A DNA stretch of 64,000 bases from Lachnospiraceae bacterium (lineage in GTDB: Bacteria > Bacillota > Clostridia > Lachnospirales > Lachnospiraceae), in NCBI GenBank assembly GCA_014804785.1, contig JAAUZD010000004.1:62001-126000 (forward strand). Direction: 5' to 3'. The position numbers and the translations under genes were made by a program. How positions within the stretch are numbered: position 1 is the first letter of the stretch; each line of letters opens with the position of its first letter. The notes under the pieces were generated by a model, which was not told the DNA's origin, did not search any database, and saw only the letters and a program-made list of their open reading frames with translations. Shown in pieces: positions 1 through 64,000 of the stretch.

Positions 1-499
1 AGCTCCGTATCTTATCGCTTCCGTCATCCTGTGTATTTTCTATAGACTTTACAGTCAGATAATAACCATAATCAGCATTGACCTGTACATAAACCCGGTC
101 GCCAACTTTATGCCCTATCAGCGCCTTTCCAATGGGAGACTCCACGCTGACAAGACCTTCCAGCGAATTTCCCCTCATGGTTGTCACAATTTTGTATGTC
201 TCAATCGATCCATCTTCTTCAAACTCTACTTCCACAGTATTGTTCATGCCAATTTCATCTTCTCTGGAGTCATCCGGTATCACTTCTGCTGTCTTGATCA
301 TACGCTCCAGAAAACGGATGCGGCTTTCATTTTTATTTTTTTCTCTTTTGGCAGCGTAGTATTCAAAATTTTCGCTGAGATCTCCTTGTGCCCTGGCTTC
401 CTTAACAGATTCTAAAAGTTTTGGACGTATCACCAGCTTTCTTTCTTCTATCTCAGCCTCCATTGCCTCAATGTCCTTTTGCGTCAATTGATTGTACAT
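1..499 (-). CDS. greA: Transcription elongation factor GreA, cut at its C-terminus by the window edge
   Basis: GreA binds in the RNA polymerase secondary channel and stimulates cleavage of backtracked transcripts. The minus-strand reading from the ATG at 499 gives about 166 residues up to the window edge. It has the long N-terminal coiled coil (MYNQLTQKDIEAMEAEIEER, then an ARAQGDLSENFEYYAAK segment typical of the GreA tip) followed by the FKBP-like C-terminal domain (SPIGKALIGHKVGDRVYV). GreA proteins are usually about 155-165 residues, so only a few residues can be missing. A GGGGGA ribosome-binding site lies about 6 bases before the start. It is the third gene of a tight group: 12 bases separate it from the CBS gene, which itself follows the DJ-1 gene by 13 bases, suggesting one transcript. 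Confidence 0.93.
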   Translation of the reverse strand, partial: MYNQLTQKDIEAMEAEIEERKLVIRPKLLESVKEARAQGDLSENFEYYAAKREKNKNESRIRFLERMIKTAEVIPDDSREDEIGMNNTVEVEFEEDGSIETYKIVTTMRGNSLEGLVSVESPIGKALIGHKVGDRVYVQVNADYGYYLTVKSIENTQDDGSDKIRS

Positions 500-511
500 G
501 CCATTCCCCCT

Positions 512-952
512 TTACCTGATACTCATCCCACCAGCCTCAAGCTGGACCGTTACCAGTTTTCTGCACAAATATTGAATCAGATCCTTTCTGGTGATAAGCC
601 CGATAAACCGCTTCCTGTCATCAATTACGGGAACAAAATTCTGATTCATTGCCACGTTCAGCAAATCCTCCATATTGACATCCACATCCACCGGTTCGTT
701 ATCACGTTTACGCGCAACTACTGTCATGGGTGTTTCCTCTGCTTTCCGCACAGATAAATCACCTTGCTCCTTTATGTACCAGAGAAGATCGCCTTCTGTC
801 AATGTGCCTATATACCGCCCATCTTTCCTTGCGATAACCGGGATTGCCGAATATCTATGATTTTCCATTTTCTCCAGAACCTGGCGCACTGTATCGGTGT
901 CGTAAACATACGCCACTTCACTTTTGGGCGTTAAAAAAAATAATATATTCAT
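512..952 (-). CDS. CBS-domain pair protein
   Basis: This 146-residue protein consists of little more than two tandem CBS motifs. The first (about residues 8-65) contains VRQVLEKMENHRYSAIPVIA and DGRYIGTLTEGDLLWYI. The second (about 75-135) contains NVAMNQNFVPVIDDRKRFIGLITRKDLI. CBS pairs bind adenine nucleotides and act as energy or ligand sensors. Stand-alone versions have no catalytic domain, so the partner is unknown. The ATG at 952 follows a GGAAAGAG ribosome-binding site. It lies between a DJ-1 family gene and greA with gaps of 13 and 12 bases, but the context does not reveal its ligand. Confidence 0.85.
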   Translation of the reverse strand: MNILFFLTPKSEVAYVYDTDTVRQVLEKMENHRYSAIPVIARKDGRYIGTLTEGDLLWYIKEQGDLSVRKAEETPMTVVARKRDNEPVDVDVNMEDLLNVAMNQNFVPVIDDRKRFIGLITRKDLIQYLCRKLVTVQLEAGGMSIR

Positions 953-965
953 TCGTTCTCTTTCC

Positions 966-1520
966 TTACCTATTCAAGTATACAATTTTTTCTGCCATTG
1001 CCTCGCTGGCCTTTGTGCCTGCCAGATATTCCACTACTTTAAGTGCAAACGGGATGGAACATCCCATACCACGACCTGTAATGATGTTTCCGTCCTGTAC
1101 AGCAGGCTCATAAGTAACAACGGCTCCTTCAAGCTGGTCTTCAAAGCCCGGATAGGCAATTGCCCTTCTTCCCTTTAAAAGTCCGCGGTGTCCTAATATG
1201 GACGGCGCCGCACAGATTGCACACACCGTTTTCCCTTCCGATGCAAAAGCGTCCACCTGCTCCATTAAGAGTTCACATGCCTCCAGATTTTCTGTTCCTG
1301 CAAGCCCGCCGGGCAGCACAATCACATCCACTTTTCCAAAATCCACGTCTTCAATCAGGCTGTCCATCACAACGGGAATATTGTGAGAACCAACGACTGT
1401 TTTTTCACCCATAATTGAAACCGTCTGCGTATCTATTCCCTGCCTTCGCAGAATATCCACTACAGTAAGCGCCTCTATCTCCTCGTAGCCTGTACCAAAA
1501 AAAACACATACTTTACTCAT
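966..1520 (-). CDS. DJ-1/PfpI (ThiJ) family protein
   Basis: This is a 184-residue class I glutamine-amidotransferase-like protein of the DJ-1 group. Visible signatures are the N-terminal FFGTGYEEIEALTVVDILRR segment with the conserved Glu, the VIVLPGG turn and the nucleophile elbow VCAICAAPSILG with the reactive Cys at about residue 103. Family members act as glyoxalase/deglycase-like or redox-sensing proteins, and the exact substrate is not evident. An in-frame ATG lies 21 bases further upstream at 1541. I chose the ATG at 1520 because AGGTGG sits about 8 bases before it and the protein then begins MSKVCVFFG as usual for the family. It heads the short operon with the CBS gene and greA. Confidence 0.88.
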   Translation of the reverse strand: MSKVCVFFGTGYEEIEALTVVDILRRQGIDTQTVSIMGEKTVVGSHNIPVVMDSLIEDVDFGKVDVIVLPGGLAGTENLEACELLMEQVDAFASEGKTVCAICAAPSILGHRGLLKGRRAIAYPGFEDQLEGAVVTYEPAVQDGNIITGRGMGCSIPFALKVVEYLAGTKASEAMAEKIVYLNR

Positions 1521-1594
1521 AGCATACCCCACCTTTTTCATTCATTTTCTGTACCTATTTTACCATTAAATGCAATGGATTACCAATAAACGAT

Positions 1595-1623
1595 TTGTAA
1601 ACTTTATTAAGGAAGGGTATAAT
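1595..1623 (+). promoter_or_regulatory. Sigma-A type promoter of the CYTH gene
   Basis: TTGTAA at 1595-1600 and TATAAT at 1618-1623 are separated by exactly 17 bases. They lie 55 bases upstream of the plus-strand CYTH start codon, in the divergent gap with the DJ-1 gene. Confidence 0.65.
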
Positions 1624-1677
1624 ATTGGGAAAAAATACTAATTATTTGTTAAGTTTGAAAAGAAAGGAAGAACTGAT

Positions 1678-2169
1678 ATGGAAATTGAACGAAAATTTAA
1701 GATAAAAGAACTGCCTGCCGATCTTTCCTCATACCGCTGCCTTTTCATTGAGCAGGCGTACCTTTGCACTGACCCTGTCATACGGATCCGCCGGCAGGAT
1801 GATGAATATTATCTAACTTATAAGGGAAAAGGTCTTATAGCAAGGGAAGAATACAATCTCCCCTTGAACAAAACTGCCTATGAACATCTTCTTACCAAAG
1901 CCGACGGCAACATCATTTCCAAAAAAAGGTTTCTGATCCCTATCAAGAATCCCATATTTAAAGATGGATATGACGTTCCTGAAGAATCTGCCAATCTGAA
2001 AATAGAATTGGATATTTTCAATCCGCCATTTGCCCCTCTCGCCATAGCTGAAGTGGAATTTCCTGATGTGGAAATGGCAAACACCTTCATCCCTCCTGCA
2101 TGGCTGGGCGCAGATGTGACGGACAATCCAGAGTATCACAACTCCAATTTATCCCGCAAAATCTTTTAA
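1678..2169 (+). CDS. CYTH domain (triphosphate tunnel metalloenzyme) protein
   Basis: This 163-residue protein begins MEIERKFKI, the EIERK form of the ExExK metal-binding signature that defines CYTH/TTM enzymes. Charged strands expected to line the tunnel follow (IRIRRQDDEYYLTYKGKG, YNLPLN, LKIELDIF, IAEVEFPD). Bacterial members hydrolyse inorganic triphosphate or other organic triphosphates. The length matches the short stand-alone TTM type without a CHAD domain. It is the only plus-strand gene in the first 31 kb, has its own promoter, and ends 2 bases before the convergent lacI-family gene with no visible terminator between them. The biological substrate cannot be read from the sequence. 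Confidence 0.85.
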   Translation: MEIERKFKIKELPADLSSYRCLFIEQAYLCTDPVIRIRRQDDEYYLTYKGKGLIAREEYNLPLNKTAYEHLLTKADGNIISKKRFLIPIKNPIFKDGYDVPEESANLKIELDIFNPPFAPLAIAEVEFPDVEMANTFIPPAWLGADVTDNPEYHNSNLSRKIF

Positions 2170-2171
2170 AA

Positions 2172-3212
2172 TTACTCCTGATTCCTTGGCTTTCCGGTAG
2201 ATTCCCGCTCCACCAGTTCTGCCGGAAAGCTGATATATTCATGTTTACATTTACCGGCTATCACATCCAGAAGAAGCTGGGCTGTCTTTTCTGCCATAGC
2301 TTCCATCGGCTGCCTGATAGTGGTAAGCTGCGGTATACAAAATTCACCTATGGCAAGACCATCATAGCCTGCCACTGAAACATCTTGGGGAATTCTTTTT
2401 CCTGCCTCATGCAGCGCTCTGCATACCCCCACCGCAATAAAATCCGCAATGGCAAAAACTGCTGTAAAATCCACTCCCGATGCCAAAAGCTTTTTCGTCA
2501 GAGCATAGCCATTCTGCATTGAATATGGATCCTCCCGATCTTTTACCTCATAAATCAGGTTCTCGTCTATTTCAATTCCTCTTGCCTTCAAGGCATCCTT
2601 ATATCCCTCAAGTCTCAGATGTCCAACCGACTCTGCTTCTGTGCCTTCTGTGATGATTGCAATTCTTTTATGTCCTAAATCCAGCAGGTAGTCTATCATT
2701 TTGCGACTCTCCACCCTGTCATCCACAGAGATATTGGAATAGACCTTCTTCCCCGTATCCTGAACTGTTCCTATTGTACAGAACACAAAAGGAACCTTTA
2801 GTTTTGCAATTTGTTCCGGGTCGTGCTGATAAGCGCCTCCCAGAAAGATTATTCCCCGAAGTCTTTTTTCTTTCACTAATTGTAATGCAACATCCAGCTC
2901 ATTTTCATAGGCATCTACATGTTGTATGACCATGGCATATTTCTTTTTCTGGACCTGCGTTTCAAAAATCTGTATTGCCGAACTGAAAAACGGATTAGTT
3001 ATTCCTTTAATCAGAACTGCTATACACTTTGCATCTGTGCGTTTCAGATTTCTTGCACTGTTGTTGGGTATAAATCCTGTCTCCTTAATGACATCCATGA
3101 CCATCTGCCTGGTTTCCGGACTAATGTCAGGGTGATTATTAATGGCTCTGGATACCGTGCTGATTCCTACTCCGCACTTTTTTGCTATGTCTTTAATTGT
3201 TAATTCATCCAC
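2172..3212 (-). CDS. LacI/GalR family transcriptional repressor, probable regulator of malQ
   Basis: This 346-residue regulator has a LacI helix-turn-helix at residues 4-25 (LTIKDIAKKCGVGISTVSRAIN), the hinge segment (TGFIPNNSARNLKR) and a periplasmic-binding-protein-like effector domain from about residue 60 to the end. Such proteins bind palindromic operators with a central CG and respond to sugars. The start codon is GTG at 3212, with GGGGA about 9 bases upstream. It lies 62 bases downstream of malQ on the same strand, so the two are probably cotranscribed and the effector may be a maltose- or glucan-derived sugar. No clear operator is visible in the short malQ upstream region. The AACGTT array upstream of the chemoreceptor gene at 54.1 kb is a possible target of this or another LacI protein. 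Confidence 0.9.
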   Translation of the reverse strand: MDELTIKDIAKKCGVGISTVSRAINNHPDISPETRQMVMDVIKETGFIPNNSARNLKRTDAKCIAVLIKGITNPFFSSAIQIFETQVQKKKYAMVIQHVDAYENELDVALQLVKEKRLRGIIFLGGAYQHDPEQIAKLKVPFVFCTIGTVQDTGKKVYSNISVDDRVESRKMIDYLLDLGHKRIAIITEGTEAESVGHLRLEGYKDALKARGIEIDENLIYEVKDREDPYSMQNGYALTKKLLASGVDFTAVFAIADFIAVGVCRALHEAGKRIPQDVSVAGYDGLAIGEFCIPQLTTIRQPMEAMAEKTAQLLLDVIAGKCKHEYISFPAELVERESTGKPRNQE

Positions 3213-3274
3213 TAATAAGTTCCCCTTGCTTCTGCGTATTTTCCTATACGTATTTTCTTATGTGTTCCGTCGTA

Positions 3275-4753
3275 CTATTTTACTCTTCCATACAACTTAC
3301 ACAGCTTGAATATCTTATCCGCAAGCTCGTCGCTGGTTTGTCCCTTTACCATTCTCCACTTCCAGTTTGTCCCCAGAGTGGAAGGAACATTGATCCTGGC
3401 TTCTGTTCCAAGTCCCAGATAATCCTGCATCGGAATAATGGCAGTATCTGACACGCTGGCAATGGCAGCGCGGATGAAATTCCACTCAATCTCTTTGCTT
3501 CCCTTGATATTCAGATATTTTCGTGCAAAACTGCGATCGTCACGATTAATAGACTGATACCATCCAACCGTCGTATCATTGTCATGTGTACCTGTGTAGA
3601 CCACCGAATTCGCAACATAATTGTGCGGCAGATAATCGCTTTCTTCCCTGGAGTCAAATGCAAACTGCAGGATTTTCATTCCCGGATAACCTGTCTTCTT
3701 CACCAGTTTAATAACTGATGGAGTCAAAAATCCAAGATCTTCCGCAATGACAGGCTTATTGCCCAATTTTTCTTTCATGACTTTGAACAAATCATACCCT
3801 GGTCCCTTTTCCCACTTACCGAACTCGGCAGTTGTATCTCCGAAAGGAATATTGTAATATTCATCAAATCCTCTGAAATGATCGATGCGGATTACATCGT
3901 ATAGCTTGTAACAATATGCAATTCTCTGCATCCACCACGCATATCCGGTTTCTTTATGGTAATCCCAACGGTAAAGCGGATTGCCCCAAAGCTGTCCTGT
4001 TGCAGAAAAAGCATCCGGCGGGCACCCTGCCACACCGGTAGGCATGCGGTTTTCATCAAACTGGAACAGTTCGGGATTTGCCCATGCGTCCGCACTGTCA
4101 AAGGCAACATAAATGGGGATATCTCCTATAATCATGATTCCTTTGTCATTGGCATATTTCTTAAGTTTTGTCCATTGCATCGCAAACAAATACTGCTGAT
4201 ATTCATAAAAAAGAATTTCTTCTTTTAATTCTTCCTTGTATCTGTCAATGGCACTAGTTTCCCTCAGGCGGATATCATCATCCCATTCCGCCCAGCTTTT
4301 CCCCTGATAGGAATCCTTCACTGCCATATAAAGCGCATAATCCGGAAGCCAGGAATCATTTTCCTTTACAAAAGCTTGAAATTCCTGCTTCTCCTCGATA
4401 CTGCTGTTCTTAAATGCCTCTTTCAGCACTTTGGAGCGTGAGAGATAAATTTTCTCGTAATCAACATACCCCTCGCTTCCTCCCCAGTCACAACTCTCGC
4501 ACTGCTTGCTGGTAAGCAGACCATCTTCAATCAGTGCTTCCAAGTCTATGTAATAAGGGTTTCCTGCAAAAGTAGAAAAGGATTGATAAGGGGAATCGCC
4601 ATAACCGGTAGGTCCTAATGGCAATATCTGCCAGTAACGCTGCCCTGCTGCCTTCAGGAAATCCACAAATTCATATGCTTCTTTAGAAAAGGTTCCGATT
4701 CCATATGCCGATGGAATACTGGATATCGGTAATAAAATGCCGCTCGCTCTCAT
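3275..4753 (-). CDS. malQ: 4-alpha-glucanotransferase (amylomaltase, GH77)
   Basis: MalQ transfers alpha-1,4-glucan segments between maltodextrins in the cytoplasm. The 492-residue length is normal for the short bacterial GH77 type. The N-terminus (RASGILLPISSIPSAYGIG) is characteristic. The catalytic nucleophile region IRIDHFRGFDEYY (Asp near residue 290), the acid/base region VIAEDLGFLTP (Glu near 338) and the THDNDTTVGWY motif with the stabilising Asp are all intact. The ATG at 4753 has an AGATGGGAG ribosome-binding region upstream. It is followed by a LacI-family gene, fitting sugar-controlled expression. Together with the GH31 alpha-glucosidase at 20-22 kb and the phosphohexomutase near 61 kb, it forms part of alpha-glucan breakdown. 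Confidence 0.95.
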   Translation of the reverse strand: MRASGILLPISSIPSAYGIGTFSKEAYEFVDFLKAAGQRYWQILPLGPTGYGDSPYQSFSTFAGNPYYIDLEALIEDGLLTSKQCESCDWGGSEGYVDYEKIYLSRSKVLKEAFKNSSIEEKQEFQAFVKENDSWLPDYALYMAVKDSYQGKSWAEWDDDIRLRETSAIDRYKEELKEEILFYEYQQYLFAMQWTKLKKYANDKGIMIIGDIPIYVAFDSADAWANPELFQFDENRMPTGVAGCPPDAFSATGQLWGNPLYRWDYHKETGYAWWMQRIAYCYKLYDVIRIDHFRGFDEYYNIPFGDTTAEFGKWEKGPGYDLFKVMKEKLGNKPVIAEDLGFLTPSVIKLVKKTGYPGMKILQFAFDSREESDYLPHNYVANSVVYTGTHDNDTTVGWYQSINRDDRSFARKYLNIKGSKEIEWNFIRAAIASVSDTAIIPMQDYLGLGTEARINVPSTLGTNWKWRMVKGQTSDELADKIFKLCKLYGRVK

Positions 4754-4817
4754 ACTTTTTCTCCCATCTTTTTATTCCCGGTAACGCCCCCGGGCGACTA
4801 TCCAAACTATAAAAAGA

Positions 4818-4856
4818 ATACCACTTGCCATGGTAATTTACAAGTGGTATTTCCAA
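4818..4856 (-). terminator. Intrinsic terminator after thiT
   Basis: On the minus strand an 11-bp stem (AATACCACTTG pairing with CAAGTGGTATT) with a 13-base loop is followed by CTTTTT. It lies about 25 bases past the thiT stop codon and before malQ, so it closes the thiT transcript. Confidence 0.8.
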
Positions 4857-4881
4857 TTTCACAGGAATATTCCCATAAATT

Positions 4882-5562
4882 CTATGAATCCTGCTGCGCC
4901 ATGTTTTTTACTTTAAGGAGACCTGCCGAAACCGGGGGAAGAAGCAGGATCACTACTGTGACCAACGCCTCAAGTCCCAGATATGCTCCATTATATGCAA
5001 GGGAGTAAACCGGAGCGGACATATTATAATAAGATGCATAGCTTCCAAAAAAGATCATTCCTGATAAAAAGGAAAAAAAGTATCTTCCCAGAACCCCCAG
5101 GAGATATCCCCAGATCAGCCCATGCTTTCTATCCGCAAAGACTCCGGAAAGCCCCAACGCCCCAAAGGCGCAGATATAATCTGTAAGCACCTGCGGAATG
5201 CTGATAATATAAGGATCCACAATCAGCTGCAGAAATCCGTATGCTACCGCCGCCATAAGCCCGGTGCGAATCCCGAACATATATCCAATCAGACAGATAA
5301 ACAACATACTGCACAGCGTGACAGATCCGCCCATTGGCATATCAATCAGCTTAATCATACTGGTCACCATGCCAAGCGCCATTGCCATGGCAGAAAAAAC
5401 CAGCTGTTTCGTGCCGATTTTCCTTTCCCTGTTCCCGCTGAGCAAACAGCCCAGCAGAAGGAATGCAATCACCATCGCAATCAAAACTCCATAACCAGCT
5501 CCTGTCAGCGCATAGGAAACGCCGCCTTCTTCATCCATAATCTGTGTTACAAAATAAGACAT
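4882..5562 (-). CDS. thiT: ECF-type thiamine transporter substrate-binding subunit ThiT
   Basis: ThiT is the membrane S-component that captures thiamine for the shared ECF energizing module (EcfA, EcfA', EcfT, not in this window). The 226-residue protein has an extra N-terminal membrane segment followed by the usual S-component helices. The first conserved stretch is KQLVFSAMAMALGMVTSMIKLI, followed by MPMGGSVTLCSMLFICLIGY and the thiamine-site region GFLQLIVDPYIISIPQVLTDY. The assignment is strongly supported by the TPP riboswitch directly upstream. The ATG at 5562 is preceded by AAGGAGG and seven T residues. That ribosome-binding site sits inside a hairpin (5570-5590). It appears to be a single-gene transcript. 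Confidence 0.92.
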   Translation of the reverse strand: MSYFVTQIMDEEGGVSYALTGAGYGVLIAMVIAFLLLGCLLSGNRERKIGTKQLVFSAMAMALGMVTSMIKLIDMPMGGSVTLCSMLFICLIGYMFGIRTGLMAAVAYGFLQLIVDPYIISIPQVLTDYICAFGALGLSGVFADRKHGLIWGYLLGVLGRYFFSFLSGMIFFGSYASYYNMSAPVYSLAYNGAYLGLEALVTVVILLLPPVSAGLLKVKNMAQQDS

Positions 5563-5590
5563 AAAAAAACCTCCTTTTTATCACAGGAGG
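5563..5590 (-). promoter_or_regulatory. Hairpin that hides the thiT ribosome-binding site (riboswitch output)
   Basis: On the minus strand CCTCCT at 5590-5585 can pair with AGGAGG at 5575-5570, which is the thiT Shine-Dalgarno sequence. Seven T residues follow, then the ATG. Six strong pairs and a 9-base loop fit translational control. The T run means it could also act as a short terminator. Confidence 0.6.
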
Positions 5591-5679
5591 AGAATACGAA
5601 TTTCCATAAATGCCTCATTTAGACCCTCTGAAAAATACAGAAGAATCCAAAAATATATCAATCATGACAATTATGAAAA

Positions 5680-5775
5680 TCAGCTTCCCTACGCCGGTAT
5701 TATCCGGTTCAGGTAATGAGGGTCAGTAAACACCTTTTAAGGCATATACAATCTCAGCTCATGCTCCCCTAGCGA
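5680..5775 (-). ncRNA. TPP riboswitch (THI element)
   Basis: On the minus strand the leader reads GGGGAGC, then GCTGAGA, GACCC, ACCTGA and CCGGATAATACCGGCGTAGGGA. These are the invariant blocks of the thiamine pyrophosphate riboswitch in the correct order. Binding of TPP should lower thiT expression. The aptamer ends about 90 bases before the hairpin that covers the thiT ribosome-binding site. Confidence 0.95.
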
Positions 5776-5798
5776 TCAATCTATTTTATTTTCATATA

Positions 5799-5827
5799 AC
5801 AATATACTTCTTCACATCATTTGTCAA
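5799..5827 (-). promoter_or_regulatory. Promoter of the thiT riboswitch transcript
   Basis: On the minus strand a perfect TTGACA -35 box (5827-5822) is separated by 17 bases from TATTGT (5804-5799). Transcription would begin about 15-20 bases before the riboswitch aptamer. Confidence 0.7.
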
Positions 5828-5901
5828 GTTACCATTCACGCACTGACCAATGTTATGCTGTGCGGACTAATGGCTCCCCCAAAAAAAGTAGCCAGACAGA
5901 C

Positions 5902-6300
5902 TTAACCTTCATTATTATTTTTAGATTTTAAATGCAACAGCATCATAAACACAAATCCAACACCAAGAACTACATATGTCCATACCATATCTCCGTTCGT
6001 CATCGCATATGCGATAACACAAAATACAAATCCCCAAAATCCCGATAATATTACACTGATTATCCAAAAGCCTACTTTTGTATATTGAAGTCTGAATAAT
6101 AGTATAAATAAAATAATACTAAGCAAAAAGCAAAATGCAGGATGAATATGTAGCAGACGATTACTCAATATTCCTGACACGATAGATATAAGTATACTAT
6201 CAAACAAAATAATATGTCCCACAAACATGCCAATAATGGTGAACACTAAGCCAATGATAACGCAAAGTCCAATAATCAACACAAATGCCAAAATTCCCAT
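5902..6300 (-). CDS. Small integral membrane protein of unknown function
   Basis: This 132-residue, strongly hydrophobic protein has about four or five membrane-spanning stretches (around residues 3-25, 28-48, 55-72, 78-100 and 103-122) and a short hydrophilic Lys/Asn-rich tail (LKSKNNNEG). I recognise no family. The ATG at 6300 is supported by an AAAGGAAAAG sequence upstream. It begins 36 bases after the addA stop codon on the same strand, so it may be read through from addBA, although nothing links a membrane protein to that function. Its A+T content is visibly higher than that of addA. It could be a late insertion or a poorly conserved orphan. Confidence 0.6.
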   Translation of the reverse strand: MGILAFVLIIGLCVIIGLVFTIIGMFVGHIILFDSILISIVSGILSNRLLHIHPAFCFLLSIILFILLFRLQYTKVGFWIISVILSGFWGFVFCVIAYAMTNGDMVWTYVVLGVGFVFMMLLHLKSKNNNEG

Positions 6301-6336
6301 AACTTTTCCTTTCGTACTATAATCTAATTTGTATAA

Positions 6337-9300
6337 TTATAGCATAATCTCTTCCCCAAGAGCAAATGAATAGATGATTTTTTGTATCACACTTTTGCCG
6401 GTAAGACGTGAGAGTGCTTCCGCGTAGTAATCAAGCTGTGTCTGATATCTCAAAATCAGTTCTTCTGATTTTTTGACAACATCTGTTTTATAATCAGCCA
6501 CCACGATTCCCCCATCTTCTTCGAAGAACACATCGATAATTCCCTGTATCAGCACCTGCTCACTGTCAGGGAAACCTTCTCCAAGCCTGCTTGCTGGAAG
6601 CCCCATTACGAAAGGCTGCTCTCTTTTCAGTTTTCCTTCTGCATCAGCTCTTGCCATGCGTGCTGCCAGTGTACTTTCAAAAAAAAGTACCAGTTTAGAA
6701 GCGGCAATGCTTTTCCGCCATCTGTCATCAAGCACCTCCTCCTGTTCATATTCATCCAACTGACGGTTGATTTCCGCTTCCTTGTCCATCCTGCTCTCCA
6801 GCCTCATAACAGTCTTAAAATCAAGCAACTCCATGGCTTTATGGTAGGCGCTTCCCCTGTCGGTTCCGGATACTTCTTCTTTACTGCTGATAAAGGACGG
6901 TATGTAAGGAACCACCTCCTGTTCTTCAAACAGCTGCTTTGTAAATGCCTGCTCCATATCCTTCCCACGGTCTGCGCCTGCATCCAATCCACTTATTGAC
7001 TGTTCCGGTAAATCATGGAACGCTTTTTTCTTTAATTCTGACACTGTCGTCTTTACAAAAAGATTTGACAAGTACTGGTAGGGGTAACTCCGTGAAAGTC
7101 TCTCTGACAACTGAATCATTTTGTCAGAGTGATCCTTTTTGGCGGACTCCACTTTCAGGAAAAGTTGTCTCTTCCGGTCACTTTGCCGTGTCATTTCTTC
7201 CACATCTTTAATAAATAGATCCTCCGGACCAATCAGCGCTGCCTCCCTAAGACATGGGAAGACAAAATCAAGATAACAACCTGCACTGGCAAGAACTGAA
7301 AAAGGTATCTTCTCATCCCCTTTTGCGCCAAATTCCTTTTCCTTATCCATCTCTTCGCGGAATTTATCAATGTCGGGTACGGCAGCTGTCAGAATCAGTT
7401 TTTCCTTTGCTCTGGTCATGGCAACATAGAGCACCCGCATTTCTTCCCCCAAGGCGTCAATCTTCATTTTAAGCGCCACCACATTTTTCTTTAAGGTATG
7501 GCTTTGAAGGCGCAAGGCACTGTCAATGTAATCCACACCGATTCCCATATCCACGTCTGCAATTAATCTTCCGCTGATATCCTGCATATTGAACTTCTTT
7601 GAAAGACCTGCCACAAAGCAGACCGGAAATTCCAGACCTTTGCTCTTGTGAATGCTCATAATGCGCACCACATCCGCATTTTCATCCAGCACATCGGCCT
7701 CCCCGTAGTCCACCTCATACTTTTCAAGTTGCTCCACATAGCGAAGAAAATGGAAAAGCCCATAATAACTGGTATTTTCAAATGAAGCCGCCCTGACCAG
7801 AAGCATCTCCACATTGGCTCTGCGCTGTTCCCCTCCGGGGCGTGCCGTTACATAATCCAGATACCCTGTATCTTCAAGAATCTCCTGTATCAATTTGTGA
7901 ATCGGTGTATAAGTCGTCTTTCTTCTATAATAAGTAAGACGTTCCATAAAAAGATATATTTTTTCCTTCAGATCACCTTCATAGGAGGCCAGCAGGTCAT
8001 ACAAGGAACATTTCTTATCTGCTGACCGTATCTGACTGATTTCCTCCTCTGTAAAGCCTCCGAAAAAAGATTTCAATGTACCATAAAGTGGAATGTCCTG
8101 AAGAGGATTGTCGATTACATTCAGATACTGCATCAATGCTTTTATTTCTACTGCCTGAAAATAGCCTGTGCGCAGAGCCACATAAGCGGGAATCCCCTCT
8201 TTTTCCAGTACATTTCTAAATTCATCTGCCCAGCCTGCGGTCGTTCTCAATAAAATAACTATATCACTGTATCTGACAGGTCTTAGCATACCGGTCTCTT
8301 TGTCAGTCACCTGAAAGTTCTGGTGCATTTCCCTGATTCTTCCTGCAATCACAGACGCCTCCTGCGCCCTTGCCGAAAGCACCGATTCTTTATCTTTGCC
8401 AATGATCAGATACTCTGTGTCGAAGGATTGTGCCTCCGCCTCTTCGTAAGAAGCGCCTGGATAAAGGGCAACCTCCTCGTCATATTCCACTCCCCCCAGC
8501 TGCTTTCCCATAATCCGCTCAAACAGCCGGTTCACACTGTCGAGCACTTGGGGACGGCTTCTGAAATTCTTATGAAGATCGATTCGCTGACGCTCTCCAT
8601 CCTCTTTAGAATAACATGCGTATTTTTCCATGAACAGTTCTGGGCGTGCCAGCCGGAAACGATAAATGCTCTGTTTTACATCTCCTACCATGAAGCGGTT
8701 GAACCTTCCCTCTTCCTCTCCTGAAATGCCCTTTAACAGCAATTCTTGCACCAGGTTGCTGTCCTGATATTCATCAATCAGGATTTCCTCAAAAAACTGG
8801 CGGTACTCTAATGCTGCCGGAGACGGAATCAGATTTTCATCTTCCCCCTTTTTCAGCAGGATATTCAGCGCAAAATGTTCCATATCATGAAAATCTATGA
8901 TATTGTCACGCCGCTTTCTCTCATCCAGCTTTTCCATGTAAGAAAGTACCAGGAGGAGAAGTTCCTCCACATGAGGCGCTGCCTTTTTCATTCTCTCTGC
9001 CACCTGCCCGGGAGACAGTAATAGGAGGGACGTCTTCACGTTTTCCAACTGCTTTTTGACTTCTCCGCGTAGTTCTTTTACCTTTTCTCTGCATACCGGA
9101 TTTACCGAAGCATCCTTTTTCGTTGACAATCTGCCGAAAGAAAGAGTCTCGAAGGCTTCATAATAGTCCTGAAGACTGGTAAGATCCGAAAGACGTGCAA
9201 GCATTTTCCGCTCTCCTTCAAGCATCTCTCCATACATATATGGTCCGTCCGGTCTCTCTGCAATCTGGATTGCCCTATCTATATGATTCACACATTCGCT

Positions 9301-9972
9301 GACAATCGTCTGGATATAAGTGACCAGATACTTGCACCACTTTGTATTTTCCAGTTCTGTAACACCTGATATTTTATAATCTCCTACACATTCTCTAATC
9401 CAATCCTCCGGCCAGGGATAACTCATGGAAAACTCATATAGCTTTCCAATATATTCCTCCAAAAGTCTGTCATTGCTTCCGCCTGTAAAGTACTCCACAC
9501 AGTCCGTAAATGCCTGCTCTTTCTGCTGATAGCTCTCCTCTAAAAGTTCTGTCATCACATCTTGCTTCAAAAGCCGCAGTTCTCCTTCATCAGCAACCCG
9601 AAAGCCTGGATCAAGACCAATATCGTTAAAATTATTCCGGATAATGAAAAGGCAAAAGCTGTCTATTGTGGTAATCTGCGCATTGTGGAGAAGGGATGCC
9701 TGCTTTTGCAGATGAATATTCTCCGGATCTTCTTCCAGTTTCCTGTCAATTGCCAGCGAAATCCTCTCCCGCATCTCCGCTGCTGCTGCATTGGTAAAAG
9801 TCACCACTAAAAGACGATCCACATCCACAGGATGTTCCTTATCTGTAATCATGCCAATAATACGTTCTACCAAAACAGCTGTTTTTCCTGATCCAGCCGC
9901 CGCTGAAACCAGAATATTTCTATTCCTTAAATCGATTACCTTTTGCTGCTCAGGCGTAAATGTCATTGTCAT
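6337..9972 (-). CDS. addA: ATP-dependent helicase/nuclease subunit A (AddA)
   Basis: AddA is the UvrD-type helicase and nuclease half of AddAB, which resects double-strand breaks and loads recombination in Firmicutes (the RecBCD counterpart). The 1211-residue length is typical. Walker A is at residues 26-31 (AGSGKT). Further helicase motifs are visible (TFTNAAAAEMRERI; EILIDEYQDSN; VGDVKQSIYRFRLARPELF; MSIHKSKGLEFPVCFVAGL; RVLYVAMTRAKEKLIL). The C-terminal RecB-family nuclease has the DYKTD motif near residue 1160 and QLDYYAEAL downstream. The ATG at 9972 follows AAAGGAGAAGG. It starts 16 bases after the addB stop, the standard addBA order. Confidence 0.97.
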   Translation of the reverse strand: MTMTFTPEQQKVIDLRNRNILVSAAAGSGKTAVLVERIIGMITDKEHPVDVDRLLVVTFTNAAAAEMRERISLAIDRKLEEDPENIHLQKQASLLHNAQITTIDSFCLFIIRNNFNDIGLDPGFRVADEGELRLLKQDVMTELLEESYQQKEQAFTDCVEYFTGGSNDRLLEEYIGKLYEFSMSYPWPEDWIRECVGDYKISGVTELENTKWCKYLVTYIQTIVSECVNHIDRAIQIAERPDGPYMYGEMLEGERKMLARLSDLTSLQDYYEAFETLSFGRLSTKKDASVNPVCREKVKELRGEVKKQLENVKTSLLLLSPGQVAERMKKAAPHVEELLLLVLSYMEKLDERKRRDNIIDFHDMEHFALNILLKKGEDENLIPSPAALEYRQFFEEILIDEYQDSNLVQELLLKGISGEEEGRFNRFMVGDVKQSIYRFRLARPELFMEKYACYSKEDGERQRIDLHKNFRSRPQVLDSVNRLFERIMGKQLGGVEYDEEVALYPGASYEEAEAQSFDTEYLIIGKDKESVLSARAQEASVIAGRIREMHQNFQVTDKETGMLRPVRYSDIVILLRTTAGWADEFRNVLEKEGIPAYVALRTGYFQAVEIKALMQYLNVIDNPLQDIPLYGTLKSFFGGFTEEEISQIRSADKKCSLYDLLASYEGDLKEKIYLFMERLTYYRRKTTYTPIHKLIQEILEDTGYLDYVTARPGGEQRRANVEMLLVRAASFENTSYYGLFHFLRYVEQLEKYEVDYGEADVLDENADVVRIMSIHKSKGLEFPVCFVAGLSKKFNMQDISGRLIADVDMGIGVDYIDSALRLQSHTLKKNVVALKMKIDALGEEMRVLYVAMTRAKEKLILTAAVPDIDKFREEMDKEKEFGAKGDEKIPFSVLASAGCYLDFVFPCLREAALIGPEDLFIKDVEEMTRQSDRKRQLFLKVESAKKDHSDKMIQLSERLSRSYPYQYLSNLFVKTTVSELKKKAFHDLPEQSISGLDAGADRGKDMEQAFTKQLFEEQEVVPYIPSFISSKEEVSGTDRGSAYHKAMELLDFKTVMRLESRMDKEAEINRQLDEYEQEEVLDDRWRKSIAASKLVLFFESTLAARMARADAEGKLKREQPFVMGLPASRLGEGFPDSEQVLIQGIIDVFFEEDGGIVVADYKTDVVKKSEELILRYQTQLDYYAEALSRLTGKSVIQKIIYSFALGEEIML

Positions 9973-9988
9973 ATCTTACCTTCTCCTT

Positions 9989-12900
9989 TTAATCATTTTG
10001 CAGGAATTCATCTTCATCATGAATTTCTTCCTGCATTTTTTCAAGCAATTCTTCTGCCGGCGGTGAGGAAAGCATACGGGTGTGGTAACCCGGTATTTTC
10101 TCTTCAAAATCGCATACTCCCTTATAGGCACAATAAGTACAAGACTGTCTTCCCCCCTGTTCACAGGGGTTTACCTCAATATTTCCTTCCAGAATCTGCC
10201 TTCCGAATTGTCTGATTTTGTGATTCACAAATCGGGAAACGATCTCATAATCCTCCTTAGCAATGGTGCTGGAGCGCAGAGAAAAACTGCCATCTTTTTT
10301 CCGCTCTACCGGCACCACCGTCGACTTGTCGGTAAAATTTTTATCCAAAAGGCTTACTATCTTTTCATCCTCATTGACAATTCCGGTGGTTCGCAGTTCT
10401 TTCAGAATCTCCTTGTTTATTTCTTCCGTTGTCAATTCTCCTTCCGCTTTTATCATAGGATCGCTTACATGATAATAAAGAAGGGCGGCCGGAACAATTT
10501 CCTTGTCAGGATGCTTCTTTTTGGTGATTTCGGAAGCAACATTCATATAAACCACAAGCTGTAGCTGCAGACCATAATAAAGAGCGGCCAAATCGAATTT
10601 TTTATTTCCTGATTTATAGTCTATTATCTTCACATAGACGTGTTCTGCATCCTCACAGGTATCAATTCTGTCAATCCTTCCCCTAAGCTTCATCTTTTCT
10701 GCATCAGACAAGGAGATATTCACCGCGTCAAGAGACTCCACCTTGGAAAAAGACATTTCAAAGGAGTCCGGAATAAAATCTCCCTCTTTCAGCTGGGCTT
10801 TCAACGTCCGCACGGTTCGCTTTAGAATCCGGTACATTCGCTCAATCATGTATTCATAACGTGCACTGCTGTATAAGACCGTCTCCCCGTAGGTCATGGT
10901 GCATGCCTCCAACGCCTCCTTAAGAAGCCTGTCGCCTTCCTCCTCCGGAAAGTCGAACCAGGTCAGATTATTTTCTGCAAGTTTTCCTGCAAATATTTCC
11001 AGTACCCCATGAAATATATTTCCCAGATCCGCCTGCTCAAAGCTGAATTCTTCGCGTTCTTTCAGCAACAGACCATATTGCAGGAAATGTGAATAAGCAC
11101 AGGCGGCATATTTTTCCAGACGGCTCACACTGTTTTCCAGCATACTGCCGTACAAAGCTTTCGCCACTGCCTTTGCAAGAGGTTTATGCACATACTCGGC
11201 AAAAGCAGCCTCCTCCAGTTTTCCCACATAATCCCTGTAATCCTCATCCCCCTCGTACAGACTATATAAAATGCTTAATTCTTCCTCATTAAGCTGCCCT
11301 TTCCTGCCTGCCGCATAATCACGAAGTCCCTCGGAAAGGTACATCAGTCCATCCTTCTTCCCTATCATCTGCGCAAAAGGCGGATAAATAAGCCCCGCTT
11401 TTTCCGTTTCCAACTGCGGAAAGAGCTTTTTCATCAATTCCACCAGATAGGAGGGTCGGATACTTTTGCCCTGACTGTTCATCCGACAAAAGGACAGATA
11501 CAGCCTGCCGGATGGTTTCGTCATATTTGCATATAGATATAACCGCTGGATATACATCTGCTGTCTTGGAGTCGGCGCAAGTTCAAACCCGGACTGCTGT
11601 AAAAACTCTCTGTCAATATCAGAAATGATCCCGCCCTTTGTACCGCTCTTTGGAATATTCCCGTCATTCACTCCCAGAAAGAACAGGACCTTCACCTGCT
11701 TAAGGCGGCTTCGTTCCATATCTCCCACTACTACTCTGTCCACACTTCCCGGAATGGTACCCACCTCAATCTCTCCAAAGCCTGCGTCCAGAATATCCGC
11801 GAATTCCCTAAGGCTCATCGGCTCATCTTCAAGCAATCCTATAATCTGCTCCAGAAGTTCCATTACCAGCCTATAGATCTGGGCATATTCCCTTGCCCGC
11901 TCCGGCTCCCTGTTTTCCTTAAAGTATTGTTCATATCCTGCCAGCTTCTCCTGAATCCGTCCTGCCACAATAAAATCGTAGAGCATTCTCACCATTTCAC
12001 CTGCATTCTCTTTTTTTTGGAGAAGAGGAGAAATCTGATCCATGAATCGCTCCCTGATCTGATTCAATTCTTCCAGCAAGAGAAGCTGCTCCTGCTCTTT
12101 TGCAGCTGCCTTTGCATCCATTTTCCGCACAAATGCCTGTCTCCATTTTTTCTTACCCTTGATTCCCCGGGCAAGTACATAGTTTTCCAGCCGGTCAATC
12201 TCCTCCGGCGCAAAATCTGTAAGACCACACCGCAGATAGTGGAAAATTGTCTCGTAAGAAAAATCATAGAGAACGATTTTAAGCGCACTTCTGATATATT
12301 CAATGAAAGGATTGAGCAAAAGCCCTCTGGTCCGATCCAGAAAAACCGGAATATCATAGGCAAGCGCCTCCCTTTCAAAGTAATCCGCATAGGTTCCCAA
12401 ATCTCCCGTGACCACAGCAATATCCCTGTAGCTGTACCCTTCCTCCAGCACCAACTTTTTAATGCGTATGCTGACCTTCCGCACTTCATCCGCCGGATGC
12501 AGCGCCTCCATCAGATGAATGCTCTCACATTCTGTCCCCTCATAGGGTCTTACCGGATACCGGAAAAGATTCTGCTCTAAATGTGCCAGCTCTTTATTGT
12601 CCTTAAACCTTGCCAAAGTCCCATTTTTAATATAAATATCATCTGTTCTTTTAACATGCACTATCTCTGCCAGACGACACAAATCACAGACTGTCTTCTT
12701 ACTTAAATAAAACAGTTCCTGTTCCCCGCCTATTTTGAAAGGTTTTTCACGTATATCAATCGTTATGGAAACGATGACTCTTTCAGTCAGCGTTAAAAGT
12801 TCCTGAATCAACCGGTATTGAATAGGTGTAAACCCTGTAAAGCCGTCAAATATGATCACGCTGTCCGAAATAAGCTTTGATTTTCCTACCGCTCTCGTCA

Positions 12901-13450
12901 AAAGTTCCAGCGTCTCTTCTGTTGTGATAAAACGGTCTTGTATATAATCCGTGAACCCCCGGTAAATGACTTCCAAATCTTTCAGTTTGCTATAAAGCGC
13001 CCCTCTTCCCTTCGCAAACTCAGCCAGTTCTCCTACCTGCACGCTGCTGATACCATACTGCATAAATTCGGAAATAGCCGATTTCACCTCGTGAATATAA
13101 CCTATCTTATTTAAGTTTTTCCCGATAACAGGCATTTCCTCTTTTAAAGACGCGGCACTCTTTCGAAGCACAAGACTCTTTCCGGTATCATCCAGCACCG
13201 GTCTGCTCCCATATCCGGTTTCCTCAAAAATGCGGTGTGCCAGACGCCCAAAGCTGAGCACGTCTATATTCATAATACCGCCGCAACTGCTTGCCCCCAC
13301 CAGATCCACCTGCGTCTGCATGGTAAACTGATCCGGTACCAGGAATAAAAAATCACGGGACGGTTCCCGTCCCGCCCATGCTATAATGTCTTCATGAAGC
13401 TGCCGGCTTTTTCCGGCGCCTGATCCCCCAAAATAAAACTGTAATCCCAT
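9989..13450 (-). CDS. addB: ATP-dependent helicase/deoxyribonuclease subunit B (AddB)
   Basis: AddB is the second nuclease subunit of AddAB and is responsible for Chi recognition in the Bacillus system. The 1153-residue protein starts MGLQFYFGGSGAGKSRQ with an intact Walker A. A RecB-type nuclease motif (IIDYKSGNKKFDL) lies in the C-terminal third. The iron-sulfur staple cysteines are visible as C-x2-C-x5-C near residues 1104, 1107 and 1113, with a partner Cys in LEKYAACAYSHF. The ATG at 13448-13450 has an AGGTT-type weak ribosome-binding site. It follows the small NTF2-like gene by 27 bases and precedes addA by 16 bases, so all may be one transcript. Confidence 0.96.
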   Translation of the reverse strand: MGLQFYFGGSGAGKSRQLHEDIIAWAGREPSRDFLFLVPDQFTMQTQVDLVGASSCGGIMNIDVLSFGRLAHRIFEETGYGSRPVLDDTGKSLVLRKSAASLKEEMPVIGKNLNKIGYIHEVKSAISEFMQYGISSVQVGELAEFAKGRGALYSKLKDLEVIYRGFTDYIQDRFITTEETLELLTRAVGKSKLISDSVIIFDGFTGFTPIQYRLIQELLTLTERVIVSITIDIREKPFKIGGEQELFYLSKKTVCDLCRLAEIVHVKRTDDIYIKNGTLARFKDNKELAHLEQNLFRYPVRPYEGTECESIHLMEALHPADEVRKVSIRIKKLVLEEGYSYRDIAVVTGDLGTYADYFEREALAYDIPVFLDRTRGLLLNPFIEYIRSALKIVLYDFSYETIFHYLRCGLTDFAPEEIDRLENYVLARGIKGKKKWRQAFVRKMDAKAAAKEQEQLLLLEELNQIRERFMDQISPLLQKKENAGEMVRMLYDFIVAGRIQEKLAGYEQYFKENREPERAREYAQIYRLVMELLEQIIGLLEDEPMSLREFADILDAGFGEIEVGTIPGSVDRVVVGDMERSRLKQVKVLFFLGVNDGNIPKSGTKGGIISDIDREFLQQSGFELAPTPRQQMYIQRLYLYANMTKPSGRLYLSFCRMNSQGKSIRPSYLVELMKKLFPQLETEKAGLIYPPFAQMIGKKDGLMYLSEGLRDYAAGRKGQLNEEELSILYSLYEGDEDYRDYVGKLEEAAFAEYVHKPLAKAVAKALYGSMLENSVSRLEKYAACAYSHFLQYGLLLKEREEFSFEQADLGNIFHGVLEIFAGKLAENNLTWFDFPEEEGDRLLKEALEACTMTYGETVLYSSARYEYMIERMYRILKRTVRTLKAQLKEGDFIPDSFEMSFSKVESLDAVNISLSDAEKMKLRGRIDRIDTCEDAEHVYVKIIDYKSGNKKFDLAALYYGLQLQLVVYMNVASEITKKKHPDKEIVPAALLYYHVSDPMIKAEGELTTEEINKEILKELRTTGIVNEDEKIVSLLDKNFTDKSTVVPVERKKDGSFSLRSSTIAKEDYEIVSRFVNHKIRQFGRQILEGNIEVNPCEQGGRQSCTYCAYKGVCDFEEKIPGYHTRMLSSPPAEELLEKMQEEIHDEDEFLQND

Positions 13451-13477
13451 ATGTAACCTTTCTATGTCTGCTTCCTA

Positions 13478-13846
13478 TTATTTAATTGCCTTTCCAATAT
13501 TTTTGGCCAGCCTCCAGTTAGGTACATCACCATCATCAGCCCAATATTCGTCAACAGATACAATTTTATCGCCAACAACTTTAATGAAAGAAGTCACATG
13601 AAATGATAATGCTTTGTCTTTCGAATATACATGGGTTACTGTAATAAATACATCATTTGTTTTTTCAACCCTTTCAACCTCACCATTCCAGTCACCGGGA
13701 TATTCGCAATTTGCAACAATAAACTCGTCTACGTTAAAATGCTCATTTGTGCAATGCCAGTTTATATAAGCATCCTTGTCAAAATATCCTCTGATGGCAT
13801 TCGCATTTTGTCCCAAAATGTCTTTCCAAAAATCATATATATTCAT
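13478..13846 (-). CDS. SnoaL/NTF2-like fold small protein
   Basis: This 122-residue protein has the pattern of a SnoaL-like nuclear-transport-factor-2 fold. An N-terminal helix (YDFWKDILGQNANAIRGYF) is followed by D-x2-INWHCTNEHFNVDEFI, then alternating strands VFITVTHVYSKD, LSFHVTSFIKVVGDKIVSVDEYW, which end in the DEYW-type motif common in SnoaL-4 or YybH-like proteins. These folds serve as small-molecule binding or isomerase domains, and the ligand cannot be inferred. The gene lies 27 bases upstream of addB on the same strand, probably only by position. There is no signal peptide and no membrane segment. Confidence 0.7.
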   Translation of the reverse strand: MNIYDFWKDILGQNANAIRGYFDKDAYINWHCTNEHFNVDEFIVANCEYPGDWNGEVERVEKTNDVFITVTHVYSKDKALSFHVTSFIKVVGDKIVSVDEYWADDGDVPNWRLAKNIGKAIK

Positions 13847-13946
13847 ACATATCCCTCGTTAAATCCAGATTATAATTTCTTTTGCCATGCGGATTTCTTC
13901 ATCCCCGATACGACACTTTTTCTTCGCCTCATCCCACAATTCCTGC

Positions 13947-14792
13947 TTATATGCCATTTCCTTTTCCCTCCCACAATGCAAGGAACTCCGTTACAAGGTT
14001 CTTTTCCCTTTTATCTGTGCATTTCCTAAGCAGAGCCTCATTGTCATTTATCATATCCACTGTATGGTATATGCCGAATTTCTTATTCAGTCGAAGGATA
14101 AAATTTATGAGTTTTTTATCTATCTGTATCCCTGCGGTTACAAGCATTTTCTCTATGCCAAATTTTTCTCTCTGCTCCGCTTCCATGCTTTGATAAATAG
14201 TTTCTTTATGCTTTGTATCCTTATTTTCCCTTACAATCTTTGTTATCTCATAATGCTGTGGCAAACTACGAAAAAAAGAATCCCTGTCGCGGTCATTCTG
14301 ATAAGTTGTCATAAAAGAATTGCAATGATAAAGGTCTTTGCCACTTTCCGATTTAACAAGTCCCAGATGTAGGATTTTCTTCCCATTCTCATGCACAAGC
14401 AGATAATCACTCTGAAATTTCGAATCCCTGTTCTGCTCATTCTTATACAGGTACAGCCTTGAATAAGAAGAAAACATTTCCCCTAATCCTCTAAGGTTAT
14501 CCAGCTTTCTGTGGATCATCTCTAATACTCTGCGCTGTTTTTCCTCCGTCTTGTAATATTTCCGCACCAGTTTTTCCACTGATTCCATTGTAATACGCTG
14601 TTTTTTAATTGCATAAGCGCCATAATCCCCGGTGAACTGATTTGGGTTTCCAAGATACTGCATCCCCATTAAATGCGGTATCTTGATCTCTGAATTTGTA
14701 AGGTGGAGTATACGCTTCTGTGTATGGATATAATAGTCATATCTGCACAACACCTCTTTCGTATCTTGAAAAATCTGCAAAAGCGTCCGCAT
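13947..14792 (-). CDS. PBECR4-like nuclease-fold protein (BECR superfamily)
   Basis: This 281-residue protein resembles, from memory, proteins annotated as PBECR4 (phage-type barnase/EndoU/colicin E5-D/RelE-like nuclease, class 4). The most characteristic stretch is near residues 33-55 (IPHLMGMQYLGNPNQFTGDYGAYAIK), followed by VEKLVRKYYKTEEKQRRVLEMIHRK and strands SDYLLVHENGKKILHLGLVKS. The BECR fold is shared by many RNase toxins, but activity of this group is not established to my knowledge. A reading frame opens 51 bases further upstream, but that extension would run through a terminator hairpin, and GGAAGGATGAG sits just before the ATG at 14792, so I use the shorter start. It is preceded by a promoter and structured RNA (14809-15020). 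The C-terminal half (ETIYQSMEAEQREKFGIEKML onward) is charged and of unknown role. Confidence 0.7.
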   Translation of the reverse strand: MRTLLQIFQDTKEVLCRYDYYIHTQKRILHLTNSEIKIPHLMGMQYLGNPNQFTGDYGAYAIKKQRITMESVEKLVRKYYKTEEKQRRVLEMIHRKLDNLRGLGEMFSSYSRLYLYKNEQNRDSKFQSDYLLVHENGKKILHLGLVKSESGKDLYHCNSFMTTYQNDRDRDSFFRSLPQHYEITKIVRENKDTKHKETIYQSMEAEQREKFGIEKMLVTAGIQIDKKLINFILRLNKKFGIYHTVDMINDNEALLRKCTDKREKNLVTEFLALWEGKGNGI

Positions 14793-14808
14793 TGTCTCAT
14801 CCTTCCGT

Positions 14809-14841
14809 GAAAAGAAATTGCCTGAGCGGTTAGGCTCAGGC
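14809..14841 (-). terminator. Terminator hairpin between the structured RNA and the PBECR4-like gene
   Basis: On the minus strand GCCTGAGC pairs perfectly with GCTCAGGC across a 6-base loop (14841-14820) and is followed by AATTTCTTTTC. The start codon of the PBECR4-like gene lies 28 bases beyond the stem. The T tract is interrupted, so partial read-through into the gene is likely. Confidence 0.7.
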
Positions 14842-14986
14842 ATTACATTTCTTTGTTGAATTGCAATTCTGGGAGCAGTCCTATGCTAATTCCATAGGCA
14901 GAGACGACCTTTGTATCTTTATTGCCCGCAAAGTCGGGACGGGTAGCTCCTCTCTATCGCCGCAAAAGCACTGAAGCTTTTCATTG
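14809..14986 (-). ncRNA. Candidate structured non-coding RNA, about 175 nt, unknown family
   Basis: This non-coding stretch is rich in complementary segments. On the minus strand these are AAAAGC/GCTTTT (6 bp) near the 5' end; AGAGA with TCTCT; GGAGC (inside that loop) with GCTCC further downstream, which together would form a pseudoknot; CCCG/CGGG around ACTTTG; CCTATG/CATAGG around a 7-base loop; the 12-base palindrome GAATTGCAATTC; and the final terminator stem. GACTTTG can alternatively pair with CAAAGGTC, so two exclusive folds exist. It does not match the TPP, SAM, purine, lysine, cobalamin, c-di-GMP or T-box consensus, nor 6S, SRP or tmRNA landmarks that I know. Confidence 0.6.
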
Positions 14987-14991
14987 CCTAT

Positions 14992-15020
14992 AATCTATCA
15001 TGCATCTGCCACATTGTCAA
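14992..15020 (-). promoter_or_regulatory. Strong promoter of the structured RNA
   Basis: On the minus strand a perfect TTGACA (15020-15015) is spaced 17 bases from TAGATT (14997-14992). This places the transcription start near 14985, about 195 bases before the next coding start, so the product is mainly the non-coding RNA. Confidence 0.65.
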
Positions 15021-15031
15021 CCGCTTTCCTG

Positions 15032-15847
15032 TCATTTTTTTAGAAACGGAATCATCTCCTTAACCGATGTGAAAATGAGATGCGGCATAACCTCTGATGT
15101 CTCCACATCCTTCATACCTGCCTCTCCGCTTAATACCAGAATCCCAGTGTAACCATTATTGACACCGGCAGCCACATCTGTATAGAGCCGGTCCCCCACC
15201 ATAGCGGTCTCGCTCTTTAATACTCCTTCCCGCGCTGCAAGGTAATCCATGATATCTCCATTGGGCTTTCCGATGATATGATCCGGATACCGGAACGCTG
15301 ATGCATGGATAAACGCATGTATCGCCCCGGCATCAGGAATGAATCCGGTTTCTGTGGGGCAGTTATAGTCCGGATGGGTGGAGATGTAAGGCAGCCCCTC
15401 TCTTACCAGATCACATACTCTGCACATTTTAGCATAGGTAAGGGAAGTGTCAAAGCCCACCACCACCACTTCCGGCGCTTTCTCATCAAGTAAAATCCCT
15501 TCCTTTAAGAACTGCTCTTCCAGAAGTTCATTGCCCAGCAGATAAACCTTCTTTCCCGGAAAATTTTCTTTCAGATAAGCAATTGTTGCCTGCCCGGATG
15601 TCACGATTCTGGACTCCTCCACATCAAGTCCCATTCTCCCCAGCTTTTTAACGTATGCCTGCGGATTTTTGGAAGAATTATTGGTGAGGAACACATATCT
15701 TTTTCCGGTTTTCTCCATAGCCTCCAAAAACTCCCTTGCTCCATCAATCCACTTTTCTCCCAGATAGATCGTTCCGTCCATATCCAATGCAAAACAGGTG
15801 ATATTTTTTAGAATTCCCTTTTCATCTGTATTTACTTTCGGTATCAT
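15032..15847 (-). CDS. HAD superfamily IIA hydrolase (NagD/AraL-like sugar phosphatase)
   Basis: This 271-residue phosphatase has the HAD motif I at residues 22-26 (DMDGT, nucleophile Asp22 and acid Asp24). The IIA signature follows, with GAREFLEAMEKTGKRYVFLTNNSSK (motif II, LTNNS). Further on are IGKPNGDIMDYL (motif III region) and the MVGDRLYTDVAAGVNNG motif IV. Family members dephosphorylate sugar phosphates, nucleotides or p-nitrophenyl phosphate, and the substrate is not evident. A longer in-frame start at 15916 would overlap the preceding gene. The ATG at 15847 has GGGGAAG about 8 bases upstream. It lies 19 bases after the M24 aminopeptidase stop, indicating cotranscription. Confidence 0.9.
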   Translation of the reverse strand: MIPKVNTDEKGILKNITCFALDMDGTIYLGEKWIDGAREFLEAMEKTGKRYVFLTNNSSKNPQAYVKKLGRMGLDVEESRIVTSGQATIAYLKENFPGKKVYLLGNELLEEQFLKEGILLDEKAPEVVVVGFDTSLTYAKMCRVCDLVREGLPYISTHPDYNCPTETGFIPDAGAIHAFIHASAFRYPDHIIGKPNGDIMDYLAAREGVLKSETAMVGDRLYTDVAAGVNNGYTGILVLSGEAGMKDVETSEVMPHLIFTSVKEMIPFLKK

Positions 15848-15866
15848 GTGTTTTCTTCCCCGTTTT

Positions 15867-17690
15867 CTATATTTCTCTGGTAACTTCCCGCAGCCATTCA
15901 AGTTCTTCACCTTCAAAATAAGGCTCTAATTTTTCAAACACTTCCTTGTGATAAGCGTTAAGATTTCTTCTATCCACATCAGTAAGAAGGGAAACTTCCA
16001 CTCCGTCAAGATCAAACGGCACGCAGGTAAGATCCTCGAAATGCATAAACTGTCCGTACTCATTTGCTTCGTCTTTTCTGCAAAGAAGTTCGTTTTCAAG
16101 CCTGATTCCATGGCTTCCTTCTATATAAATACCCGGTTCATCTGTAGTGACCATACCTTCCTCCAAAACTGCATTATCCTGATAGTCCGGAAGAAGTTTC
16201 CATCTAAAGCTGTTGGGACCTTCATGCACACTGAGCAGATAACCAACACCATGACCTGTTCCATGTTTGTAGTCCAGTCCCTTTTCCCATAACACCTGTC
16301 TTGCCATAATGTCCAGATTGACTCCCCTGCATCCATGAAGGAATCTGGCGTTTTTAAGATTTAGCAACGCACGGAGCACCAACGTAAAATGCTCCTTCAT
16401 CTCTTTTGAAATGCTCCCCAGAATAAATGTTCTGGTAATATCCGTGGAGCCCTCCAGATAGTGTCCGCCGCTGTCCACCAGCAACATTCCTTCCGGGCGG
16501 ATTTCCTCGCAAGCGTCCTCCTTTGCGCTGTAATGTGCTATCGCACCATTTGCACCATAGGCACATATAGTACTAAAGCTGGGCTCTATAAAATGATCAT
16601 ATGTCTCCCGCAGCCCTTCCAGATATGCGGAAGCACTCACTTCTGTCATAGATATCTTCCCCACGTTCTTTTTAAGCCAGTACATAAAATGAGTGACCGC
16701 CGCTCCGTCCCACAAATGTGCTTTTCTTAAGTTTTCCATCTCCGTCTGATTTTTGACCGCCTTCATTAGCGTTGTCGGATTGGGTCTGTCAATAACGGTG
16801 ACATCTTCACAAAGTTCCTTTATAAGCCTACAATTTGCACGCCCTTTGCAGAGTAAGACCTTCTTTCCGTGAATCTGGGAAACATACGCATAAAAATCCT
16901 CGTAAAAGCAAAGCTTAATCCCATTTTCCTCAAGGTATTGGCAAAGCTCCTTAGTCCAGATTTCATCGCTGCCGTCCTCACTTCTGCTCTGTTTCTCCTT
17001 TTCCTTTGCAAAAAGCAGCACTTCATCCATAGTAACCACAACATAGGACAGTACTACCGGACAACTTTCTACATCATTTCCCCGGATATTAAAAAGCCAG
17101 GCAATGTCATCCAGCGAAGTCAAAATATGCACGTTGGCACCTTCTGCCTTCATTTTTTCCCGCACACGCTCTATTTTGGAGGATGCACTTTCCCCACTAT
17201 AGCATTCCTCCAGAATAGATACCGGATGGTGCAAAAGTGCCGGACGATCCTCCCAGATTTCTTCCGCCAGATCCTTATCCCAGATTATCTTCCCATGCTT
17301 TTTGCTCAAAATCTCTTCATAATTCTTTGCATCGTCCGCCTTTACCACTCTTCCGTCAAATCCCAGATTTTCTCCCTCTTTCAGTACCATTTCAAGATAC
17401 TGGCTTATGGTAGGCACTCCCGGCTCTCCCATTTTCATGAGCTTAATTTCCGTACCCGCAAGTTCCTTTGCTGCCTGAATAAAATATCTCCCATCAGTAA
17501 AAAGAGCCGCCTCATCCTTCGTCACCACCAAGGTTCCCGCTGAACCGGTAAATCCACTGAAATATTTCCTTACCATAAAAAAACTGCTGACATACTCACT
17601 GTCATGATAATCCGAAGTCGGAATCAGATAACAGTCCATCCCAGCCGCCTGCATACTATTTCTTAGTTTACATAATCTTTCCTGTATCAT
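15867..17690 (-). CDS. Xaa-Pro aminopeptidase (M24B family, large type)
   Basis: This 607-residue enzyme removes N-terminal residues preceding proline. It has two creatinase-like N-terminal domains (about 1-150 and 155-310) and a C-terminal pita-bread catalytic domain. The metal ligands are visible as VDSGGHYLEGSTDITRTF (two Asp), GTGHGVGYLLSVHEGP (His), TDEPGIYIEG (Glu) and IRLENELL (Glu). The length matches the long bacterial/eukaryotic cytosolic aminopeptidase P type rather than the 350-residue PepQ type. The frame extends upstream to 17762, but the ATG at 17690 after AAAGGAG gives the normal N-terminus (MIQERLCKLRNSM). It is followed by the HAD phosphatase gene. Confidence 0.93.
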   Translation of the reverse strand: MIQERLCKLRNSMQAAGMDCYLIPTSDYHDSEYVSSFFMVRKYFSGFTGSAGTLVVTKDEAALFTDGRYFIQAAKELAGTEIKLMKMGEPGVPTISQYLEMVLKEGENLGFDGRVVKADDAKNYEEILSKKHGKIIWDKDLAEEIWEDRPALLHHPVSILEECYSGESASSKIERVREKMKAEGANVHILTSLDDIAWLFNIRGNDVESCPVVLSYVVVTMDEVLLFAKEKEKQSRSEDGSDEIWTKELCQYLEENGIKLCFYEDFYAYVSQIHGKKVLLCKGRANCRLIKELCEDVTVIDRPNPTTLMKAVKNQTEMENLRKAHLWDGAAVTHFMYWLKKNVGKISMTEVSASAYLEGLRETYDHFIEPSFSTICAYGANGAIAHYSAKEDACEEIRPEGMLLVDSGGHYLEGSTDITRTFILGSISKEMKEHFTLVLRALLNLKNARFLHGCRGVNLDIMARQVLWEKGLDYKHGTGHGVGYLLSVHEGPNSFRWKLLPDYQDNAVLEEGMVTTDEPGIYIEGSHGIRLENELLCRKDEANEYGQFMHFEDLTCVPFDLDGVEVSLLTDVDRRNLNAYHKEVFEKLEPYFEGEELEWLREVTREI

Positions 17691-17806
17691 CACACATACA
17701 CTCCTTTTCCTTCTATAGTATAGCGCACCGGCAAAAAAGAAACAATGGAAATGTCTCTGCACATTATTATGTAATGCTGCAATTTAGTTTGGTCTCTGGC
17801 GGGATT

Positions 17807-18092
17807 GGGATGGTGGGATGATGAGGGGAAGAGGAGGCGGGGAGGCTGGGGTTAGGGTTTCAGGTCTAATCTCCAAATCGGATTTCACTAACGGAATGGA
17901 TATGGGTGTTTCAAACCGGACGGGGCGGAGCCAGACGGCATCCTGCCTTATGGCTCCTAAAATCGCCCTCCATGGCGATTTTCCCCTGGGTATGTACCAT
18001 TCCGTAAGTGAAATTTCCGATTTTCCGCTATAGCCCTGAAACCCTAACCCCAGCCTCCCCGCCTCCTCTTCCCCTCATCATCCCACCATCCC
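17807..18092. repeat. Fold-back element 1 (family 1): 58-bp perfect inverted arms around a 170-bp core
   Basis: The arm at 17807-17864 is the exact reverse complement of 18035-18092 (58 of 58). The 170-bp core carries two hairpins. Read on the minus strand, the first is AAAATCGCC/GGCGATTTT at 17959-17982 with loop ATGGAG. The second is nested: GGAGCC/GGCTCC at 17927-17957 enclosing GGCA-GGA-TGCC. Further imperfect pairing joins the core to the arms (TTAGTGAAAT-type repeats). The core on this strand closely resembles that of element 2, whereas the arms do not. It fills the gap between the M24 peptidase gene and element 3, and no gene is visible. Confidence 0.9.
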
Positions 18093-18151
18093 TCTCTCCC
18101 AGAAGAAAAAGCTGAATTGGAATTGTGATCATAGCCTCGAGTCCTATCAAC

Positions 18152-18581
18152 GGCAAGCCTCATAGTGCGGTCTGGCAGCCCTGACACAGCCTCTCTGCCC
18201 TGGGATTAAGGATTCAAACAGCTGCCTAGGCGCAGCGTTATTGAGATTCCGGCGGGGCAGACAAAACATCCACTGCGGACCTATGTGCGGCGGTAAGAAG
18301 GACTAAGCATCCCATAGATAGATAGTTCAATGAGGACGCAACCGGCGTATTGGTCCATCCATGGACCAAGTTACGCCTTCGTCGGACATCCTGTCCGCCG
18401 ATTGCTGGGTATCGAGATGGGATACTAAGTCCTTCTAACCGCCTTCCATAAGCTCCGCAGCAGATGTTTTGTCTGCCCCGCCGGAATCTCAATAACGCTG
18501 CGCCTAGGCAGCTGTTTGAATCCTTAATCCCAGGGCAGAGAGGCTGTGTCAGGGCTGCCAGACCGCACTATGAGGCTTGCC
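18152..18581. repeat. Fold-back element 3 (family 2): 119-bp perfect inverted arms
   Basis: Positions 18152-18270 are the exact reverse complement of 18463-18581, a 119-bp perfect inverted repeat. Weaker pairing continues inward to about 18312/18420, including GGCGGTTAGAAGGACTTAG-like sequences. The head, read on the minus strand, has CGGACA-GGA-TGTCCG (18383-18397) and TTGGTCCA-TGGA-TGGACCAA (18350-18369), the latter extended by GGCGTA/TACGCC. The right arm ends 5 bases beyond the spoVAE stop codon, so spoVAE transcripts would run straight into it. The head matches element 4, but the arms do not. Confidence 0.92.
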
Positions 18582-18586
18582 CTCCC

Positions 18587-18943
18587 CTACTTCTTCATTT
18601 TGGGGTTGAAGATGAGGCTTGCAAGGTAGCCGAAAATCAAGGCCGCCGAGGTTCCCACCGCACCTGCCTTAAATCCACCGGAGAACAGTCCCATAAATCC
18701 ATCCTTATCTACTGCTTCCTTGACACCTTTCATCAGAACATTACCAAATCCAAGAAGCGGAACAGATGCTCCTGCTCCCGCAAACTCAACAAAAGACTGA
18801 TACCAGCCGAACACACCGATAATCGCCCCCAGACAGACCAGCAGCACCATGATTCTACCGGGCATCATCTTTGTCTTTTCCATTAAAATCTGAACCAGAG
18901 CGCAAATCAGCCCTCCTATCCAGAATGCATTAAAATAATCCAT
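18587..18943 (-). CDS. spoVAE: Stage V sporulation protein AE (SpoVAE/SpoVAEb)
   Basis: SpoVAE is an inner spore-membrane component of the SpoVA channel, which carries Ca-dipicolinic acid into the forespore and out at germination. The 118-residue size is right for the family. Three to four membrane helices are visible, with the conserved segments AFWIGGLICALVQILMEKT, the AGAGASVPLLGFGNVLMKGVKEAV signature (also seen in SpoVAC as GGAGALVPITGFANSV) and AGAVGTSAALIFGYLASLIF. In most spore formers it follows spoVAD directly. Here it stands alone, 8.5 kb from spoVAD, between fold-back elements 3 and 4, with its own promoter-like sequence at 18995-19023. A GGAGGACGACG ribosome-binding site precedes the ATG. 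Confidence 0.92.
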   Translation of the reverse strand: MDYFNAFWIGGLICALVQILMEKTKMMPGRIMVLLVCLGAIIGVFGWYQSFVEFAGAGASVPLLGFGNVLMKGVKEAVDKDGFMGLFSGGFKAGAVGTSAALIFGYLASLIFNPKMKK

Positions 18944-18994
18944 CGTCGTCCTCCATTTTTACAACATTCCTTCTGTCGGATTGTTTTCATGGAT

Positions 18995-19023
18995 TATTAT
19001 ACGCATTTTCCCACCTGTTATAC
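18995..19023 (-). promoter_or_regulatory. Forespore-sigma-like promoter of spoVAE
   Basis: On the minus strand GTATA (19023-19019) lies 17 bases before TATAATA (19001-18995). Forespore sigma F/G promoters use a G-N-A-T-A/R -35 and a CAT-N-N-TA-like -10. The -10 here also fits sigma A, but no TTGACA-like -35 is present. Confidence 0.4.
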
Positions 19024-19050
19024 TGCTTTTGTCTGCCCTAGATCATCTCA

Positions 19051-19382
19051 CAAGTCATGGGACGAGACATCATCTGCTTCATCGACGGCATACCTCCCAG
19101 AGACAGAGCGCATAAAAAATCTGCACCGAACCTTATGGGAAGCGGTTAGAATGACTTAGCATCCTCTGATACTCAGCAATTGGCGGACAGGATGTCCGCC
19201 AAAGGCGTAATTTGGTCCATGGATGGACCAATACGCCGGTTGCGTCAACATGGATGTATCTATCCGAGGGGATGCCTAGTCATTCTTACCGCTGTACATA
19301 GGTTCGGTGCGGACTTTTTATGTGCTCTGTCTCTGGGAGGTATGCCATCGATGAAGCAGATGATTTCCCGTCCCATGACTTG
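19051..19382. repeat. Fold-back element 4 (family 2): about 83-bp near-perfect inverted arms
   Basis: 19051-19133 and 19300-19382 are inverted copies with about six mismatches. Inside, GCGGTTAGAATGACT (19142-19156) pairs with AGTCATTCTTACCGC further right. The head carries a 9-bp hairpin with loop GGA (19181-19201, CGGACA-GGA-TGTCCG) and TTGGTCCA-TGGA-TGGACCAA (19212-19231) enclosed by GGCGTA/TACGCC. The element ends 11 bases after the stop codon of the MBL-fold gene and about 100 bases upstream of spoVAE. The head is closely similar to that of element 3, and the outer arms are unrelated. Confidence 0.9.
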
Positions 19383-19393
19383 CGGAAATTACA

Positions 19394-20134
19394 TCATACC
19401 CGCAAGAGGAATTCTCTGTTTTGCTCCGAAACTTCTCTGATTCGCTCGGCAAAGCGTTTTCCGGTTCCGGTCTGTTTGTATCTTTTGATTACATCATAAT
19501 CTTCCCACATGTGCATGGGGAATATGTTTTTGGCTGGTACTTTTTGTAAAAAGTAGTCCATCCCATAGAGGTAACCTGACTCAAGTCTTGGGTCAAGCAC
19601 GACGAAAGCAATATCAAATTCTCTTCCCGCAATTTTGTCAATTTCTGTCTGATATGCTTTCTCCATCTGCTCATTCCAGCTTTTGGGTTCTTCTTCCCAA
19701 TACCAATGATTCAAATCTCCGGCGTGGTAGATGGAAATATCTCCGATTCTGACCAGAAAGGCAACTCCCTGATCTGTGGACCGGAGTGTTTCAATCTCAA
19801 AATCTTTTTTGGCATCCTGATAAGTCTCGCTGCCCTTCATCCGCACCATCCTTGATAAAATATCAGGTGCGATCCCTTTTCGTTCCAGATATTTTTCATT
19901 TAATTTAATATCATTACCAACAAAATAGTAAGTATTTTTTGATATTTTTTCCGCCCACTCAAGAGTTTTTAGCTGAAAATGGTCTTGATGCTTATGGCTG
20001 AAGAATAGAATCAGTTGTTTCTCCTTGGGGATAAAAGGTATAAAGTCTTCCGGCGTGCTGTAATCAAAGATCAGCACGTATTCATCCAGTTCCACTGCGA
20101 AGCCGCTGTGATACAGATAAGTCACCTTGACCAT
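19394..20134 (-). CDS. MBL-fold metal-dependent hydrolase (UlaG-like)
   Basis: This 246-residue metallo-beta-lactamase-fold protein begins VKVTYLYHSGFAVELDEYVLIFDY, the usual start of UlaG-like hydrolases. The metal site HxHxDH appears as FSHKHQDHF near residue 67, a later ISIYHAGDLNHW provides the next His/Asp, and FPMHMWEDY near the C-terminus supplies the last His. The substrate is unknown; relatives act on lactones, phosphodiesters or N-acyl compounds. Its ATG at 20134 overlaps the last codons of the GH31 gene by 13 bases, so the two are translationally linked. Fold-back element 4 begins just after its stop codon. Confidence 0.82.
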   Translation of the reverse strand: MVKVTYLYHSGFAVELDEYVLIFDYSTPEDFIPFIPKEKQLILFFSHKHQDHFQLKTLEWAEKISKNTYYFVGNDIKLNEKYLERKGIAPDILSRMVRMKGSETYQDAKKDFEIETLRSTDQGVAFLVRIGDISIYHAGDLNHWYWEEEPKSWNEQMEKAYQTEIDKIAGREFDIAFVVLDPRLESGYLYGMDYFLQKVPAKNIFPMHMWEDYDVIKRYKQTGTGKRFAERIREVSEQNREFLLRV

Positions 20135-22425
20135 ATCATTTCCCCTGTCCTTATTTCTATTCGTCCATACCCACGATAGCCTTCATGCAGCTTTTCTACT
20201 TCTACCTGTCCGTTTCTATTTTTAATTTCATATTCGTTGAAAGCCCCCTGGCGATACTGGAAATCTTCTCCATTATCCTGATAATGCCGGTAGCTTCCTT
20301 CTCCGGGATATGCCTCTAAGATCAAAAGTTCATCCTTATCCTCTCCAACATGCATTCTTACCGGATATTTAGGGATGACGGCTCCCGCCTTCACGTAAAT
20401 AGGGCATAAGTCAAGAGGTGCCGTTCTGACAAAGAAGGACTTCCCTTCTTTCTTTTCTCCGGTCCAATAGTCATACCAGATGCCTTCCGGGAGATAAACC
20501 ATTTTTTCTCTCGCGCCCTGCTCTACCACCGGGGCAATCAGCATCCGGTCACCCAGCATGAACTCGTCATTTCTATTTTTAACGTTTTCATCCCTTTCAT
20601 ATTCCAGAACCAGCGGACGCATCATCGGAATGCCCGTAAGCTCACATTCACGCATCAAATCATATAGATAAGGGAGAAGTTCATAGCGCAGGTTCAGATA
20701 CTTTCTGCTGATTTCTAATACTTCCCCATCAAACTGCCACGGTTCCTGCACTCTGCATCCCTGTGCGCAGTGATCCCTAAAAAGCGGTGAAAAACAGCCC
20801 AGCTGAATCCATCTTGCAAACAGCTCCGGCGTACAGTCACTGCCGAAACCACCCACATCTGTCCCTATAAAGTTCATGCCGGACATACCTAAATTGCACA
20901 TCTGGGGAATTGCCATACGGATGTGGGACCAGATGCTGTGGTTGTCACCGGTCCATCCGGTGGTATATTTCTGAGAACCGCTATAACATGCCCTTGTAAT
21001 CACGAAAGGACGTTTACCGGTCAATTCCTTCCAGCCCTCATAGGTTGCCTTTGCCATGTTGTGACCGTAGATATTATGCACTTGAGAATGGGGTGCCTGC
21101 ACATCCTCATCCGTAAACACCACATCATCCGGCAGCGGCCCTCTAAAGCTTGCAGGTTCGTTCATATCATTCCATACCCCGGACACGCCCATATCAATCA
21201 GGAATTTCTGTTTTTCTCCCCACCATCTGCGTACTTTGGGATCACCAAAATCAGGATATACGGCATCTCCCGGCCACACTTCATTGACGTAAATCTCCCC
21301 TTCCGGTGTCTTTGCAAAGTATCCGTTTTTAACCCCCTCTTCATAGACGTAATAATCTTTCTCAACCTTTACGCCGGGGTCAATAATGGTCACTGCTTTG
21401 ATTCCCATATCTTTAAAATCAGAGATCACCTTTGCGCCGTCTTCATAAGTTTCCTGATTCCATGTAAACACTTTGTAATGATCCATATAATCAATATCAA
21501 AATGAATACAGTCACAGGGCAGTTGATGCTTCTTCATGCCCTCTGCAATGCTGCGGATTTCCTCTTCTGATTCATACCCCCATCTGGACTGATGGAATCC
21601 TAAGGTCCATAGCTGCTGCATGGGCGCTCTGCCGGTCAACCATGTGTAATCGGATATTACTTCCTTAAGACTCTCGCCTCCGATAAAGTAATAATCCAGA
21701 TTTCCCGCATCTGCGCCGAACACATAGTATGCATCGGATTCTTTTCCCAGATCAAAGTATGTTTTATTATGATTGTCAAAGAAAATCCCGTAGGCGCCTT
21801 TTTCTTTTAACACAAGCATAAAAGGGATACTCTTATACAAAGACTTAAAATTATCCTCATGAGGATCCGGAATATCTGAATTCCACATCTCGTATTCATA
21901 GTGCCTTTTATTCAGGACACCCGTTTTATCACCCAGACCGTAAATACAATCCTTTCCTTCAAGACTCCTGATTTCCTGTATATTGTAATCGTAAGCTGCC
22001 CTTCCGGATGCATCGTGCCCTTCCTTCGCCAAGAGCTGCAGTGCCGCCTGGCTGGGTGCGTCGCTCCTTTTCCTGCCACCTCTATAGGAAAGGCTTAAAG
22101 GTGTTCCTTCACAATCATAGAAATCTACTGTAAAATTATCACCGACTATTGCGGTCAAATACTTTGTCCTGATAATGACACCTGATTCCTCCCATGACAC
22201 GCTTTCCAGTTTTCCATTTTCTGGATTTTCCCTCTGATGAGGCTGCTTCTCCAATTCTCCTTCAATGGCTCTGGAGCGATGTCCCATACCGGTATAGTCA
22301 ATGAACACGTTAAAAATATAGTCTGAAATCACTTCTACGCAAGGCTCTTTTCCATCTCTGCTGCCTTCATATTGAAAATAAACTTTCTGCCCATCTACAC
22401 GATATTCCTTTAATTTCTGATACAT
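20122..22425 (-). CDS. Alpha-glucosidase or alpha-xylosidase family enzyme (GH31)
   Basis: This 767-residue cytoplasmic GH31 hydrolase (no signal peptide) has the N-terminal beta-sandwich, followed by the catalytic barrel. The nucleophile Asp lies in GVWNDMNEP near residue 419 and the acid/base Asp in GWTGDNHSIWSH near residue 493. Other conserved segments are FHQSRWGYESEEEI, IHFDIDYMDHYKVFTW and NFIGTDVGGFG, which fit the alpha-glucosidase branch. The frame opens upstream to 22560, but GGAGG sits 5 bases before the ATG at 22425, and the longer version would overlap the DMT permease gene. It overlaps the MBL-fold gene downstream and probably belongs to the long transcript starting at spoVAA. 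Confidence 0.93.
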   Translation of the reverse strand: MYQKLKEYRVDGQKVYFQYEGSRDGKEPCVEVISDYIFNVFIDYTGMGHRSRAIEGELEKQPHQRENPENGKLESVSWEESGVIIRTKYLTAIVGDNFTVDFYDCEGTPLSLSYRGGRKRSDAPSQAALQLLAKEGHDASGRAAYDYNIQEIRSLEGKDCIYGLGDKTGVLNKRHYEYEMWNSDIPDPHEDNFKSLYKSIPFMLVLKEKGAYGIFFDNHNKTYFDLGKESDAYYVFGADAGNLDYYFIGGESLKEVISDYTWLTGRAPMQQLWTLGFHQSRWGYESEEEIRSIAEGMKKHQLPCDCIHFDIDYMDHYKVFTWNQETYEDGAKVISDFKDMGIKAVTIIDPGVKVEKDYYVYEEGVKNGYFAKTPEGEIYVNEVWPGDAVYPDFGDPKVRRWWGEKQKFLIDMGVSGVWNDMNEPASFRGPLPDDVVFTDEDVQAPHSQVHNIYGHNMAKATYEGWKELTGKRPFVITRACYSGSQKYTTGWTGDNHSIWSHIRMAIPQMCNLGMSGMNFIGTDVGGFGSDCTPELFARWIQLGCFSPLFRDHCAQGCRVQEPWQFDGEVLEISRKYLNLRYELLPYLYDLMRECELTGIPMMRPLVLEYERDENVKNRNDEFMLGDRMLIAPVVEQGAREKMVYLPEGIWYDYWTGEKKEGKSFFVRTAPLDLCPIYVKAGAVIPKYPVRMHVGEDKDELLILEAYPGEGSYRHYQDNGEDFQYRQGAFNEYEIKNRNGQVEVEKLHEGYRGYGRIEIRTGEMIWSR

Positions 22426-22477
22426 CTTTTCCTCCATTCCGAAACGCCGGCTGCATAAACTGCCATCCCACAGTCTA

Positions 22478-23383
22478 CTAAGCCTGCACTCCATCTCCCA
22501 TTCTTTTTTTATCGGGCAACTGTACCAAAATAACCGCCCCAAATACCAACGCACATCCAAGCAGCTCTTTTCTGCTAAGCGCCTGCCCCAGAATAATCCA
22601 TCCTGCCAACATGGAAACCACTGATTCCATAGATAAAATCAGAGAGGCAACCGTAGGGTCTAAGTCCTTCTGACCAATAATCTGTAAGGTATATGCCACA
22701 CCGCAGGACATGATTCCCGCATACGCAAGGGGAATGATTCCATTGATGAAACTGCCGATTTCCGGATGTTCAAACATAAATGCCAACACACTGCTTAAAA
22801 CTCCTGCAGTAAAGAACTGAATGCAGGAAAGCTCCACTCCATCTGCTCTCGGTGAAAAATAATCAATCACCAGTATGTGTATGGCGAAAAGAATCGCACA
22901 TACGAACACATAAGCATCTCCTCTGCCAAGTGCCAGCTTCTCATTCATGCACAAAAGATACATCCCAACCGCTGCAAGCGCCGCGCCAATCCAGACTCTT
23001 CCTGACACCTTTTTTCTCAAAAAAATCCCCATAACAGGCACGATAATGATGTAAAGCGTGGTAATAAATCCTGCTTTTCCCACCGTTGTATACATGATAC
23101 CGAATTGCTGACACAAAGATGCCATGCCAAGCACCAGTCCGCAACAGATGCCTCCTGTAAGGGTAACACGCATCCCTGCCCTCGGAATCTGTCTGTCCTT
23201 ATCCCTTTTCCTCCGGATGATGACCAGCGGAAGGAGCACCACGCCGCCCATCAAAAATCTTGCTCCGTTAAATGAAAAGGGCCCCATATAATCCATCCCC
23301 ACACTTTGCGCCACAAAAGCCACTCCCCAGATGGCAGCCGCTAAAAGCAACAAAAAACTGCTTCTTATAGATTTCTTTCTCAT
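22478..23383 (-). CDS. DMT superfamily transporter (two EamA domains)
   Basis: This 301-residue integral membrane protein has about ten helices in two EamA repeats. The first repeat starts LLLLAAAIWGVAFVAQSVGMDYMGPFSFNGARFLMGG, and the second contains YAGIMSCGVAYTLQIIGQKDLDPTVASLILSMESVVSMLAGWIILGQALSRKELLGCALVFGAVIL. Members export metabolites or amino acids, and specificity cannot be read from the sequence. It lies between aroK and the GH31 gene on the same strand with gaps of about 50 bases, so it is likely cotranscribed. The short C-terminal tail (QLPDKKRMGDGVQA) is cytoplasmic. Confidence 0.88.
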   Translation of the reverse strand: MRKKSIRSSFLLLLAAAIWGVAFVAQSVGMDYMGPFSFNGARFLMGGVVLLPLVIIRRKRDKDRQIPRAGMRVTLTGGICCGLVLGMASLCQQFGIMYTTVGKAGFITTLYIIIVPVMGIFLRKKVSGRVWIGAALAAVGMYLLCMNEKLALGRGDAYVFVCAILFAIHILVIDYFSPRADGVELSCIQFFTAGVLSSVLAFMFEHPEIGSFINGIIPLAYAGIMSCGVAYTLQIIGQKDLDPTVASLILSMESVVSMLAGWIILGQALSRKELLGCALVFGAVILVQLPDKKRMGDGVQA

Positions 23384-23429
23384 TTATCTCCCCTTGCATA
23401 TCACAGGCTTTATCTGCGATACTGCTGAT

Positions 23430-23942
23430 TCAATGTACCTTATATTTTTCTACAATTTCTTCCATTACATCACGGATATCTCTGCCCGTGCAGGAAACCA
23501 CGATATCCGCATATTTTTCGTATAAAGGTATTCTCTCTTCATAAAGTTCCTTCAAAGTCATTCCTTCCTTTAGGACGACTCCTCTCTCATGAAGATCTCC
23601 CAACCGCTTTTCCAATTCCTCAAAGGCAAGCTCCAGGTACACGATTTGTCCTATTTGCCGGAAATGAGCCATAGCTTCCTTTCCATAAACGGCGCTTCCT
23701 CCTGTTGCAATCACAGCACTATCTGCCAGAATGGACGCATTTACTTCATTTTCAAGCATGATAAAACCTGCTTCACCCCTCTCCTCAATCAGTTGGTGAA
23801 GCAGTTTCCGACATCTTTCTTGAATTACCAGGTCGGAGTCGATAAACTGATATCCCAGCTTTTTGGCAAGCACTACGCCCACCGTACTCTTCCCCGAACC
23901 GGGCATTCCTATCAATATGATGTTTTTCATTTTCCCGTTCAT
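23430..23942 (-). CDS. aroK: Shikimate kinase
   Basis: AroK phosphorylates shikimate at the 3-hydroxyl in aromatic amino acid biosynthesis. The 170-residue length is typical. Walker A is at residues 12-19 (GMPGSGKS). The shikimate-binding Asp lies in FIDSDLVIQERC, and the glycine motif IATGGSAVYG follows. The usual second site arginine cluster is less obvious (EKRLGDLHERGVVL), so activity on another small substrate is possible, though the overall match to the family is good. The ATG at 23942 begins immediately after the ridA stop codon. Other aromatic-pathway genes are not present in this window. Confidence 0.85.
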   Translation of the reverse strand: MNGKMKNIILIGMPGSGKSTVGVVLAKKLGYQFIDSDLVIQERCRKLLHQLIEERGEAGFIMLENEVNASILADSAVIATGGSAVYGKEAMAHFRQIGQIVYLELAFEELEKRLGDLHERGVVLKEGMTLKELYEERIPLYEKYADIVVSCTGRDIRDVMEEIVEKYKVH

Positions 23943-24320
23943 CTACTTTACTACTGCGATCACTTCTACTTCACAGAGCACATTCTTTGGAAGTTCCTTC
24001 ACTGCAACACAGCTTCTTGCCGGTCTGCCTGTGAAGTATTGCTCATAAACGCTGTTGAAAGCGGCAAAATCAGACATTTCTGAAAGAAAGCACGTGGTCT
24101 TCACCACGCTCTCAAAATCTGCGCCGGCTTCCTTCAAAATTTCTCCTACATTTTCCATCACCTGCTTTGCCTGTACAGTAATATCTCCTTTAGCGATATC
24201 CCCAGTTTCAGGTATGATGGGAATCTGCCCTGATGCAAACAAAAAACCGTTTGCGATGATGCCTTGTGAATAAGGACCTATGGCCGCGGGTGCTTTCGTT
24301 GTTGACACTTTAGTTAACAT
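23943..24320 (-). CDS. ridA: RidA family reactive imine/enamine deaminase
   Basis: RidA hydrolyses reactive 2-aminoacrylate and related imines made by PLP enzymes. The 125-residue protein has the full family pattern: APAAIGPYSQGIIANGFLFASGQIPI at the N-terminus, KTTCFLSEMSDFAAFNSVYEQYF in the middle, and the catalytic arginine in GRPARSCVAVKELPKN near residue 106, followed by CEVEVIAV. The start ATG at 24320 follows GAGGAGGAAG. It ends where aroK begins and starts 11 bases after the 94-residue gene, so it is inside the spoVAA transcript. Confidence 0.93.
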   Translation of the reverse strand: MLTKVSTTKAPAAIGPYSQGIIANGFLFASGQIPIIPETGDIAKGDITVQAKQVMENVGEILKEAGADFESVVKTTCFLSEMSDFAAFNSVYEQYFTGRPARSCVAVKELPKNVLCEVEVIAVVK

Positions 24321-24331
24321 AACTTCCTCCT

Positions 24332-24616
24332 CTAATCTTCCTCAAACTCCGCCGTCACATAAAATCCCCGTTCATTCTCAATAATGCTTATCACTTTTCC
24401 TTTTCTTGCAAGCATTCTCTCTCTGAAGGGAAAATTTCCTGACATGGCAAGAGAGGGATCAATCGTATAATAGTAATTGCTGGGAAGCACACCTTCCGTT
24501 ACCGTGATTTCCTGCCCTTCTTCCAAAAGACCGGGACGCTCCATCTTAAACTCCATCCTTCGCATGTGCATTCCTCCATCCGTATCTATTGTAATAGTCT
24601 TTGGTAATTTTTTCAA
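24332..24616 (-). CDS. Conserved-looking 94-residue protein of unknown function
   Basis: I recognise no family. The protein is soluble and rich in beta-prone segments (KTITIDTDGGMHMRRMEFKM, GQEITVTEGVLPSNYYYTID, RKGKVISIIENERGFYVTAEFEED), suggesting a small beta-barrel fold with a KOW- or SH3-like ending. It is plainly a real gene: it starts 5 bases after the spoVAB stop codon, ends 11 bases before ridA, and has normal codon use. The position behind spoVAA-spoVAB suggests expression in the forespore, but nothing in the sequence indicates a germination role. Confidence 0.7.
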   Translation of the reverse strand: MKKLPKTITIDTDGGMHMRRMEFKMERPGLLEEGQEITVTEGVLPSNYYYTIDPSLAMSGNFPFRERMLARKGKVISIIENERGFYVTAEFEED

Positions 24617-24621
24617 TCCCT

Positions 24622-25116
24622 CTATTGTCCCGACAGAAAAATTCCCTCTGCAAAATAAACAAGGCTTCCCGCCACTTTTCCAAGTGCAGCAGCTGCAATC
24701 GCTACACCAAGTCCATGCCTAAATCCGATTCTCCTTGAAAAAATGGGAATGGAGTCCAGCATCTCCGCAATAGCAAGGGCAAGGCATCCCACGAACATGC
24801 CGGCAAAAAGCCCCCATATAATGAAAAAAGCATTGCCCATCCACTTCCAGATCAGCACCGTTTCCGCCCCAAAAATCTGCCTGGACAAGATAAAACGACC
24901 AATCTGCGCATAGTCGGAAAACACACTGAAAAAGCCTCCTACGATTGTCCCAAACACCACAGCTTCCTCCAGAACAAATACCTTTTTTGCCACATGCATT
25001 TTCCCTGCAAACCTGGGGATCAGTCCTACCGATACAAATACGGTAAACACTCCAGCCGAAGCCAGCAGTCCGAAGCTGAGCCCGCAGATTGCCATAAAAA
25101 GCTGTTTAAGAAACAT
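24622..25116 (-). CDS. spoVAB: Stage V sporulation protein AB (SpoVAB)
   Basis: SpoVAB is a membrane component encoded with the SpoVA DPA channel, required in Bacillus only under some conditions. The 164-residue protein has five hydrophobic helices, with GLSFGLLASAGVFTVFVSVGLIPRF, AVVFGTIVGGF, GNAFFIIWGLFAGMFVGCLALAIAEMLDSIPIFSRRIGF and LGVAIAAAALGKVAGSLVYF. The IPIFSRR motif before the last helix is a hallmark of the family. The frame is open to 25149, but the ATG at 25116 overlaps the spoVAA end by 11 bases (ATGTTTCTTAA), a typical coupled junction, and lines up better with the family N-terminus. Confidence 0.9.
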   Translation of the reverse strand: MFLKQLFMAICGLSFGLLASAGVFTVFVSVGLIPRFAGKMHVAKKVFVLEEAVVFGTIVGGFFSVFSDYAQIGRFILSRQIFGAETVLIWKWMGNAFFIIWGLFAGMFVGCLALAIAEMLDSIPIFSRRIGFRHGLGVAIAAAALGKVAGSLVYFAEGIFLSGQ

Positions 25117-25735
25117 CAATTGTCTTTCCCTCCCTGTCTGCCGTTTCAATGAGCGCTTTATTTACATCTGTTTCATAAACCCGCATCTCTACCTCTATAG
25201 GTGTGGGATCCTTTGTAATCCTTCTGCCGCCAATATGGTTAAAAAACAGGATGATACCCACTGCCAGACCAATAGAATAGGAAACCTCCAGAATGCTGTA
25301 GCCGTCTGAAGGATACCCCATGACCAGTTCATAGATTCTGGAAAATATTTTATTGATGCTAATATCATTGTGAAACGCCATGACAGTAAATCCTGGTCCG
25401 AAAAAACTAATCACGGCTACAAATACAAGCTTCAACCACTGGACCGGTCCCTTATGCCGATTCACATTGACAAGTTCAATCAACGTTGCATTTTCTCCCA
25501 AATTCTCCACAGATACGCCGGGACACTCACTTTCAATCAGCTCGATTACTTTTAATATACTGATGACCTGACGCTTTTTTTCTTTTTCATGAAACTGATG
25601 GATTTTTAGGGACTTTGCTTTTGCACAAACGTTTTTGTCTGCACAATAAAGGGAGGCAATATCCTTCACACATACGCGCTCTTCCATTACCTCCGCATTT
25701 TGTTCTGCTTTTAAATATAACACTGTATTTGCCAT
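25106..25735 (-). CDS. spoVAA: Stage V sporulation protein AA (SpoVAA)
   Basis: SpoVAA is the first product of the classical spoVA operon. It has a soluble N-terminal region and a C-terminal membrane part. This 209-residue copy has the family N-terminus (VLYLKAEQNAEVMEERVCVKDIASLYC) and a segment ending VISILKVIELIESECPGVSVENLGENATLIEL, typical of SpoVAA. Two hydrophobic helices follow (LKLVFVAVISFFGPGFTVMAFHNDI and YSIGLAVGIILFFNHIGG). GGGAGG precedes the ATG at 25735. A well-formed forespore-type promoter lies at 25771-25800. It heads a run of eight minus-strand genes (spoVAA, spoVAB, 94-residue gene, ridA, aroK, DMT, GH31, MBL). Confidence 0.9.
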   Translation of the reverse strand: MANTVLYLKAEQNAEVMEERVCVKDIASLYCADKNVCAKAKSLKIHQFHEKEKKRQVISILKVIELIESECPGVSVENLGENATLIELVNVNRHKGPVQWLKLVFVAVISFFGPGFTVMAFHNDISINKIFSRIYELVMGYPSDGYSILEVSYSIGLAVGIILFFNHIGGRRITKDPTPIEVEMRVYETDVNKALIETADREGKTIDVS

Positions 25736-25770
25736 CCTAGGCCTCCCTGTCCACTTTCTTACCTACAGGC

Positions 25771-25800
25771 TAGTATGACCATTTACATTCATTTATATTC
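25771..25800 (-). promoter_or_regulatory. Sigma-G-like promoter of spoVAA
   Basis: On the minus strand GAATA (25800-25796) lies 18 bases before CATACTA (25777-25771). This is a close match to the forespore sigma G pattern (G-N-ATA, then CATNNTA). The expected start is about 30 bases upstream of the ATG. Confidence 0.6.
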
Positions 25801-25896
25801 CATCCTAAATTGCCTACGGCAATGGGATTTTGCATGCCTGAATCATATTCTTAGGTCTTGGCAGTAAATGCTTCGACCTGTACTGAATAGTTCCCT

Positions 25897-26976
25897 TTAC
25901 TCCAATATGAACTGCATCAGAACCGGGTCGTGGTCTGAAAGTTCATATCCCCAGTCCATATGATGATAAAAATTGACGTCTACATTGTTGGAAACGATAA
26001 ATCCATCCAGAGTAACCGTATAAGTCGTCTGTTCGTCATAAGGAGTCTCGGCACTCCGGCAAGTATTATGGGCAATATCCTCCTCATCCTTCGCACTGTC
26101 AATCCCCATGCGAAAACCTTCCGGAAGTCCCTCCCTCGGAAAGAGATAGGCCCACTCAGGTGCATTTTCCTCTCCTTCCTTCCTTAAATTGTGGTTAAAA
26201 TCGCCGCCGCAGATCACATAATTTCCTTTTTGATAATCAGACACCATATCCTCATACAGCATGGAAAGCTGCGCCTGCCGGATTTCATCACTCCCCCCGT
26301 AGGCTGAAGTATGTACATTATAAATACACAGATACCGTCCATTTTCTGTGGGAATACGCGAAATAGAATAACATCTGTCTAAATCCACAAGCTTACTGAA
26401 TGACTCAGAGATTGGAAGACTTCTTCGCATGGTATCCGTTATCTCCGCCCTGGAATAAGTAACCAGCCCACTCTTGTTGGCTCCATGAGGTTCCCACGGA
26501 GGGAAAAACAAAAAGGGCGAGTCATAATCCTGCGCAAAGTCATAGTAATACCCCTTCATAAACTGATTCAAAAGTTCCAGTTCATCCACATGGTAAGAGC
26601 GGGTACCATCGATATCTACCTCCTGCAAAAGGACAAAATCGGGATTTACATCATTGATGATCTCACCCATCCCACAGACGCCCGCCATGACGCTTTCCTT
26701 ATCCTTTCCCCATGAAGACTTCCCGCCGTCCATGAAAAAGCTGTAATCCTTACTATATGCGCCAAATCCGATATTGTATGTCATGATAAAGTAGGCCTGC
26801 CCCGGCACGATGGCAAAATCTTCATCAAAATAGGAATTCTCGCCGTTTCTCTTCACTTCTATCGTCAATTTGTCTGGCAGCCGGTAATAAGTGCCGAAGA
26901 CGTAGGCCGCATAACCGCCAAACAAAACGACTATCACAAGCAGGACAAGGAGCACTCTCTTTACAACCTTCTTCAC
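25897..26976 (-). CDS. Membrane-anchored endonuclease/exonuclease/phosphatase (EEP) family protein
   Basis: This 359-residue protein starts with a signal-anchor helix (VVKRVLLVLLVIVVLFGGYAAYVFG), so the catalytic domain is outside the membrane. The EEP motifs are complete: IMTYNIGFGAY, LLQEVDIDG with the metal-binding Glu, YNVHTSAYGG, CGGDFNHNL, and the terminal LSDHDPVLMQF. The family includes DNases, phosphoinositide phosphatases and sphingomyelinases, and the substrate is not evident. The start codon is GTG at 26976 (GAGGAA upstream). It is followed by a 160-base gap before spoVAA, so it may have its own transcript. Fold-back element 2 lies about 140 bases upstream. Confidence 0.85.
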   Translation of the reverse strand: MKKVVKRVLLVLLVIVVLFGGYAAYVFGTYYRLPDKLTIEVKRNGENSYFDEDFAIVPGQAYFIMTYNIGFGAYSKDYSFFMDGGKSSWGKDKESVMAGVCGMGEIINDVNPDFVLLQEVDIDGTRSYHVDELELLNQFMKGYYYDFAQDYDSPFLFFPPWEPHGANKSGLVTYSRAEITDTMRRSLPISESFSKLVDLDRCYSISRIPTENGRYLCIYNVHTSAYGGSDEIRQAQLSMLYEDMVSDYQKGNYVICGGDFNHNLRKEGEENAPEWAYLFPREGLPEGFRMGIDSAKDEEDIAHNTCRSAETPYDEQTTYTVTLDGFIVSNNVDVNFYHHMDWGYELSDHDPVLMQFILE

Positions 26977-27115
26977 TTCAATATTCCTCTTTCCTTTCTC
27001 AAAGTTCCAACCAAAGTTTTACCCTTTCAATATACCACAGTTCTAGCTTAACTTCCATCATAATTAGCGTTACTCTAGCCAGTTGCATAATTATCTTCGC
27101 GGCAGCGAAAATCCT

Positions 27116-27439
27116 GCCCTTGGGGATAGGGTGGTGCGGTGAGAAAGTGGAGACCGGATTCCCTGTGGGCTGGCACATTTTATGGTTTCAAGGCTCTGGC
27201 GGAAAATCGGCAATTTCACTTGCAGAATGGTTCAATGCCAGGGTAGCCCCGCCACGGATGGCGGGGCTAGGAGCCTCGAGGCAGGATGCCGACTGGCTCC
27301 GCCCCGTCCGCCATGAAACACCTATGCCCATTCTGTTAGTGAAATCCGATTTGAAGACGAGACTTGAAACCATAAAATGTACCAGCCCACAGGGAATCCG
27401 GTCTCCACTTTCTCACCGCACCACCCTATCCCCAAGGGC
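27116..27439. repeat. Fold-back element 2 (family 1): 77-bp inverted arms with one mismatch
   Basis: 27116-27192 and 27363-27439 are inverted copies differing at one base. The 170-bp core has an 11-bp hairpin with loop CGGA (27244-27269, TAGCCCCGCCA/TGGCGGGGCTA) and GGAGCC/GGCTCC (27270-27300) enclosing GGCA-GGA-TGCC. The core closely matches the reverse complement of the element 1 core over its whole length, whereas the arms share nothing. The element ends 24 bases beyond the spoVAD stop codon and occupies most of the 487-base gap to the EEP gene. Confidence 0.92.
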
Positions 27440-27463
27440 GCGCTTCGCCAATAATCCCACACA

Positions 27464-28501
27464 TTACCTACAGCTTACCAGTTCCACCCCATGTGCAATC
27501 CCCGGTATGCTCTGCCCCTCATTAAAGCTTGTCTTGGAAAGCAACGCCCCCGTAGGAACAAACAACACCCTCTTCCACTTTCCTTCCTCAAGCTGTTTCA
27601 AAATAAAAGCAGACAAAGTGACCGCGCTGCATCCGCATCCGCTGCCTCCCGCGTGGGCATCCTGGCTCTGATCGTAAATTTCCATACCGCAGTCCATATG
27701 CACCTTGGAAATATCCATCCCTTTCTCCCGCATCATATCCCAAAGTGCCTTCTGCCCCACACTTCCTAAATCTCCCGTAATGATCTTGTCATAATCGGAA
27801 GGAGTTCTTCCAAAATCCATCAGGTGATGATAAATGGTATCACAGGCAGCCGGCGCCATGCAGGCGCCCATGTTCATGGAATCCTTCAAGCCGAAATCCA
27901 CGATTTTTCCTATAGTCAGACCTGAAATCATTGCCCTGTCCTGCTCACTTTTGACACTGCTTAAGACAAATGCTCCGCTTCCTGTAACCGTCCAAGTGGC
28001 AGAAAGTGGTCTTTGATTTCCATATCCTAAAGGAAATCGGAATTCTTTCTCCGCGCTGGCAAAATGGCTGGATGTGACACATGCCGCATGCTCTGCCATT
28101 CCTCCTGCAATCATTACCGTTGCCATTGTCATTGTCAGCCCGCAGGTTGAGCAAGCTCCATACATTCCAATCAGCGGAATCTGAAAGGCTCCCAGACCAA
28201 AACTGCTGGCAATGGATTGTCCCAGAAGATCTCCTGCAAACAGATATTTGATGTCCTCATTCTTAAGTCCTGACTTTCCAATTGCAAGTGTAAGCGCCTC
28301 CTTCTGCAAGGTACTCTCTGCTTCCTCCCATGTTTCACAGCCAAACTTATCATCTCTCCCCACCACATCAAAACAGTCTCCAAAAGGTCCTTCTCCTTCC
28401 TTGGTTCCTGCCACTGATGCACTTGCTCTTATATAAACAGGTATCGGCACTTTAATGCTTCTCTGCCCCTGCTCAAAAATTGCTCCAACCGTTGCTTCCA
28501 T
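27464..28501 (-). CDS. spoVAD: Stage V sporulation protein AD (SpoVAD)
   Basis: SpoVAD is the peripheral, thiolase-fold protein that binds dipicolinic acid for the SpoVA channel. The 345-residue length is normal. Conserved family segments are SVAGTKEGEGPFGDCFD near the N-terminus, LFAGDLLGQSIASSFGL, the GACSTCGLTM region replacing the thiolase active site, FRFPLGYGNQRPLSATWTVTGSGAFVLS, and the C-terminal HAGGSGCGCSAVTLSAF. The ATG at 28501 is preceded by GGAGG and a T run. Normally spoVAD follows spoVAC. Here spoVAC is 2.9 kb away on the opposite strand, and spoVAD has its own promoter-like sequence and fold-back element 2 behind it. Confidence 0.95.
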   Translation of the reverse strand: MEATVGAIFEQGQRSIKVPIPVYIRASASVAGTKEGEGPFGDCFDVVGRDDKFGCETWEEAESTLQKEALTLAIGKSGLKNEDIKYLFAGDLLGQSIASSFGLGAFQIPLIGMYGACSTCGLTMTMATVMIAGGMAEHAACVTSSHFASAEKEFRFPLGYGNQRPLSATWTVTGSGAFVLSSVKSEQDRAMISGLTIGKIVDFGLKDSMNMGACMAPAACDTIYHHLMDFGRTPSDYDKIITGDLGSVGQKALWDMMREKGMDISKVHMDCGMEIYDQSQDAHAGGSGCGCSAVTLSAFILKQLEEGKWKRVLFVPTGALLSKTSFNEGQSIPGIAHGVELVSCR

Positions 28502-28531
28502 AAAAAAACCTCCAGACGATTTACTTTTGGT

Positions 28532-28560
28532 TAGTTTTTCTCATCTGAAGATTTTTATGC
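28532..28560 (-). promoter_or_regulatory. Forespore-sigma-like promoter of spoVAD
   Basis: On the minus strand GCATA (28560-28556) is followed after 17 bases by AAAACTA (28538-28532). It lies between the SGNH gene stop and spoVAD. The -10 is a weak match, but spacing and -35 agree with the other spoVA units. Confidence 0.4.
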
Positions 28561-28570
28561 GTTTTATATT

Positions 28571-29683
28571 TTAATTATCTTCCACTCCGTGGACGAGCAG
28601 GAACTGTTTCCACAAATCATAATATGCCCCAAGCAGATGAATCTGATCAAACGTATACTCTGAAATCAGATTTCCCTCTTCATCACAGACTGCTTCATTG
28701 ACATCTATATAAAAAAATTGATCATTGTCAGCTAAAGTTGCAATGGCATTGTTTCTTGCATTGATATTGCTATTATTGAAGATGGCATCTGAACTGCTCT
28801 TCTCACCAGAAACGCGCATGACTCCCTGAACAAAAATTTTTGCTTCCGGCTCCAACTCGTGCAGTCTGTCCACTACCCTTGTGTACTCCGCCATAAAGTC
28901 TTCAGTGGTTCCCCTTCCAAGTTCATTGATTCCTACCATAAGATAAATCTTGCCGTAATCATGATTCTCCAAAGCTTCCTCCACTGTGCCCTGATTATCA
29001 AAATTCTCTTCTAAAACCTTATAGATTGTAAGGGAGGTTTCACAATAAAAATCCGCATGCTCTGACAAATCGGTATAGTTTCTTAACCCCACCGTCCGAG
29101 AGTCTCCTATAAACAACGCATCATCAAAATAACTTTCATCAACCGTTGAAAATTCGTATTCTGCCGCCCTGAGAACACCTGCATCCCCATATACATCTGC
29201 CGAAACATGATTCTGAATCTCTTCCTTCGTGCTCTCCCGCAAGGGTTCCTGTCTCTCAAACGGTTCCGCCTTATTTTCCTCCTCCAGAGCCTCGGTTACT
29301 TCTGGTGTCTGGGATGCCATGGCAGCTCTTTCCGGAGGTTCCTTTTCCAAGGTATCGGATGACACATCCTCCTCCTTAGCGGAAGCGATTTCTTGCGGTT
29401 CTTCCTTTTCTGCTTCCAGGATACCAGTCTCAATTTCACTTTTCGGTCCATTCCCCAGCGCCATCGTCTGGGCATCTCCTCCCATAAAAACATGCCATGG
29501 ATAAATGTCGTCGTTGATTCCGGTAAACATAACTGATAAAATCGGCGCCGTTAAAGGGTCATACTCCTGACTTGCATAAACATTCATCCTTCCTATTATT
29601 CCGATTATTGTAAAAATGAGTCCTGTGCTCACCAGTAATATGAAAAGCGGGCACTTTTTAATCAAATTCATCTTAAAAACCAT
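28571..29683 (-). CDS. Secreted SGNH/GDSL-family hydrolase with membrane anchor
   Basis: This 370-residue protein has an N-terminal signal-anchor (CPLFILLVSTGLIFTIIGIIGRM), then a long acidic low-complexity linker (about residues 85-165, rich in Glu, Ser and Pro). A C-terminal SGNH domain follows: block I FIGDSRTVGL near residue 191, block III MVGINELGRG, and block V YTFDQIHLLG with the catalytic Asp/His. Such enzymes add or remove acyl groups on extracellular glycans. It follows the MBOAT acyltransferase gene by 25 bases, and pairing of MBOAT with SGNH proteins is the usual arrangement in polysaccharide O-acetylation systems (AlgI/AlgX-like, PatA/PatB-like). This indicates a shared function. 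Confidence 0.88.
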   Translation of the reverse strand: MVFKMNLIKKCPLFILLVSTGLIFTIIGIIGRMNVYASQEYDPLTAPILSVMFTGINDDIYPWHVFMGGDAQTMALGNGPKSEIETGILEAEKEEPQEIASAKEEDVSSDTLEKEPPERAAMASQTPEVTEALEEENKAEPFERQEPLRESTKEEIQNHVSADVYGDAGVLRAAEYEFSTVDESYFDDALFIGDSRTVGLRNYTDLSEHADFYCETSLTIYKVLEENFDNQGTVEEALENHDYGKIYLMVGINELGRGTTEDFMAEYTRVVDRLHELEPEAKIFVQGVMRVSGEKSSSDAIFNNSNINARNNAIATLADNDQFFYIDVNEAVCDEEGNLISEYTFDQIHLLGAYYDLWKQFLLVHGVEDN

Positions 29684-29708
29684 ACCTTTCCGTAATCTGT
29701 TTACTGCT

Positions 29709-31085
29709 TTAAAAGTTCAAGTACATAAATGGATTTCCTGCGCTGCTGGACAAGAAATAAATCGATGTCCAGAACAGAATGACGCATAGCAGTACAATGA
29801 TTGGATTTTTCTTATGTTTTTTTAAAAAGCGTGATACTGCCGGAATACACAATAAAACACCTGCAATAAGGTAAATACTGTAATCCTGCATATATTTTAT
29901 GATATCCTGCTGATTTACCGCCAAACCGGCTCCTCCCAGAAATGGAAACAGCCGCCCAAAATAAATTCCCAACTGTTTTAGATCTGTTATGGCAAATACG
30001 ATCCATGTAAGCGGGATGATTACAAGAACATATATATTTCCTAAAACGGGTACCTTCCCCAGGAACCTTCCGTAAAACACTCTTTCCAGAATAATCAAAA
30101 GTCCAAGCACAACTCCCCAGATGACATAATTCACACCATTCCCATGCCAGATACCTGTCAGGATCCATACCACGGCAAGATTCAATATCATTCTCTTCGT
30201 TCTGCAACGGCTTCCCCCAAGTGGAATGTATACATAATCCCTAAACCAACTTCCCAGGGTCATATGCCACCTTCTGTAAAATTCTGAAATACTCTTTGAC
30301 GCATAGGGATGATGAAAGTTCTCAATAAAGCCAAATCCCATCATCACCATAAGTCCTGACGCCATCAGCGAGTATCCCCAGAAGTCAAAATATAATCTGA
30401 GTGAATAGGCAAACGCCCCCAGCCATGCCAACGGAGTTGAGATACTTTGAAATCCAATCATCTGCAGGTCATTCCATAAAATAGCAAGACGGTCTGCCAG
30501 CAGCACCTTCATTCCAAGCCCTGCCACAAAAAGCTTAATCCCATCTTCAAACTGCTCAAAACTATAAACTCTTTCCCTGTCGAATTCTCCCTCATGATAC
30601 CGCATGATGGGACCTGAAAGCACTTGAGGGAACATTGTAAAGTAAGTTGCCACATTCCTGAAACTCGGTTTACTCCACACTTCACCGCGGAACATATCCG
30701 CCTGAAAGGAAATCATTTTGAAAATATAAAAACTGATGCCAAGGGGCAGCAGAGTATTATCAACAAGTATCGCAAGACATTTAAAGATCACAAGAACTGC
30801 CACATCCAGGGCAATTGCCTGTGTCATATATTTTTTCCGCTTATTTTTCTGCCATTCATGCATGGAAAATCCCTCTCCGAGCTTCCAGATCTGCATTCCT
30901 ATACTGTAATTGACGAGCGTCGTCACGATAAGCACCAAAATAAAGACAGGTTCTCCCACAGCATAAAAAACAAGGCTTCCAACGAGGAGTATGGTTTCCC
31001 TGTACTTAACCGGCATGGCAAAATATAAAATTAGAAATATTGGTAAAAAGCGAAATAGAAATTCCAAGCTGGAAAAACTGACCAT
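29709..31085 (-). CDS. MBOAT family O-acyltransferase (AlgI/DltB-like)
   Basis: This 458-residue polytopic membrane protein carries acyl groups across the membrane for transfer to an extracellular polymer. It starts VSFSSLEFLFRFLPIFLILYFAMP, as AlgI-type proteins do. It contains LPLGISFYIFKMISFQADMFRGE, the FYRRWHMTLGSWFRDYVYIPLGGSR block and the catalytic-His segment WILTGIWHGNGVNYVIWG near residue 312. I preferred the ATG at 31085 to one 15 bases upstream because of GGGGAAT before it. The gene is first in a two-gene unit with the SGNH hydrolase. The acceptor polymer is unknown, and no polysaccharide or teichoic acid synthesis genes are adjacent. Confidence 0.93.
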   Translation of the reverse strand: MVSFSSLEFLFRFLPIFLILYFAMPVKYRETILLVGSLVFYAVGEPVFILVLIVTTLVNYSIGMQIWKLGEGFSMHEWQKNKRKKYMTQAIALDVAVLVIFKCLAILVDNTLLPLGISFYIFKMISFQADMFRGEVWSKPSFRNVATYFTMFPQVLSGPIMRYHEGEFDRERVYSFEQFEDGIKLFVAGLGMKVLLADRLAILWNDLQMIGFQSISTPLAWLGAFAYSLRLYFDFWGYSLMASGLMVMMGFGFIENFHHPYASKSISEFYRRWHMTLGSWFRDYVYIPLGGSRCRTKRMILNLAVVWILTGIWHGNGVNYVIWGVVLGLLIILERVFYGRFLGKVPVLGNIYVLVIIPLTWIVFAITDLKQLGIYFGRLFPFLGGAGLAVNQQDIIKYMQDYSIYLIAGVLLCIPAVSRFLKKHKKNPIIVLLCVILFWTSIYFLSSSAGNPFMYLNF

Positions 31086-31123
31086 AACATTCCCCTGCAC
31101 TTATCATTTGATTTGTGATATTC

Positions 31124-31152
31124 ATTTTATCATCCCTGTATTGAATTCACAA
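31124..31152 (-). promoter_or_regulatory. Promoter of the MBOAT-SGNH unit
   Basis: On the minus strand TTGTGA (31152-31147), 17 bases, TAAAAT (31129-31124), about 40 bases before the MBOAT start codon. The rest of the 31086-31377 gap is A+T-rich and holds only this and the spoVAC promoter. Confidence 0.55.
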
Positions 31153-31319
31153 GGATGAGGAAATGGTTTTTTATTCCTATATATTATCTGATTCACAATC
31201 ACATTATAATGTATGCTTGCATCATTTTTGCATCATATCTATTACATTTTTATTACATTTCTATATTAATACCTCTCCATACCTCTTTTTCGTTATCTCT
31301 TTATTTTGCTGAACACTTC

Positions 31320-31348
31320 GCATAATTTTTCACAAAATCCATAAACTA
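31320..31348 (+). promoter_or_regulatory. Forespore-sigma-like promoter of spoVAC
   Basis: GCATA (31320-31324) lies 17 bases before TAAACTA (31342-31348), placing the start near 31355, about 23 bases upstream of the ATG. The layout matches the sequences found before spoVAD and spoVAE. The -10 is only a partial match to CATNNTA. Confidence 0.4.
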
Positions 31349-31377
31349 TCTTAAAATATTCAGGAAGGTGACAAGTT

Positions 31378-31857
31378 ATGATCGAACCAAAAAGTGATGA
31401 AAAACAAACTCTTGAAAAAGAATATGAAGAATATGTAAAGACCATCACCCCTACCCACAATTTATATCTACAGATGCTGAAAGCTTTTATCACAGGCGGC
31501 ATCATATGCGTAATCGGGCAGGTTCTTTTAAATTTTGCTTCCAATCAAATGGGCATGGATAAAGAAACGGCAGGAAGCTTCTGCTCGCTGGTGCTTGTCC
31601 TTATCAGCGTTCTTTTAACCGGATTCAATATTTATCCTTCCATTGTCAAATTCGGCGGTGCCGGTGCTCTGGTCCCCATCACTGGATTTGCCAATTCCGT
31701 GGCAGCTCCGGCTGTAGAATTTAAAAAAGAAGGACAAGTCTTCGGTATCGGATGCAAAATCTTTACGATTGCTGGTCCTGTCATCCTGTATGGTATCTTT
31801 ACAAGCTGGGTTTTAGGGCTCTGCTACTGGATTGGGAAAGTCCTGGGGTGGATATGA
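31378..31857 (+). CDS. spoVAC: Stage V sporulation protein AC (SpoVAC)
   Basis: SpoVAC is the mechanosensitive-channel-like membrane protein of the DPA transport complex. The 159-residue protein begins with a soluble stretch containing EYEEYVKTITPTHNLYLQMLKAFITGGIICVIGQ, the diagnostic N-terminus. Four helices follow, with LVLVLISVLLTGFNIYPSIVKFGGAGALVPITGFANSVAAPAVEFKKEGQVFGIGCKIFTIAGPVI. The GGAGALVPITGFANS signature is shared with SpoVAE. GGAAGGTGAC precedes the ATG. It is the only spoVA gene on the plus strand and is separated from spoVAD by the MBOAT/SGNH pair. A very strong hairpin terminator follows. Confidence 0.95.
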   Translation: MIEPKSDEKQTLEKEYEEYVKTITPTHNLYLQMLKAFITGGIICVIGQVLLNFASNQMGMDKETAGSFCSLVLVLISVLLTGFNIYPSIVKFGGAGALVPITGFANSVAAPAVEFKKEGQVFGIGCKIFTIAGPVILYGIFTSWVLGLCYWIGKVLGWI

Positions 31858-31865
31858 AAAGAACT

Positions 31866-31924
31866 AAGCGGAGTGAACTGCCCCCTAAAAGTCTAACTTT
31901 TGGGGCAGTTCACTCCGCTTTACT
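31866..31924 (+). terminator. Strong bidirectional terminator between spoVAC and the DUF6062-like gene
   Basis: AAGCGGAGTGAACTGCCCC (31866 onward) pairs with its complement ending at 31920, and the inner AAAAGT/ACTTTT extends the stem to about 25 bp. TTTACTCTTTT follows on the plus strand. It lies in the gap between two convergent genes and can serve both. Confidence 0.85.
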
Positions 31925-31939
31925 CTTTTGTAACAGTAA

Positions 31940-32701
31940 TTATTTATTCATTTTGTAAACCGGATCCGCAGGGTAGCCGCCTTTCAATTTCTGCATCCCT
32001 CTTTGAATGGCATCCTTTGAGTTCTTCCAGTCCGCATCTTTATTCCGGTAATCGAACTTATCCACCAGCCAGCTCACATCCTCAGTGATCCTTTCCATAT
32101 TCCTTTCCATCAGTTCAAACATTGCCGGGTAGAAATCCTTTTTTTCTTTATCATTCATCCGGCTTTCCCCATATTCACACAGGTCGCCGAAATGATGCAG
32201 GCAAAAGCCTTTACCGCCAAGAATCCGCTTCTTAAAATCTTCGTCCTTTTTGTACATATGGAAAAAGGTGTCCATATAGCGGTCATAAGTGTCGGCAAAG
32301 CGGTTACAGATATAGCAGGATTTTTCTTTCTCCTGTACCCAGATACCAATGGGATTTTCTCTTTCGCTGTTCTTTTTTAATTTCCCCATAAACGTCGATT
32401 TGGAAGGCATGAATTTCTTAAACTGTTCCTTCATCTCCTTATTCATCTGCATATAATGGGTCTTTAAAATCCATCCGTTTCCAAGGGTATTGCCATAATC
32501 AAACATCTTCTTAAAATGCGCCCTGCAGAAACCTGCTTTGTCAGTGGCTTCCCTCACATCGCTTTCCATATAAGAAGAGCCAGATCCAAGAACGAAATCC
32601 AGGATATCCTGCTCTACCGCTCTTTCTATATTGCAGAAGGGACATTCGTCATCTGCATTCACCGCATCGATTAGCGGTATCGTATAAAGTTTTTCTTTCA
32701 C
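31940..32701 (-). CDS. DUF6062-like protein with four Cys/His pairs
   Basis: This 253-residue cytoplasmic protein has two repeated half-sites. Near the N-terminus is DECPFCNIE followed by GFCRAHFKKMFDYGNTLG, and in the middle SCYICNRFADTY followed by GFCLHHFGDLCEYGE. The pattern C-x2-C then C-x2-H twice suggests two zinc sites or an internally duplicated domain. I recall similar Lachnospiraceae proteins as DUF6062, with no known function. The start is GTG at 32701 with AGGGG upstream. It lies 37 bases downstream of the TetR-type gene on the same strand, so it may be the target of that regulator. Confidence 0.72.
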   Translation of the reverse strand: MKEKLYTIPLIDAVNADDECPFCNIERAVEQDILDFVLGSGSSYMESDVREATDKAGFCRAHFKKMFDYGNTLGNGWILKTHYMQMNKEMKEQFKKFMPSKSTFMGKLKKNSERENPIGIWVQEKEKSCYICNRFADTYDRYMDTFFHMYKKDEDFKKRILGGKGFCLHHFGDLCEYGESRMNDKEKKDFYPAMFELMERNMERITEDVSWLVDKFDYRNKDADWKNSKDAIQRGMQKLKGGYPADPVYKMNK

Positions 32702-32738
32702 CCTATCACCCCTGCTTTCATCATAAACGTCCTGTTTC

Positions 32739-33341
32739 CTACAGATAGCTGAGTTTCTTTATCATCTCAAGATACTGTGCTATCTCCTGAAAATAGATTT
32801 CCGGCTGGAAGGAAGCATTTCTGAAATGCTCTGTCATAAGACCATCCGCTGTGTATTCTATCACCTTGGTCAGCTTCTTTACATCTGCTTCCTGTTTAAA
32901 TTTGCCAAGATCTGCTCTTTCCATAATCTCCGTATACTGTGCGGGAAGGACATTCCGCTTATCTTCTGTTTCCATAAGTGCCTCACTTACGTCCTCTTCC
33001 CTGCTTTTATTGATAAACTGAAGCATATAAGGATAGTTTCTCATGACCTGAAGCTGGGACTGCTTAATCTGCAAAAGCAGCTTAAAATAATCCGTTTCTT
33101 TCTTCGATACTCCTGTAGACAGCTCAAGCTGAATATATTTGACACTATAATCATAAATAAAAGAATACAGCCCCAGCTTGCTGATAAAATAATGAAACAA
33201 AAGACCTTTACTGATGCCTGCTTCCTTTACAATATCATCCGTACTGGCATGCTCATATCCATTCATTGCAAACACTTTCAGCGCTGCATTTATCATCCTA
33301 TCCTGCTTTTCTTTTTTCAAGTCAAAAAACTTTTCATTCAT
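32739..33341 (-). CDS. TetR/AcrR family transcriptional regulator
   Basis: This 200-residue regulator has an N-terminal TetR DNA-binding domain (KQDRMINAALKVFAMNGYEHASTDDIVKEAGISKGLLFHYFISKLGLYSFIYDYSVKYI) followed by an all-helical ligand domain without a recognisable subfamily. TetR proteins repress neighbouring genes until a small ligand binds. The ATG at 33341 is supported by GGAG 9 bases upstream. A TTG codon one position earlier gives no better start. The downstream DUF6062-like gene is the likeliest cotranscribed partner. An inverted repeat in the upstream region (33386-33420) is a candidate operator. Confidence 0.9.
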   Translation of the reverse strand: MNEKFFDLKKEKQDRMINAALKVFAMNGYEHASTDDIVKEAGISKGLLFHYFISKLGLYSFIYDYSVKYIQLELSTGVSKKETDYFKLLLQIKQSQLQVMRNYPYMLQFINKSREEDVSEALMETEDKRNVLPAQYTEIMERADLGKFKQEADVKKLTKVIEYTADGLMTEHFRNASFQPEIYFQEIAQYLEMIKKLSYL

Positions 33342-33385
33342 CAATTTTTTCTCCGCTGCACAAATATATCTTGCTTAATATGTTT

Positions 33386-33420
33386 ATGTTGACTTTATGA
33401 GTCGAAGTTAAATATAACAT
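33386..33420. promoter_or_regulatory. Candidate operator upstream of the TetR-type gene
   Basis: ATGTTGACTTTATGAGTC contains GACT-TTATG-AGTC (33391-33403), with ATGTT and AACAT further out. The symmetry and position 50-80 bases before the regulator start suit autoregulation. The rest of the 33342-33659 gap is A+T-rich, with a short GGATG/CATCC hairpin just before the next gene and no other coding signal. Confidence 0.3.
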
Positions 33421-33659
33421 ATTTTTTTCTTCCCTTCAATCATTTCCGGAAAACTTGTACCCACTTTTTTTTCGTCTACCATATCTGGTATTCTTATTTT
33501 TTACGCCTGTTTACAATGACTAAACATCAAAAATTTATGGATTTTTTATACATATTCCCTTTTCAATTTCACAGAATAGTATTAAGATATTACTAAACAA
33601 CGGATGTCACGCTTCGCGGTCATCCCTATATTAATGAGAAAACCGAAAGGAGCATCTTT

Positions 33660-34169
33660 ATGTCCAAAAAATTTGGTAAATTTTTACTTTTCACCACCGT
33701 AGCCGGTGCTGCCGCTTACGGCGCATATCACTACTTACAAACAAAAGACAAAACTTCTTCCGCTGAAGGAGAAGAAGATGCGGATGATGACTTTGATGAT
33801 TTCAGCGAAGACCTTGATGAAGATCCTGATGACAAAGAGCGGTCCTATGTATCCTTACAGCTTGATAAAGCGGAAGCCATTGCCACCGAAGCCTTCCACA
33901 AGGCAAAGGGAGTCATTGCAGATTCCGTGCAGCAGGTAAAGGATACCGTAAAATCCGTTACGGAATCCCAACCCTCCTCCGAGAGCAATTTTACAGATTT
34001 AACTGCCCTGAATAAGGAAAAAGACACTACAGAAACATCTTCTGAAGAGGACTCTGCTGATGATAAGTCTTCTGCTGCTCCCACAGCCGGTTCAGAAGCC
34101 CCTGTTTCAGAGAAATCCGCCTCCAAAATGGAAGAAACAGTAGAAGAATTTTTTGATGATGATTTATAA
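33660..34169 (+). CDS. Acidic low-complexity protein with an N-terminal membrane segment
   Basis: This 169-residue protein of unknown function starts with a short hydrophobic segment (FGKFLLFTTVAGAAAYGAYHYL), which could be a signal anchor. It then becomes highly acidic and disordered (EGEEDADDDFDDFSEDLDED), and carries one amphipathic helix (LDKAEAIATEAFHKAKGVIADSVQQVKDTVKSV) resembling the repeated helices of YtxH-like or apolipoprotein-like proteins. A Ser/Glu/Thr-rich tail ends in EEFFDDDL. AAAGGAGC precedes the ATG. It looks like a small YtxH-type membrane-associated protein. Transcription ends at the hairpin at 34214-34256. Confidence 0.75.
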   Translation: MSKKFGKFLLFTTVAGAAAYGAYHYLQTKDKTSSAEGEEDADDDFDDFSEDLDEDPDDKERSYVSLQLDKAEAIATEAFHKAKGVIADSVQQVKDTVKSVTESQPSSESNFTDLTALNKEKDTTETSSEEDSADDKSSAAPTAGSEAPVSEKSASKMEETVEEFFDDDL

Positions 34170-34213
34170 AGCATATGACTGCACGTTTTAGCAGCCAGCT
34201 TATTACATTTACA

Positions 34214-34256
34214 AAGCCCGGGATATCCTACAAATAGATATCCCAGGCTTTTTTCA
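34214..34256 (+). terminator. Terminator overlapping the end of the convergent MocR gene
   Basis: AAGCCCGGGATATC pairs with GATATCCCAGGCTT around CTACAAATA and is followed by a run of six T residues on the plus strand. The hairpin contains the stop codon and last codons of the minus-strand regulator gene. Confidence 0.75.
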
Positions 34257-35658
34257 ATAATGTGATTCCTTCCATAAGTTCCTTTTCTTCCAATGCCCCG
34301 TATCCCATCAGCAGCGTATTGGCATAGGCTGTATTTACATTGTCTTCCCTCATACAGGCATCCCTCATCCCATAAACCTTTACACCTGCCTGTGCAGCAG
34401 TCTTTATAAGTATTTCTTCCTGTATATGACTTTTGCTTCTGAGAAGGATATGCAGTCCTGCATTTTCTCCGGATACGGTAAACTCCTTTTCAAACGGGGA
34501 AAGCTGATTCAAAAGAAAATCGTGCCTGTTTCTATATACTTTTCTCATTTTATTCAGATACCGTTCAAAATACCCATCCCGGATAAATTCATTTAAAATC
34601 TGCTGATCGATCCGTGATACGGTAGAGGCATAAAATCCGCAGTTCTCTCTGTAAACCCTAAGCAGCTTTGATGGCAGCACCATATACCCCACACGGATTG
34701 CCGGCGCAATGGATTTTGAAAAGGTTCCCATATAGATTACCCTGCCTGTCCGATCAGATGCCTGCAGGGAAGGAATCGGCTTTCCTTTGTAGCGGAATTC
34801 ACTGTCATAGTCATCTTCAATCAGATACCTCTCCTCCTCTTCCCCCGCCCATTTAAGCAATTCCAACCTTCTTCCGATTGGCATCACCACTCCTGTGGGA
34901 TACTGATGGGAGGGCATCACATAGGCAACTCTTGCCTTTGTTTTCCGAAGTTCTTCCACATCTATTCCGCTTCCATCCATGGGAATTGGCAGGATTTCAT
35001 AAGCAAAGGACTGAAAGACACGATAGGCACGTTTATAGGTAGGATTCTCCATCGCAATGGGGACGTGTCTTCCCAAGATCTTTTCAAGCAGCATGAACAA
35101 GTAATCCGTTCCTGCCCCAATGATAATCTGATCCGGCTGACAATTCACCCCTCTGGATGAGTGCAGATACCGACTGATCGTCTCTCGAAGTTCCTTATCG
35201 CCCTGCGCATCTCCCAGTGCAAACATATCGCTGTTTGCATCTACCAGAATATTTTTCGTAATCTTTTTCCATGTAGCATAGGGAAAATCCTTAAGACTGA
35301 TCGCATGGGGAGAAAAATCATATTGCATTTTCACATTTTCCGGTGCATGCGGGGAGTTATCCGCCAAGTCCATTGCATTCTTCCACTCATCAGAAAAGTG
35401 AAACAGTTCCTCCACATGGCTTACAAAATAGCCCTTACAGGGCCGGGCTTCCACATACCCCTCTGCCACCAGCTGTCCATAAGCAAAATCTACCGTGCTT
35501 CTTGCCACTTGAAGGTATTCCGCCAGTGAACGAGTTGAGGGAAGCTTCTCACCTTCAAGAAGCTTCCCTTTTCTTATTTCATCCTTGATATGTTCATAAA
35601 TCTGCTGATACAGACATATATTGCCTGTATCAGTAAGCTGTATCGTCAGATCATTCAT
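34228..35658 (-). CDS. MocR-type regulator (GntR DNA-binding domain fused to aminotransferase domain)
   Basis: This 476-residue protein has an N-terminal winged helix (about 10-75: LYQQIYEHIKDEIRKGKLLEGEKLPSTRSLAEYLQVARSTVDFAYGQLVAEGYVEARPCKGYFV) fused to a fold-type I aminotransferase domain. The PLP lysine is in MGTFSKSIAPAIRVGYMV near residue 313, and IIGAGTDYLFMLLEKIL and LIEDDYDSEFRY are typical. MocR proteins sense PLP or amino compounds; PdxR and GabR are examples. No vitamin B6 or GABA gene lies beside it, so the target is unknown. A GTG codon one position upstream is also possible. It starts directly after the DUF2225 stop codon. Confidence 0.92.
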   Translation of the reverse strand: MNDLTIQLTDTGNICLYQQIYEHIKDEIRKGKLLEGEKLPSTRSLAEYLQVARSTVDFAYGQLVAEGYVEARPCKGYFVSHVEELFHFSDEWKNAMDLADNSPHAPENVKMQYDFSPHAISLKDFPYATWKKITKNILVDANSDMFALGDAQGDKELRETISRYLHSSRGVNCQPDQIIIGAGTDYLFMLLEKILGRHVPIAMENPTYKRAYRVFQSFAYEILPIPMDGSGIDVEELRKTKARVAYVMPSHQYPTGVVMPIGRRLELLKWAGEEEERYLIEDDYDSEFRYKGKPIPSLQASDRTGRVIYMGTFSKSIAPAIRVGYMVLPSKLLRVYRENCGFYASTVSRIDQQILNEFIRDGYFERYLNKMRKVYRNRHDFLLNQLSPFEKEFTVSGENAGLHILLRSKSHIQEEILIKTAAQAGVKVYGMRDACMREDNVNTAYANTLLMGYGALEEKELMEGITLLKKAWDIYL

Positions 35659-35660
35659 CA

Positions 35661-36518
35661 CTAATTGCTTTTCTCTTTCATTTTTACCATCAGCATTTCT
35701 TTCAGTTCTCTCGCTTTATCCTTCATCCTGCTGGTCGCAGAAGGGGAAACAAGAATACTTGAAATAATACGTGAAGCCACATCAAACTGCCCACCTTCCA
35801 TGGCAAGCGCTGCAATGAGATATTCCACCGTAATTTCATCCATACCGCACATAGGATAGCTTTCTGACTGTCTCGCTGCTAAAAATCCCTCAAGCGCATT
35901 TTTAATGAATTCATCTTCCTGCTCCTTGAGTTCTGCTGCCTTTTTCTCATAATCCTCCACTGTCTTGTCGAGATTTTCTCTAATACTGCGGAGCAGCCAG
36001 CCTGTCTTCAGACAGATGTATGCTTTTTCGCTCGCTTTTGCATGTTTTACAATTGCATTAGCAAGGCACAATTTATATCTCTCTACAGCTTCTTCGTAAG
36101 TATATGTTTCTTTCTCCTCTTTAATCGGCTGGAAAGAAGCTGAAATGTTTTCTTTAATCGCCTTCATCTGTGATGCAGTAAGTCCTTTAAAATAACGTGT
36201 AAGCGCCGCATATCCACAATGAGGACAGAGGATAACATCATATTTAATCGGTTCAATGTTCTCATATACCGGGCGGAGATCCGTATCTGCACGCAAAAGC
36301 TTTGCTTTTCCTGCTTTCATTGTCCTTGCCTTAATCTTACCGTCGCATATCGTACATTCATAGCTTTTGTCAAAAAGGAAATCACTTTCCTGTACCACCG
36401 GCGCCGCTGCCGCTGCTTTCGCAGCAGGCTCTTCTGCCTTCTTTTCCTCCTCATACAAATCCATGTTTTCCAGATTCTTAAGTCCCAGTTTCCCTAAACC
36501 AGATAATAACCCAGCCAT
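35661..36518 (-). CDS. DUF2225 family protein
   Basis: This 285-residue cytoplasmic protein has the DUF2225 domain. A zinc-site-like pair (YECTICDGKIKARTMKAGKAKLLRADTDLRPVYENIEPIKYDVILCPHCGYAALTRYF, with C-x2-C and C-x2-C) is followed by a helical, TPR-like half (YEEAVERYKLCLANAIVKHAKASEKAYICLKTGWLLRSI). The first 50 residues are Glu/Ala-rich and probably disordered. The function is not known; the family is common in Clostridia. The ATG at 36518 has AAGGGATAGG upstream. It precedes the MocR gene with no gap, and glnS lies about 50 bases further upstream. Confidence 0.88.
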   Translation of the reverse strand: MAGLLSGLGKLGLKNLENMDLYEEEKKAEEPAAKAAAAAPVVQESDFLFDKSYECTICDGKIKARTMKAGKAKLLRADTDLRPVYENIEPIKYDVILCPHCGYAALTRYFKGLTASQMKAIKENISASFQPIKEEKETYTYEEAVERYKLCLANAIVKHAKASEKAYICLKTGWLLRSIRENLDKTVEDYEKKAAELKEQEDEFIKNALEGFLAARQSESYPMCGMDEITVEYLIAALAMEGGQFDVASRIISSILVSPSATSRMKDKARELKEMLMVKMKEKSN

Positions 36519-36571
36519 TTTTAATACCTATCCCTTTCTCCTATCTTATTCAATATGTTATAAACTGCCAA

Positions 36572-38275
36572 TTATGCTTTGGGCAGCACATAAGAACTCT
36601 TTAAAGATACGATCCTGTTGAACACAGGCGCGCCTTCCCTGGAGTCCTTGGAATCCACACAAAAATATCCCTGACGTACAAATTGGAAGCTGTCATAAGC
36701 CTTTGCATCTTTTAAGGCAGGTTCCAGGTAGCATTCCTTTAAAACAGTGAGTGAGTTGGGGTTTAAGTTCAGACTGCCGTCCTCATTATAAACGCCCTTT
36801 TCCTCATCAATAATGTTTTCGTAAAGCCTTACCTCTGCCTTGATTGCTTCTTTGGCAGGTACCCAGTGAATCGTTCCCTTTACTTTACGTCCTGTAAATC
36901 CGGTACCGCATTTTGTTTCCGGATCGTAAGTGCAGTGTACCTCTATCACTTTACCGCTTTCATCCTTGACACAGCCCGTACAGGTCACAAAATAAGCATT
37001 CATAAGACGTACTTCATTTCCCGGAAAGAGACGGAAATACTTTTTGGGAGGTTCCTCCATAAAGTCCTCACGGTCTATATAAAGCTCCCTGCCAAAAGGA
37101 ACCTGTCTGGTGCCCATCTCTTCATTTTCAAGATTGTTGGCAACTTCTAACATTTCCACTTTGTCTTCCGGATAGTTGTCAATAATCAGTTTCACCGGAT
37201 CAAGGGCAGCCATCATGCGGGGACGTTTTAACTTCAAATCTTCTCTGATACAGTACTCCAGCATTGCATAGTCTGCTGAAGAATTGCTCTTGGATACGCC
37301 GCACAGCTCTACAAACATTTTAATGGATTCCGGTGTGAATCCCCTTCTTCTGAGCGCTGCGATGGAAACCAGTCTGGGATCGTCCCAGCCATCCACGATT
37401 CCCTCTTCCACCAGCTTTTTGATGTATCTTTTCCCTGTCACTACATTGGTAAGATACATTTTCGCAAATTCAATCTGTCTGGGAGGATGGGGATATTCCA
37501 ATTCTCTTACCACCCAGTCATACAAAGGTCTGTGATCTTCAAACTCCAATGTGCAGATAGAATGAGTGATTCCCTCAATCGCATCCTCAATGGGATGTGC
37601 AAAATCATACATAGGATAAATACACCACTTATCACCCGTATTATGATGACTCATATGGGCAACACGATAAATAATCGGATCACGCATATTGATATTCGGT
37701 GAAGTCATGTCGATTTTGGCGCGAAGTGTTTTCTCTCCATCTGCAAATTCACCATTCTTCATTTTTTCAAAAAGCGCCAGATTCTCTTCTACGCTCCTGT
37801 CCCTGTTCGGATCGTTTTTGCCCGGCTCCGTGAGTGTGCCGCGATACTCCCTCATTTCATCCGCAGTAAGTTCAGATACATAAGCCTTTCCCTTGTGAAT
37901 CAACTTCACTGCCGCTTCATACATCTGTTCAAAATAATCGGAAGCAAAGAAAAGCCGGTCTTCCCAATCCGCTCCCAGCCACTTGATATCTTCCATAATG
38001 GACTCTACGAACTCTGTCTTTTCCTTGGTGGGATTTGTATCGTCGAACCGCATATTGAACTTTCCGCCGTATTTTCTGGCAAGTCCGTAATTAAGGAGGA
38101 TGCTCTTGGCATGTCCTATATGCAGATATCCATTCGGTTCAGGCGGAAATCTGGTATGCACCGTATCATAGACTCCCTCTGCCAGATCCTTGTCAATCAT
38201 CTGTTCAATAAAATTCCGGGAAACTGTTTCCTTCTCTTCTTCCGGATGATTTTCATTTAATTCATTTTCACTCAT
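36572..38275 (-). CDS. glnS: Glutaminyl-tRNA synthetase
   Basis: GlnRS charges tRNA-Gln directly with glutamine. The 567-residue class I enzyme has the HIGH motif at residues 52-55 ([15 protein letters not shown]) and the KMSKS counterpart [13 protein letters not shown]. The family feature [17 protein letters not shown] and the anticodon-binding beta-barrels (about 350-560) are present. The amino acid and ATP pocket residues [30 protein letters not shown] match GlnRS rather than GluRS. The ATG is at 38275. The same window also encodes GatCAB, so the amidotransferase is probably needed mainly for Asn-tRNA or acts in parallel. Confidence 0.96.
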
Positions 38276-38436
38276 GCTCTTCTATAGCCCGACCGGTTTC
38301 AATGGCATTGGGCTTTACCTCCTACAGTCTGTTTCTTTTCTTACCACATAAATGCGGAAGGGAAACACGCTACTAGTTATGATATCACACTGGACACAAT
38401 TTTTAAAGCAGAATTTAAAGACGCTTTGGCAACAGT

Positions 38437-41151
38437 TCAGCTTTCCGCTTTTCCACGTTTTGAGCGTGGTTTCCGCTTAAGATCCGGTGTGTATTTCTTT
38501 TCAAATGTCTGTTGATCCATTGGACGGTCAAAATAGTATCCCTGGGCAAGCAGAACACACATTTCTGACAGAATTTCATATTGCTTCTTTGTTTCCACAC
38601 CTTCAATGCAGACGTTTACACCAATTGCTTCCGCCAGCTCTCCTACCATTCTGATAAAGGATTTGGCATACTCGTCTCTCTCCAAATCTGTAATAAAGCT
38701 TTGGTCTACTTTAATCACATCAAAAGGAATTTCCCTGATATGATTCAGTGAGGAATAGCCGGTTCCGAAATCATCCAATGCAATTCTGACTCCCAGCTTT
38801 TTTATGCTGTCAAGAATTTCCTGCATGCGCTCCATATCATTGATTGCCAGACTTTCCGTAACCTCCAGTGTCAGATTTTTCGGTACTATGCCTGTCTCTT
38901 TCACGATGTTCTCTATGATTTCCACAATATCCGGCTGCAGCAGTTGAACCACAGAAAGGTTTACATTTACCTTATAGTCAGGATATCCATGATCATTCCA
39001 GTTCTTACAACAGCTGCACGCCTCTTTCAGCACGAAATTGCCAATGGGATTGATCAGCCCCAGATATTCCGCCAACGGAATAAACTCTGACGGCGGTATA
39101 AATCCAAGATCTGCATTATTCCACCTGATCAACGCCTCCGCCCCTGTACACGGAAGTTCTTTTTTGCTGATATCAATAATCGGCTGATAATATACCTCAA
39201 ATCCCTGATATCCCTTTGCCGTTGCATCGCGCATACTTTTCTCCATGTCAAGCCGTTTACTTGATTTGGACTTTATATTGTCTGAATAGTAGGCAATCCT
39301 GTTTTTTCCTTTCTTTTTAGCCTCATACATGGCTATATCTGCCTTTTTGATTAAATCATTCACCTCATCGCCCTTCGCAGGGAACTCCACAACGCCCATA
39401 CTCATCGTGCAGTAATAATCGGAATTTTTGAGGAACCATGGACGCATGAATATTTCTCTTATGTCTCCAATGATCCTCTCACTATTTTCATATTCAGCAG
39501 GCGGAATAATAATGACAAACTCGTCGCCGCCCATACGGTAACATGTGTTTTTAATGCCTTCAATGCGTTGAAAACTGTGGGAGATTGATTTTAAAAGAAC
39601 ATCTCCGTATTTATGTCCCAATCCATCATTGATATGTTTAAAATCATCCAGATCAAGATAAAGCAATGCCCCCTGGGTCTTACTTTTCTCAGCCTCATCC
39701 ACGTACTTGGCAAGATCTCTTTCACAGCTCATGCGGTTATATATTCCTGTAAGGAAATCCGTGTACGCCTGCTGCTCCGTTTTCTTTTGAAAAATCTTTT
39801 TGTCTGTAACATCATATAATGCGCATAAAATTGCCGGATTTCCGTCCATCCACTTCATTCTGATATAATATAAATCATACCAGCAATCCTTTTTTTCAAA
39901 GTAGATTTCCCTGCTTCCGCTTTCCCTGTCCACACTATCATCCAGCATTTTATCCATGCTTCCATCTTTTAATTCCTGCCCGAAAATATTGCGCATGCTT
40001 CTATTTGTAAACAGAATCTCCCCTGTTGTCAGCTTTCTAACATATACACTACTCCCCACGTTATCAAGGATCGTTTCCAGGGAAGCATTGGAATTTAACA
40101 GCGATTCTTTCTGAATACTTTTTGTCAGGATGCTGCGCAGAATTTTAACGCAGTCGCTTAAAAATTTAATCTCCTCCAGCTTCCAGTTTCGCTCCCTGAC
40201 CATTTCTCCAAAACACACATACATAGGAGAGGCGCCCTTTATTTCAACCGGCATGACAATGACTGCTTTAAAACCAAGCGCCTGCATCTGTTCTCTTTCA
40301 CTTACGCTCAGCATGGAGTTCTGTGATAAAACAAGGGTTTTCTTTCCTATCAGCAATTCAGGAGCGCTATGTTCCCCATCCTTTTCAAACTCCCATATCA
40401 CATTCTTCTTACACCATCTGGATATAAAATCCACATGAACATTGTCTTTTTTCATGCCGTAGAGAGTTGCAATGCTTAAATTCAAAAGTTCTCCCACTGT
40501 TTTTAACAGTTTATGCATCACATTTTCTACGGATTCATCACTTTCCAGAAACTGTACAATCTCGGCAAGGGCTTCGCTCCGCTTCAAATTCTCGCTCATT
40601 TCCTTTTCGGAATAACGGATCCGCCTGCTCTCCGCCTGGGCATTGATAGCGGAAAACCTATATTTAAGCATCGTGTCTGTTACACTTCTCAGGGTATCTA
40701 CCACCTTGGAGAATTGTTTTCTGGTAATTAAATTTGTGAAGCCTTCAAGTGGAGGATTCTCATATTCTTCCAGATCTTCTGCATCAGAAAGCACACCGCA
40801 AACCAGCCAATTGAGAAACGGCTTTCCCCCCATCTTAGCAGATATTACTGCCAGACGTACATTAGGATAAGCTGTAGTCTCTATTGCCTGATCCTCCAGT
40901 GTGCTTTCAGATACGCGGAGCAGCATATCTGAAAGCTGCTCCCCGTCAATGATTCGTTTAATTTTATTCTTTTCTTCCTCGTTACCGCCAAATTCAGTAA
41001 GTGGAAACCCGCTGCTGTCCACGCAGCACATAAATACATTTGTAACGTCACAAAAATGCTGCTGCCATTTTTCCAACGTTTTTTCTTCTATAAGACTTTT
41101 TAGCAGCGACGCTGCATCCTGCCTGTTATCAGCACTTTCCAGATTGCCCAC
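38437..41151 (-). CDS. Cyclic-di-GMP enzyme with PocR/GAF/PAS sensors and GGDEF-EAL domains
   Basis: This 904-residue soluble protein begins with a PocR-like sensory region (about 15-150: LEKWQQHFCDVTNVFMCCVDSSGFPLTEFGG). A GAF domain (about 190-345) and a PAS domain (about 350-445, ETILDNVGSSVYVRKLTTGEILFTN) follow. The GGDEF domain (about 455-620) has an intact RMGGDEFVI near residue 540, so diguanylate cyclase activity is possible. The EAL domain (about 635-885) has GAEALIRW near 670 and DDFGTGYSS, indicating phosphodiesterase capacity. Which activity dominates cannot be told. The start is GTG at 41151 with GGGAG 9 bases upstream. It follows guaB by 43 bases. Confidence 0.93.
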   Translation of the reverse strand: MGNLESADNRQDAASLLKSLIEEKTLEKWQQHFCDVTNVFMCCVDSSGFPLTEFGGNEEEKNKIKRIIDGEQLSDMLLRVSESTLEDQAIETTAYPNVRLAVISAKMGGKPFLNWLVCGVLSDAEDLEEYENPPLEGFTNLITRKQFSKVVDTLRSVTDTMLKYRFSAINAQAESRRIRYSEKEMSENLKRSEALAEIVQFLESDESVENVMHKLLKTVGELLNLSIATLYGMKKDNVHVDFISRWCKKNVIWEFEKDGEHSAPELLIGKKTLVLSQNSMLSVSEREQMQALGFKAVIVMPVEIKGASPMYVCFGEMVRERNWKLEEIKFLSDCVKILRSILTKSIQKESLLNSNASLETILDNVGSSVYVRKLTTGEILFTNRSMRNIFGQELKDGSMDKMLDDSVDRESGSREIYFEKKDCWYDLYYIRMKWMDGNPAILCALYDVTDKKIFQKKTEQQAYTDFLTGIYNRMSCERDLAKYVDEAEKSKTQGALLYLDLDDFKHINDGLGHKYGDVLLKSISHSFQRIEGIKNTCYRMGGDEFVIIIPPAEYENSERIIGDIREIFMRPWFLKNSDYYCTMSMGVVEFPAKGDEVNDLIKKADIAMYEAKKKGKNRIAYYSDNIKSKSSKRLDMEKSMRDATAKGYQGFEVYYQPIIDISKKELPCTGAEALIRWNNADLGFIPPSEFIPLAEYLGLINPIGNFVLKEACSCCKNWNDHGYPDYKVNVNLSVVQLLQPDIVEIIENIVKETGIVPKNLTLEVTESLAINDMERMQEILDSIKKLGVRIALDDFGTGYSSLNHIREIPFDVIKVDQSFITDLERDEYAKSFIRMVGELAEAIGVNVCIEGVETKKQYEILSEMCVLLAQGYYFDRPMDQQTFEKKYTPDLKRKPRSKRGKAES

Positions 41152-41194
41152 GCCAAGATACTCCCTTCCGCTTCCTGTCCATTAATACTGTTCC

Positions 41195-42673
<1,479 letters not shown>

Positions 42674-42702
42674 CTATGTTTAATTATTTCATTGCTACCG
42701 TC

Positions 42703-43197
42703 TTAATCCTTAAATACCTTCCTTGGCGCCGCAAACTGCATTGCTTTAATCAGATCCTCATTGGGCTCAAATATGACCTTTTGTCTGCCTTCATAATAAA
42801 ATACATATCTGGTATCCGGCTGTTTCACTTCGCCGGAGCTGTAATCCACTGTCTTGTCATTTCTGTTTTTAAAATTGTCCAGGTGCCAAGAATTAATAGG
42901 TGCTACAATCTCCATTTTTTCTACCGTAAATACCGCAACCCTTTTGCGCTTCATCTTTGCCATAATCTTATCCACAGTGAGTTCTTTGTCCACGTAAAGA
43001 TATTCATATTCCAATTCGGTTTTTAAATGCATAAAATAGGCTACCACTCCGAAAGCAATGCCGAAAAGCAGTGCCGGAAGCAAAAGAAATCCTACCAGCA
43101 CAAAAAAGACGGTAAGTGTGACCAATAGGATTTTAAGCATTTTCAGTGGTGTAGGGGTTTTTCTCTTGATAAGATATTCTACATATGTTTCATTCAT
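42703..43197 (-). CDS. Small membrane protein, DUF6106-like
   Basis: This 164-residue protein has an N-terminal cytoplasmic stretch (NETYVEYLIKRKTPTPLKML). Two close membrane helices follow (ILLVTLTVFFVLVGFLLLPALLFGIAFGVVAYFMH), then a cytoplasmic beta-rich domain (YEYLYVDKELTVDKIMAKMKRKRVAVFTVEKMEIVAPINS) reminiscent of PH-like folds. I recall similar Lachnospiraceae proteins as DUF6106. The function is unknown. It precedes guaB by 53 bases on the same strand, and a terminator of the lysC operon (43294-43333) lies upstream, so this gene probably starts its own transcript. Confidence 0.7.
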   Translation of the reverse strand: MNETYVEYLIKRKTPTPLKMLKILLVTLTVFFVLVGFLLLPALLFGIAFGVVAYFMHLKTELEYEYLYVDKELTVDKIMAKMKRKRVAVFTVEKMEIVAPINSWHLDNFKNRNDKTVDYSSGEVKQPDTRYVFYYEGRQKVIFEPNEDLIKAMQFAAPRKVFKD

Positions 43198-43293
43198 ATT
43201 CGCTTTTCTTTCCTCCTGCGTTTCAATACAATCCCCATGGGGAAATGTATGTTATTCTATGATAGTATATTTTGCAGAAACTTTCAAGTAATA

Positions 43294-43333
43294 AAAAGCC
43301 CGCCTTTCTACTTAATTAAAGGCAGGCTTTTCT
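43294..43333 (-). terminator. Terminator after lysC
   Basis: On the minus strand AAAAGCCTGCCTTT pairs with AAAGGCGGGCTTTT around a short A+T loop and ends in a T run. It begins 15 bases past the lysC stop codon and closes the threonine operon. Confidence 0.85.
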
Positions 43334-43348
43334 TTAACGTTTTTGAGT

Positions 43349-44668
43349 TTACAGCTGTGCAATCACGAAAATATCATAGATTGCTTTAATCGCTGTCTCG
43401 AAATCATCATTGGCAACACCAATAATGATATTCAACTCGCTGGAACCCTGATCGATCATTTTCACATTGACGTTGACATGGGCAAGGGCAGAGAAGATAC
43501 GCCCCGCAGTTCCTCTGGTGGACTTCATGCCGCGTCCCACCACTGCAATAAGAGCAAGATCCGCTTCAATATCCACACTGTCCGGATCTGCCAGTCTGTG
43601 GATGGCAGATACAACCTTTTGTTCCTTATCAATAAATTCATCCTGATGGACGAACACCGTCATGGTGTCAATACCGGAAGGTACATGTTCAAAGGAAATC
43701 CCATTGTCTTCAAAAGCCTGCAGGACCTTCCTTCCGAATCCTATTTCCGCATTCATCATGGCTTTCTCGATGTTGACAGAGCAGAACCCTCTCTTTCCTG
43801 CAATTCCCGTGATAACGTACTTTGATTTCTGACAGGTACTCTCCACGATCCAGGTTCCCTCATCCTCCGGCTTATTGGTATTGCGGATATTGATTGGAAT
43901 CCCCTCTCTTCTAACTGGAAAGATTGCGTCCTCATGAAGCACGCTGGCTCCCATATATGATAATTCCCTAAGTTCTCTATAGGTAATGGTCTCGATTCCC
44001 TCCGGGTTTTCAATGATTCTCGGATCGGCAACGAGAAAACCGGATACATCCGTCCAGTTTTCATACACATCAGCCTTTACAGCCCTCGCCACAATGGAGC
44101 CGGTGATATCCGATCCGCCTCTTGAAAAGGTCTTTACCCTGCCGTCTGCATATGCCCCGTAAAATCCCGGTATGACGGCACGTTCTACACCCGCAAGGCG
44201 CTGTCCTAAAATCTGATTGGTATATTCAGAATCAAAATCTCCTTCATCCGTAAAGCGGATGACTTCTGCAGCATCAATAAATTCATATCCTAAGTATGCT
44301 GCCATAATGATTCCATTCAAATATTCCCCTCTGGATGCCGCATAGTTCTCTCCAACTTTTTCCTTAAAATTTTTTTCAATAACCTTAAACTCATCTTTTA
44401 GAGAAACAGTAAGGGAAAGTCCATCTATGATTTCCTGATAGCGGGCAGCAATCGTGGCAAGTTCCTTCTTGAATTCTTTACCTGCTTCTGCAAGACGATA
44501 GCATCCATAAAGCATATCCGTAACCTTGGTGTCATCCGAAAATCGCTTGCCCGGCGCAGAGGGAACCACATAGCGTCTTTCCGCATCTGCATGAATAATA
44601 TCGCCCACTTTTGCGAACTGCTCTGCACTTGCAAGAGAGCTGCCGCCAAATTTTACAACCTTTTTCAT
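43349..44668 (-). CDS. lysC: Aspartate kinase
   Basis: Aspartate kinase makes 4-phospho-aspartate for lysine, threonine and methionine. The 439-residue monofunctional enzyme starts MKKVVKFGGSSLAS (KFGGSS ATP-site motif). It has FSRGGSDITGSIVARAV and TDVSGFLVADPRI in the catalytic domain, and two C-terminal ACT domains (about 300-435: ITGIAGKRGFCSVNIEKAMMN; LALIAVVGRGMKSTRGTAGRIFSALAHVNVNVKMIDQGSSELNIIIGV), so allosteric control is expected. The ATG at 44668 follows AGGAG; an in-frame start 27 bases upstream lacks this. It is the last gene of the unit ACT-hom-apgM-lysC and is followed by a terminator. Confidence 0.96.
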   Translation of the reverse strand: MKKVVKFGGSSLASAEQFAKVGDIIHADAERRYVVPSAPGKRFSDDTKVTDMLYGCYRLAEAGKEFKKELATIAARYQEIIDGLSLTVSLKDEFKVIEKNFKEKVGENYAASRGEYLNGIIMAAYLGYEFIDAAEVIRFTDEGDFDSEYTNQILGQRLAGVERAVIPGFYGAYADGRVKTFSRGGSDITGSIVARAVKADVYENWTDVSGFLVADPRIIENPEGIETITYRELRELSYMGASVLHEDAIFPVRREGIPINIRNTNKPEDEGTWIVESTCQKSKYVITGIAGKRGFCSVNIEKAMMNAEIGFGRKVLQAFEDNGISFEHVPSGIDTMTVFVHQDEFIDKEQKVVSAIHRLADPDSVDIEADLALIAVVGRGMKSTRGTAGRIFSALAHVNVNVKMIDQGSSELNIIIGVANDDFETAIKAIYDIFVIAQL

Positions 44669-44681
44669 AATCAATATCTCC

Positions 44682-45893
44682 TCATAAAACTTCAAAAAGC
44701 TTATCTATTATCGTATGCCCCAAAGGAACAAAGTTTCCGCTGTCTGCTGCTTCCTTTTCATTGTAATTCCAACTCTCCTTTTTGGGCTTCGTGCTGTCAT
44801 ACAAAAGATAGGGAACACTGTCCGACGTATGGGTCCTTACCCTGATAGGGGTTGGATGATCCGGCATAACCAAAAGCCGGTAATTTACACTTTCTTTATC
44901 CAGCGCTTCCGTCAGGGGACCGATTACTCTCTGGTCCAGGTACTCAATGGCCTGCACTTTCCTCTCTACACTCCCCTGGTGCCCCATCTCATCAGGCGCT
45001 TCTACATGGATGTATACAAAATCATAATCGCCTCCAAGCGCGTCCAGGGCTGCCTGCACCTTTCCTTCATAATTGGTGTGCAATCCTCCGTTTGCGCCTT
45101 CCACTTTCGCCACACCCATACCTGCCCCCACCGCAATTCCTTTTAATAAATCAACGGCAGAAACCATCATGCCTTTAAGACCTGTTTTCTCCTGAAAAGA
45201 AGACAGCATGGGCTTTGTTCCGGCTCCCCAGAACCAGCAGCAATTGGCAGGATTTAATCCCTGCTTCTTTCTTTCTATATTAATTGGATGATTTACTAAG
45301 ATTTCATAGCTTCTCTTCATCATGGAAAGCAGATTTTCGTCTTCAGGCAGATACTGACCGATTACCTGCCCAAGCACGTCATGGGGCTGTGATAATTCAA
45401 TCACGCTGCCATGATTCCAAATCAGACAATGGCGGTAGCTGGTACCCACATAAAACTGATAGGTTTCACTCTGCAGCTCTTTCTTGACCGCCTCCAGCAG
45501 CACGGCACAATCCTCAGTGCTGATTTCTCCCGAACTATGGTCGATAATCGTCCTCTCCTCAAAAGGAACATCCTCTTCCGACAGAGTAACGATATTACAG
45601 CGAAGGGCTACATCCGTATCTTTCATGGGTACGCCGATACTGAGTGCCTCTAAAGGAGAGCGTCCTGAATAATAAATCTTCGGATCATATCCCAAAACGG
45701 AAAGATTTGCCGTATCTGATCCCGGTTTCATCCCCTCCGGAATGGTGTGTACAAGTCCCACCTCCGACAGCTTGCTTAATCTGTCCATCGCCGGTGTATC
45801 TGCATATGCAAGAGGGGTTTTTCCTCCCAGTTCCTCAATCGGTTCATCTGCCATGCCGTCTCCAAGCACAACGATATATTTTTTGTCTGACAT
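44682..45893 (-). CDS. ApgM-like phosphoglycerate mutase family protein in the threonine operon (candidate homoserine kinase)
   Basis: This 403-residue protein belongs to the archaeal-type cofactor-independent phosphoglycerate mutase family of the alkaline phosphatase superfamily. Metal-binding and catalytic motifs are intact: VLGDGMADEP, KPGSDTANLSVLGYDP with the phospho-acceptor Ser, YIHVEAPDEMGHQG and MPDHPTPIRVRTHTSDSVPYL. It sits between hom and lysC with short gaps (about 17 and 13 bases). No thrB is in the operon. Family members in this position have been proposed to serve as homoserine kinases, which would complete the route to threonine. True phosphoglycerate mutase activity remains an alternative, and the sequence alone does not decide. 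Confidence 0.88.
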   Translation of the reverse strand: MSDKKYIVVLGDGMADEPIEELGGKTPLAYADTPAMDRLSKLSEVGLVHTIPEGMKPGSDTANLSVLGYDPKIYYSGRSPLEALSIGVPMKDTDVALRCNIVTLSEEDVPFEERTIIDHSSGEISTEDCAVLLEAVKKELQSETYQFYVGTSYRHCLIWNHGSVIELSQPHDVLGQVIGQYLPEDENLLSMMKRSYEILVNHPINIERKKQGLNPANCCWFWGAGTKPMLSSFQEKTGLKGMMVSAVDLLKGIAVGAGMGVAKVEGANGGLHTNYEGKVQAALDALGGDYDFVYIHVEAPDEMGHQGSVERKVQAIEYLDQRVIGPLTEALDKESVNYRLLVMPDHPTPIRVRTHTSDSVPYLLYDSTKPKKESWNYNEKEAADSGNFVPLGHTIIDKLFEVL

Positions 45894-45910
45894 ATTTCCT
45901 CTTCCTCTTT

Positions 45911-47110
45911 TTACTCAATTCTGATGCGGCTGATGATTCCCACTTCCTCAGCCTTCCGGTTAAATTCTTTTTCCGTCATCTCGTCTGTCACAAAGGCAAA
46001 CTCGCCTTCTACCTCTGCCTCAATCACGCTGACGCTCTCAAATACTTGAAGTGCCTGGCTCTCCTTATCCTGCGCCACACGCACAAAGAATCTGCGGCTT
46101 GCCTGGTCGATTCCTGTAAGTTCCACATCCTGCGCATCCCAGAAACACATGATGACCTTTCCAATATGTCTTGCACAGTCCACTACGTCAGAGACCACTG
46201 CACTTGCTGTAGGCAGCTTGCCGGCGCCTCTTCCGTAGTACATGGAATCGCCCAACATATTGCCGTGGACACAGACCGCATTGAATACATCATTTACCAT
46301 ATAAAGGGGATGGGATTTGCTGATCATGAAAGGAGCTACCATGGCATAGAAACTGCCGTCCACCTCTTTGCTCTGAGCAAGCAGCTTGATAGTCTTTCCC
46401 ATTGCATGGGCATAGACAAATTCTGTTGCCGTAATCTTCGTGATGCCCTCTGTATAGATATCCTGATATTTTACATTCTTACCGCACATAAGAGAAGAAA
46501 GGATTGCAATCTTACGGCAGGCATCATAACCTTCCACATCCGCCTCCGGGTTCCTCTCCGCATATCCCTTTTCCTGTGCTTCCTTTAAAACCTCTTCAAA
46601 ATCAGCGCCCTCTTTTTCCATTTTGGAAAGGATATAATTGGTGGTTCCGTTCAAAATACCTGTGATTGCATCAATTCTTTCCGCTGTCAATGAATAGTTC
46701 AAGGGACGGATAATCGGAATACCGCCGCCCACACTTGCTTCAAACAGATAATTGCATTTGTTTTCATGAGCAATCTGTATCAGTTCCGGTCCATGAGCCG
46801 CAACCAGTTCCTTATTTGAGGTACAGACGCTTTTTCCGGAAAGGAGCGCTCTCTTGGTAAAATCATAGGCAGGTTTCAATCCTCCCATAGTCTCACAGAT
46901 GATCTTTATTTCCGGATCATTTAAAATCTGCTCCACGTCATGAACCACTTTATCTTCATAAGGATCCCCTGGGAATTCTCTCAGATCCAATATATATTTT
47001 ATGTTGATCTCCTCGCCGGATTTCTTATTGATTTCTTCCTTATTTTTTTCGATGACCTCCACGACACCGCTTCCTACAGTACCGTAGCCCATCACTGCTA
47101 CCTGAATCAT
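45911..47110 (-). CDS. hom: Homoserine dehydrogenase
   Basis: This 399-residue NAD(P)-dependent enzyme reduces aspartate semialdehyde to homoserine. It has the Rossmann start (IQVAVMGYGTVGSGVVEVIE), the substrate-site block CNYLFEASVGGGIPIIRPLNYSLTAERIDAITGILNGTTNYILSKM, the catalytic Lys/Asp region YAERNPEADVEGYDACRKIAIL, and a C-terminal ACT-like domain (about 325-399). The ATG at 47110 is 8 bases after AAGGAGG. One two codons upstream is too close to it. It follows the ACT-domain gene by about 25 bases and leads into the ApgM-like gene. Confidence 0.96.
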   Translation of the reverse strand: MIQVAVMGYGTVGSGVVEVIEKNKEEINKKSGEEINIKYILDLREFPGDPYEDKVVHDVEQILNDPEIKIICETMGGLKPAYDFTKRALLSGKSVCTSNKELVAAHGPELIQIAHENKCNYLFEASVGGGIPIIRPLNYSLTAERIDAITGILNGTTNYILSKMEKEGADFEEVLKEAQEKGYAERNPEADVEGYDACRKIAILSSLMCGKNVKYQDIYTEGITKITATEFVYAHAMGKTIKLLAQSKEVDGSFYAMVAPFMISKSHPLYMVNDVFNAVCVHGNMLGDSMYYGRGAGKLPTASAVVSDVVDCARHIGKVIMCFWDAQDVELTGIDQASRRFFVRVAQDKESQALQVFESVSVIEAEVEGEFAFVTDEMTEKEFNRKAEEVGIISRIRIE

Positions 47111-47136
47111 TTTCATTTCCTCCTTGCGTTTTTCCT

Positions 47137-47574
47137 TTATTCCTTAGCTAAAATTTTAACGCTCCTGACACCCTTTTGCTGTTCCATAGTCTCAAGCATC
47201 TCCGAAACGTTTCCGGTGGTAGGCAGCACTTGGACGCTGAGGCTTAAAGATGCTACACCGTTGATGGGGATGCTTTGGTGTATGGTCAGGATATTTGCAC
47301 CGAACTGTGCAATAATCTTGAGCACATCCGATAAAAGCCCCGGTTCATCCTCCATCTGAAAGGTCAACGTAATCGTTGTCCCCTGAGAATTCTCATGGAA
47401 TTGAAAGATGTCATCCTTGTACTTATAAAAGGAACTCCGGCTGATACCCACCCTGTCCGCTGCCTCATTGACTGTGTGCACCCTGCCTGTATCAAGAAGC
47501 TTTTTGGCTTCCACTACCTTTAAAAGCACCTCCGGCACTGCCTGTTCCTTCACCACAAAATATCTGGTTCCCAT
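47137..47574 (-). CDS. ACT-domain protein of the PheB/UPF0735 type
   Basis: This 145-residue regulator-like protein has an N-terminal helix-turn-helix-like part (VVKEQAVPEVLLKVVEAKKLLDTGRVHTVNEAADRVGISRSSFYKYKDDIFQF) and a C-terminal ACT domain (about 70-140: TITLTFQMEDEPGLLSDVLKIIAQFGANILTIHQSIPI). Proteins of this type lie next to hom in many Firmicutes and are thought to sense amino acids. It is the first gene of the threonine operon, so feedback control of hom and lysC expression is plausible. The ATG at 47574 gives the usual MGTRYFVVKEQ start. Confidence 0.9.
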   Translation of the reverse strand: MGTRYFVVKEQAVPEVLLKVVEAKKLLDTGRVHTVNEAADRVGISRSSFYKYKDDIFQFHENSQGTTITLTFQMEDEPGLLSDVLKIIAQFGANILTIHQSIPINGVASLSLSVQVLPTTGNVSEMLETMEQQKGVRSVKILAKE

Positions 47575-47685
47575 AACCTGCACCCATACAGCTTTCTATT
47601 GACCCGCTTACAACCTGTTTCTCTATGGCGTACACATGTCTCCGCTTGTTTCTCTTACACGGACACTTGTTTGCCGCCGAGGGAT

Positions 47686-47714
47686 ATTGTATCATAGAGC
47701 GTTTATTATGGCAA
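47686..47714 (-). promoter_or_regulatory. Promoter of the threonine operon
   Basis: On the minus strand TTGCCA (47714-47709), 17 bases, TACAAT (47691-47686). A leader of about 100 bases follows, with a weak TGTCCG/CGGAGACA stem but no T-box or other known riboswitch motif. Confidence 0.65.
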
Positions 47715-47730
47715 GAAAAATTTACTTCCA

Positions 47731-49056
47731 CTATGACTTGCTTTGAACCTCCATCACGGTTCCCATGAACACCGGAACATTTGACTCTCGGTCAATGATC
47801 ATGTAAATAAAAGGTCTGTCAAGATATACTGTCTTAATTTCCATTTCTTCCGGTTCCTCCGTCTCATAAAGTTCTTCCATAGCCACAGCCCCAGCCTTCG
47901 TCCCCTGCTCGTCAACTGCAATATAAGTTTTATGCAATAGCCGATTTATCGCAAGATTCTCCTCCACATAAGAGCCAATCCCTGCAAAATCCGCCTTGCT
48001 GCCGTCAAATGCATCCTCTATCCCCATCCCCTTAAGGATATCACTCATTTCCATTTCACATGCCGTCTCAAATTTAGGAATTGCTGTATTCACCTGAACC
48101 ATCGTTTGATATTTGTCGGTTAAAATCTTGTGAAGCTTATCGCCCGTAAGGGAGGCGGCATAATCAGAAATACTGATTCCTTCATCCGGAAGCAGCACTG
48201 CAAAAGCATACCCATATCCTGCATAGTATTTCAAAAATCCCTGTGCATTATCATCTTTTAAATACGTATTGTATTCTGTCTCATACATAAACTCTGCCTG
48301 ACAAGCAGTTCCATCCTCCTTCGTAAACACCCCTTCACGAACCTGATAACTGTCATAAGGCTCACTCCACTGGGCATCCAGAATTGTCGCACTGATCAAA
48401 TACATAACAGCATTCTCAGGCATTTGGGTTAATATCTCATCGATTGTTCCGTCTGTACTTTCACTTACCCAATCATTTACAGACCGAACCGTCGCTTCAT
48501 CAAAAGGAAGCCTGTAAATATCCGCATCATAATAATCTGCGTTGGTCTGTAGAAAATCCTGCTCTACCGAAAGACTCTCATCCTCCTTAAGCCAGATAGA
48601 ATTGACAAGCTCCAATGTACATTTATTATTCTTTTCCATTTGTTCCTGCATTTGGTTCCTATAGGCATACAAATAATCATTCATCTCTTCCCTTGAAAGT
48701 CCAATCACTTCCTCCATCTGGGCGAGCGACTCTCCCTCCGCTCCATTGGCAGTCATGGCAAGCGCATATAAAACTGTTATTGGGGAAATCAATGTATTTT
48801 CTCTTTCACTCAGACTATCCTGAAACAATTTCACTGAAAAGTCCGTAACAGCGATACTGCTTTCTTCCATAAGACTAAGATCTATATTCTCCGCTCCTGT
48901 CCCATTTGATGTAATGTCTGCCATAAGGTCTACAACAGCAACATTACTTTCTTCCTGCGTTTTTCTGCCGCATCCTGCAAAAAAGAGCATTACTATCAGA
49001 ATCAGTACAATACCTGACATTACTTTACCTATACTTATTTTCGTCTCTGCCTTCAT
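47731..49056 (-). CDS. Lipoprotein serpin (serine protease inhibitor family)
   Basis: This 441-residue serpin has a lipoprotein signal (VLILIVMLFFAGCGRK, lipobox Cys near residue 30). The complete serpin fold follows, with NTLISPITVLYALAMTANGAEGESL (shutter region), FKYYAGYGYAFAVLLPDEG-type B-sheet segments and the C-terminal DRPFIYMIIDRESNVPVFMGTV signature. The hinge GTKAGAVAM has the small residues of inhibitory serpins. The reactive loop between hinge and DRPF is about five residues longer than that of alpha-1-antitrypsin and very acidic (EELYETEEPEEMEI). It would face outside the cell. The ATG at 49056 follows AAAGGAAA. It stands alone between gatB and the threonine operon. Confidence 0.9.
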   Translation of the reverse strand: MKAETKISIGKVMSGIVLILIVMLFFAGCGRKTQEESNVAVVDLMADITSNGTGAENIDLSLMEESSIAVTDFSVKLFQDSLSERENTLISPITVLYALAMTANGAEGESLAQMEEVIGLSREEMNDYLYAYRNQMQEQMEKNNKCTLELVNSIWLKEDESLSVEQDFLQTNADYYDADIYRLPFDEATVRSVNDWVSESTDGTIDEILTQMPENAVMYLISATILDAQWSEPYDSYQVREGVFTKEDGTACQAEFMYETEYNTYLKDDNAQGFLKYYAGYGYAFAVLLPDEGISISDYAASLTGDKLHKILTDKYQTMVQVNTAIPKFETACEMEMSDILKGMGIEDAFDGSKADFAGIGSYVEENLAINRLLHKTYIAVDEQGTKAGAVAMEELYETEEPEEMEIKTVYLDRPFIYMIIDRESNVPVFMGTVMEVQSKS

Positions 49057-49079
49057 TATTTTCCTTTCTCCTAACATTT

Positions 49080-49116
49080 AATAGAATGGCAGGAAACCAA
49101 ATGTGCTTCCTGCCAC
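49080..49116 (-). terminator. Terminator after gatB
   Basis: On the minus strand TGGCAGGAA (49115-49107) pairs with TTCCTGCCA (49095-49087) around an 11-base loop, and TTCTATT follows. It separates the gatCAB operon from the serpin gene. Confidence 0.65.
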
Positions 49117-49157
49117 TCTGTTTAGTGTATGCCCTCTATGCTGCTCTCTTCTCTATC

Positions 49158-50588
49158 CTACAAAAGTTCCTTCAGCAGCTGATTCACCATTCCCGGATCA
49201 GCTTTTCCTTTCATCGCCTTCATGGTCTGACCTACAAGGAATCCAATTGCCTTTTCTTTACCATTCCGGTAATCCTCAACCGACTGGGGATTGTTTGCAA
49301 TGACTTCCTCTACCGTCTTGCGTAAGGCTCCTTCGTCATTTACCGTCTTAAGTCCCTTTTCCTCCACGTACTTTTCAGGATCGATATCTTCCTTGAACAT
49401 GACTTCAAATACTTCTTTCGCCACGGAACTATTAATCGCCTTGGCATCGGTAAGAGAAATCAATTTCGCAAGATTCTCCGGTGAAAAACAGATATCCTCG
49501 GGATCCAAACTATTTTCCTTAAGAAGCCGCAAAGTCTCTACCATCAGCCAGTTGGACACCTTCTTGGGCTGGCTGCCAAGGGCAACTGTCGCCTCGAAAA
49601 TATCAGCCATATGCTTGCTTCCGGTAATGATTTCAATGTCGTATTCCGGGATATCAAATTCCTCTTTATAGCGAAGCATCTTCTCCTCCCGAAACTCCGG
49701 CTGCTTTGCACGGATTTCTTCAAGGAAGGCATCATCAAGCACGATGGGAACCAGATCGGGATCTGGGAAGTAACGGTAGTCCTGCGCGTCCTCCTTACTT
49801 CTCATAGCATAGGATTCTCCCTTGTTATCATCCCATCTTCTGGTCTCCTGAATGACCTTTTCCCCTGATTCCAAAAGGTCGATCTGGCGCTCCGTCTCTC
49901 CTTCAATGGCTCTTGCAATCGCCTTAAAGGAGTTCAGATTCTTCATCTCTGTACGGGTGCCGAATTCCTTGGCGCCCACTTCTCTTATAGACAAATTCAC
50001 ATCCGCACGCATGGAGCCTTCCTGCAGCTTGCAGTCGGAAGCGCCCAGGTACTGGATGGTCATGCGAAGTTTTTCCAGATAAGCAATGACCTCCTGTGCA
50101 CTTCTCATATCCGGCTCTGACACAATTTCAATCAGCGGAACACCGGAGCGGTTATAGTCCACCAGTGAGCAGTCATCCCACTCATCATGAATCAGCTTGC
50201 CCGCATCCTCCTCCATGTGAATTTCATGGATTCCCACAAATTTCTTTCCATTTTCCGTTTCTATCTCTACCTTGCCGTTCCGGCAGATGGGAAGATAAAG
50301 CTGGGAAATCTGATAATTCTGCGGATTGTCAGGATAAAAATAGTTCTTGCGGTCAAACTTGCAATACTGGGTGATGGTACAGTTGGTAGCAAGTCCCACC
50401 GCCACCGCATATTCCAACACCTGCTTATTTAATACGGGCAAAGAACCCGGCATACCGGTGCAGACAGGACAGGTATGGGTATTGGGCTCTCCCCCAAAAG
50501 CGGTGGAACATCCGCAGAAAATCTTGGTCTTCGTAGCCAGTTCCACATGAACTTCAAGTCCAATGACCGTTTCATATTGCTTTGCCAT
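49158..50588 (-). CDS. gatB: Aspartyl/glutamyl-tRNA amidotransferase subunit B
   Basis: GatB recognises misacylated Asp-tRNA-Asn and Glu-tRNA-Gln and phosphorylates the side-chain acid for amidation. The 476-residue protein starts YETVIGLEVHVELATKTKIFCGCSTAFG with the catalytic pocket. The zinc Cys cluster (FCGCS; THTCPVCTGMPGSLP), the DYNRSGVPLIEIVSEPD stretch and the C-terminal YqeY-like tail domain (NEGALRKTVEEVIANNPQSVEDYRNGKEKAIGFLVGQTMKAMKGKADPGMVNQLL) are complete. The ATG at 50588 after GGAGG overlaps the gatA end by a few bases. It is the last gene of gatCAB. Confidence 0.97.
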   Translation of the reverse strand: MAKQYETVIGLEVHVELATKTKIFCGCSTAFGGEPNTHTCPVCTGMPGSLPVLNKQVLEYAVAVGLATNCTITQYCKFDRKNYFYPDNPQNYQISQLYLPICRNGKVEIETENGKKFVGIHEIHMEEDAGKLIHDEWDDCSLVDYNRSGVPLIEIVSEPDMRSAQEVIAYLEKLRMTIQYLGASDCKLQEGSMRADVNLSIREVGAKEFGTRTEMKNLNSFKAIARAIEGETERQIDLLESGEKVIQETRRWDDNKGESYAMRSKEDAQDYRYFPDPDLVPIVLDDAFLEEIRAKQPEFREEKMLRYKEEFDIPEYDIEIITGSKHMADIFEATVALGSQPKKVSNWLMVETLRLLKENSLDPEDICFSPENLAKLISLTDAKAINSSVAKEVFEVMFKEDIDPEKYVEEKGLKTVNDEGALRKTVEEVIANNPQSVEDYRNGKEKAIGFLVGQTMKAMKGKADPGMVNQLLKELL

Positions 50589-50589
50589 A

Positions 50590-52050
50590 CTACTTGTCCT
50601 CCTTTCTGCCAAATGCCCCTCTTGCCTTTTCGTAAGTGTAAGCCGTCTGAATCAGTTTCTTTTCGTTAAAGCAGTCTCCAATCAACTGCAGCCCAATAGG
50701 CAGTCCCTTGGAATCTACGCCGCAGGGCATACTTAAGCCCGGCAGACCTGCCAGATTGACGGAGATGGTATAAATATCTCCCAGATACATCTTAATGGGA
50801 TCGGATAAGCTTTCTCCCAGCTTAGGAGCTGTAGTGGGCGCTACCGGTCCTAAAATCACATCATATTTTGCAAATGCCTCGTCAAAAGCCTTTTTGATCA
50901 GCGCTTTCACCCGCAGCGCTTTCAGATAATAGGCATCATAATACCCTGAGCTTAACACAAAGCTGCCCAGCATGATCCTTCTCTTTACTTCGGCACCGAA
51001 TCCTTCGGAACGTGACTTCTTGTACATGTTATGAAGCCCTTCATATTCTTCCGTGCGGTATCCGTATTTGATGCCGTCAAAGCGTTCCAAATTGGAACTT
51101 GCCTCTGCCGCTGCAATGGTATAATAAGTAGGAATTGCATATTCCACCAGACTTAAATCAAATTCTTCCACGATGGCGCCTTTTTCCTTCAAAACCTCTG
51201 CCGCCTTGAGAACTGCGCTTTTAACCTCCGGATCAAGACCTTCTCCAAAGTAATCTTTAGGAATACCAATCCGCATTCCCTTCACATCCTCTATCAGCGC
51301 GGAAGTAAACTCTCTGTCCTTTCTCTCTACAGAAGTAGAATCTTTGGTATCATGAGTAGCGATGATTTCCATAATCGCCGCGCAGTCCGTCACATCCTTG
51401 CAAAGAGGTCCAATCTGATCCAGAGATGAGCCATAGGCAATGAGTCCATAGCGCGACACTCTTCCATAAGTAGGCTTTAATCCCACCACTCCGCAGAAGG
51501 ATGCGGGCTGACGGATGGAACCGCCTGTATCCGAACCAAGAGCATAGAAGCATTCATTCGCCGCTACTGCCGCCGCACTTCCGCCCGAAGAACCTCCCGG
51601 TACATGTTCCGGGTTCCATGGATTTTTCGTCACTCCATAGGCGGAGGTCTCCGTGGTGGAGCCCATGGCAAATTCATCCATATTGGTCTTGCCTAAAATC
51701 ACTGCGCCTGCTTTTTCCAGATTCAGCACCGCTTCCGAAGAAAATGTGGGAACAAAATTTCCAAGAATCTTTGAAGAACAGGTGGTAAGCATCCCCTCGG
51801 TACACATATTGTCTTTAATAGCAACCGGTACGCCCGCCAGGGGACCGTCAAGTTCACCTGCATCGATTTTTTTCTGTACTTCTTCCGCTTTACGCAGCGC
51901 TCCTTCCCTGTCTACCGTCACATAGCAGTGAAAAGTATCTTCCTTTTTTTCAATCTGGGCAAGGACTGCTTCCGTAGCTTCCTTTACTGTCACTTCTTTG
52001 TTCTTAATTGCTGCTGCAAGGCTTACAGCAGTCATATCCAGTATATTCAT
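50590..52050 (-). CDS. gatA: Aspartyl/glutamyl-tRNA amidotransferase subunit A
   Basis: GatA is the amidase-signature subunit that releases ammonia from glutamine. The 486-residue protein carries the Ser-cisSer-Lys triad. The Lys is in VAIKDNMCTEG near residue 78, the cis-Ser in PGGSSGGSAAAVAANE near 153, and the nucleophile Ser in GSDTGGSIRQPASFCGVVGLKPTYGRVSRYG near 177. All key residues are intact. The ATG at 52050 follows GGAGG. It lies 11 bases after gatC and just before gatB, the standard gatCAB order. Confidence 0.97.
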   Translation of the reverse strand: MNILDMTAVSLAAAIKNKEVTVKEATEAVLAQIEKKEDTFHCYVTVDREGALRKAEEVQKKIDAGELDGPLAGVPVAIKDNMCTEGMLTTCSSKILGNFVPTFSSEAVLNLEKAGAVILGKTNMDEFAMGSTTETSAYGVTKNPWNPEHVPGGSSGGSAAAVAANECFYALGSDTGGSIRQPASFCGVVGLKPTYGRVSRYGLIAYGSSLDQIGPLCKDVTDCAAIMEIIATHDTKDSTSVERKDREFTSALIEDVKGMRIGIPKDYFGEGLDPEVKSAVLKAAEVLKEKGAIVEEFDLSLVEYAIPTYYTIAAAEASSNLERFDGIKYGYRTEEYEGLHNMYKKSRSEGFGAEVKRRIMLGSFVLSSGYYDAYYLKALRVKALIKKAFDEAFAKYDVILGPVAPTTAPKLGESLSDPIKMYLGDIYTISVNLAGLPGLSMPCGVDSKGLPIGLQLIGDCFNEKKLIQTAYTYEKARGAFGRKEDK

Positions 52051-52061
52051 CTGCCGTCCTC

Positions 52062-52355
52062 CTATTCAAATGTGCGGGGCACTACAAACATGCCGTCCTT
52101 CTCGCCGGGAGCATTTTTTAAGATTTCCTCCCGCACATCTCCATTAGTTACAACATCCTCACGAAATACATTCTTCACAGGAAAAACATGGGACATAGGC
52201 TCCACACCCTCCGTGTCCAGTTCTCCCAGCTTGTCAATATAGTCCAGCATACTTCCCATATCTTTTTTGGCCTGCTCTTTTTCCTCGCCTGAAAGTTCAA
52301 GCTTTGCCAGAATTCCTACGTATTCAATGGTTTCATCTGAAATGATATTTGCCAT
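52062..52355 (-). CDS. gatC: Aspartyl/glutamyl-tRNA amidotransferase subunit C
   Basis: GatC is the small belt protein that stabilises GatA on GatB. The 97-residue protein has the conserved N-terminus ([53 protein letters not shown]) and the extended tail [35 protein letters not shown] that threads into GatA. The ATG at 52355 has GAAAGGAAAA upstream. It is the first gene of the operon. Confidence 0.96.
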
Positions 52356-52452
52356 CTTATTTTCCTTTCTGCCTGCAAAGCAGCGCTAAAAATTTTCACT
52401 TATCAATAATTTACTACTTTTAAAGTCTGGTGTCTACTATTTTCCTCTACCT

Positions 52453-52484
52453 AAAAATACTCCCCATGAATTTTCATGAGGAGT
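52453..52484 (-). terminator. Terminator after the chemoreceptor gene
   Basis: On the minus strand ACTCCTCATGAA pairs with TTCATGGGGAGT across a short loop, then ATTTTT. It lies 31 bases past the chemoreceptor stop codon. Confidence 0.8.
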
Positions 52485-52514
52485 ACCGAAGTCCGTTATC
52501 TCATAACCAGTCTG

Positions 52515-53993
52515 TTATGATTCTTTATGTTGGAACAGCTTGTTCATTTCGTCAACCATTTCATTAATTGCATTTGCCTGTGCGGAAACTTCTGCCGTAT
52601 CGCCTGCATTTCCTTCCGCCATAGAATTAATGGAATTAAACTGATCAATCTCATTTTTAATATTTTCGGCAATATCCTGATTGATGGATACCGTCTTTTC
52701 AATCACCGTCGCCTGCTTACTGTAAGTATCGCCCAATGTACCGATTGCATCAACCGAAGCATTAAGCAGCGCTGTCATATCCTGCATACTCTTAAATACA
52801 TTGGAAAAATATTCATTCTGGATACCCAGTTTAGAAGAATTTTCCTCTACCTGTCTCGTAATTTCCTCAACATTGTGCTGCACCCGTTCAATAACCGACT
52901 GAACTACTCGAAGCGATTCCTGTGTACTGTTCGCAAGATTACCCACTTCCGTTGCAACTACGGCAAAACCTTTTCCTGCCTCGCCTGCTCTTGCCGCTTC
53001 AATGGAAGCATTTAATGCAAGAAGGTTTGTAGAAGATGAAATATCACTGATTAATTTCAGGGTAACACCTATTTCCTGCACTGCATCGGACAGATTTTGT
53101 GCCACATCCGTCGTCTGCTTCATGGATTCCGATACTTCCCCGTTGATGGCATGTAAATCATTTAACAGTTTTTCATTTTCTTTTGATTTGTTCAACAAAT
53201 CTTTGGATGCAGTTTCAACCTGACCCACATTATCGGCAACAACGCTTTCCCATTGCTTTAATTCACTTAAATTTGCCATGCTCTCGTCCGTTTTTCCACT
53301 GAGCATATTACTGTTCTTCACTAACTCTTCACTCGTCACCGCCAGTTCTTCCGCCGATGCGCTTTCATTTTCAGAAACCTGTAAAAGAGATGAACCTGCC
53401 GTGCACAGTCTTTCCGATAACACTTCAACTGAATTCAGAATCTTTTCAACTTCTTTCCCTTTTTCTTCCACCAAGCCGAACAGCACGGTTGCACGATAGC
53501 TGATAAAGCAACATGCCGCAACCAATATCACATAAACAATTCCTGTAAAAATCCATCCAATTACATTATGGAGTTTTAAAAACCCTACCGGAAATGCAAT
53601 CATCATACCTGCATTTACCACAACGGTAACGGCTGCGCTTACCTTAAGCAGCTTTTGTTCATAGTATGGTACTAACAACAATGTCGTTACAAAATAATAA
53701 TGTGTCAAGCATACATAACCCGGACTTGGACTTGATCCGCAGGCAGCCGCCGTAATAGCACCCATGATGGGCGGGATACAGGCATATACATACTTTGCTT
53801 TGCCGCCTAACTGCTTCTCGAAAACCTTTGTCAGAATCGCAAATACACCGGACAACAGAAAAATGCACTCTCGTATTCCGCCGTTCAATAAAATCATAAC
53901 AAAACCCCAGCCCGCAATTCCTACGCCCAGAATATAAATAAACATGATATTATTTATAAGCTTTTCCTCATTTTTCATCGATTGTACCTGCAT
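52515..53993 (-). CDS. Methyl-accepting chemotaxis protein with six membrane helices and no external sensor
   Basis: This 492-residue chemoreceptor has a hydrophobic N-terminal module of about six helices (residues 15-175) with only short loops, and no Cache or four-helix ligand domain. No clear HAMP domain is seen before the cytoplasmic signalling coiled coil. The conserved hairpin reads [35 protein letters not shown], normal for contact with CheA/CheW. The sequence ends [16 protein letters not shown] without a CheR-binding pentapeptide. The ATG at 53993 follows GGAGG. Its promoter carries an array of LacI-type operator cores (54071-54106), suggesting sugar-controlled chemotaxis. It is a single-gene unit with its own terminator. 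Confidence 0.93.
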
Positions 53994-54070
53994 ATTTTTT
54001 CCTCCTAATTTTCCTTTCCTGCCACTATGAAGTTACCTTACAGATTCAACAGTGTATATCTGCTGTATTC

Positions 54071-54106
54071 GGAAACGTTTCCAGTAACGTTGCCGGAAAC
54101 GTTTCC
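54071..54106. promoter_or_regulatory. Array of three AACGTT operator cores, 12 bp apart
   Basis: GGAAACGTTTCC occurs at 54071-54082 and 54095-54106, and a third AACGTT core lies exactly between them at 54086-54091. Centres are spaced 12 bp. The palindromes with a central CG are typical LacI/GalR or CcpA-like operators. They lie just downstream of the chemoreceptor promoter, so bound protein would block transcription. Confidence 0.75.
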
Positions 54107-54120
54107 AATATATTGTGTAC

Positions 54121-54149
54121 ATAGTATCATTAATCGTTTCCTTTGTCCA
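54121..54149 (-). promoter_or_regulatory. Promoter of the chemoreceptor gene
   Basis: On the minus strand TGGACA (54149-54144), 17 bases, TACTAT (54126-54121). The expected start near 54114 lies immediately before the operator array. The spacer includes GGAAACG, a half-site of the same type. Confidence 0.55.
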
Positions 54150-54266
54150 CACAAATTTCCAAACAATTATAACTTTAGTACTATTAGCAAAATAGTGTTA
54201 AATAAATTTAGTGAATTTGCACAACGAATATATTTGACAAGACGTATCAAAACAGTGCAGAATGAA

Positions 54267-54297
54267 CTTGCCCTTGTAAATCACTTACAAGGGCAAG
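54267..54297 (-). terminator. Hairpin after the yesN-type gene
   Basis: CTTGCCCTTGTAA pairs perfectly with TTACAAGGGCAAG over a 5-base loop. The downstream T tract is weak on the minus strand (TTCATT). It lies about 40 bases past the response regulator stop, so it likely ends that operon. The rest of the 53994-54334 gap holds the chemoreceptor promoter. Confidence 0.55.
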
Positions 54298-54334
54298 AAA
54301 AAACACAATCTGATTTTTGAAAATCAACATTTTT

Positions 54335-55141
54335 TTACAGATGATTGCGGTACTCATTAGCAGATATCCCCACAATCTTTTTGAACACCCTTGAAAAGTG
54401 TGCAATATCCAAAAATCCCACCTCATCCGCAATATCGCCGATTCGCAGGGCAGGGTCTTTCAACAGTTCTTTTGCCTTGTTGATACGCACTCCATTTAAA
54501 ATATCCGAAAAACTCTGATCCAGATACCGGTTCATGAGTTTGCTTAAATGCCACTGGCTCACATAAACCTGATCCGCCACATCCGACAGTTTTAGTTTCT
54601 CTTTATAATGCGCTTCTATATATTCAACTGCATTCTTCACAATATAACTGCTGGCAGCACACTCCCCTGCTGCTTCTTCCTGTTGTCCTCTATGATCATC
54701 CTTATTTTCCGCGATATTTTCTGACCGCCCCTCCCATTCCGATTCTTTCTTCCATCTTCCGCCCGCCTCATCCAGCTTCTTCGTCATTGCACAGAGTGCT
54801 TCTTCTATCTCATCCATCTTTGATGGCTTTAAAAGGAATCTGGTGACGCCCAGCCTGATTGCTCTTTGGGCATAATCAAAGTCCCGGTATCCTGTAAGAA
54901 TGGCAATCTGCGTATCCGGAAATTCGGATTTAACAGCAGCAATCATGGTAAGCCCATCCATATAGGGCATCCTGATATCCGAAAAAATAATATCCGGGCT
55001 CGCATCTCTGATTAGTTTCAGCCCCTCTTCTCCGCTATAGGCTGTACCGATTACCTGACAGCCGACTTCTGCCCATTTCACACCCTTACTCAAGCCTTCC
55101 ACTATAATCGGTTCATCATCAATAATCACAACTTTATACAT
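54335..55141 (-). CDS. YesN-type response regulator (receiver plus AraC DNA-binding domain)
   Basis: This 268-residue regulator has a receiver domain (1-120) with the acidic pair IIDDE, phospho-acceptor Asp55 in FSDIRMPYMDGL and the conserved Lys in LLKPSKMDEIEEAL. A linker of about 40 residues follows, then a C-terminal AraC double helix-turn-helix (about 165-268: NAVEYIEAHYKEKLKLSDVADQVYVSQWHLSKLMNRYLDQSFSDIL; IGDIADEVGFLDIAHFSRVFKKIVGISANEYR). It is the last gene of the sugar ABC operon, while its likely partner kinase is the first. Such pairs control uptake of oligosaccharides in Clostridia. Confidence 0.94.
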   Translation of the reverse strand: MYKVVIIDDEPIIVEGLSKGVKWAEVGCQVIGTAYSGEEGLKLIRDASPDIIFSDIRMPYMDGLTMIAAVKSEFPDTQIAILTGYRDFDYAQRAIRLGVTRFLLKPSKMDEIEEALCAMTKKLDEAGGRWKKESEWEGRSENIAENKDDHRGQQEEAAGECAASSYIVKNAVEYIEAHYKEKLKLSDVADQVYVSQWHLSKLMNRYLDQSFSDILNGVRINKAKELLKDPALRIGDIADEVGFLDIAHFSRVFKKIVGISANEYRNHL

Positions 55142-55176
55142 AGATTTCCCAGCCTCGCTTCCCCTTCACCTTGCTG

Positions 55177-56034
55177 TCAACCCTTAATTGCACCTGCCGT
55201 CATGCCTTTAATAATATATTTCTGCAGGAAGATATATACGATTACCACCGGCACCACTACAAGCGTAACGGCTGCGGCCATAAGACCATAGTTCGTGCCT
55301 TCCTGTGAAGTCAGCCGATTGAGCAGTACGGTAATTCCCTGCATCTCCGGTCTCCTCAAGTAGAACATCTGCGTGAACAAATCATTATAGCTCCAAAGAA
55401 AAGAGAAAATTGCCACCGTTGCAAAGGATGGTTTTGTAATCGGTACGATTACCTTAAAGAAAATCTGAAATGCATTGCAGCCTTCCATAAATGCTGCCTC
55501 CTCCAATTCAACCGGAAGCCCCTTGATGAATCCTGTGAGAACCACGATTGCAAAAGAGAGATTACCTGCTACCTGAGGCAAAATAACCGACAACATAGTA
55601 AGCCACCAGTTGCTGGTGTTCACGATTCCCCACCTGGCTTCCATGCTAAATACCGGAATAACCGTAGCAAATACAGGAAACATCATACCAGCCATCACCA
55701 GCGATTGCAAAGTTTTTTTCAGCTTAAAAGAATACCTGACAAGTGCAAACGATGCCATCCCTGCAAGAATAACAACTAAAAGCGCCACTAACGTTGAGAT
55801 AAAAATACTGTTCTTATATGCTCCCAGAATATTTAAATTGTTAAATGCTTTTCTGTAATTGGCAAGGGTAAACAATTCACCTGTAGGAATAGAAAAGGAA
55901 TCTGCCAGAATCTTATCCTTTGCCTTAAAAGAATTCTGTATGACCCAGACAATCGGGTAAATCGTCGTCAATGCCCAGAAGATCAGCAGGATATATATGA
56001 TAATGGATGATATACTCACTCTTTTCTTCTTCAT
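55177..56034 (-). CDS. Carbohydrate ABC transporter permease (MalG-type)
   Basis: This 285-residue permease has six helices, with the IIIYILLIFWALTTIYPIVWVIQNSFKA start of MalG-like subunits. The cytoplasmic EAA loop reads LPVELEEAAFMEGCNAFQIFFKVIVPITKPSFATVAIF, and the protein ends IFLQKYIIKGMTAGAIKG, the classic MalG-family C-terminus. It pairs with the MalF-type permease 15 bases upstream. The operon lacks an ATPase gene, so a shared MsmX/UgpC-type ATPase elsewhere in the genome is needed. Confidence 0.94.
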   Translation of the reverse strand: MKKKRVSISSIIIYILLIFWALTTIYPIVWVIQNSFKAKDKILADSFSIPTGELFTLANYRKAFNNLNILGAYKNSIFISTLVALLVVILAGMASFALVRYSFKLKKTLQSLVMAGMMFPVFATVIPVFSMEARWGIVNTSNWWLTMLSVILPQVAGNLSFAIVVLTGFIKGLPVELEEAAFMEGCNAFQIFFKVIVPITKPSFATVAIFSFLWSYNDLFTQMFYLRRPEMQGITVLLNRLTSQEGTNYGLMAAAVTLVVVPVVIVYIFLQKYIIKGMTAGAIKG

Positions 56035-56049
56035 CTGATTCCCCTCCTT

Positions 56050-56937
56050 TTAATAGTCTTTTTCCTTAAAGATCATATGTACTACCTTGGATGTGATAAT
56101 TCCAAGTATTACAAGCATAATGGCAAGCGTCGAACCATAGTCCACATTCTTTGCCTCCATCGTCTGGTAATACATATAAGTTCCTGTGAGAAAAGTGGTC
56201 TTCATAGGCATTCCTTTTGGGAACATGGTCCACGGAAGGTCGAATACCTTAAGGGCACCCGTCACCGCCAGCACTACGCAGGTACATAGCACATTATGCA
56301 GAAGCGGAAGGGAAATATATCTGACCCTCTGAAATCTTGTTGCGCCGTCAATAGACGCAGATTCATATAGTTCTTCTGAAATATTATTCAGCCCCGTGAT
56401 CATGATTACAAAATAAAATCCTACATACTGCCACATAACCGGCAACATCATGGTAACCAACGCAATCCCTTCACTCTTCCAGTCTGTCAGCGTGGTTTTC
56501 CCCAAAGATTCAAGAATCTGATTCAGCATTCCCTTATCATAAAGAAAGATCAGGTTGAACAATAAACCCAGCGCCGTAGCTGAAATTACAATTGGGAAAA
56601 AGAAAACTGTCCTGAAAAACTTTGCCCCCATTCGGATGTTATCTACCAGCAGTGCCAGAATAAGCGCAATCCCCACCTGACCGACGATTGTCACCAACAT
56701 CATGATCAGAGTATTTTTAAGTGAAATCAGAACAACCGGATCATGTACCAGTTCCACATAATTTGTATACCATGGATCATTCCACTGCGCTTCAACCTGC
56801 CCCAACATTTTAATCTGCTGGAAACTGTTTATGATATTCTTAAAGAAGGGATAATACAGATAAACAGCCATAAAAAGAAACGCCGGAAGCAGGAAAACAA
56901 GTAATGGTTTTTTGTTTTTGTAGATACTCGCGCCCAT
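56050..56937 (-). CDS. Carbohydrate ABC transporter permease (MalF-type)
   Basis: This 295-residue permease begins KKPLLVFLLPAFLFMAVYLYYPFFKNIINSFQQ, as MalF/UgpA subunits do. It has six helices and the EAA loop ISEELYESASIDGATRFQRVRYISLPLLHNVLCTC. The ATG at 56937 follows AAGGAGGTTGTT. A perfect 8-bp hairpin (56962-56989) separates it from the binding-protein gene upstream. It forms the heterodimeric channel with the following MalG-type permease. Confidence 0.94.
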   Translation of the reverse strand: MGASIYKNKKPLLVFLLPAFLFMAVYLYYPFFKNIINSFQQIKMLGQVEAQWNDPWYTNYVELVHDPVVLISLKNTLIMMLVTIVGQVGIALILALLVDNIRMGAKFFRTVFFFPIVISATALGLLFNLIFLYDKGMLNQILESLGKTTLTDWKSEGIALVTMMLPVMWQYVGFYFVIMITGLNNISEELYESASIDGATRFQRVRYISLPLLHNVLCTCVVLAVTGALKVFDLPWTMFPKGMPMKTTFLTGTYMYYQTMEAKNVDYGSTLAIMLVILGIITSKVVHMIFKEKDY

Positions 56938-56961
56938 AACAACCTCCTTACCTTATCGTGA

Positions 56962-56989
56962 GGACCGGAAGCATTCTGCCTCCGGTCCA
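56962..56989 (-). terminator. Intercistronic hairpin between binding-protein and permease genes
   Basis: On the minus strand GGACCGGA pairs with TCCGGTCC around an 11-base loop. No T tract follows, so it more likely protects the upstream mRNA or weakens read-through, favouring high expression of the binding protein over the permeases. Confidence 0.5.
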
Positions 56990-56990
56990 T

Positions 56991-57045
56991 CTTTTCTATC
57001 TTACTTACTGCTTTTCTATCTTACTTACTGCTTTTCTACCTTACT
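56991..57045. repeat. Tandem 20-bp direct repeat, 2.7 copies
   Basis: CTTTTCTATCTTACTTACTG occurs at 56991-57010 and 57011-57030, and a third, partial copy (CTTTTCTACC then TTACTG) runs into the stop codon region of the binding-protein gene. It looks like a replication-slippage duplication of the gene end, as each unit carries stop codons in the minus-strand frame. Confidence 0.85.
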
Positions 57046-58369
57046 GCGCATGATATGCATCAAGACCTTCTGCTACTGCCTCCTCTGCCGATACCCTGCC
57101 TGTAACGATTTCCGGCATACCGTCGAAAGTGGAAACTCTGCAGTCACCCTGGAAGACATCCTGCACTGCCCCTGTCAGGGAAGTAACGCCCGACATCATT
57201 TCCATTGCCTTTACCTGTAAAGGATTGAATGCCGATTCATCTACTTCCGGCGCATTTTTCAGTGCGGAAGCTGTATGCTGTGCAAATACAGGAACAATAT
57301 CATCTGAAGTCATGTAGGAAATAAAGCTTACCGCTGCTGCCTTCTTATCGGGGTCTTCCCAAGCTTTTGTAGTGATGTAGTATCCCATTGACAGACCGCC
57401 TATTAAATCAGTTGCCTTTCTATCGCCCTGTCCGGGTACGTATGTCACATCAAATTTCGCAAGCTTATCTGTATCTAATGTGGACGGATCTTCTGGATCG
57501 GACTGACATGCATTTACGATACCGCCGACTTTCCATGAACCGTCAATCAAAAATGCTGCCTTGCCTTCTGTAAACATTGCAAAGGTTTCATCGTCCGTTG
57601 CGGATAATGTATTCTCCGGGAAGAATCCGGCTTCATACAGCTCCTTGATATCTTCCATACCTGCTACCCAAGCTGCTCCCTGGGCACTGTCCACAGATTC
57701 CGGAATATTTAAATGTGTCTCGGGCGATGTGTGGTTAAAGATAGAAAATTCCCACCAGTAATGAGGAATATTTCCAAGTGCACATGCAATCGGTGCGTAC
57801 CCTGCATCTTTAATCTTCTGACAGTCCTCTTTAAATTGATCCCATGTATAACCTGCACCGGGAAGTGTCACTCCTGCAGCATCCAGGACCTCTGTGTTGA
57901 CGAACATTGCTTCCCAATATCCATTGACAGGCACTGCATATTTCTTACCGTCAACCAGTGAATCCGCAATCAGATCATCATTCATGTTGGCTGCATAGTC
58001 AGGAAATTCTGCTCTGATATCATCAATAGAAACTACCTTACCAGCCTCGATAAAGCTGTTTGCATCCGCCCCATTGAAGAAGAAGAGCACATCCGGTTCT
58101 GAACCTGTTTCAAAGTCTGTGATCACGCGTGTCTTAAATGTTTCATCGGAAGTAGCGGAAGTATCTGCTACAGTGTTACCGGTCTGCTTACACCATTCAT
58201 CTACCGCTGTTTTAAAGTTCTGTGCATTCCCATCTTCACCGGCAAATGTGGTAGTTACATTAAGTTCCACTGAATGATCTGCACTATTTCCAGTCTCTTT
58301 GCTTCCGCAGCCTGCCAAAGAGCATACCATTGCAGATGCTAAAATGAGTGACAATATTCTTTTTTTCAT
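57041..58369 (-). CDS. Sugar ABC transporter substrate-binding lipoprotein
   Basis: This 442-residue extracellular binding protein (family 1 type) has a lipoprotein signal (ILSLILASAMVCSLAGCGSK, lipid-attachment Cys near residue 21) and a two-lobed fold. Family segments include LNVTTTFAGEDGNAQNFKTAVDEWCKQTG, EPDVLFFFNGADANSFIEAGKVVSIDD, KYAVPVNGYWEAMFVNTEVLDAAGV and the FTEGKAAFLIDGSWKVGG motif. The sugar cannot be read from the sequence, but oligosaccharides are typical. The frame is open to 58423, but the ATG at 58369 after GGGAGGG gives the signal peptide at the start. It follows the kinase gene and precedes the two permeases. Confidence 0.94.
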   Translation of the reverse strand: MKKRILSLILASAMVCSLAGCGSKETGNSADHSVELNVTTTFAGEDGNAQNFKTAVDEWCKQTGNTVADTSATSDETFKTRVITDFETGSEPDVLFFFNGADANSFIEAGKVVSIDDIRAEFPDYAANMNDDLIADSLVDGKKYAVPVNGYWEAMFVNTEVLDAAGVTLPGAGYTWDQFKEDCQKIKDAGYAPIACALGNIPHYWWEFSIFNHTSPETHLNIPESVDSAQGAAWVAGMEDIKELYEAGFFPENTLSATDDETFAMFTEGKAAFLIDGSWKVGGIVNACQSDPEDPSTLDTDKLAKFDVTYVPGQGDRKATDLIGGLSMGYYITTKAWEDPDKKAAAVSFISYMTSDDIVPVFAQHTASALKNAPEVDESAFNPLQVKAMEMMSGVTSLTGAVQDVFQGDCRVSTFDGMPEIVTGRVSAEEAVAEGLDAYHAQ

Positions 58370-58476
58370 ATGTTTCCCTCCCTGGATTTCATTATAGAGT
58401 CTTCGTGTTCTATCTATATCCATAATATATTATCCAGATGCAAAGGTTAATGATTAGACTTGTGATTATTTGTCTT

Positions 58477-60213
58477 TTATTGTTCTCCTTCCTTGTCTAT
58501 TTTGACCAAAATCGTGCTCACCGTATAATCATCTTTGTTACTTTTGATGGTAAGTCCGCACTCCTGTCCGTAAATAATCTTCAGCCTTTTATTCACATTG
58601 CGAATACCAAGACTGAGCGACGAAGTATCTGTTGTACTTTCTGTATATAGAAGCTCATCAATCTTTCTCCTTGACTCCTGCGTCAGTTTCCCATTATCCA
58701 TCACCTCTATCACAAGCATCTGTTCTTCTTTCCTCACAGTAAGCTTTATCTTTCCCTTATGCCTGATGTCCATACCATGCTCCACTGCATTTTCAATGAT
58801 TGGCTGGATGATCAGCCGGGGAACCTTTACCCTTAGAAGACTCTCGTCGATTTCCTTCTCCACCTGAAAATTATCCCCATAACGCTGAGCAATAATATAC
58901 AAATAAGCCTCCACATACCCAAGTTCCTCCGCCAACGGAATAAGCTGCTCCTTTTTCCGGTTCATGGTAGCCTCAAGCATAGTGGATAGTGCCTCTATCA
59001 TATTGCTGACTTTGTAATTTCCCGTAAGTCTTGCTTCCCAATTGATGATTTCCAACGTGTTATTCAGGAAATGCGGATTGATCTGAGACTGTAATGCCAT
59101 GATATTGGCGTCCCGCAAAGCCAATTCTTCCAAATAGTTTTTTTCAAATTGATTTTTCAGCGTATTGGACATGCTGTTAAAAGCATTGCCAAGGTCATAA
59201 AACTCTTCGTCACCGTCATCCACATTGATCTGGTACCCGTAATTTTCCTTTTCAATCTCTTTATGTGCCTTCCGCAGCAGCCTGATCGGCATATTCACAC
59301 GTTTATGGAAGAACCAGAATATGACCATGATAAGCGGAACCATAAATCCAATTAAAAGATAAAACACATATTTAATCGTATCCATTTCACTGACAATAAC
59401 GGAGGAATCCAGAAGAATCATATAGGAAAACCGATGCCTGTTGCTCTCCACCTTCTTATATACATAGGCTTCTGACAAATTCCTCTCATAATGACTGCTG
59501 CGCATAATCCGCTGGGGAAAAACGTCTATGTATGGATCAGATACATCCTCATTCAGAATAGACACTCCGTCCACAAACACATCGCCCGCTTTAAATCCCC
59601 ACACTCCATCAAGCCCCATTAAAATATTCTCCATATTGAGCTCCATGACAATCACTGCATATGCATGAAACTTACTGTCCATAATGTTTCTGACAAGATA
59701 AACTCTGTCTGCAATAGTTAGAAAAGCAATATCTGTGTCAATTCCGGGCGCATGCTGCTGCACGGTTTCTTTTGCATTTTCTTTGAATGCCTGCACCGCC
59801 GTATATGAGACCCTGTTGTCATTGGTATAACAGTAATAAATTGTTTCAGGGTCATTGGTAAAATAGAGCGCCGTCATATTGATGTCGGTATTGTACCGGT
59901 ACTGCTGCGTGAGGAAAAGCGCCACATCCTGTTTTAATTTATTTTCATCATGATCTGTCAGATAACGCCCATAACATTCCCGGAGCGCGGGAAGATAGGA
60001 GGCCGATTTAGATGCCGCTACCGCATCATCAATCCGCATCTGGCAGATTTCCACCACCTTGTCTGACGACGTGACAATCGTTTTTTCCAATTGTTTATTA
60101 ATCTGGTAATCCACAAAAAAGAAGACCGTCACCGATAAAATAAGCAAGGGAATAAACCAGCCTACCGCCAACATTGTGATCATGCTCCATTTGAGCTGCC
60201 GCCTTTTCTTCAT
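58477..60213 (-). CDS. YesM-type sensor histidine kinase
   Basis: This 578-residue kinase has one N-terminal membrane helix (MITMLAVGWFIPLLILSVTVFFFV), a large extracellular sensor region (about 45-290), and a second helix (YVFYLLIGFMVPLIMVIFWFF). A HAMP-like segment and the His_kinase domain follow (LQSQINPHFLNNTLEIINWEA, phospho-acceptor His near residue 381), then a GHKL ATPase domain (IIQPIIENAVEHGMD; VMDNG). This is the YesM/LytS architecture. The ATG at 60213 follows AAGGAGGC. It is the first gene of the sugar ABC operon, and the matching YesN-type regulator is the last. Confidence 0.94.
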   Translation of the reverse strand: MKKRRQLKWSMITMLAVGWFIPLLILSVTVFFFVDYQINKQLEKTIVTSSDKVVEICQMRIDDAVAASKSASYLPALRECYGRYLTDHDENKLKQDVALFLTQQYRYNTDINMTALYFTNDPETIYYCYTNDNRVSYTAVQAFKENAKETVQQHAPGIDTDIAFLTIADRVYLVRNIMDSKFHAYAVIVMELNMENILMGLDGVWGFKAGDVFVDGVSILNEDVSDPYIDVFPQRIMRSSHYERNLSEAYVYKKVESNRHRFSYMILLDSSVIVSEMDTIKYVFYLLIGFMVPLIMVIFWFFHKRVNMPIRLLRKAHKEIEKENYGYQINVDDGDEEFYDLGNAFNSMSNTLKNQFEKNYLEELALRDANIMALQSQINPHFLNNTLEIINWEARLTGNYKVSNMIEALSTMLEATMNRKKEQLIPLAEELGYVEAYLYIIAQRYGDNFQVEKEIDESLLRVKVPRLIIQPIIENAVEHGMDIRHKGKIKLTVRKEEQMLVIEVMDNGKLTQESRRKIDELLYTESTTDTSSLSLGIRNVNKRLKIIYGQECGLTIKSNKDDYTVSTILVKIDKEGEQ

Positions 60214-60283
60214 CTTACTGCCTCCTTGTTCCTTATACAATATAACGAATGCTCGCTTCGCCAATCATCCTTATAATATAAGT

Positions 60284-60324
60284 ATAGCAGGCAGGAATTC
60301 CTTTTCGCAATCCCTGCCTGCTGT
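60284..60324 (-). terminator. Terminator after the phosphohexomutase gene
   Basis: On the minus strand GCAGGCAGG pairs with CCTGCCTGC around a loop of about 15 bases. The downstream tract (TATACTTATATTAT) is A+T-rich but not a T run. It lies 23 bases past the mutase stop codon and upstream of the kinase operon. Confidence 0.55.
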
Positions 60325-60346
60325 ATGATACCCGTTTTACTTTTAA

Positions 60347-61762
60347 TTATGAGAGTTGTAGAAACTCTTCATAAATCTTGCATATTCTGACCGCATCCTC
60401 TTTTTCGGGCATTTCGCAGAAAATCCGAAGGAGCGGTTCTGTGCCGGAGAACCTTGCCGTCACCCATCCTCCATTCTCAAAATATACTTTACTGCCATCG
60501 AGGTAGGAGACGTCCATAATTTTAAATGGGAGTTCGGGAAGCCTCTTATCTTCAAGCAATACTTTACGAATGGTGTCCTTCTTTTCCTGATTAAATTTGT
60601 AATCCCTCTCCTCCATCGATATGACGCCGCATTCTGCTTCAATGTCCTTGACGATTTCCGATAACTTTTTCCCTGTGACAGCAATCATCTCTACCAGGAG
60701 CGCTGCCGCATAAATTCCATCCTTTCCTTTGATATGTCCGCGGACAGTAAGTCCGCCGGAAGATTCTCCTCCAATTACTGCATCCATGGCATACATTTTA
60801 GCTGAAATATGCTTAAACCCAACAGGAACCTCATAACATTTTTCGCCGAACTTTTCCGCCACCTTATCCAGCATGTGAGTGGTGCAGATGTTCCGGACCA
60901 CCGGTCCCTTCCATCCTTTATATTTGACCAGATAATAATAGAGCAATACCAGAATATCATTTGGATGAAGAAATCTTCCTGTGTCGTCAACGACGCCGAT
61001 TCTATCAGCGTCCCCGTCTGTAGCCACACCAATGTCACATTTCTTGTCTATCACATAATTCTGCAGTGTGCGCAGTGTCATTGCAGTAGGCGCTGGCAAC
61101 TTTCCTCCAAACAAGGTATCATGCCTTTCATGGATTGTCTCCACATCACATCTTGCTGTAAGCAGAATGGTTTTCAGGGAAGTTTCGCTTACTCCGTACA
61201 TAGGGTCAAGGGCAACCTTAAGACCGGCACTTCTTATTTTGTCCATATCCACTGCTGCTATAATGTTATCCAGATACTCGTTTAAGGGATAAATTTCCTG
61301 TATCAGACCTTTTTCCACCGCTTCATCATAATCCATTTCTTCTGGCGGAATGTCTGTAAGATCTCTGATATAATTTTCAAGTTCCGCGGTCTGAACCTCA
61401 TCCGCATCACGGCCGCCTGCCGTAAACACCTTGATTCCGTTATATATTGCCGGATTATGACTTGCCGTCACCATCATTCCATAGGGGAATTCGTGCTTCA
61501 TCACATAAAACATGACAAGCGGTGTAGGCGCCGACTTGTTAATCAGGTAGGCTGTAATCCCTTCCTTTGCAAACACTTGCCCCGCCCACTGCATGGCTTC
61601 TTTAGAAAGAAACCTTCGGTCATAGCCAATCACGATTCCCTTCTGCTCTACCTCTTCTGCACGCATTTTATCTGCAACTGCTCTTGCCAGAATCTGAATG
61701 TTTTCTTTTGTAAACCCATCACCTATCACGGCTCTCCAACCGCCGGTACCAAATTTGATCAT
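60347..61762 (-). CDS. Phosphoglucomutase/phosphomannomutase family protein
   Basis: This 471-residue alpha-phosphohexomutase interconverts 1- and 6-phosphosugars. It has FGTGGWRAVIGDGFT at the N-terminus and the phosphoserine loop MMVTASHNPAIYNGIK near residue 100. The metal-binding DGDADRIGVVDD, the sugar-binding GGESSGGL and the phosphate-binding ARFSGTEPLLRIFCE are also intact. The ATG at 61762 follows GGAGGAAGAG, so I prefer it to one five codons upstream. It lies 31 bases after the GH94 gene. A phosphorylase making a sugar 1-phosphate followed by a mutase is a sensible pathway unit that feeds glycolysis. Confidence 0.94.
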   Translation of the reverse strand: MIKFGTGGWRAVIGDGFTKENIQILARAVADKMRAEEVEQKGIVIGYDRRFLSKEAMQWAGQVFAKEGITAYLINKSAPTPLVMFYVMKHEFPYGMMVTASHNPAIYNGIKVFTAGGRDADEVQTAELENYIRDLTDIPPEEMDYDEAVEKGLIQEIYPLNEYLDNIIAAVDMDKIRSAGLKVALDPMYGVSETSLKTILLTARCDVETIHERHDTLFGGKLPAPTAMTLRTLQNYVIDKKCDIGVATDGDADRIGVVDDTGRFLHPNDILVLLYYYLVKYKGWKGPVVRNICTTHMLDKVAEKFGEKCYEVPVGFKHISAKMYAMDAVIGGESSGGLTVRGHIKGKDGIYAAALLVEMIAVTGKKLSEIVKDIEAECGVISMEERDYKFNQEKKDTIRKVLLEDKRLPELPFKIMDVSYLDGSKVYFENGGWVTARFSGTEPLLRIFCEMPEKEDAVRICKIYEEFLQLS

Positions 61763-61793
61763 CCGCTCTTCCTCCATTCGTCCTGTTTACTCC

Positions 61794-64000
61794 CTACTCC
61801 AGGTCTGACGCTCCTTCATCCTGCCTTGGGATGTCTGCCTTCCCGATAACCACCCTTACCTGATGTTCCGATCCGGCTTCCAGCGCCGGAATTTTTTTCA
61901 CCTTCTGACCGTCCAGCCAGATTTCCTTTACCCCCTTCATCATTTTGTCCGGATTTTCCACACTTATATGGAACATAGCGCCCCTCCATACTCTGTCAGC
62001 CGAAAATCCTTTCCAATCGGCAGGAATACAGGGGTCCAGCTCCAGATGATCCAGCTGAGGTCTGATGCCTAAAATATACCGCGTAGCGCTGAAATAAGCC
62101 CATCCGCCTGTACCTGTCATAAAAGGATGTCTTGCCCTTCCAAATCCTGTATGATCTCTGCCCATCACAAACTGACAATAGGAATAAGGCTCTGCCTCCC
62201 TCACTTCTATCCGGTCATTCTGATAATAAGGGCACAGCGCATCGTAATATTCCATTGCCCGATCACCTCTTCCCAGCCTGCATTCTGCCGCCCATGCCCA
62301 TGGGTTGGGATGGGAAAAGATGGCTCCATTCTCTTTCAGTCCCGGATAGACTCTTGTCACAAATCCAATATCATCATCAGGGACGGTATAAGCCGGTGCA
62401 TTGAGCATAATTCCATAAGGGGTAAACAGGTATTCTCTTACGCTGTCCATTGCCTTAATTCCTTTTTCCAAATCAGCGGCTCCGGATAGTACTGCCCATG
62501 CATTGGACTCCAGATGAACTTTCCCCTCTTTATCTTTCTTTGTTCCTATTTTTTTCCCGTTTCTGGTGATTCCTCTGATGAACCACTCTTCGTCCCAAAG
62601 CCGCTCATCACAGACTTTTTTCACTTTTTCTGCCATAGCAGCATACTTTTCCACATCCTTTTTCCTGCCCAGATATTCAGCAATCTGAAGGAAATTCTGA
62701 ATTGCCCAATAATGAAGAAATGACACCATGGCACTTTCGCCGCCGCCTAAGTTCAGACAGTCATTCCAGTCTGCCCGGAGTCCTTTACAGATACCCTGCT
62801 GCCCCACCTGCTCATCGGAAAAATCCAGGATCCTCGTCATATGCTCATAGACGGTTCCCTCTCCTGCATCTGCATAGGTGATTATCTGATCTATAAAGTC
62901 CATATCACCCGTTTCCTTTACATATTCTGTAATGGCAGAAACCAGCCAGAGGGCATCATCCGAACAGGCATCTTCTATTCCGTGAATCATATTGCCTTTG
63001 TTAAATTCAGGTATGACCGTAGGAGACTTGAATGGCTTTTCCTTTTCATGATCTTCAAACCATTCCGGCTGGAATAAGTGCAGTCCATACCCCGATGATA
63101 CCAACCCTTTAAGCAGTTCCACAATTCTCTGCTTACATTTCTCAGGATTAGAATGGGGAATCGTCATTGCATCTTGCGCCGTATCCCGATATCCCAGGCC
63201 GGTTCTTCCTCCTACCTCAATAAAAGAAGCAAATCTTGAAAACATCACATTGATTTCCGCCTGATACAAAGTCCATATGTTGATCAGTGTATTCATCCCC
63301 TGATTAGGCGTACAAATTTGAAGCTTGCCAAGCTTCTTATCCCAATATGCGCGAAGCCGGTCATACGCATGATCCACCGCTTTAAAATCACTGTATTTTT
63401 CTCTTGCCTTTTTTCCTGCTTCCCGGTTTCCTTCCCCTAAAATAAATATAATCCTCTTTTCTTCCCCGGGCGCAAGCACGATATCCTTTTGAAGACTGCC
63501 GCAGTGATTATTTCCTTTTTCAAAGGAACCACCGCATTTTCCGTCAATCACCGCCTGCGGATTGTCCTCTGTATGGTACAGACCAAGAAACTTGTCACGC
63601 AGACAGTCAAATCCATCCGGCATCTCGCTCATAGTAAAGTACTGATATCCAAATTCCTCATAAAAAAGATCATGCTCGATGATGCCATCCTCATAGCTGC
63701 TCCCCGCACAGTACATGCTCATCTGGAAATTCTGATTGTCTATCATAATATGATGGAAAGAAAACTCGCAATAGGAAAACACCTGCAGACTTCTCGTCAC
63801 CTTGCCTTCATTCTTAATTTTTACATCCCATAATTCCAGCGCATCTCCAATCGGCACGAGAAGCGTCTGACTTGCCCTGATATCGCTGTATCCGCATTCG
63901 TAGGTAGTATAAGAAAGCCCGTGACGGCAGGTATAATCGGCCTCCTTTAAGGACTTTCCTACAGGCTGCCAGGAAATGCTCCAGTAATCTCCGCTTTCAG
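61794..64000 (-). CDS. GH94 glycoside phosphorylase (cellobiose/cellodextrin or related), cut at its N-terminus by the window edge
   Basis: GH94 enzymes split beta-linked disaccharides or oligosaccharides with phosphate, giving a sugar 1-phosphate. About 735 residues are in the window, and the frame stays open to 64000, so the N-terminal beta-sandwich start is missing. The (alpha/alpha)6 catalytic domain contains GGRTGLGYRDTAQDAM and the catalytic Asp region GLRADWNDCLNLGGGESAMV. TGTGGWAYFSATRYILGIRP and the C-terminal GVKEIWLDGQKV follow. The ECGYSDI segment just inside the edge also fits. The exact substrate (cellobiose, cellodextrin, chitobiose, laminaribiose) is open. The mutase gene follows by 31 bases. 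Confidence 0.9.
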   Translation of the reverse strand, partial: ESGDYWSISWQPVGKSLKEADYTCRHGLSYTTYECGYSDIRASQTLLVPIGDALELWDVKIKNEGKVTRSLQVFSYCEFSFHHIMIDNQNFQMSMYCAGSSYEDGIIEHDLFYEEFGYQYFTMSEMPDGFDCLRDKFLGLYHTEDNPQAVIDGKCGGSFEKGNNHCGSLQKDIVLAPGEEKRIIFILGEGNREAGKKAREKYSDFKAVDHAYDRLRAYWDKKLGKLQICTPNQGMNTLINIWTLYQAEINVMFSRFASFIEVGGRTGLGYRDTAQDAMTIPHSNPEKCKQRIVELLKGLVSSGYGLHLFQPEWFEDHEKEKPFKSPTVIPEFNKGNMIHGIEDACSDDALWLVSAITEYVKETGDMDFIDQIITYADAGEGTVYEHMTRILDFSDEQVGQQGICKGLRADWNDCLNLGGGESAMVSFLHYWAIQNFLQIAEYLGRKKDVEKYAAMAEKVKKVCDERLWDEEWFIRGITRNGKKIGTKKDKEGKVHLESNAWAVLSGAADLEKGIKAMDSVREYLFTPYGIMLNAPAYTVPDDDIGFVTRVYPGLKENGAIFSHPNPWAWAAECRLGRGDRAMEYYDALCPYYQNDRIEVREAEPYSYCQFVMGRDHTGFGRARHPFMTGTGGWAYFSATRYILGIRPQLDHLELDPCIPADWKGFSADRVWRGAMFHISVENPDKMMKGVKEIWLDGQKVKKIPALEAGSEHQVRVVIGKADIPRQDEGASDLE

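Follow-up and report, generated by a model that had tools for sequence, protein, structure and literature searches.

The TwoAYGGAY motif (RF01731), described by Weinberg et al. in 2010 (PMC2864571), is classed as an RNA by Rfam and, as far as their available text goes, by the papers that build on covariation. The relevant part of a further study calls the external stem of the Rfam model 'not well conserved' and proposes a CsrA-binding role for the motif (PMC4333381). Paired changes are normally taken as proof of a working RNA, and the standard way to prove that an RNA structure is conserved is to show covariation. Template switching at inverted repeats is described, in the available text of PMC8604942, as homogenising the arms and inverting the spacers, and intrastrand switching is predicted to leave an excess of G-C over C-G and of T-A over A-T pairs (PMC8794818, available text).

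Four TwoAYGGAY elements in the window

The window, i.e. the whole stretch of 64,000 nucleotides of Lachnospiraceae DNA that was analysed, contains four fold-back elements, all of which had been described in an earlier note made from the letters of the sequence and were recovered with agreeing boundaries. All four heads are full-length matches to RF01731 (cmscan, model positions 1-168, 84.7-116.8 bits, cut-off 43), which rules out an unknown element as the source of the head; the view of the earlier note that no such element had been described was therefore mistaken as far as the head is concerned. The head is an already known, unexplained motif, and the behaviour of the outer arms is the new part. 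In the cmscan alignments one hairpin of each element reads CAUGGAUG or close to it (CACGGAUG, CAUGGAGG), and the other is one base short of the AYGGAY loop (CA-GGAUG).

The extents of the arms were determined by an alignment run outward from the Rfam head. Element 1 (17807..18092, minus strand, 88.8 bits) belongs to subfamily 1 and has its head, the TwoAYGGAY core, at 17868-18030 between a G-rich 5' arm at 18031-18092 and a second arm at 17807-17867 (62/61 nt, 60 matches). The other member of this subfamily, element 4 (27116..27439, plus strand, 84.7 bits), has its head at 27197-27359 and its arms at 27116-27196 and 27360-27439 (81/80 nt, 78 matches). Subfamily 2 comprises element 2 (18152..18581, minus strand, 116.8 bits), with the head at 18282-18450 and arms at 18451-18581 and 18152-18281 (131/130 nt, 127 matches, the outer 119 unbroken), and element 3 (19051..19382, plus strand, 106.9 bits), with the head at 19134-19300 and arms at 19051-19133 and 19301-19382 (83/82 nt, 76 matches). 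The heads are 81% identical between elements 1 and 4 and 87% identical between elements 2 and 3, so that both the two families and the self-complementary arms proposed in the earlier note were confirmed. Among the 10 neighbouring proteins scanned there is no transposase, in agreement with the note. Elements 1 and 2 fold far more stably than expected by chance (z = -20.9 and -34.4, respectively, against 100 dinucleotide shuffles).

Copies, shared arms and mobility

A search of the genome of origin (G000) and its relatives bore out the design proposed from the four elements: many copies were found, about 40 of them in G000, with conserved heads and, in 165 of the 168 copies examined in ten genomes of the genus, self-complementary arms. 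Outside G000, copies are the full-length head matches among the matches listed (127), and counts per genome are lower bounds wherever more than 55 candidates existed. The dispersed hairpins carry no gene of their own and consist of a head of about 165 bp and arms of mostly 50-130 nt in the genus. A scan of a sequence collection with the head pattern returned 42 stretches, from Lachnospiraceae metagenome assemblies and scattered others; none of the seven scanned (L307, L314, L278, L280, L303, L306, L294) reached the gathering score of RF01731.

The proposal that the arms are unrelated between copies holds for most copies, but not for certain copies in G000, whose arms are 80-83% identical across 78-83 nt, and not for G339. 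Among 20 filed non-orthologous pairs with heads 93-98% identical, two turned out to be rearranged orthologues; in the 18 kept, mean arm identity is 0.60 compared with 0.49 (sd 0.075) in 300 random pairs, and two share their arms at 0.75 or above. The 12 within-genome pairs with near-identical heads reach an arm identity of 0.62 at most. The 8-mer TGTCATTT is present in 7 of 38 arms in G000 (maximum 4 in 200 shuffles), and the arms of G035 and G020 show no such 8-mer excess. In the near-complete, two-contig genome G339, which belongs to another genus, a whole hairpin with arms of about 190 nt recurs together with its arms. Here, 19 of the 21 heads scored have arms, which are less perfect (901/1055 columns paired), and in the single-contig genome G416 the corresponding figure is 4 of 7; for these two genomes and at family level the best of 25 or 36 offsets was taken as the start of the arms, which makes arms easier to find. 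Terminal inverted repeats common to copies, as in MITEs, are likewise present in G339 and rare in the window's own genus. Arms that recur in other copies, which the earlier note regarded as the mark of a plain long-inverted-repeat transposon, thus occur in G339 and are rare in the genus itself. The best explanation is that old copies have unrelated arms and young ones, as seen in G339, still share them.

If the arms were instead born at each insertion by inverted duplication of the flank, near-identical heads between unrelated arms would follow directly, as in the G035 pair L186/L184 (heads 98.2% identical, arm identity 0.60). Comparison of filled and empty sites gave a mixed picture: in G035 L175 compared with G007 L271, the outer left arm occurs where the element is missing, which fits flank duplication or deletion alike, whereas the empty-looking site in L177/L267 retains parts of the two arms from their outer ends and is the remnant of a deletion. 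As a general rule this origin is not supported, given the homology of some arms between copies, the recurring hairpin in G339 and arm lengths that agree within 4 nt between sister species at 12 of 15 orthologous loci, and we regard it as improbable.

Element 3 is absent from the orthologous site in the sister genome G009. One filled/empty site shows a GATA duplication, which slippage deletion explains equally well, and no clear target duplication was found at the empty sites in G007. A Y1 transposase (PF01797) is encoded in 21 of the 37 genomes of the genus, in G000 as one frame with a stop. It was rejected as the mobiliser, being tied neither to copy number, with none found in G020 (43 copies) or G008 (11 copies), nor to position, with none of the Y1 places listed within 5 kb of the listed elements (lists that are partial outside G000). 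Close neighbouring copies are mostly divergent in orientation, as counted in 17 genomes that were partly chosen after seeing the pairs, with G000/G009 orthologous pairs counted twice; within the three complete lists the figure is 9/12 (P = 0.0004). No common cargo gene was seen by eye in the ORF lists of ten spacers between paired copies, one of which is the G009 orthologue of another.

Arm change, mismatches and head inversion

The arms were compared at 15 orthologous loci between G000 and G009. While about 4 sites altered in both arms with pairing kept would be expected were the arms independent, we counted 78, next to 49 altered in one arm only and 11 altered in both without pairing; of the unaltered sites 963 are paired and 10 unpaired, and 21 were skipped. 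The arm indels in the 12 pairs examined comprise four in the left arm, three in the right arm and three that are mirrored. At C51:8432 a new outer left arm arose through a deletion, and the right arm contains a stretch that matches the new left arm at 10 of 11 nt and is missing in G009; the newly gained outer arm thus appears to have been copied into its partner. At C41:31560 the arms are unmatched where a deletion joined two neighbours.

Since the genomes used from the genus are draft assemblies, of which at least three (G009, G020, G035) come from metagenomes, arm identity could be inflated by bubble popping and head orientation altered by mis-assembly; in addition, some G000 elements contain Ns and some contigs end at elements. 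However, at the 15 loci both assemblies contain the arms with species-specific sequence and, at 12 of them, with ends that correspond within the same 4 nt, and arms are also present in G416 and G339. That the near-perfect arms are mostly an assembly artefact is therefore very improbable.

The arm changes could also reflect compensatory mutation, i.e. selected base pairing in a functional RNA hairpin, as the published classification and the proposed CsrA-binding role imply. A CsrA match is found in 33 of the 37 genomes of the genus, but none was found in G005 (34 copies) or G035 (53 copies), which are only 89% and 86% complete, respectively. Selection on an RNA is expected to tolerate G·T over A·C mismatches, and the TPP riboswitch, a true RNA of the genus that served as control, shows 38 GT to 5 AC (p = 2.5e-7; 30 of 40 matches listed). 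This excess is missing in the arms, with 142 G·T to 146 A·C in the 165 copies from ten genomes, 29:26 in 27 copies from the family and 26:26 in G339. It is also missing in the head stems of subfamily 2 (GT 46, AC 54 in 94 sequences; 46:35 once a single column with 19 A·C cells is left out). The head stems of subfamily 1 show 13 GT to 3 AC in 55 sequences, where p = 0.02 assumes an independence of cells that fails; this is a hint of RNA-level constraint in these heads. Divergence is roughly as fast in the arms as in the flanks: identity between the species is 89.6% in the arms (899/1003) and 96.4% in the heads (2229/2313; both for 14 of the 15 pairs, omitting element 2), and 92.6% on average in the flank alignments of the same orthologous pairs, which are no clean neutral yardstick because they include coding DNA and cover alignable parts only.

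Moreover, the head is inverted at 4 of 18 distinct orthologous loci. Two inversions are clean (C26:348173, C28:185886), and that at C41:37646 was judged from one flank. At C4:80282, which is element 2 of the window, the G009 copy has an inverted head of another lineage between the same outer arms, which looks like an exchange between copies. The strands of genes beside 36 copies in G000 show no steady head orientation either, as judged by a crude longest-frame test. On this evidence the selected pairing considered in the earlier note is disfavoured, and we hold a functional RNA as the cause of the arm changes to be unlikely.

Taken together, concerted change, symmetric mismatches and head inversion point to copying at the DNA level rather than to selection on RNA pairing, and along with the mirrored indels and the arm gained at C51:8432 they favour the conversion or snap-back copying that the earlier note had listed among its options. 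We therefore conclude, with a probability of roughly 0.7, that the elements are dispersed DNA hairpins around a TwoAYGGAY head whose arms change together by one arm templating the other. As the DNA is replicated or recombines, an extruded hairpin would offer one of its arms as template for the other, so that a mutation in either arm would be copied across or erased, and strand switching over the loop would turn the head round. Little would keep the arm sequence from drifting, whereas the head would be restrained by selection and/or exchange between copies; a shared head between copy-specific, self-complementary arms would then need no new insertion chemistry.

The copying step may be template switching, RecA-type conversion or hairpin cleavage and repair. 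That RecA-dependent homologous recombination between arms or between copies, with conversion and inversion, corrects the arms in place of polymerase template switching is also unlikely in our view: arms of 60-130 bp around 160-bp spacers are plausible substrates, an inverted head is the product of a crossover, and near-identical heads between unrelated arms as well as the foreign head of element 2 in G009 would fit, but the stretch at C51:8432 appears to have been copied without a prior partner, which template switching explains more simply. The base-pair polarity of the arms agrees in part with templating by switching, as G-C pairs exceed C-G pairs (3780 vs 2147; excess in 135 copies vs 24) as predicted, whereas A-T exceeds T-A (2447 vs 1832), opposite to the expectation from PMC8794818. 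A stranded composition linked to the head ('left arm G-rich') was considered and rejected, since left-arm G-richness is the same on both strands because the arms are inverted repeats; it amounts to hairpin polarity, and only the C-rich flank past the right arm is linked to the head.

Implications and comparison with known systems

Abundant paired changes without a G·U signature, together with head inversions, imply that a mutational process acting on DNA can mimic the covariation proof, and this in a family that Rfam already lists. We tentatively suggest, at somewhat less than even odds, that TwoAYGGAY as a whole is primarily a dispersed DNA hairpin element whose stems and Rfam covariation stem largely from arm copying and not from selection on an RNA. 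If true, template switching would leave a natural record in such elements, in the form of arm copying and head inversion, and they would at the same time be a class of false positives in covariation-based RNA discovery. Counting G·T against A·C is a cheap test that is applicable to other hairpin-rich families, and the dozens of hairpins in some genomes would make both arm copying and the inversion of spacers measurable in nature.

The elements resemble the TwoAYGGAY RNA in the full-length match of all four window heads. To the motif as published, they add long arms that are particular to each copy and change in concert, heads that invert and a symmetry of wobble mismatches; outer-arm behaviour, head inversion and wobble symmetry were not found described in the available TwoAYGGAY literature, supplements aside. 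With REP, REPIN and BIME sequences, as far as the available text of PMC2817692 describes them, they share a high copy number in each genome, hairpins built on a conserved core and inverted neighbours, but they are much longer, carry their conserved part on the loop side and have no strong end tag. Furthermore, REP and REPIN come with RAYT, whereas no Y1 transposase lies near the present elements among the places and elements listed.

In repeats corrected by template switching, too, the arms are homogenised, paired changes span several bases, the spacer or loop is inverted and G-C pairs exceed C-G pairs; the cases in the available text are single short stems (yeast coding repeats, rRNA hairpins, microRNAs; PMC8604942, PMC8794818). 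The present elements differ from these in forming a dispersed family of many copies, with the long arms given above and 160-nt spacers. The arms of Y-chromosome palindromes, which undergo arm-to-arm gene conversion, likewise evolve in concert, but are orders of magnitude longer.

TwoAYGGAY heads and their genomic neighbourhood

Four fold-back elements are located in the window at 17807-18092, 18152-18581, 19051-19382 and 27116-27439 (elements 1 to 4), and arm alignment confirmed both the coordinates and the arms described in the earlier note. All four heads, i.e. the conserved centres between the inverted-repeat arms, match Rfam RF01731, TwoAYGGAY, over full length (minus strand in elements 1 and 2, plus strand in elements 3 and 4). 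According to passages of PMC2864571 and PMC4333381, TwoAYGGAY was proposed as a candidate RNA in 2010 and its function is unknown, respectively. Based on ORF coordinates, 5, 11 and 24 nt separate elements 2, 3 and 4, respectively, from a neighbouring gene's stop codon; for element 2 this gene is of the SpoVAC/SpoVAEB family (18587-18943) and for element 4 it is a SpoVAD gene (27464-28501), both elements lying past the stop codon, with about 8.5 kb between the two genes. The window also contains a TPP riboswitch (5669-5780, minus strand) and a protein with a match to Pfam PBECR4, a phage-type Barnase/EndoU/colicin/RelE-like nuclease domain (13947-14843).

Neighbouring copies up to 1.5 kb apart, counted in 17 genomes that were hand-picked from those listed with RF01731 matches, are divergent (-,+) in 23 of 26 cases and convergent in none (divergent in 9/12 when three complete lists are taken alone); examples are window elements 2 and 3 and C15:62619-/63814+ in the window's own genome, G000. 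No shared cargo gene was seen in the spacers examined between paired copies. In G339, a genome of another genus, the spacers of loci L368 and L369 carry short repeat units that encode recurring peptides in several frames. The 0-40 nt past the 3' arm are rich in C and poor in G (C 0.35 and G 0.11 over the first 20 nt), with C exceeding G in 135/152 right flanks; the left flank lacks a mirrored bias (G above C in 81/152).

Occurrence of the arms

G000 holds 39 RF01731 matches and two further copies found by DNA search, and 38 of these 41 copies have arms of 36-156 nt. Two of the three armless copies appear to result from deletions, since their counterparts in the sister species G009 are intact: C41:31560 is a fusion of two neighbours still separate there, and C21:13123 is cut on one side. 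The third, C8:40091, is close to a contig end. Within the genus, RF01731 occurs in 17/37 genomes with 1 to 53 matches each, some counts being "at least" values, and within the family in 65/397. Arms of at least 20 nt flank 27 of 29 family heads, one each from 29 genomes (26 genera by label), and reach at least 40 nt in eight; the arm start was optimised in this count, which makes finding arms more likely.

The earlier note had allowed that the palindromes might be assembly artefacts. In the single-contig genome G416, arms are seen at 4 of the 7 heads that were scored, and in the two-contig genome G339 at 19 of 21; they are also present in both assemblies at 15 G000/G009 loci, where arm lengths agree within 4 nt at 12. 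From this we conclude that the hairpin design is not an assembly artefact; in draft genomes, assembly could have influenced how perfect the arms look, as well as some of the head flips.

Arms and heads between copies and species

In a set of 164 copies whose arms measure 30 nt or more, 20 pairs with 93-98% identical heads fell under the flank threshold for orthology, of which two were rearranged orthologues. The remaining 18 have a mean arm identity of 0.60 (random pairs: 0.49, sd 0.075), reaching at least 0.75 in two and at most 0.62 among the 12 same-genome pairs; arm identity is at least 0.90 in 11/15 G000/G009 orthologous rows. From these comparisons we infer that heads, unlike most arms, are common to the copies or have been homogenised among them. 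The claim that arms are unrelated between copies thus holds for most pairs, but not for a few aligning at 80-83%, for TGTCATTT, present in 7/38 G000 arms (no such excess in G035 and G020 of the same genus), or for G339. The 80-83% pairs and the recurrence of TGTCATTT show that some shared ancestry does exist among arms. In G339, two copies at different sites (L352, L359) share 554 bp at 96.4% identity, including the head and both arms of about 190 nt, and since additional repeats occur upstream of the two, at differing spacings, the copied unit there may be larger than the hairpin, or mosaic. As young copies in a near-complete genome, they are suited to locating ends and target site.

Both flanks of 18/41 G000 copies could be placed in fetched G009 loci, with arms comparable in both species at 15; of the remaining three, G009 lacks window element 3, and two are armless in G000. 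At these 15 loci, 78 sites are altered in both arms with pairing kept, against 3.9 expected by chance, while 49 are altered in one arm and 11 in both with pairing lost. Indels in 12 pairs comprise four in left and three in right arms, three of these being mirrored. Identity is 89.6% in arms and 96.4% in heads (14 pairs without element 2, summed by hand), and flanks have a mean BLAST identity of 92.6% (aligned parts only, coding DNA included).

Flipped heads were found at 4/18 distinct orthologous loci, i.e. these 15 and three added from the arm/head comparison. At C26:348173 and C28:185886 the head is flipped between the same arms, with 161/166 and 161/165 identical bases after turning; C41:37646 is flipped as well, judged from one flank. 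At the fourth locus, window element 2, the G009 copy has the same outer arms, but its head and inner arms belong to a different lineage and are turned.

Level of pairing and candidate mechanism

An RNA stem tolerates G·T but not A·C mismatches. Counts of the two, whose cells are not independent, are 142 vs 146 in arms of genus copies, 29 vs 26 across the family and 26 vs 26 in G339, whereas TPP riboswitches of the same genus, processed like heads, gave 38 vs 5 (30 of the 40 matches listed); the arms thus carry no RNA signature. Head stems of subfamily 2, to which elements 2 and 3 belong, gave 46 vs 54, or 46 vs 35 without one column; those of subfamily 1, to which elements 1 and 4 belong, gave 13 vs 3, so that this head may carry an RNA signature.

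Passages of PMC8604942 and PMC8794818 attribute homogenised arms, compensatory changes of several bases at once and inverted spacers or loops to template switching between inverted-repeat arms. Polymerase switching or recombination, which these data do not tell apart, is the candidate mechanism here. At C51:8432 in G000, the outer left arm is new, acquired through a deletion, and a stretch in the right arm, absent in G009, matches it at 10/11 nt; this copy comes closest to an arm-copying event caught in the act. As the part of PMC8794818 on base-pair bias expects, G-C exceeds C-G in the arms; unlike its expected excess of U-A over A-U, A-T exceeds T-A. The divergent TwoAYGGAY pairs resemble inverted REP doublets.
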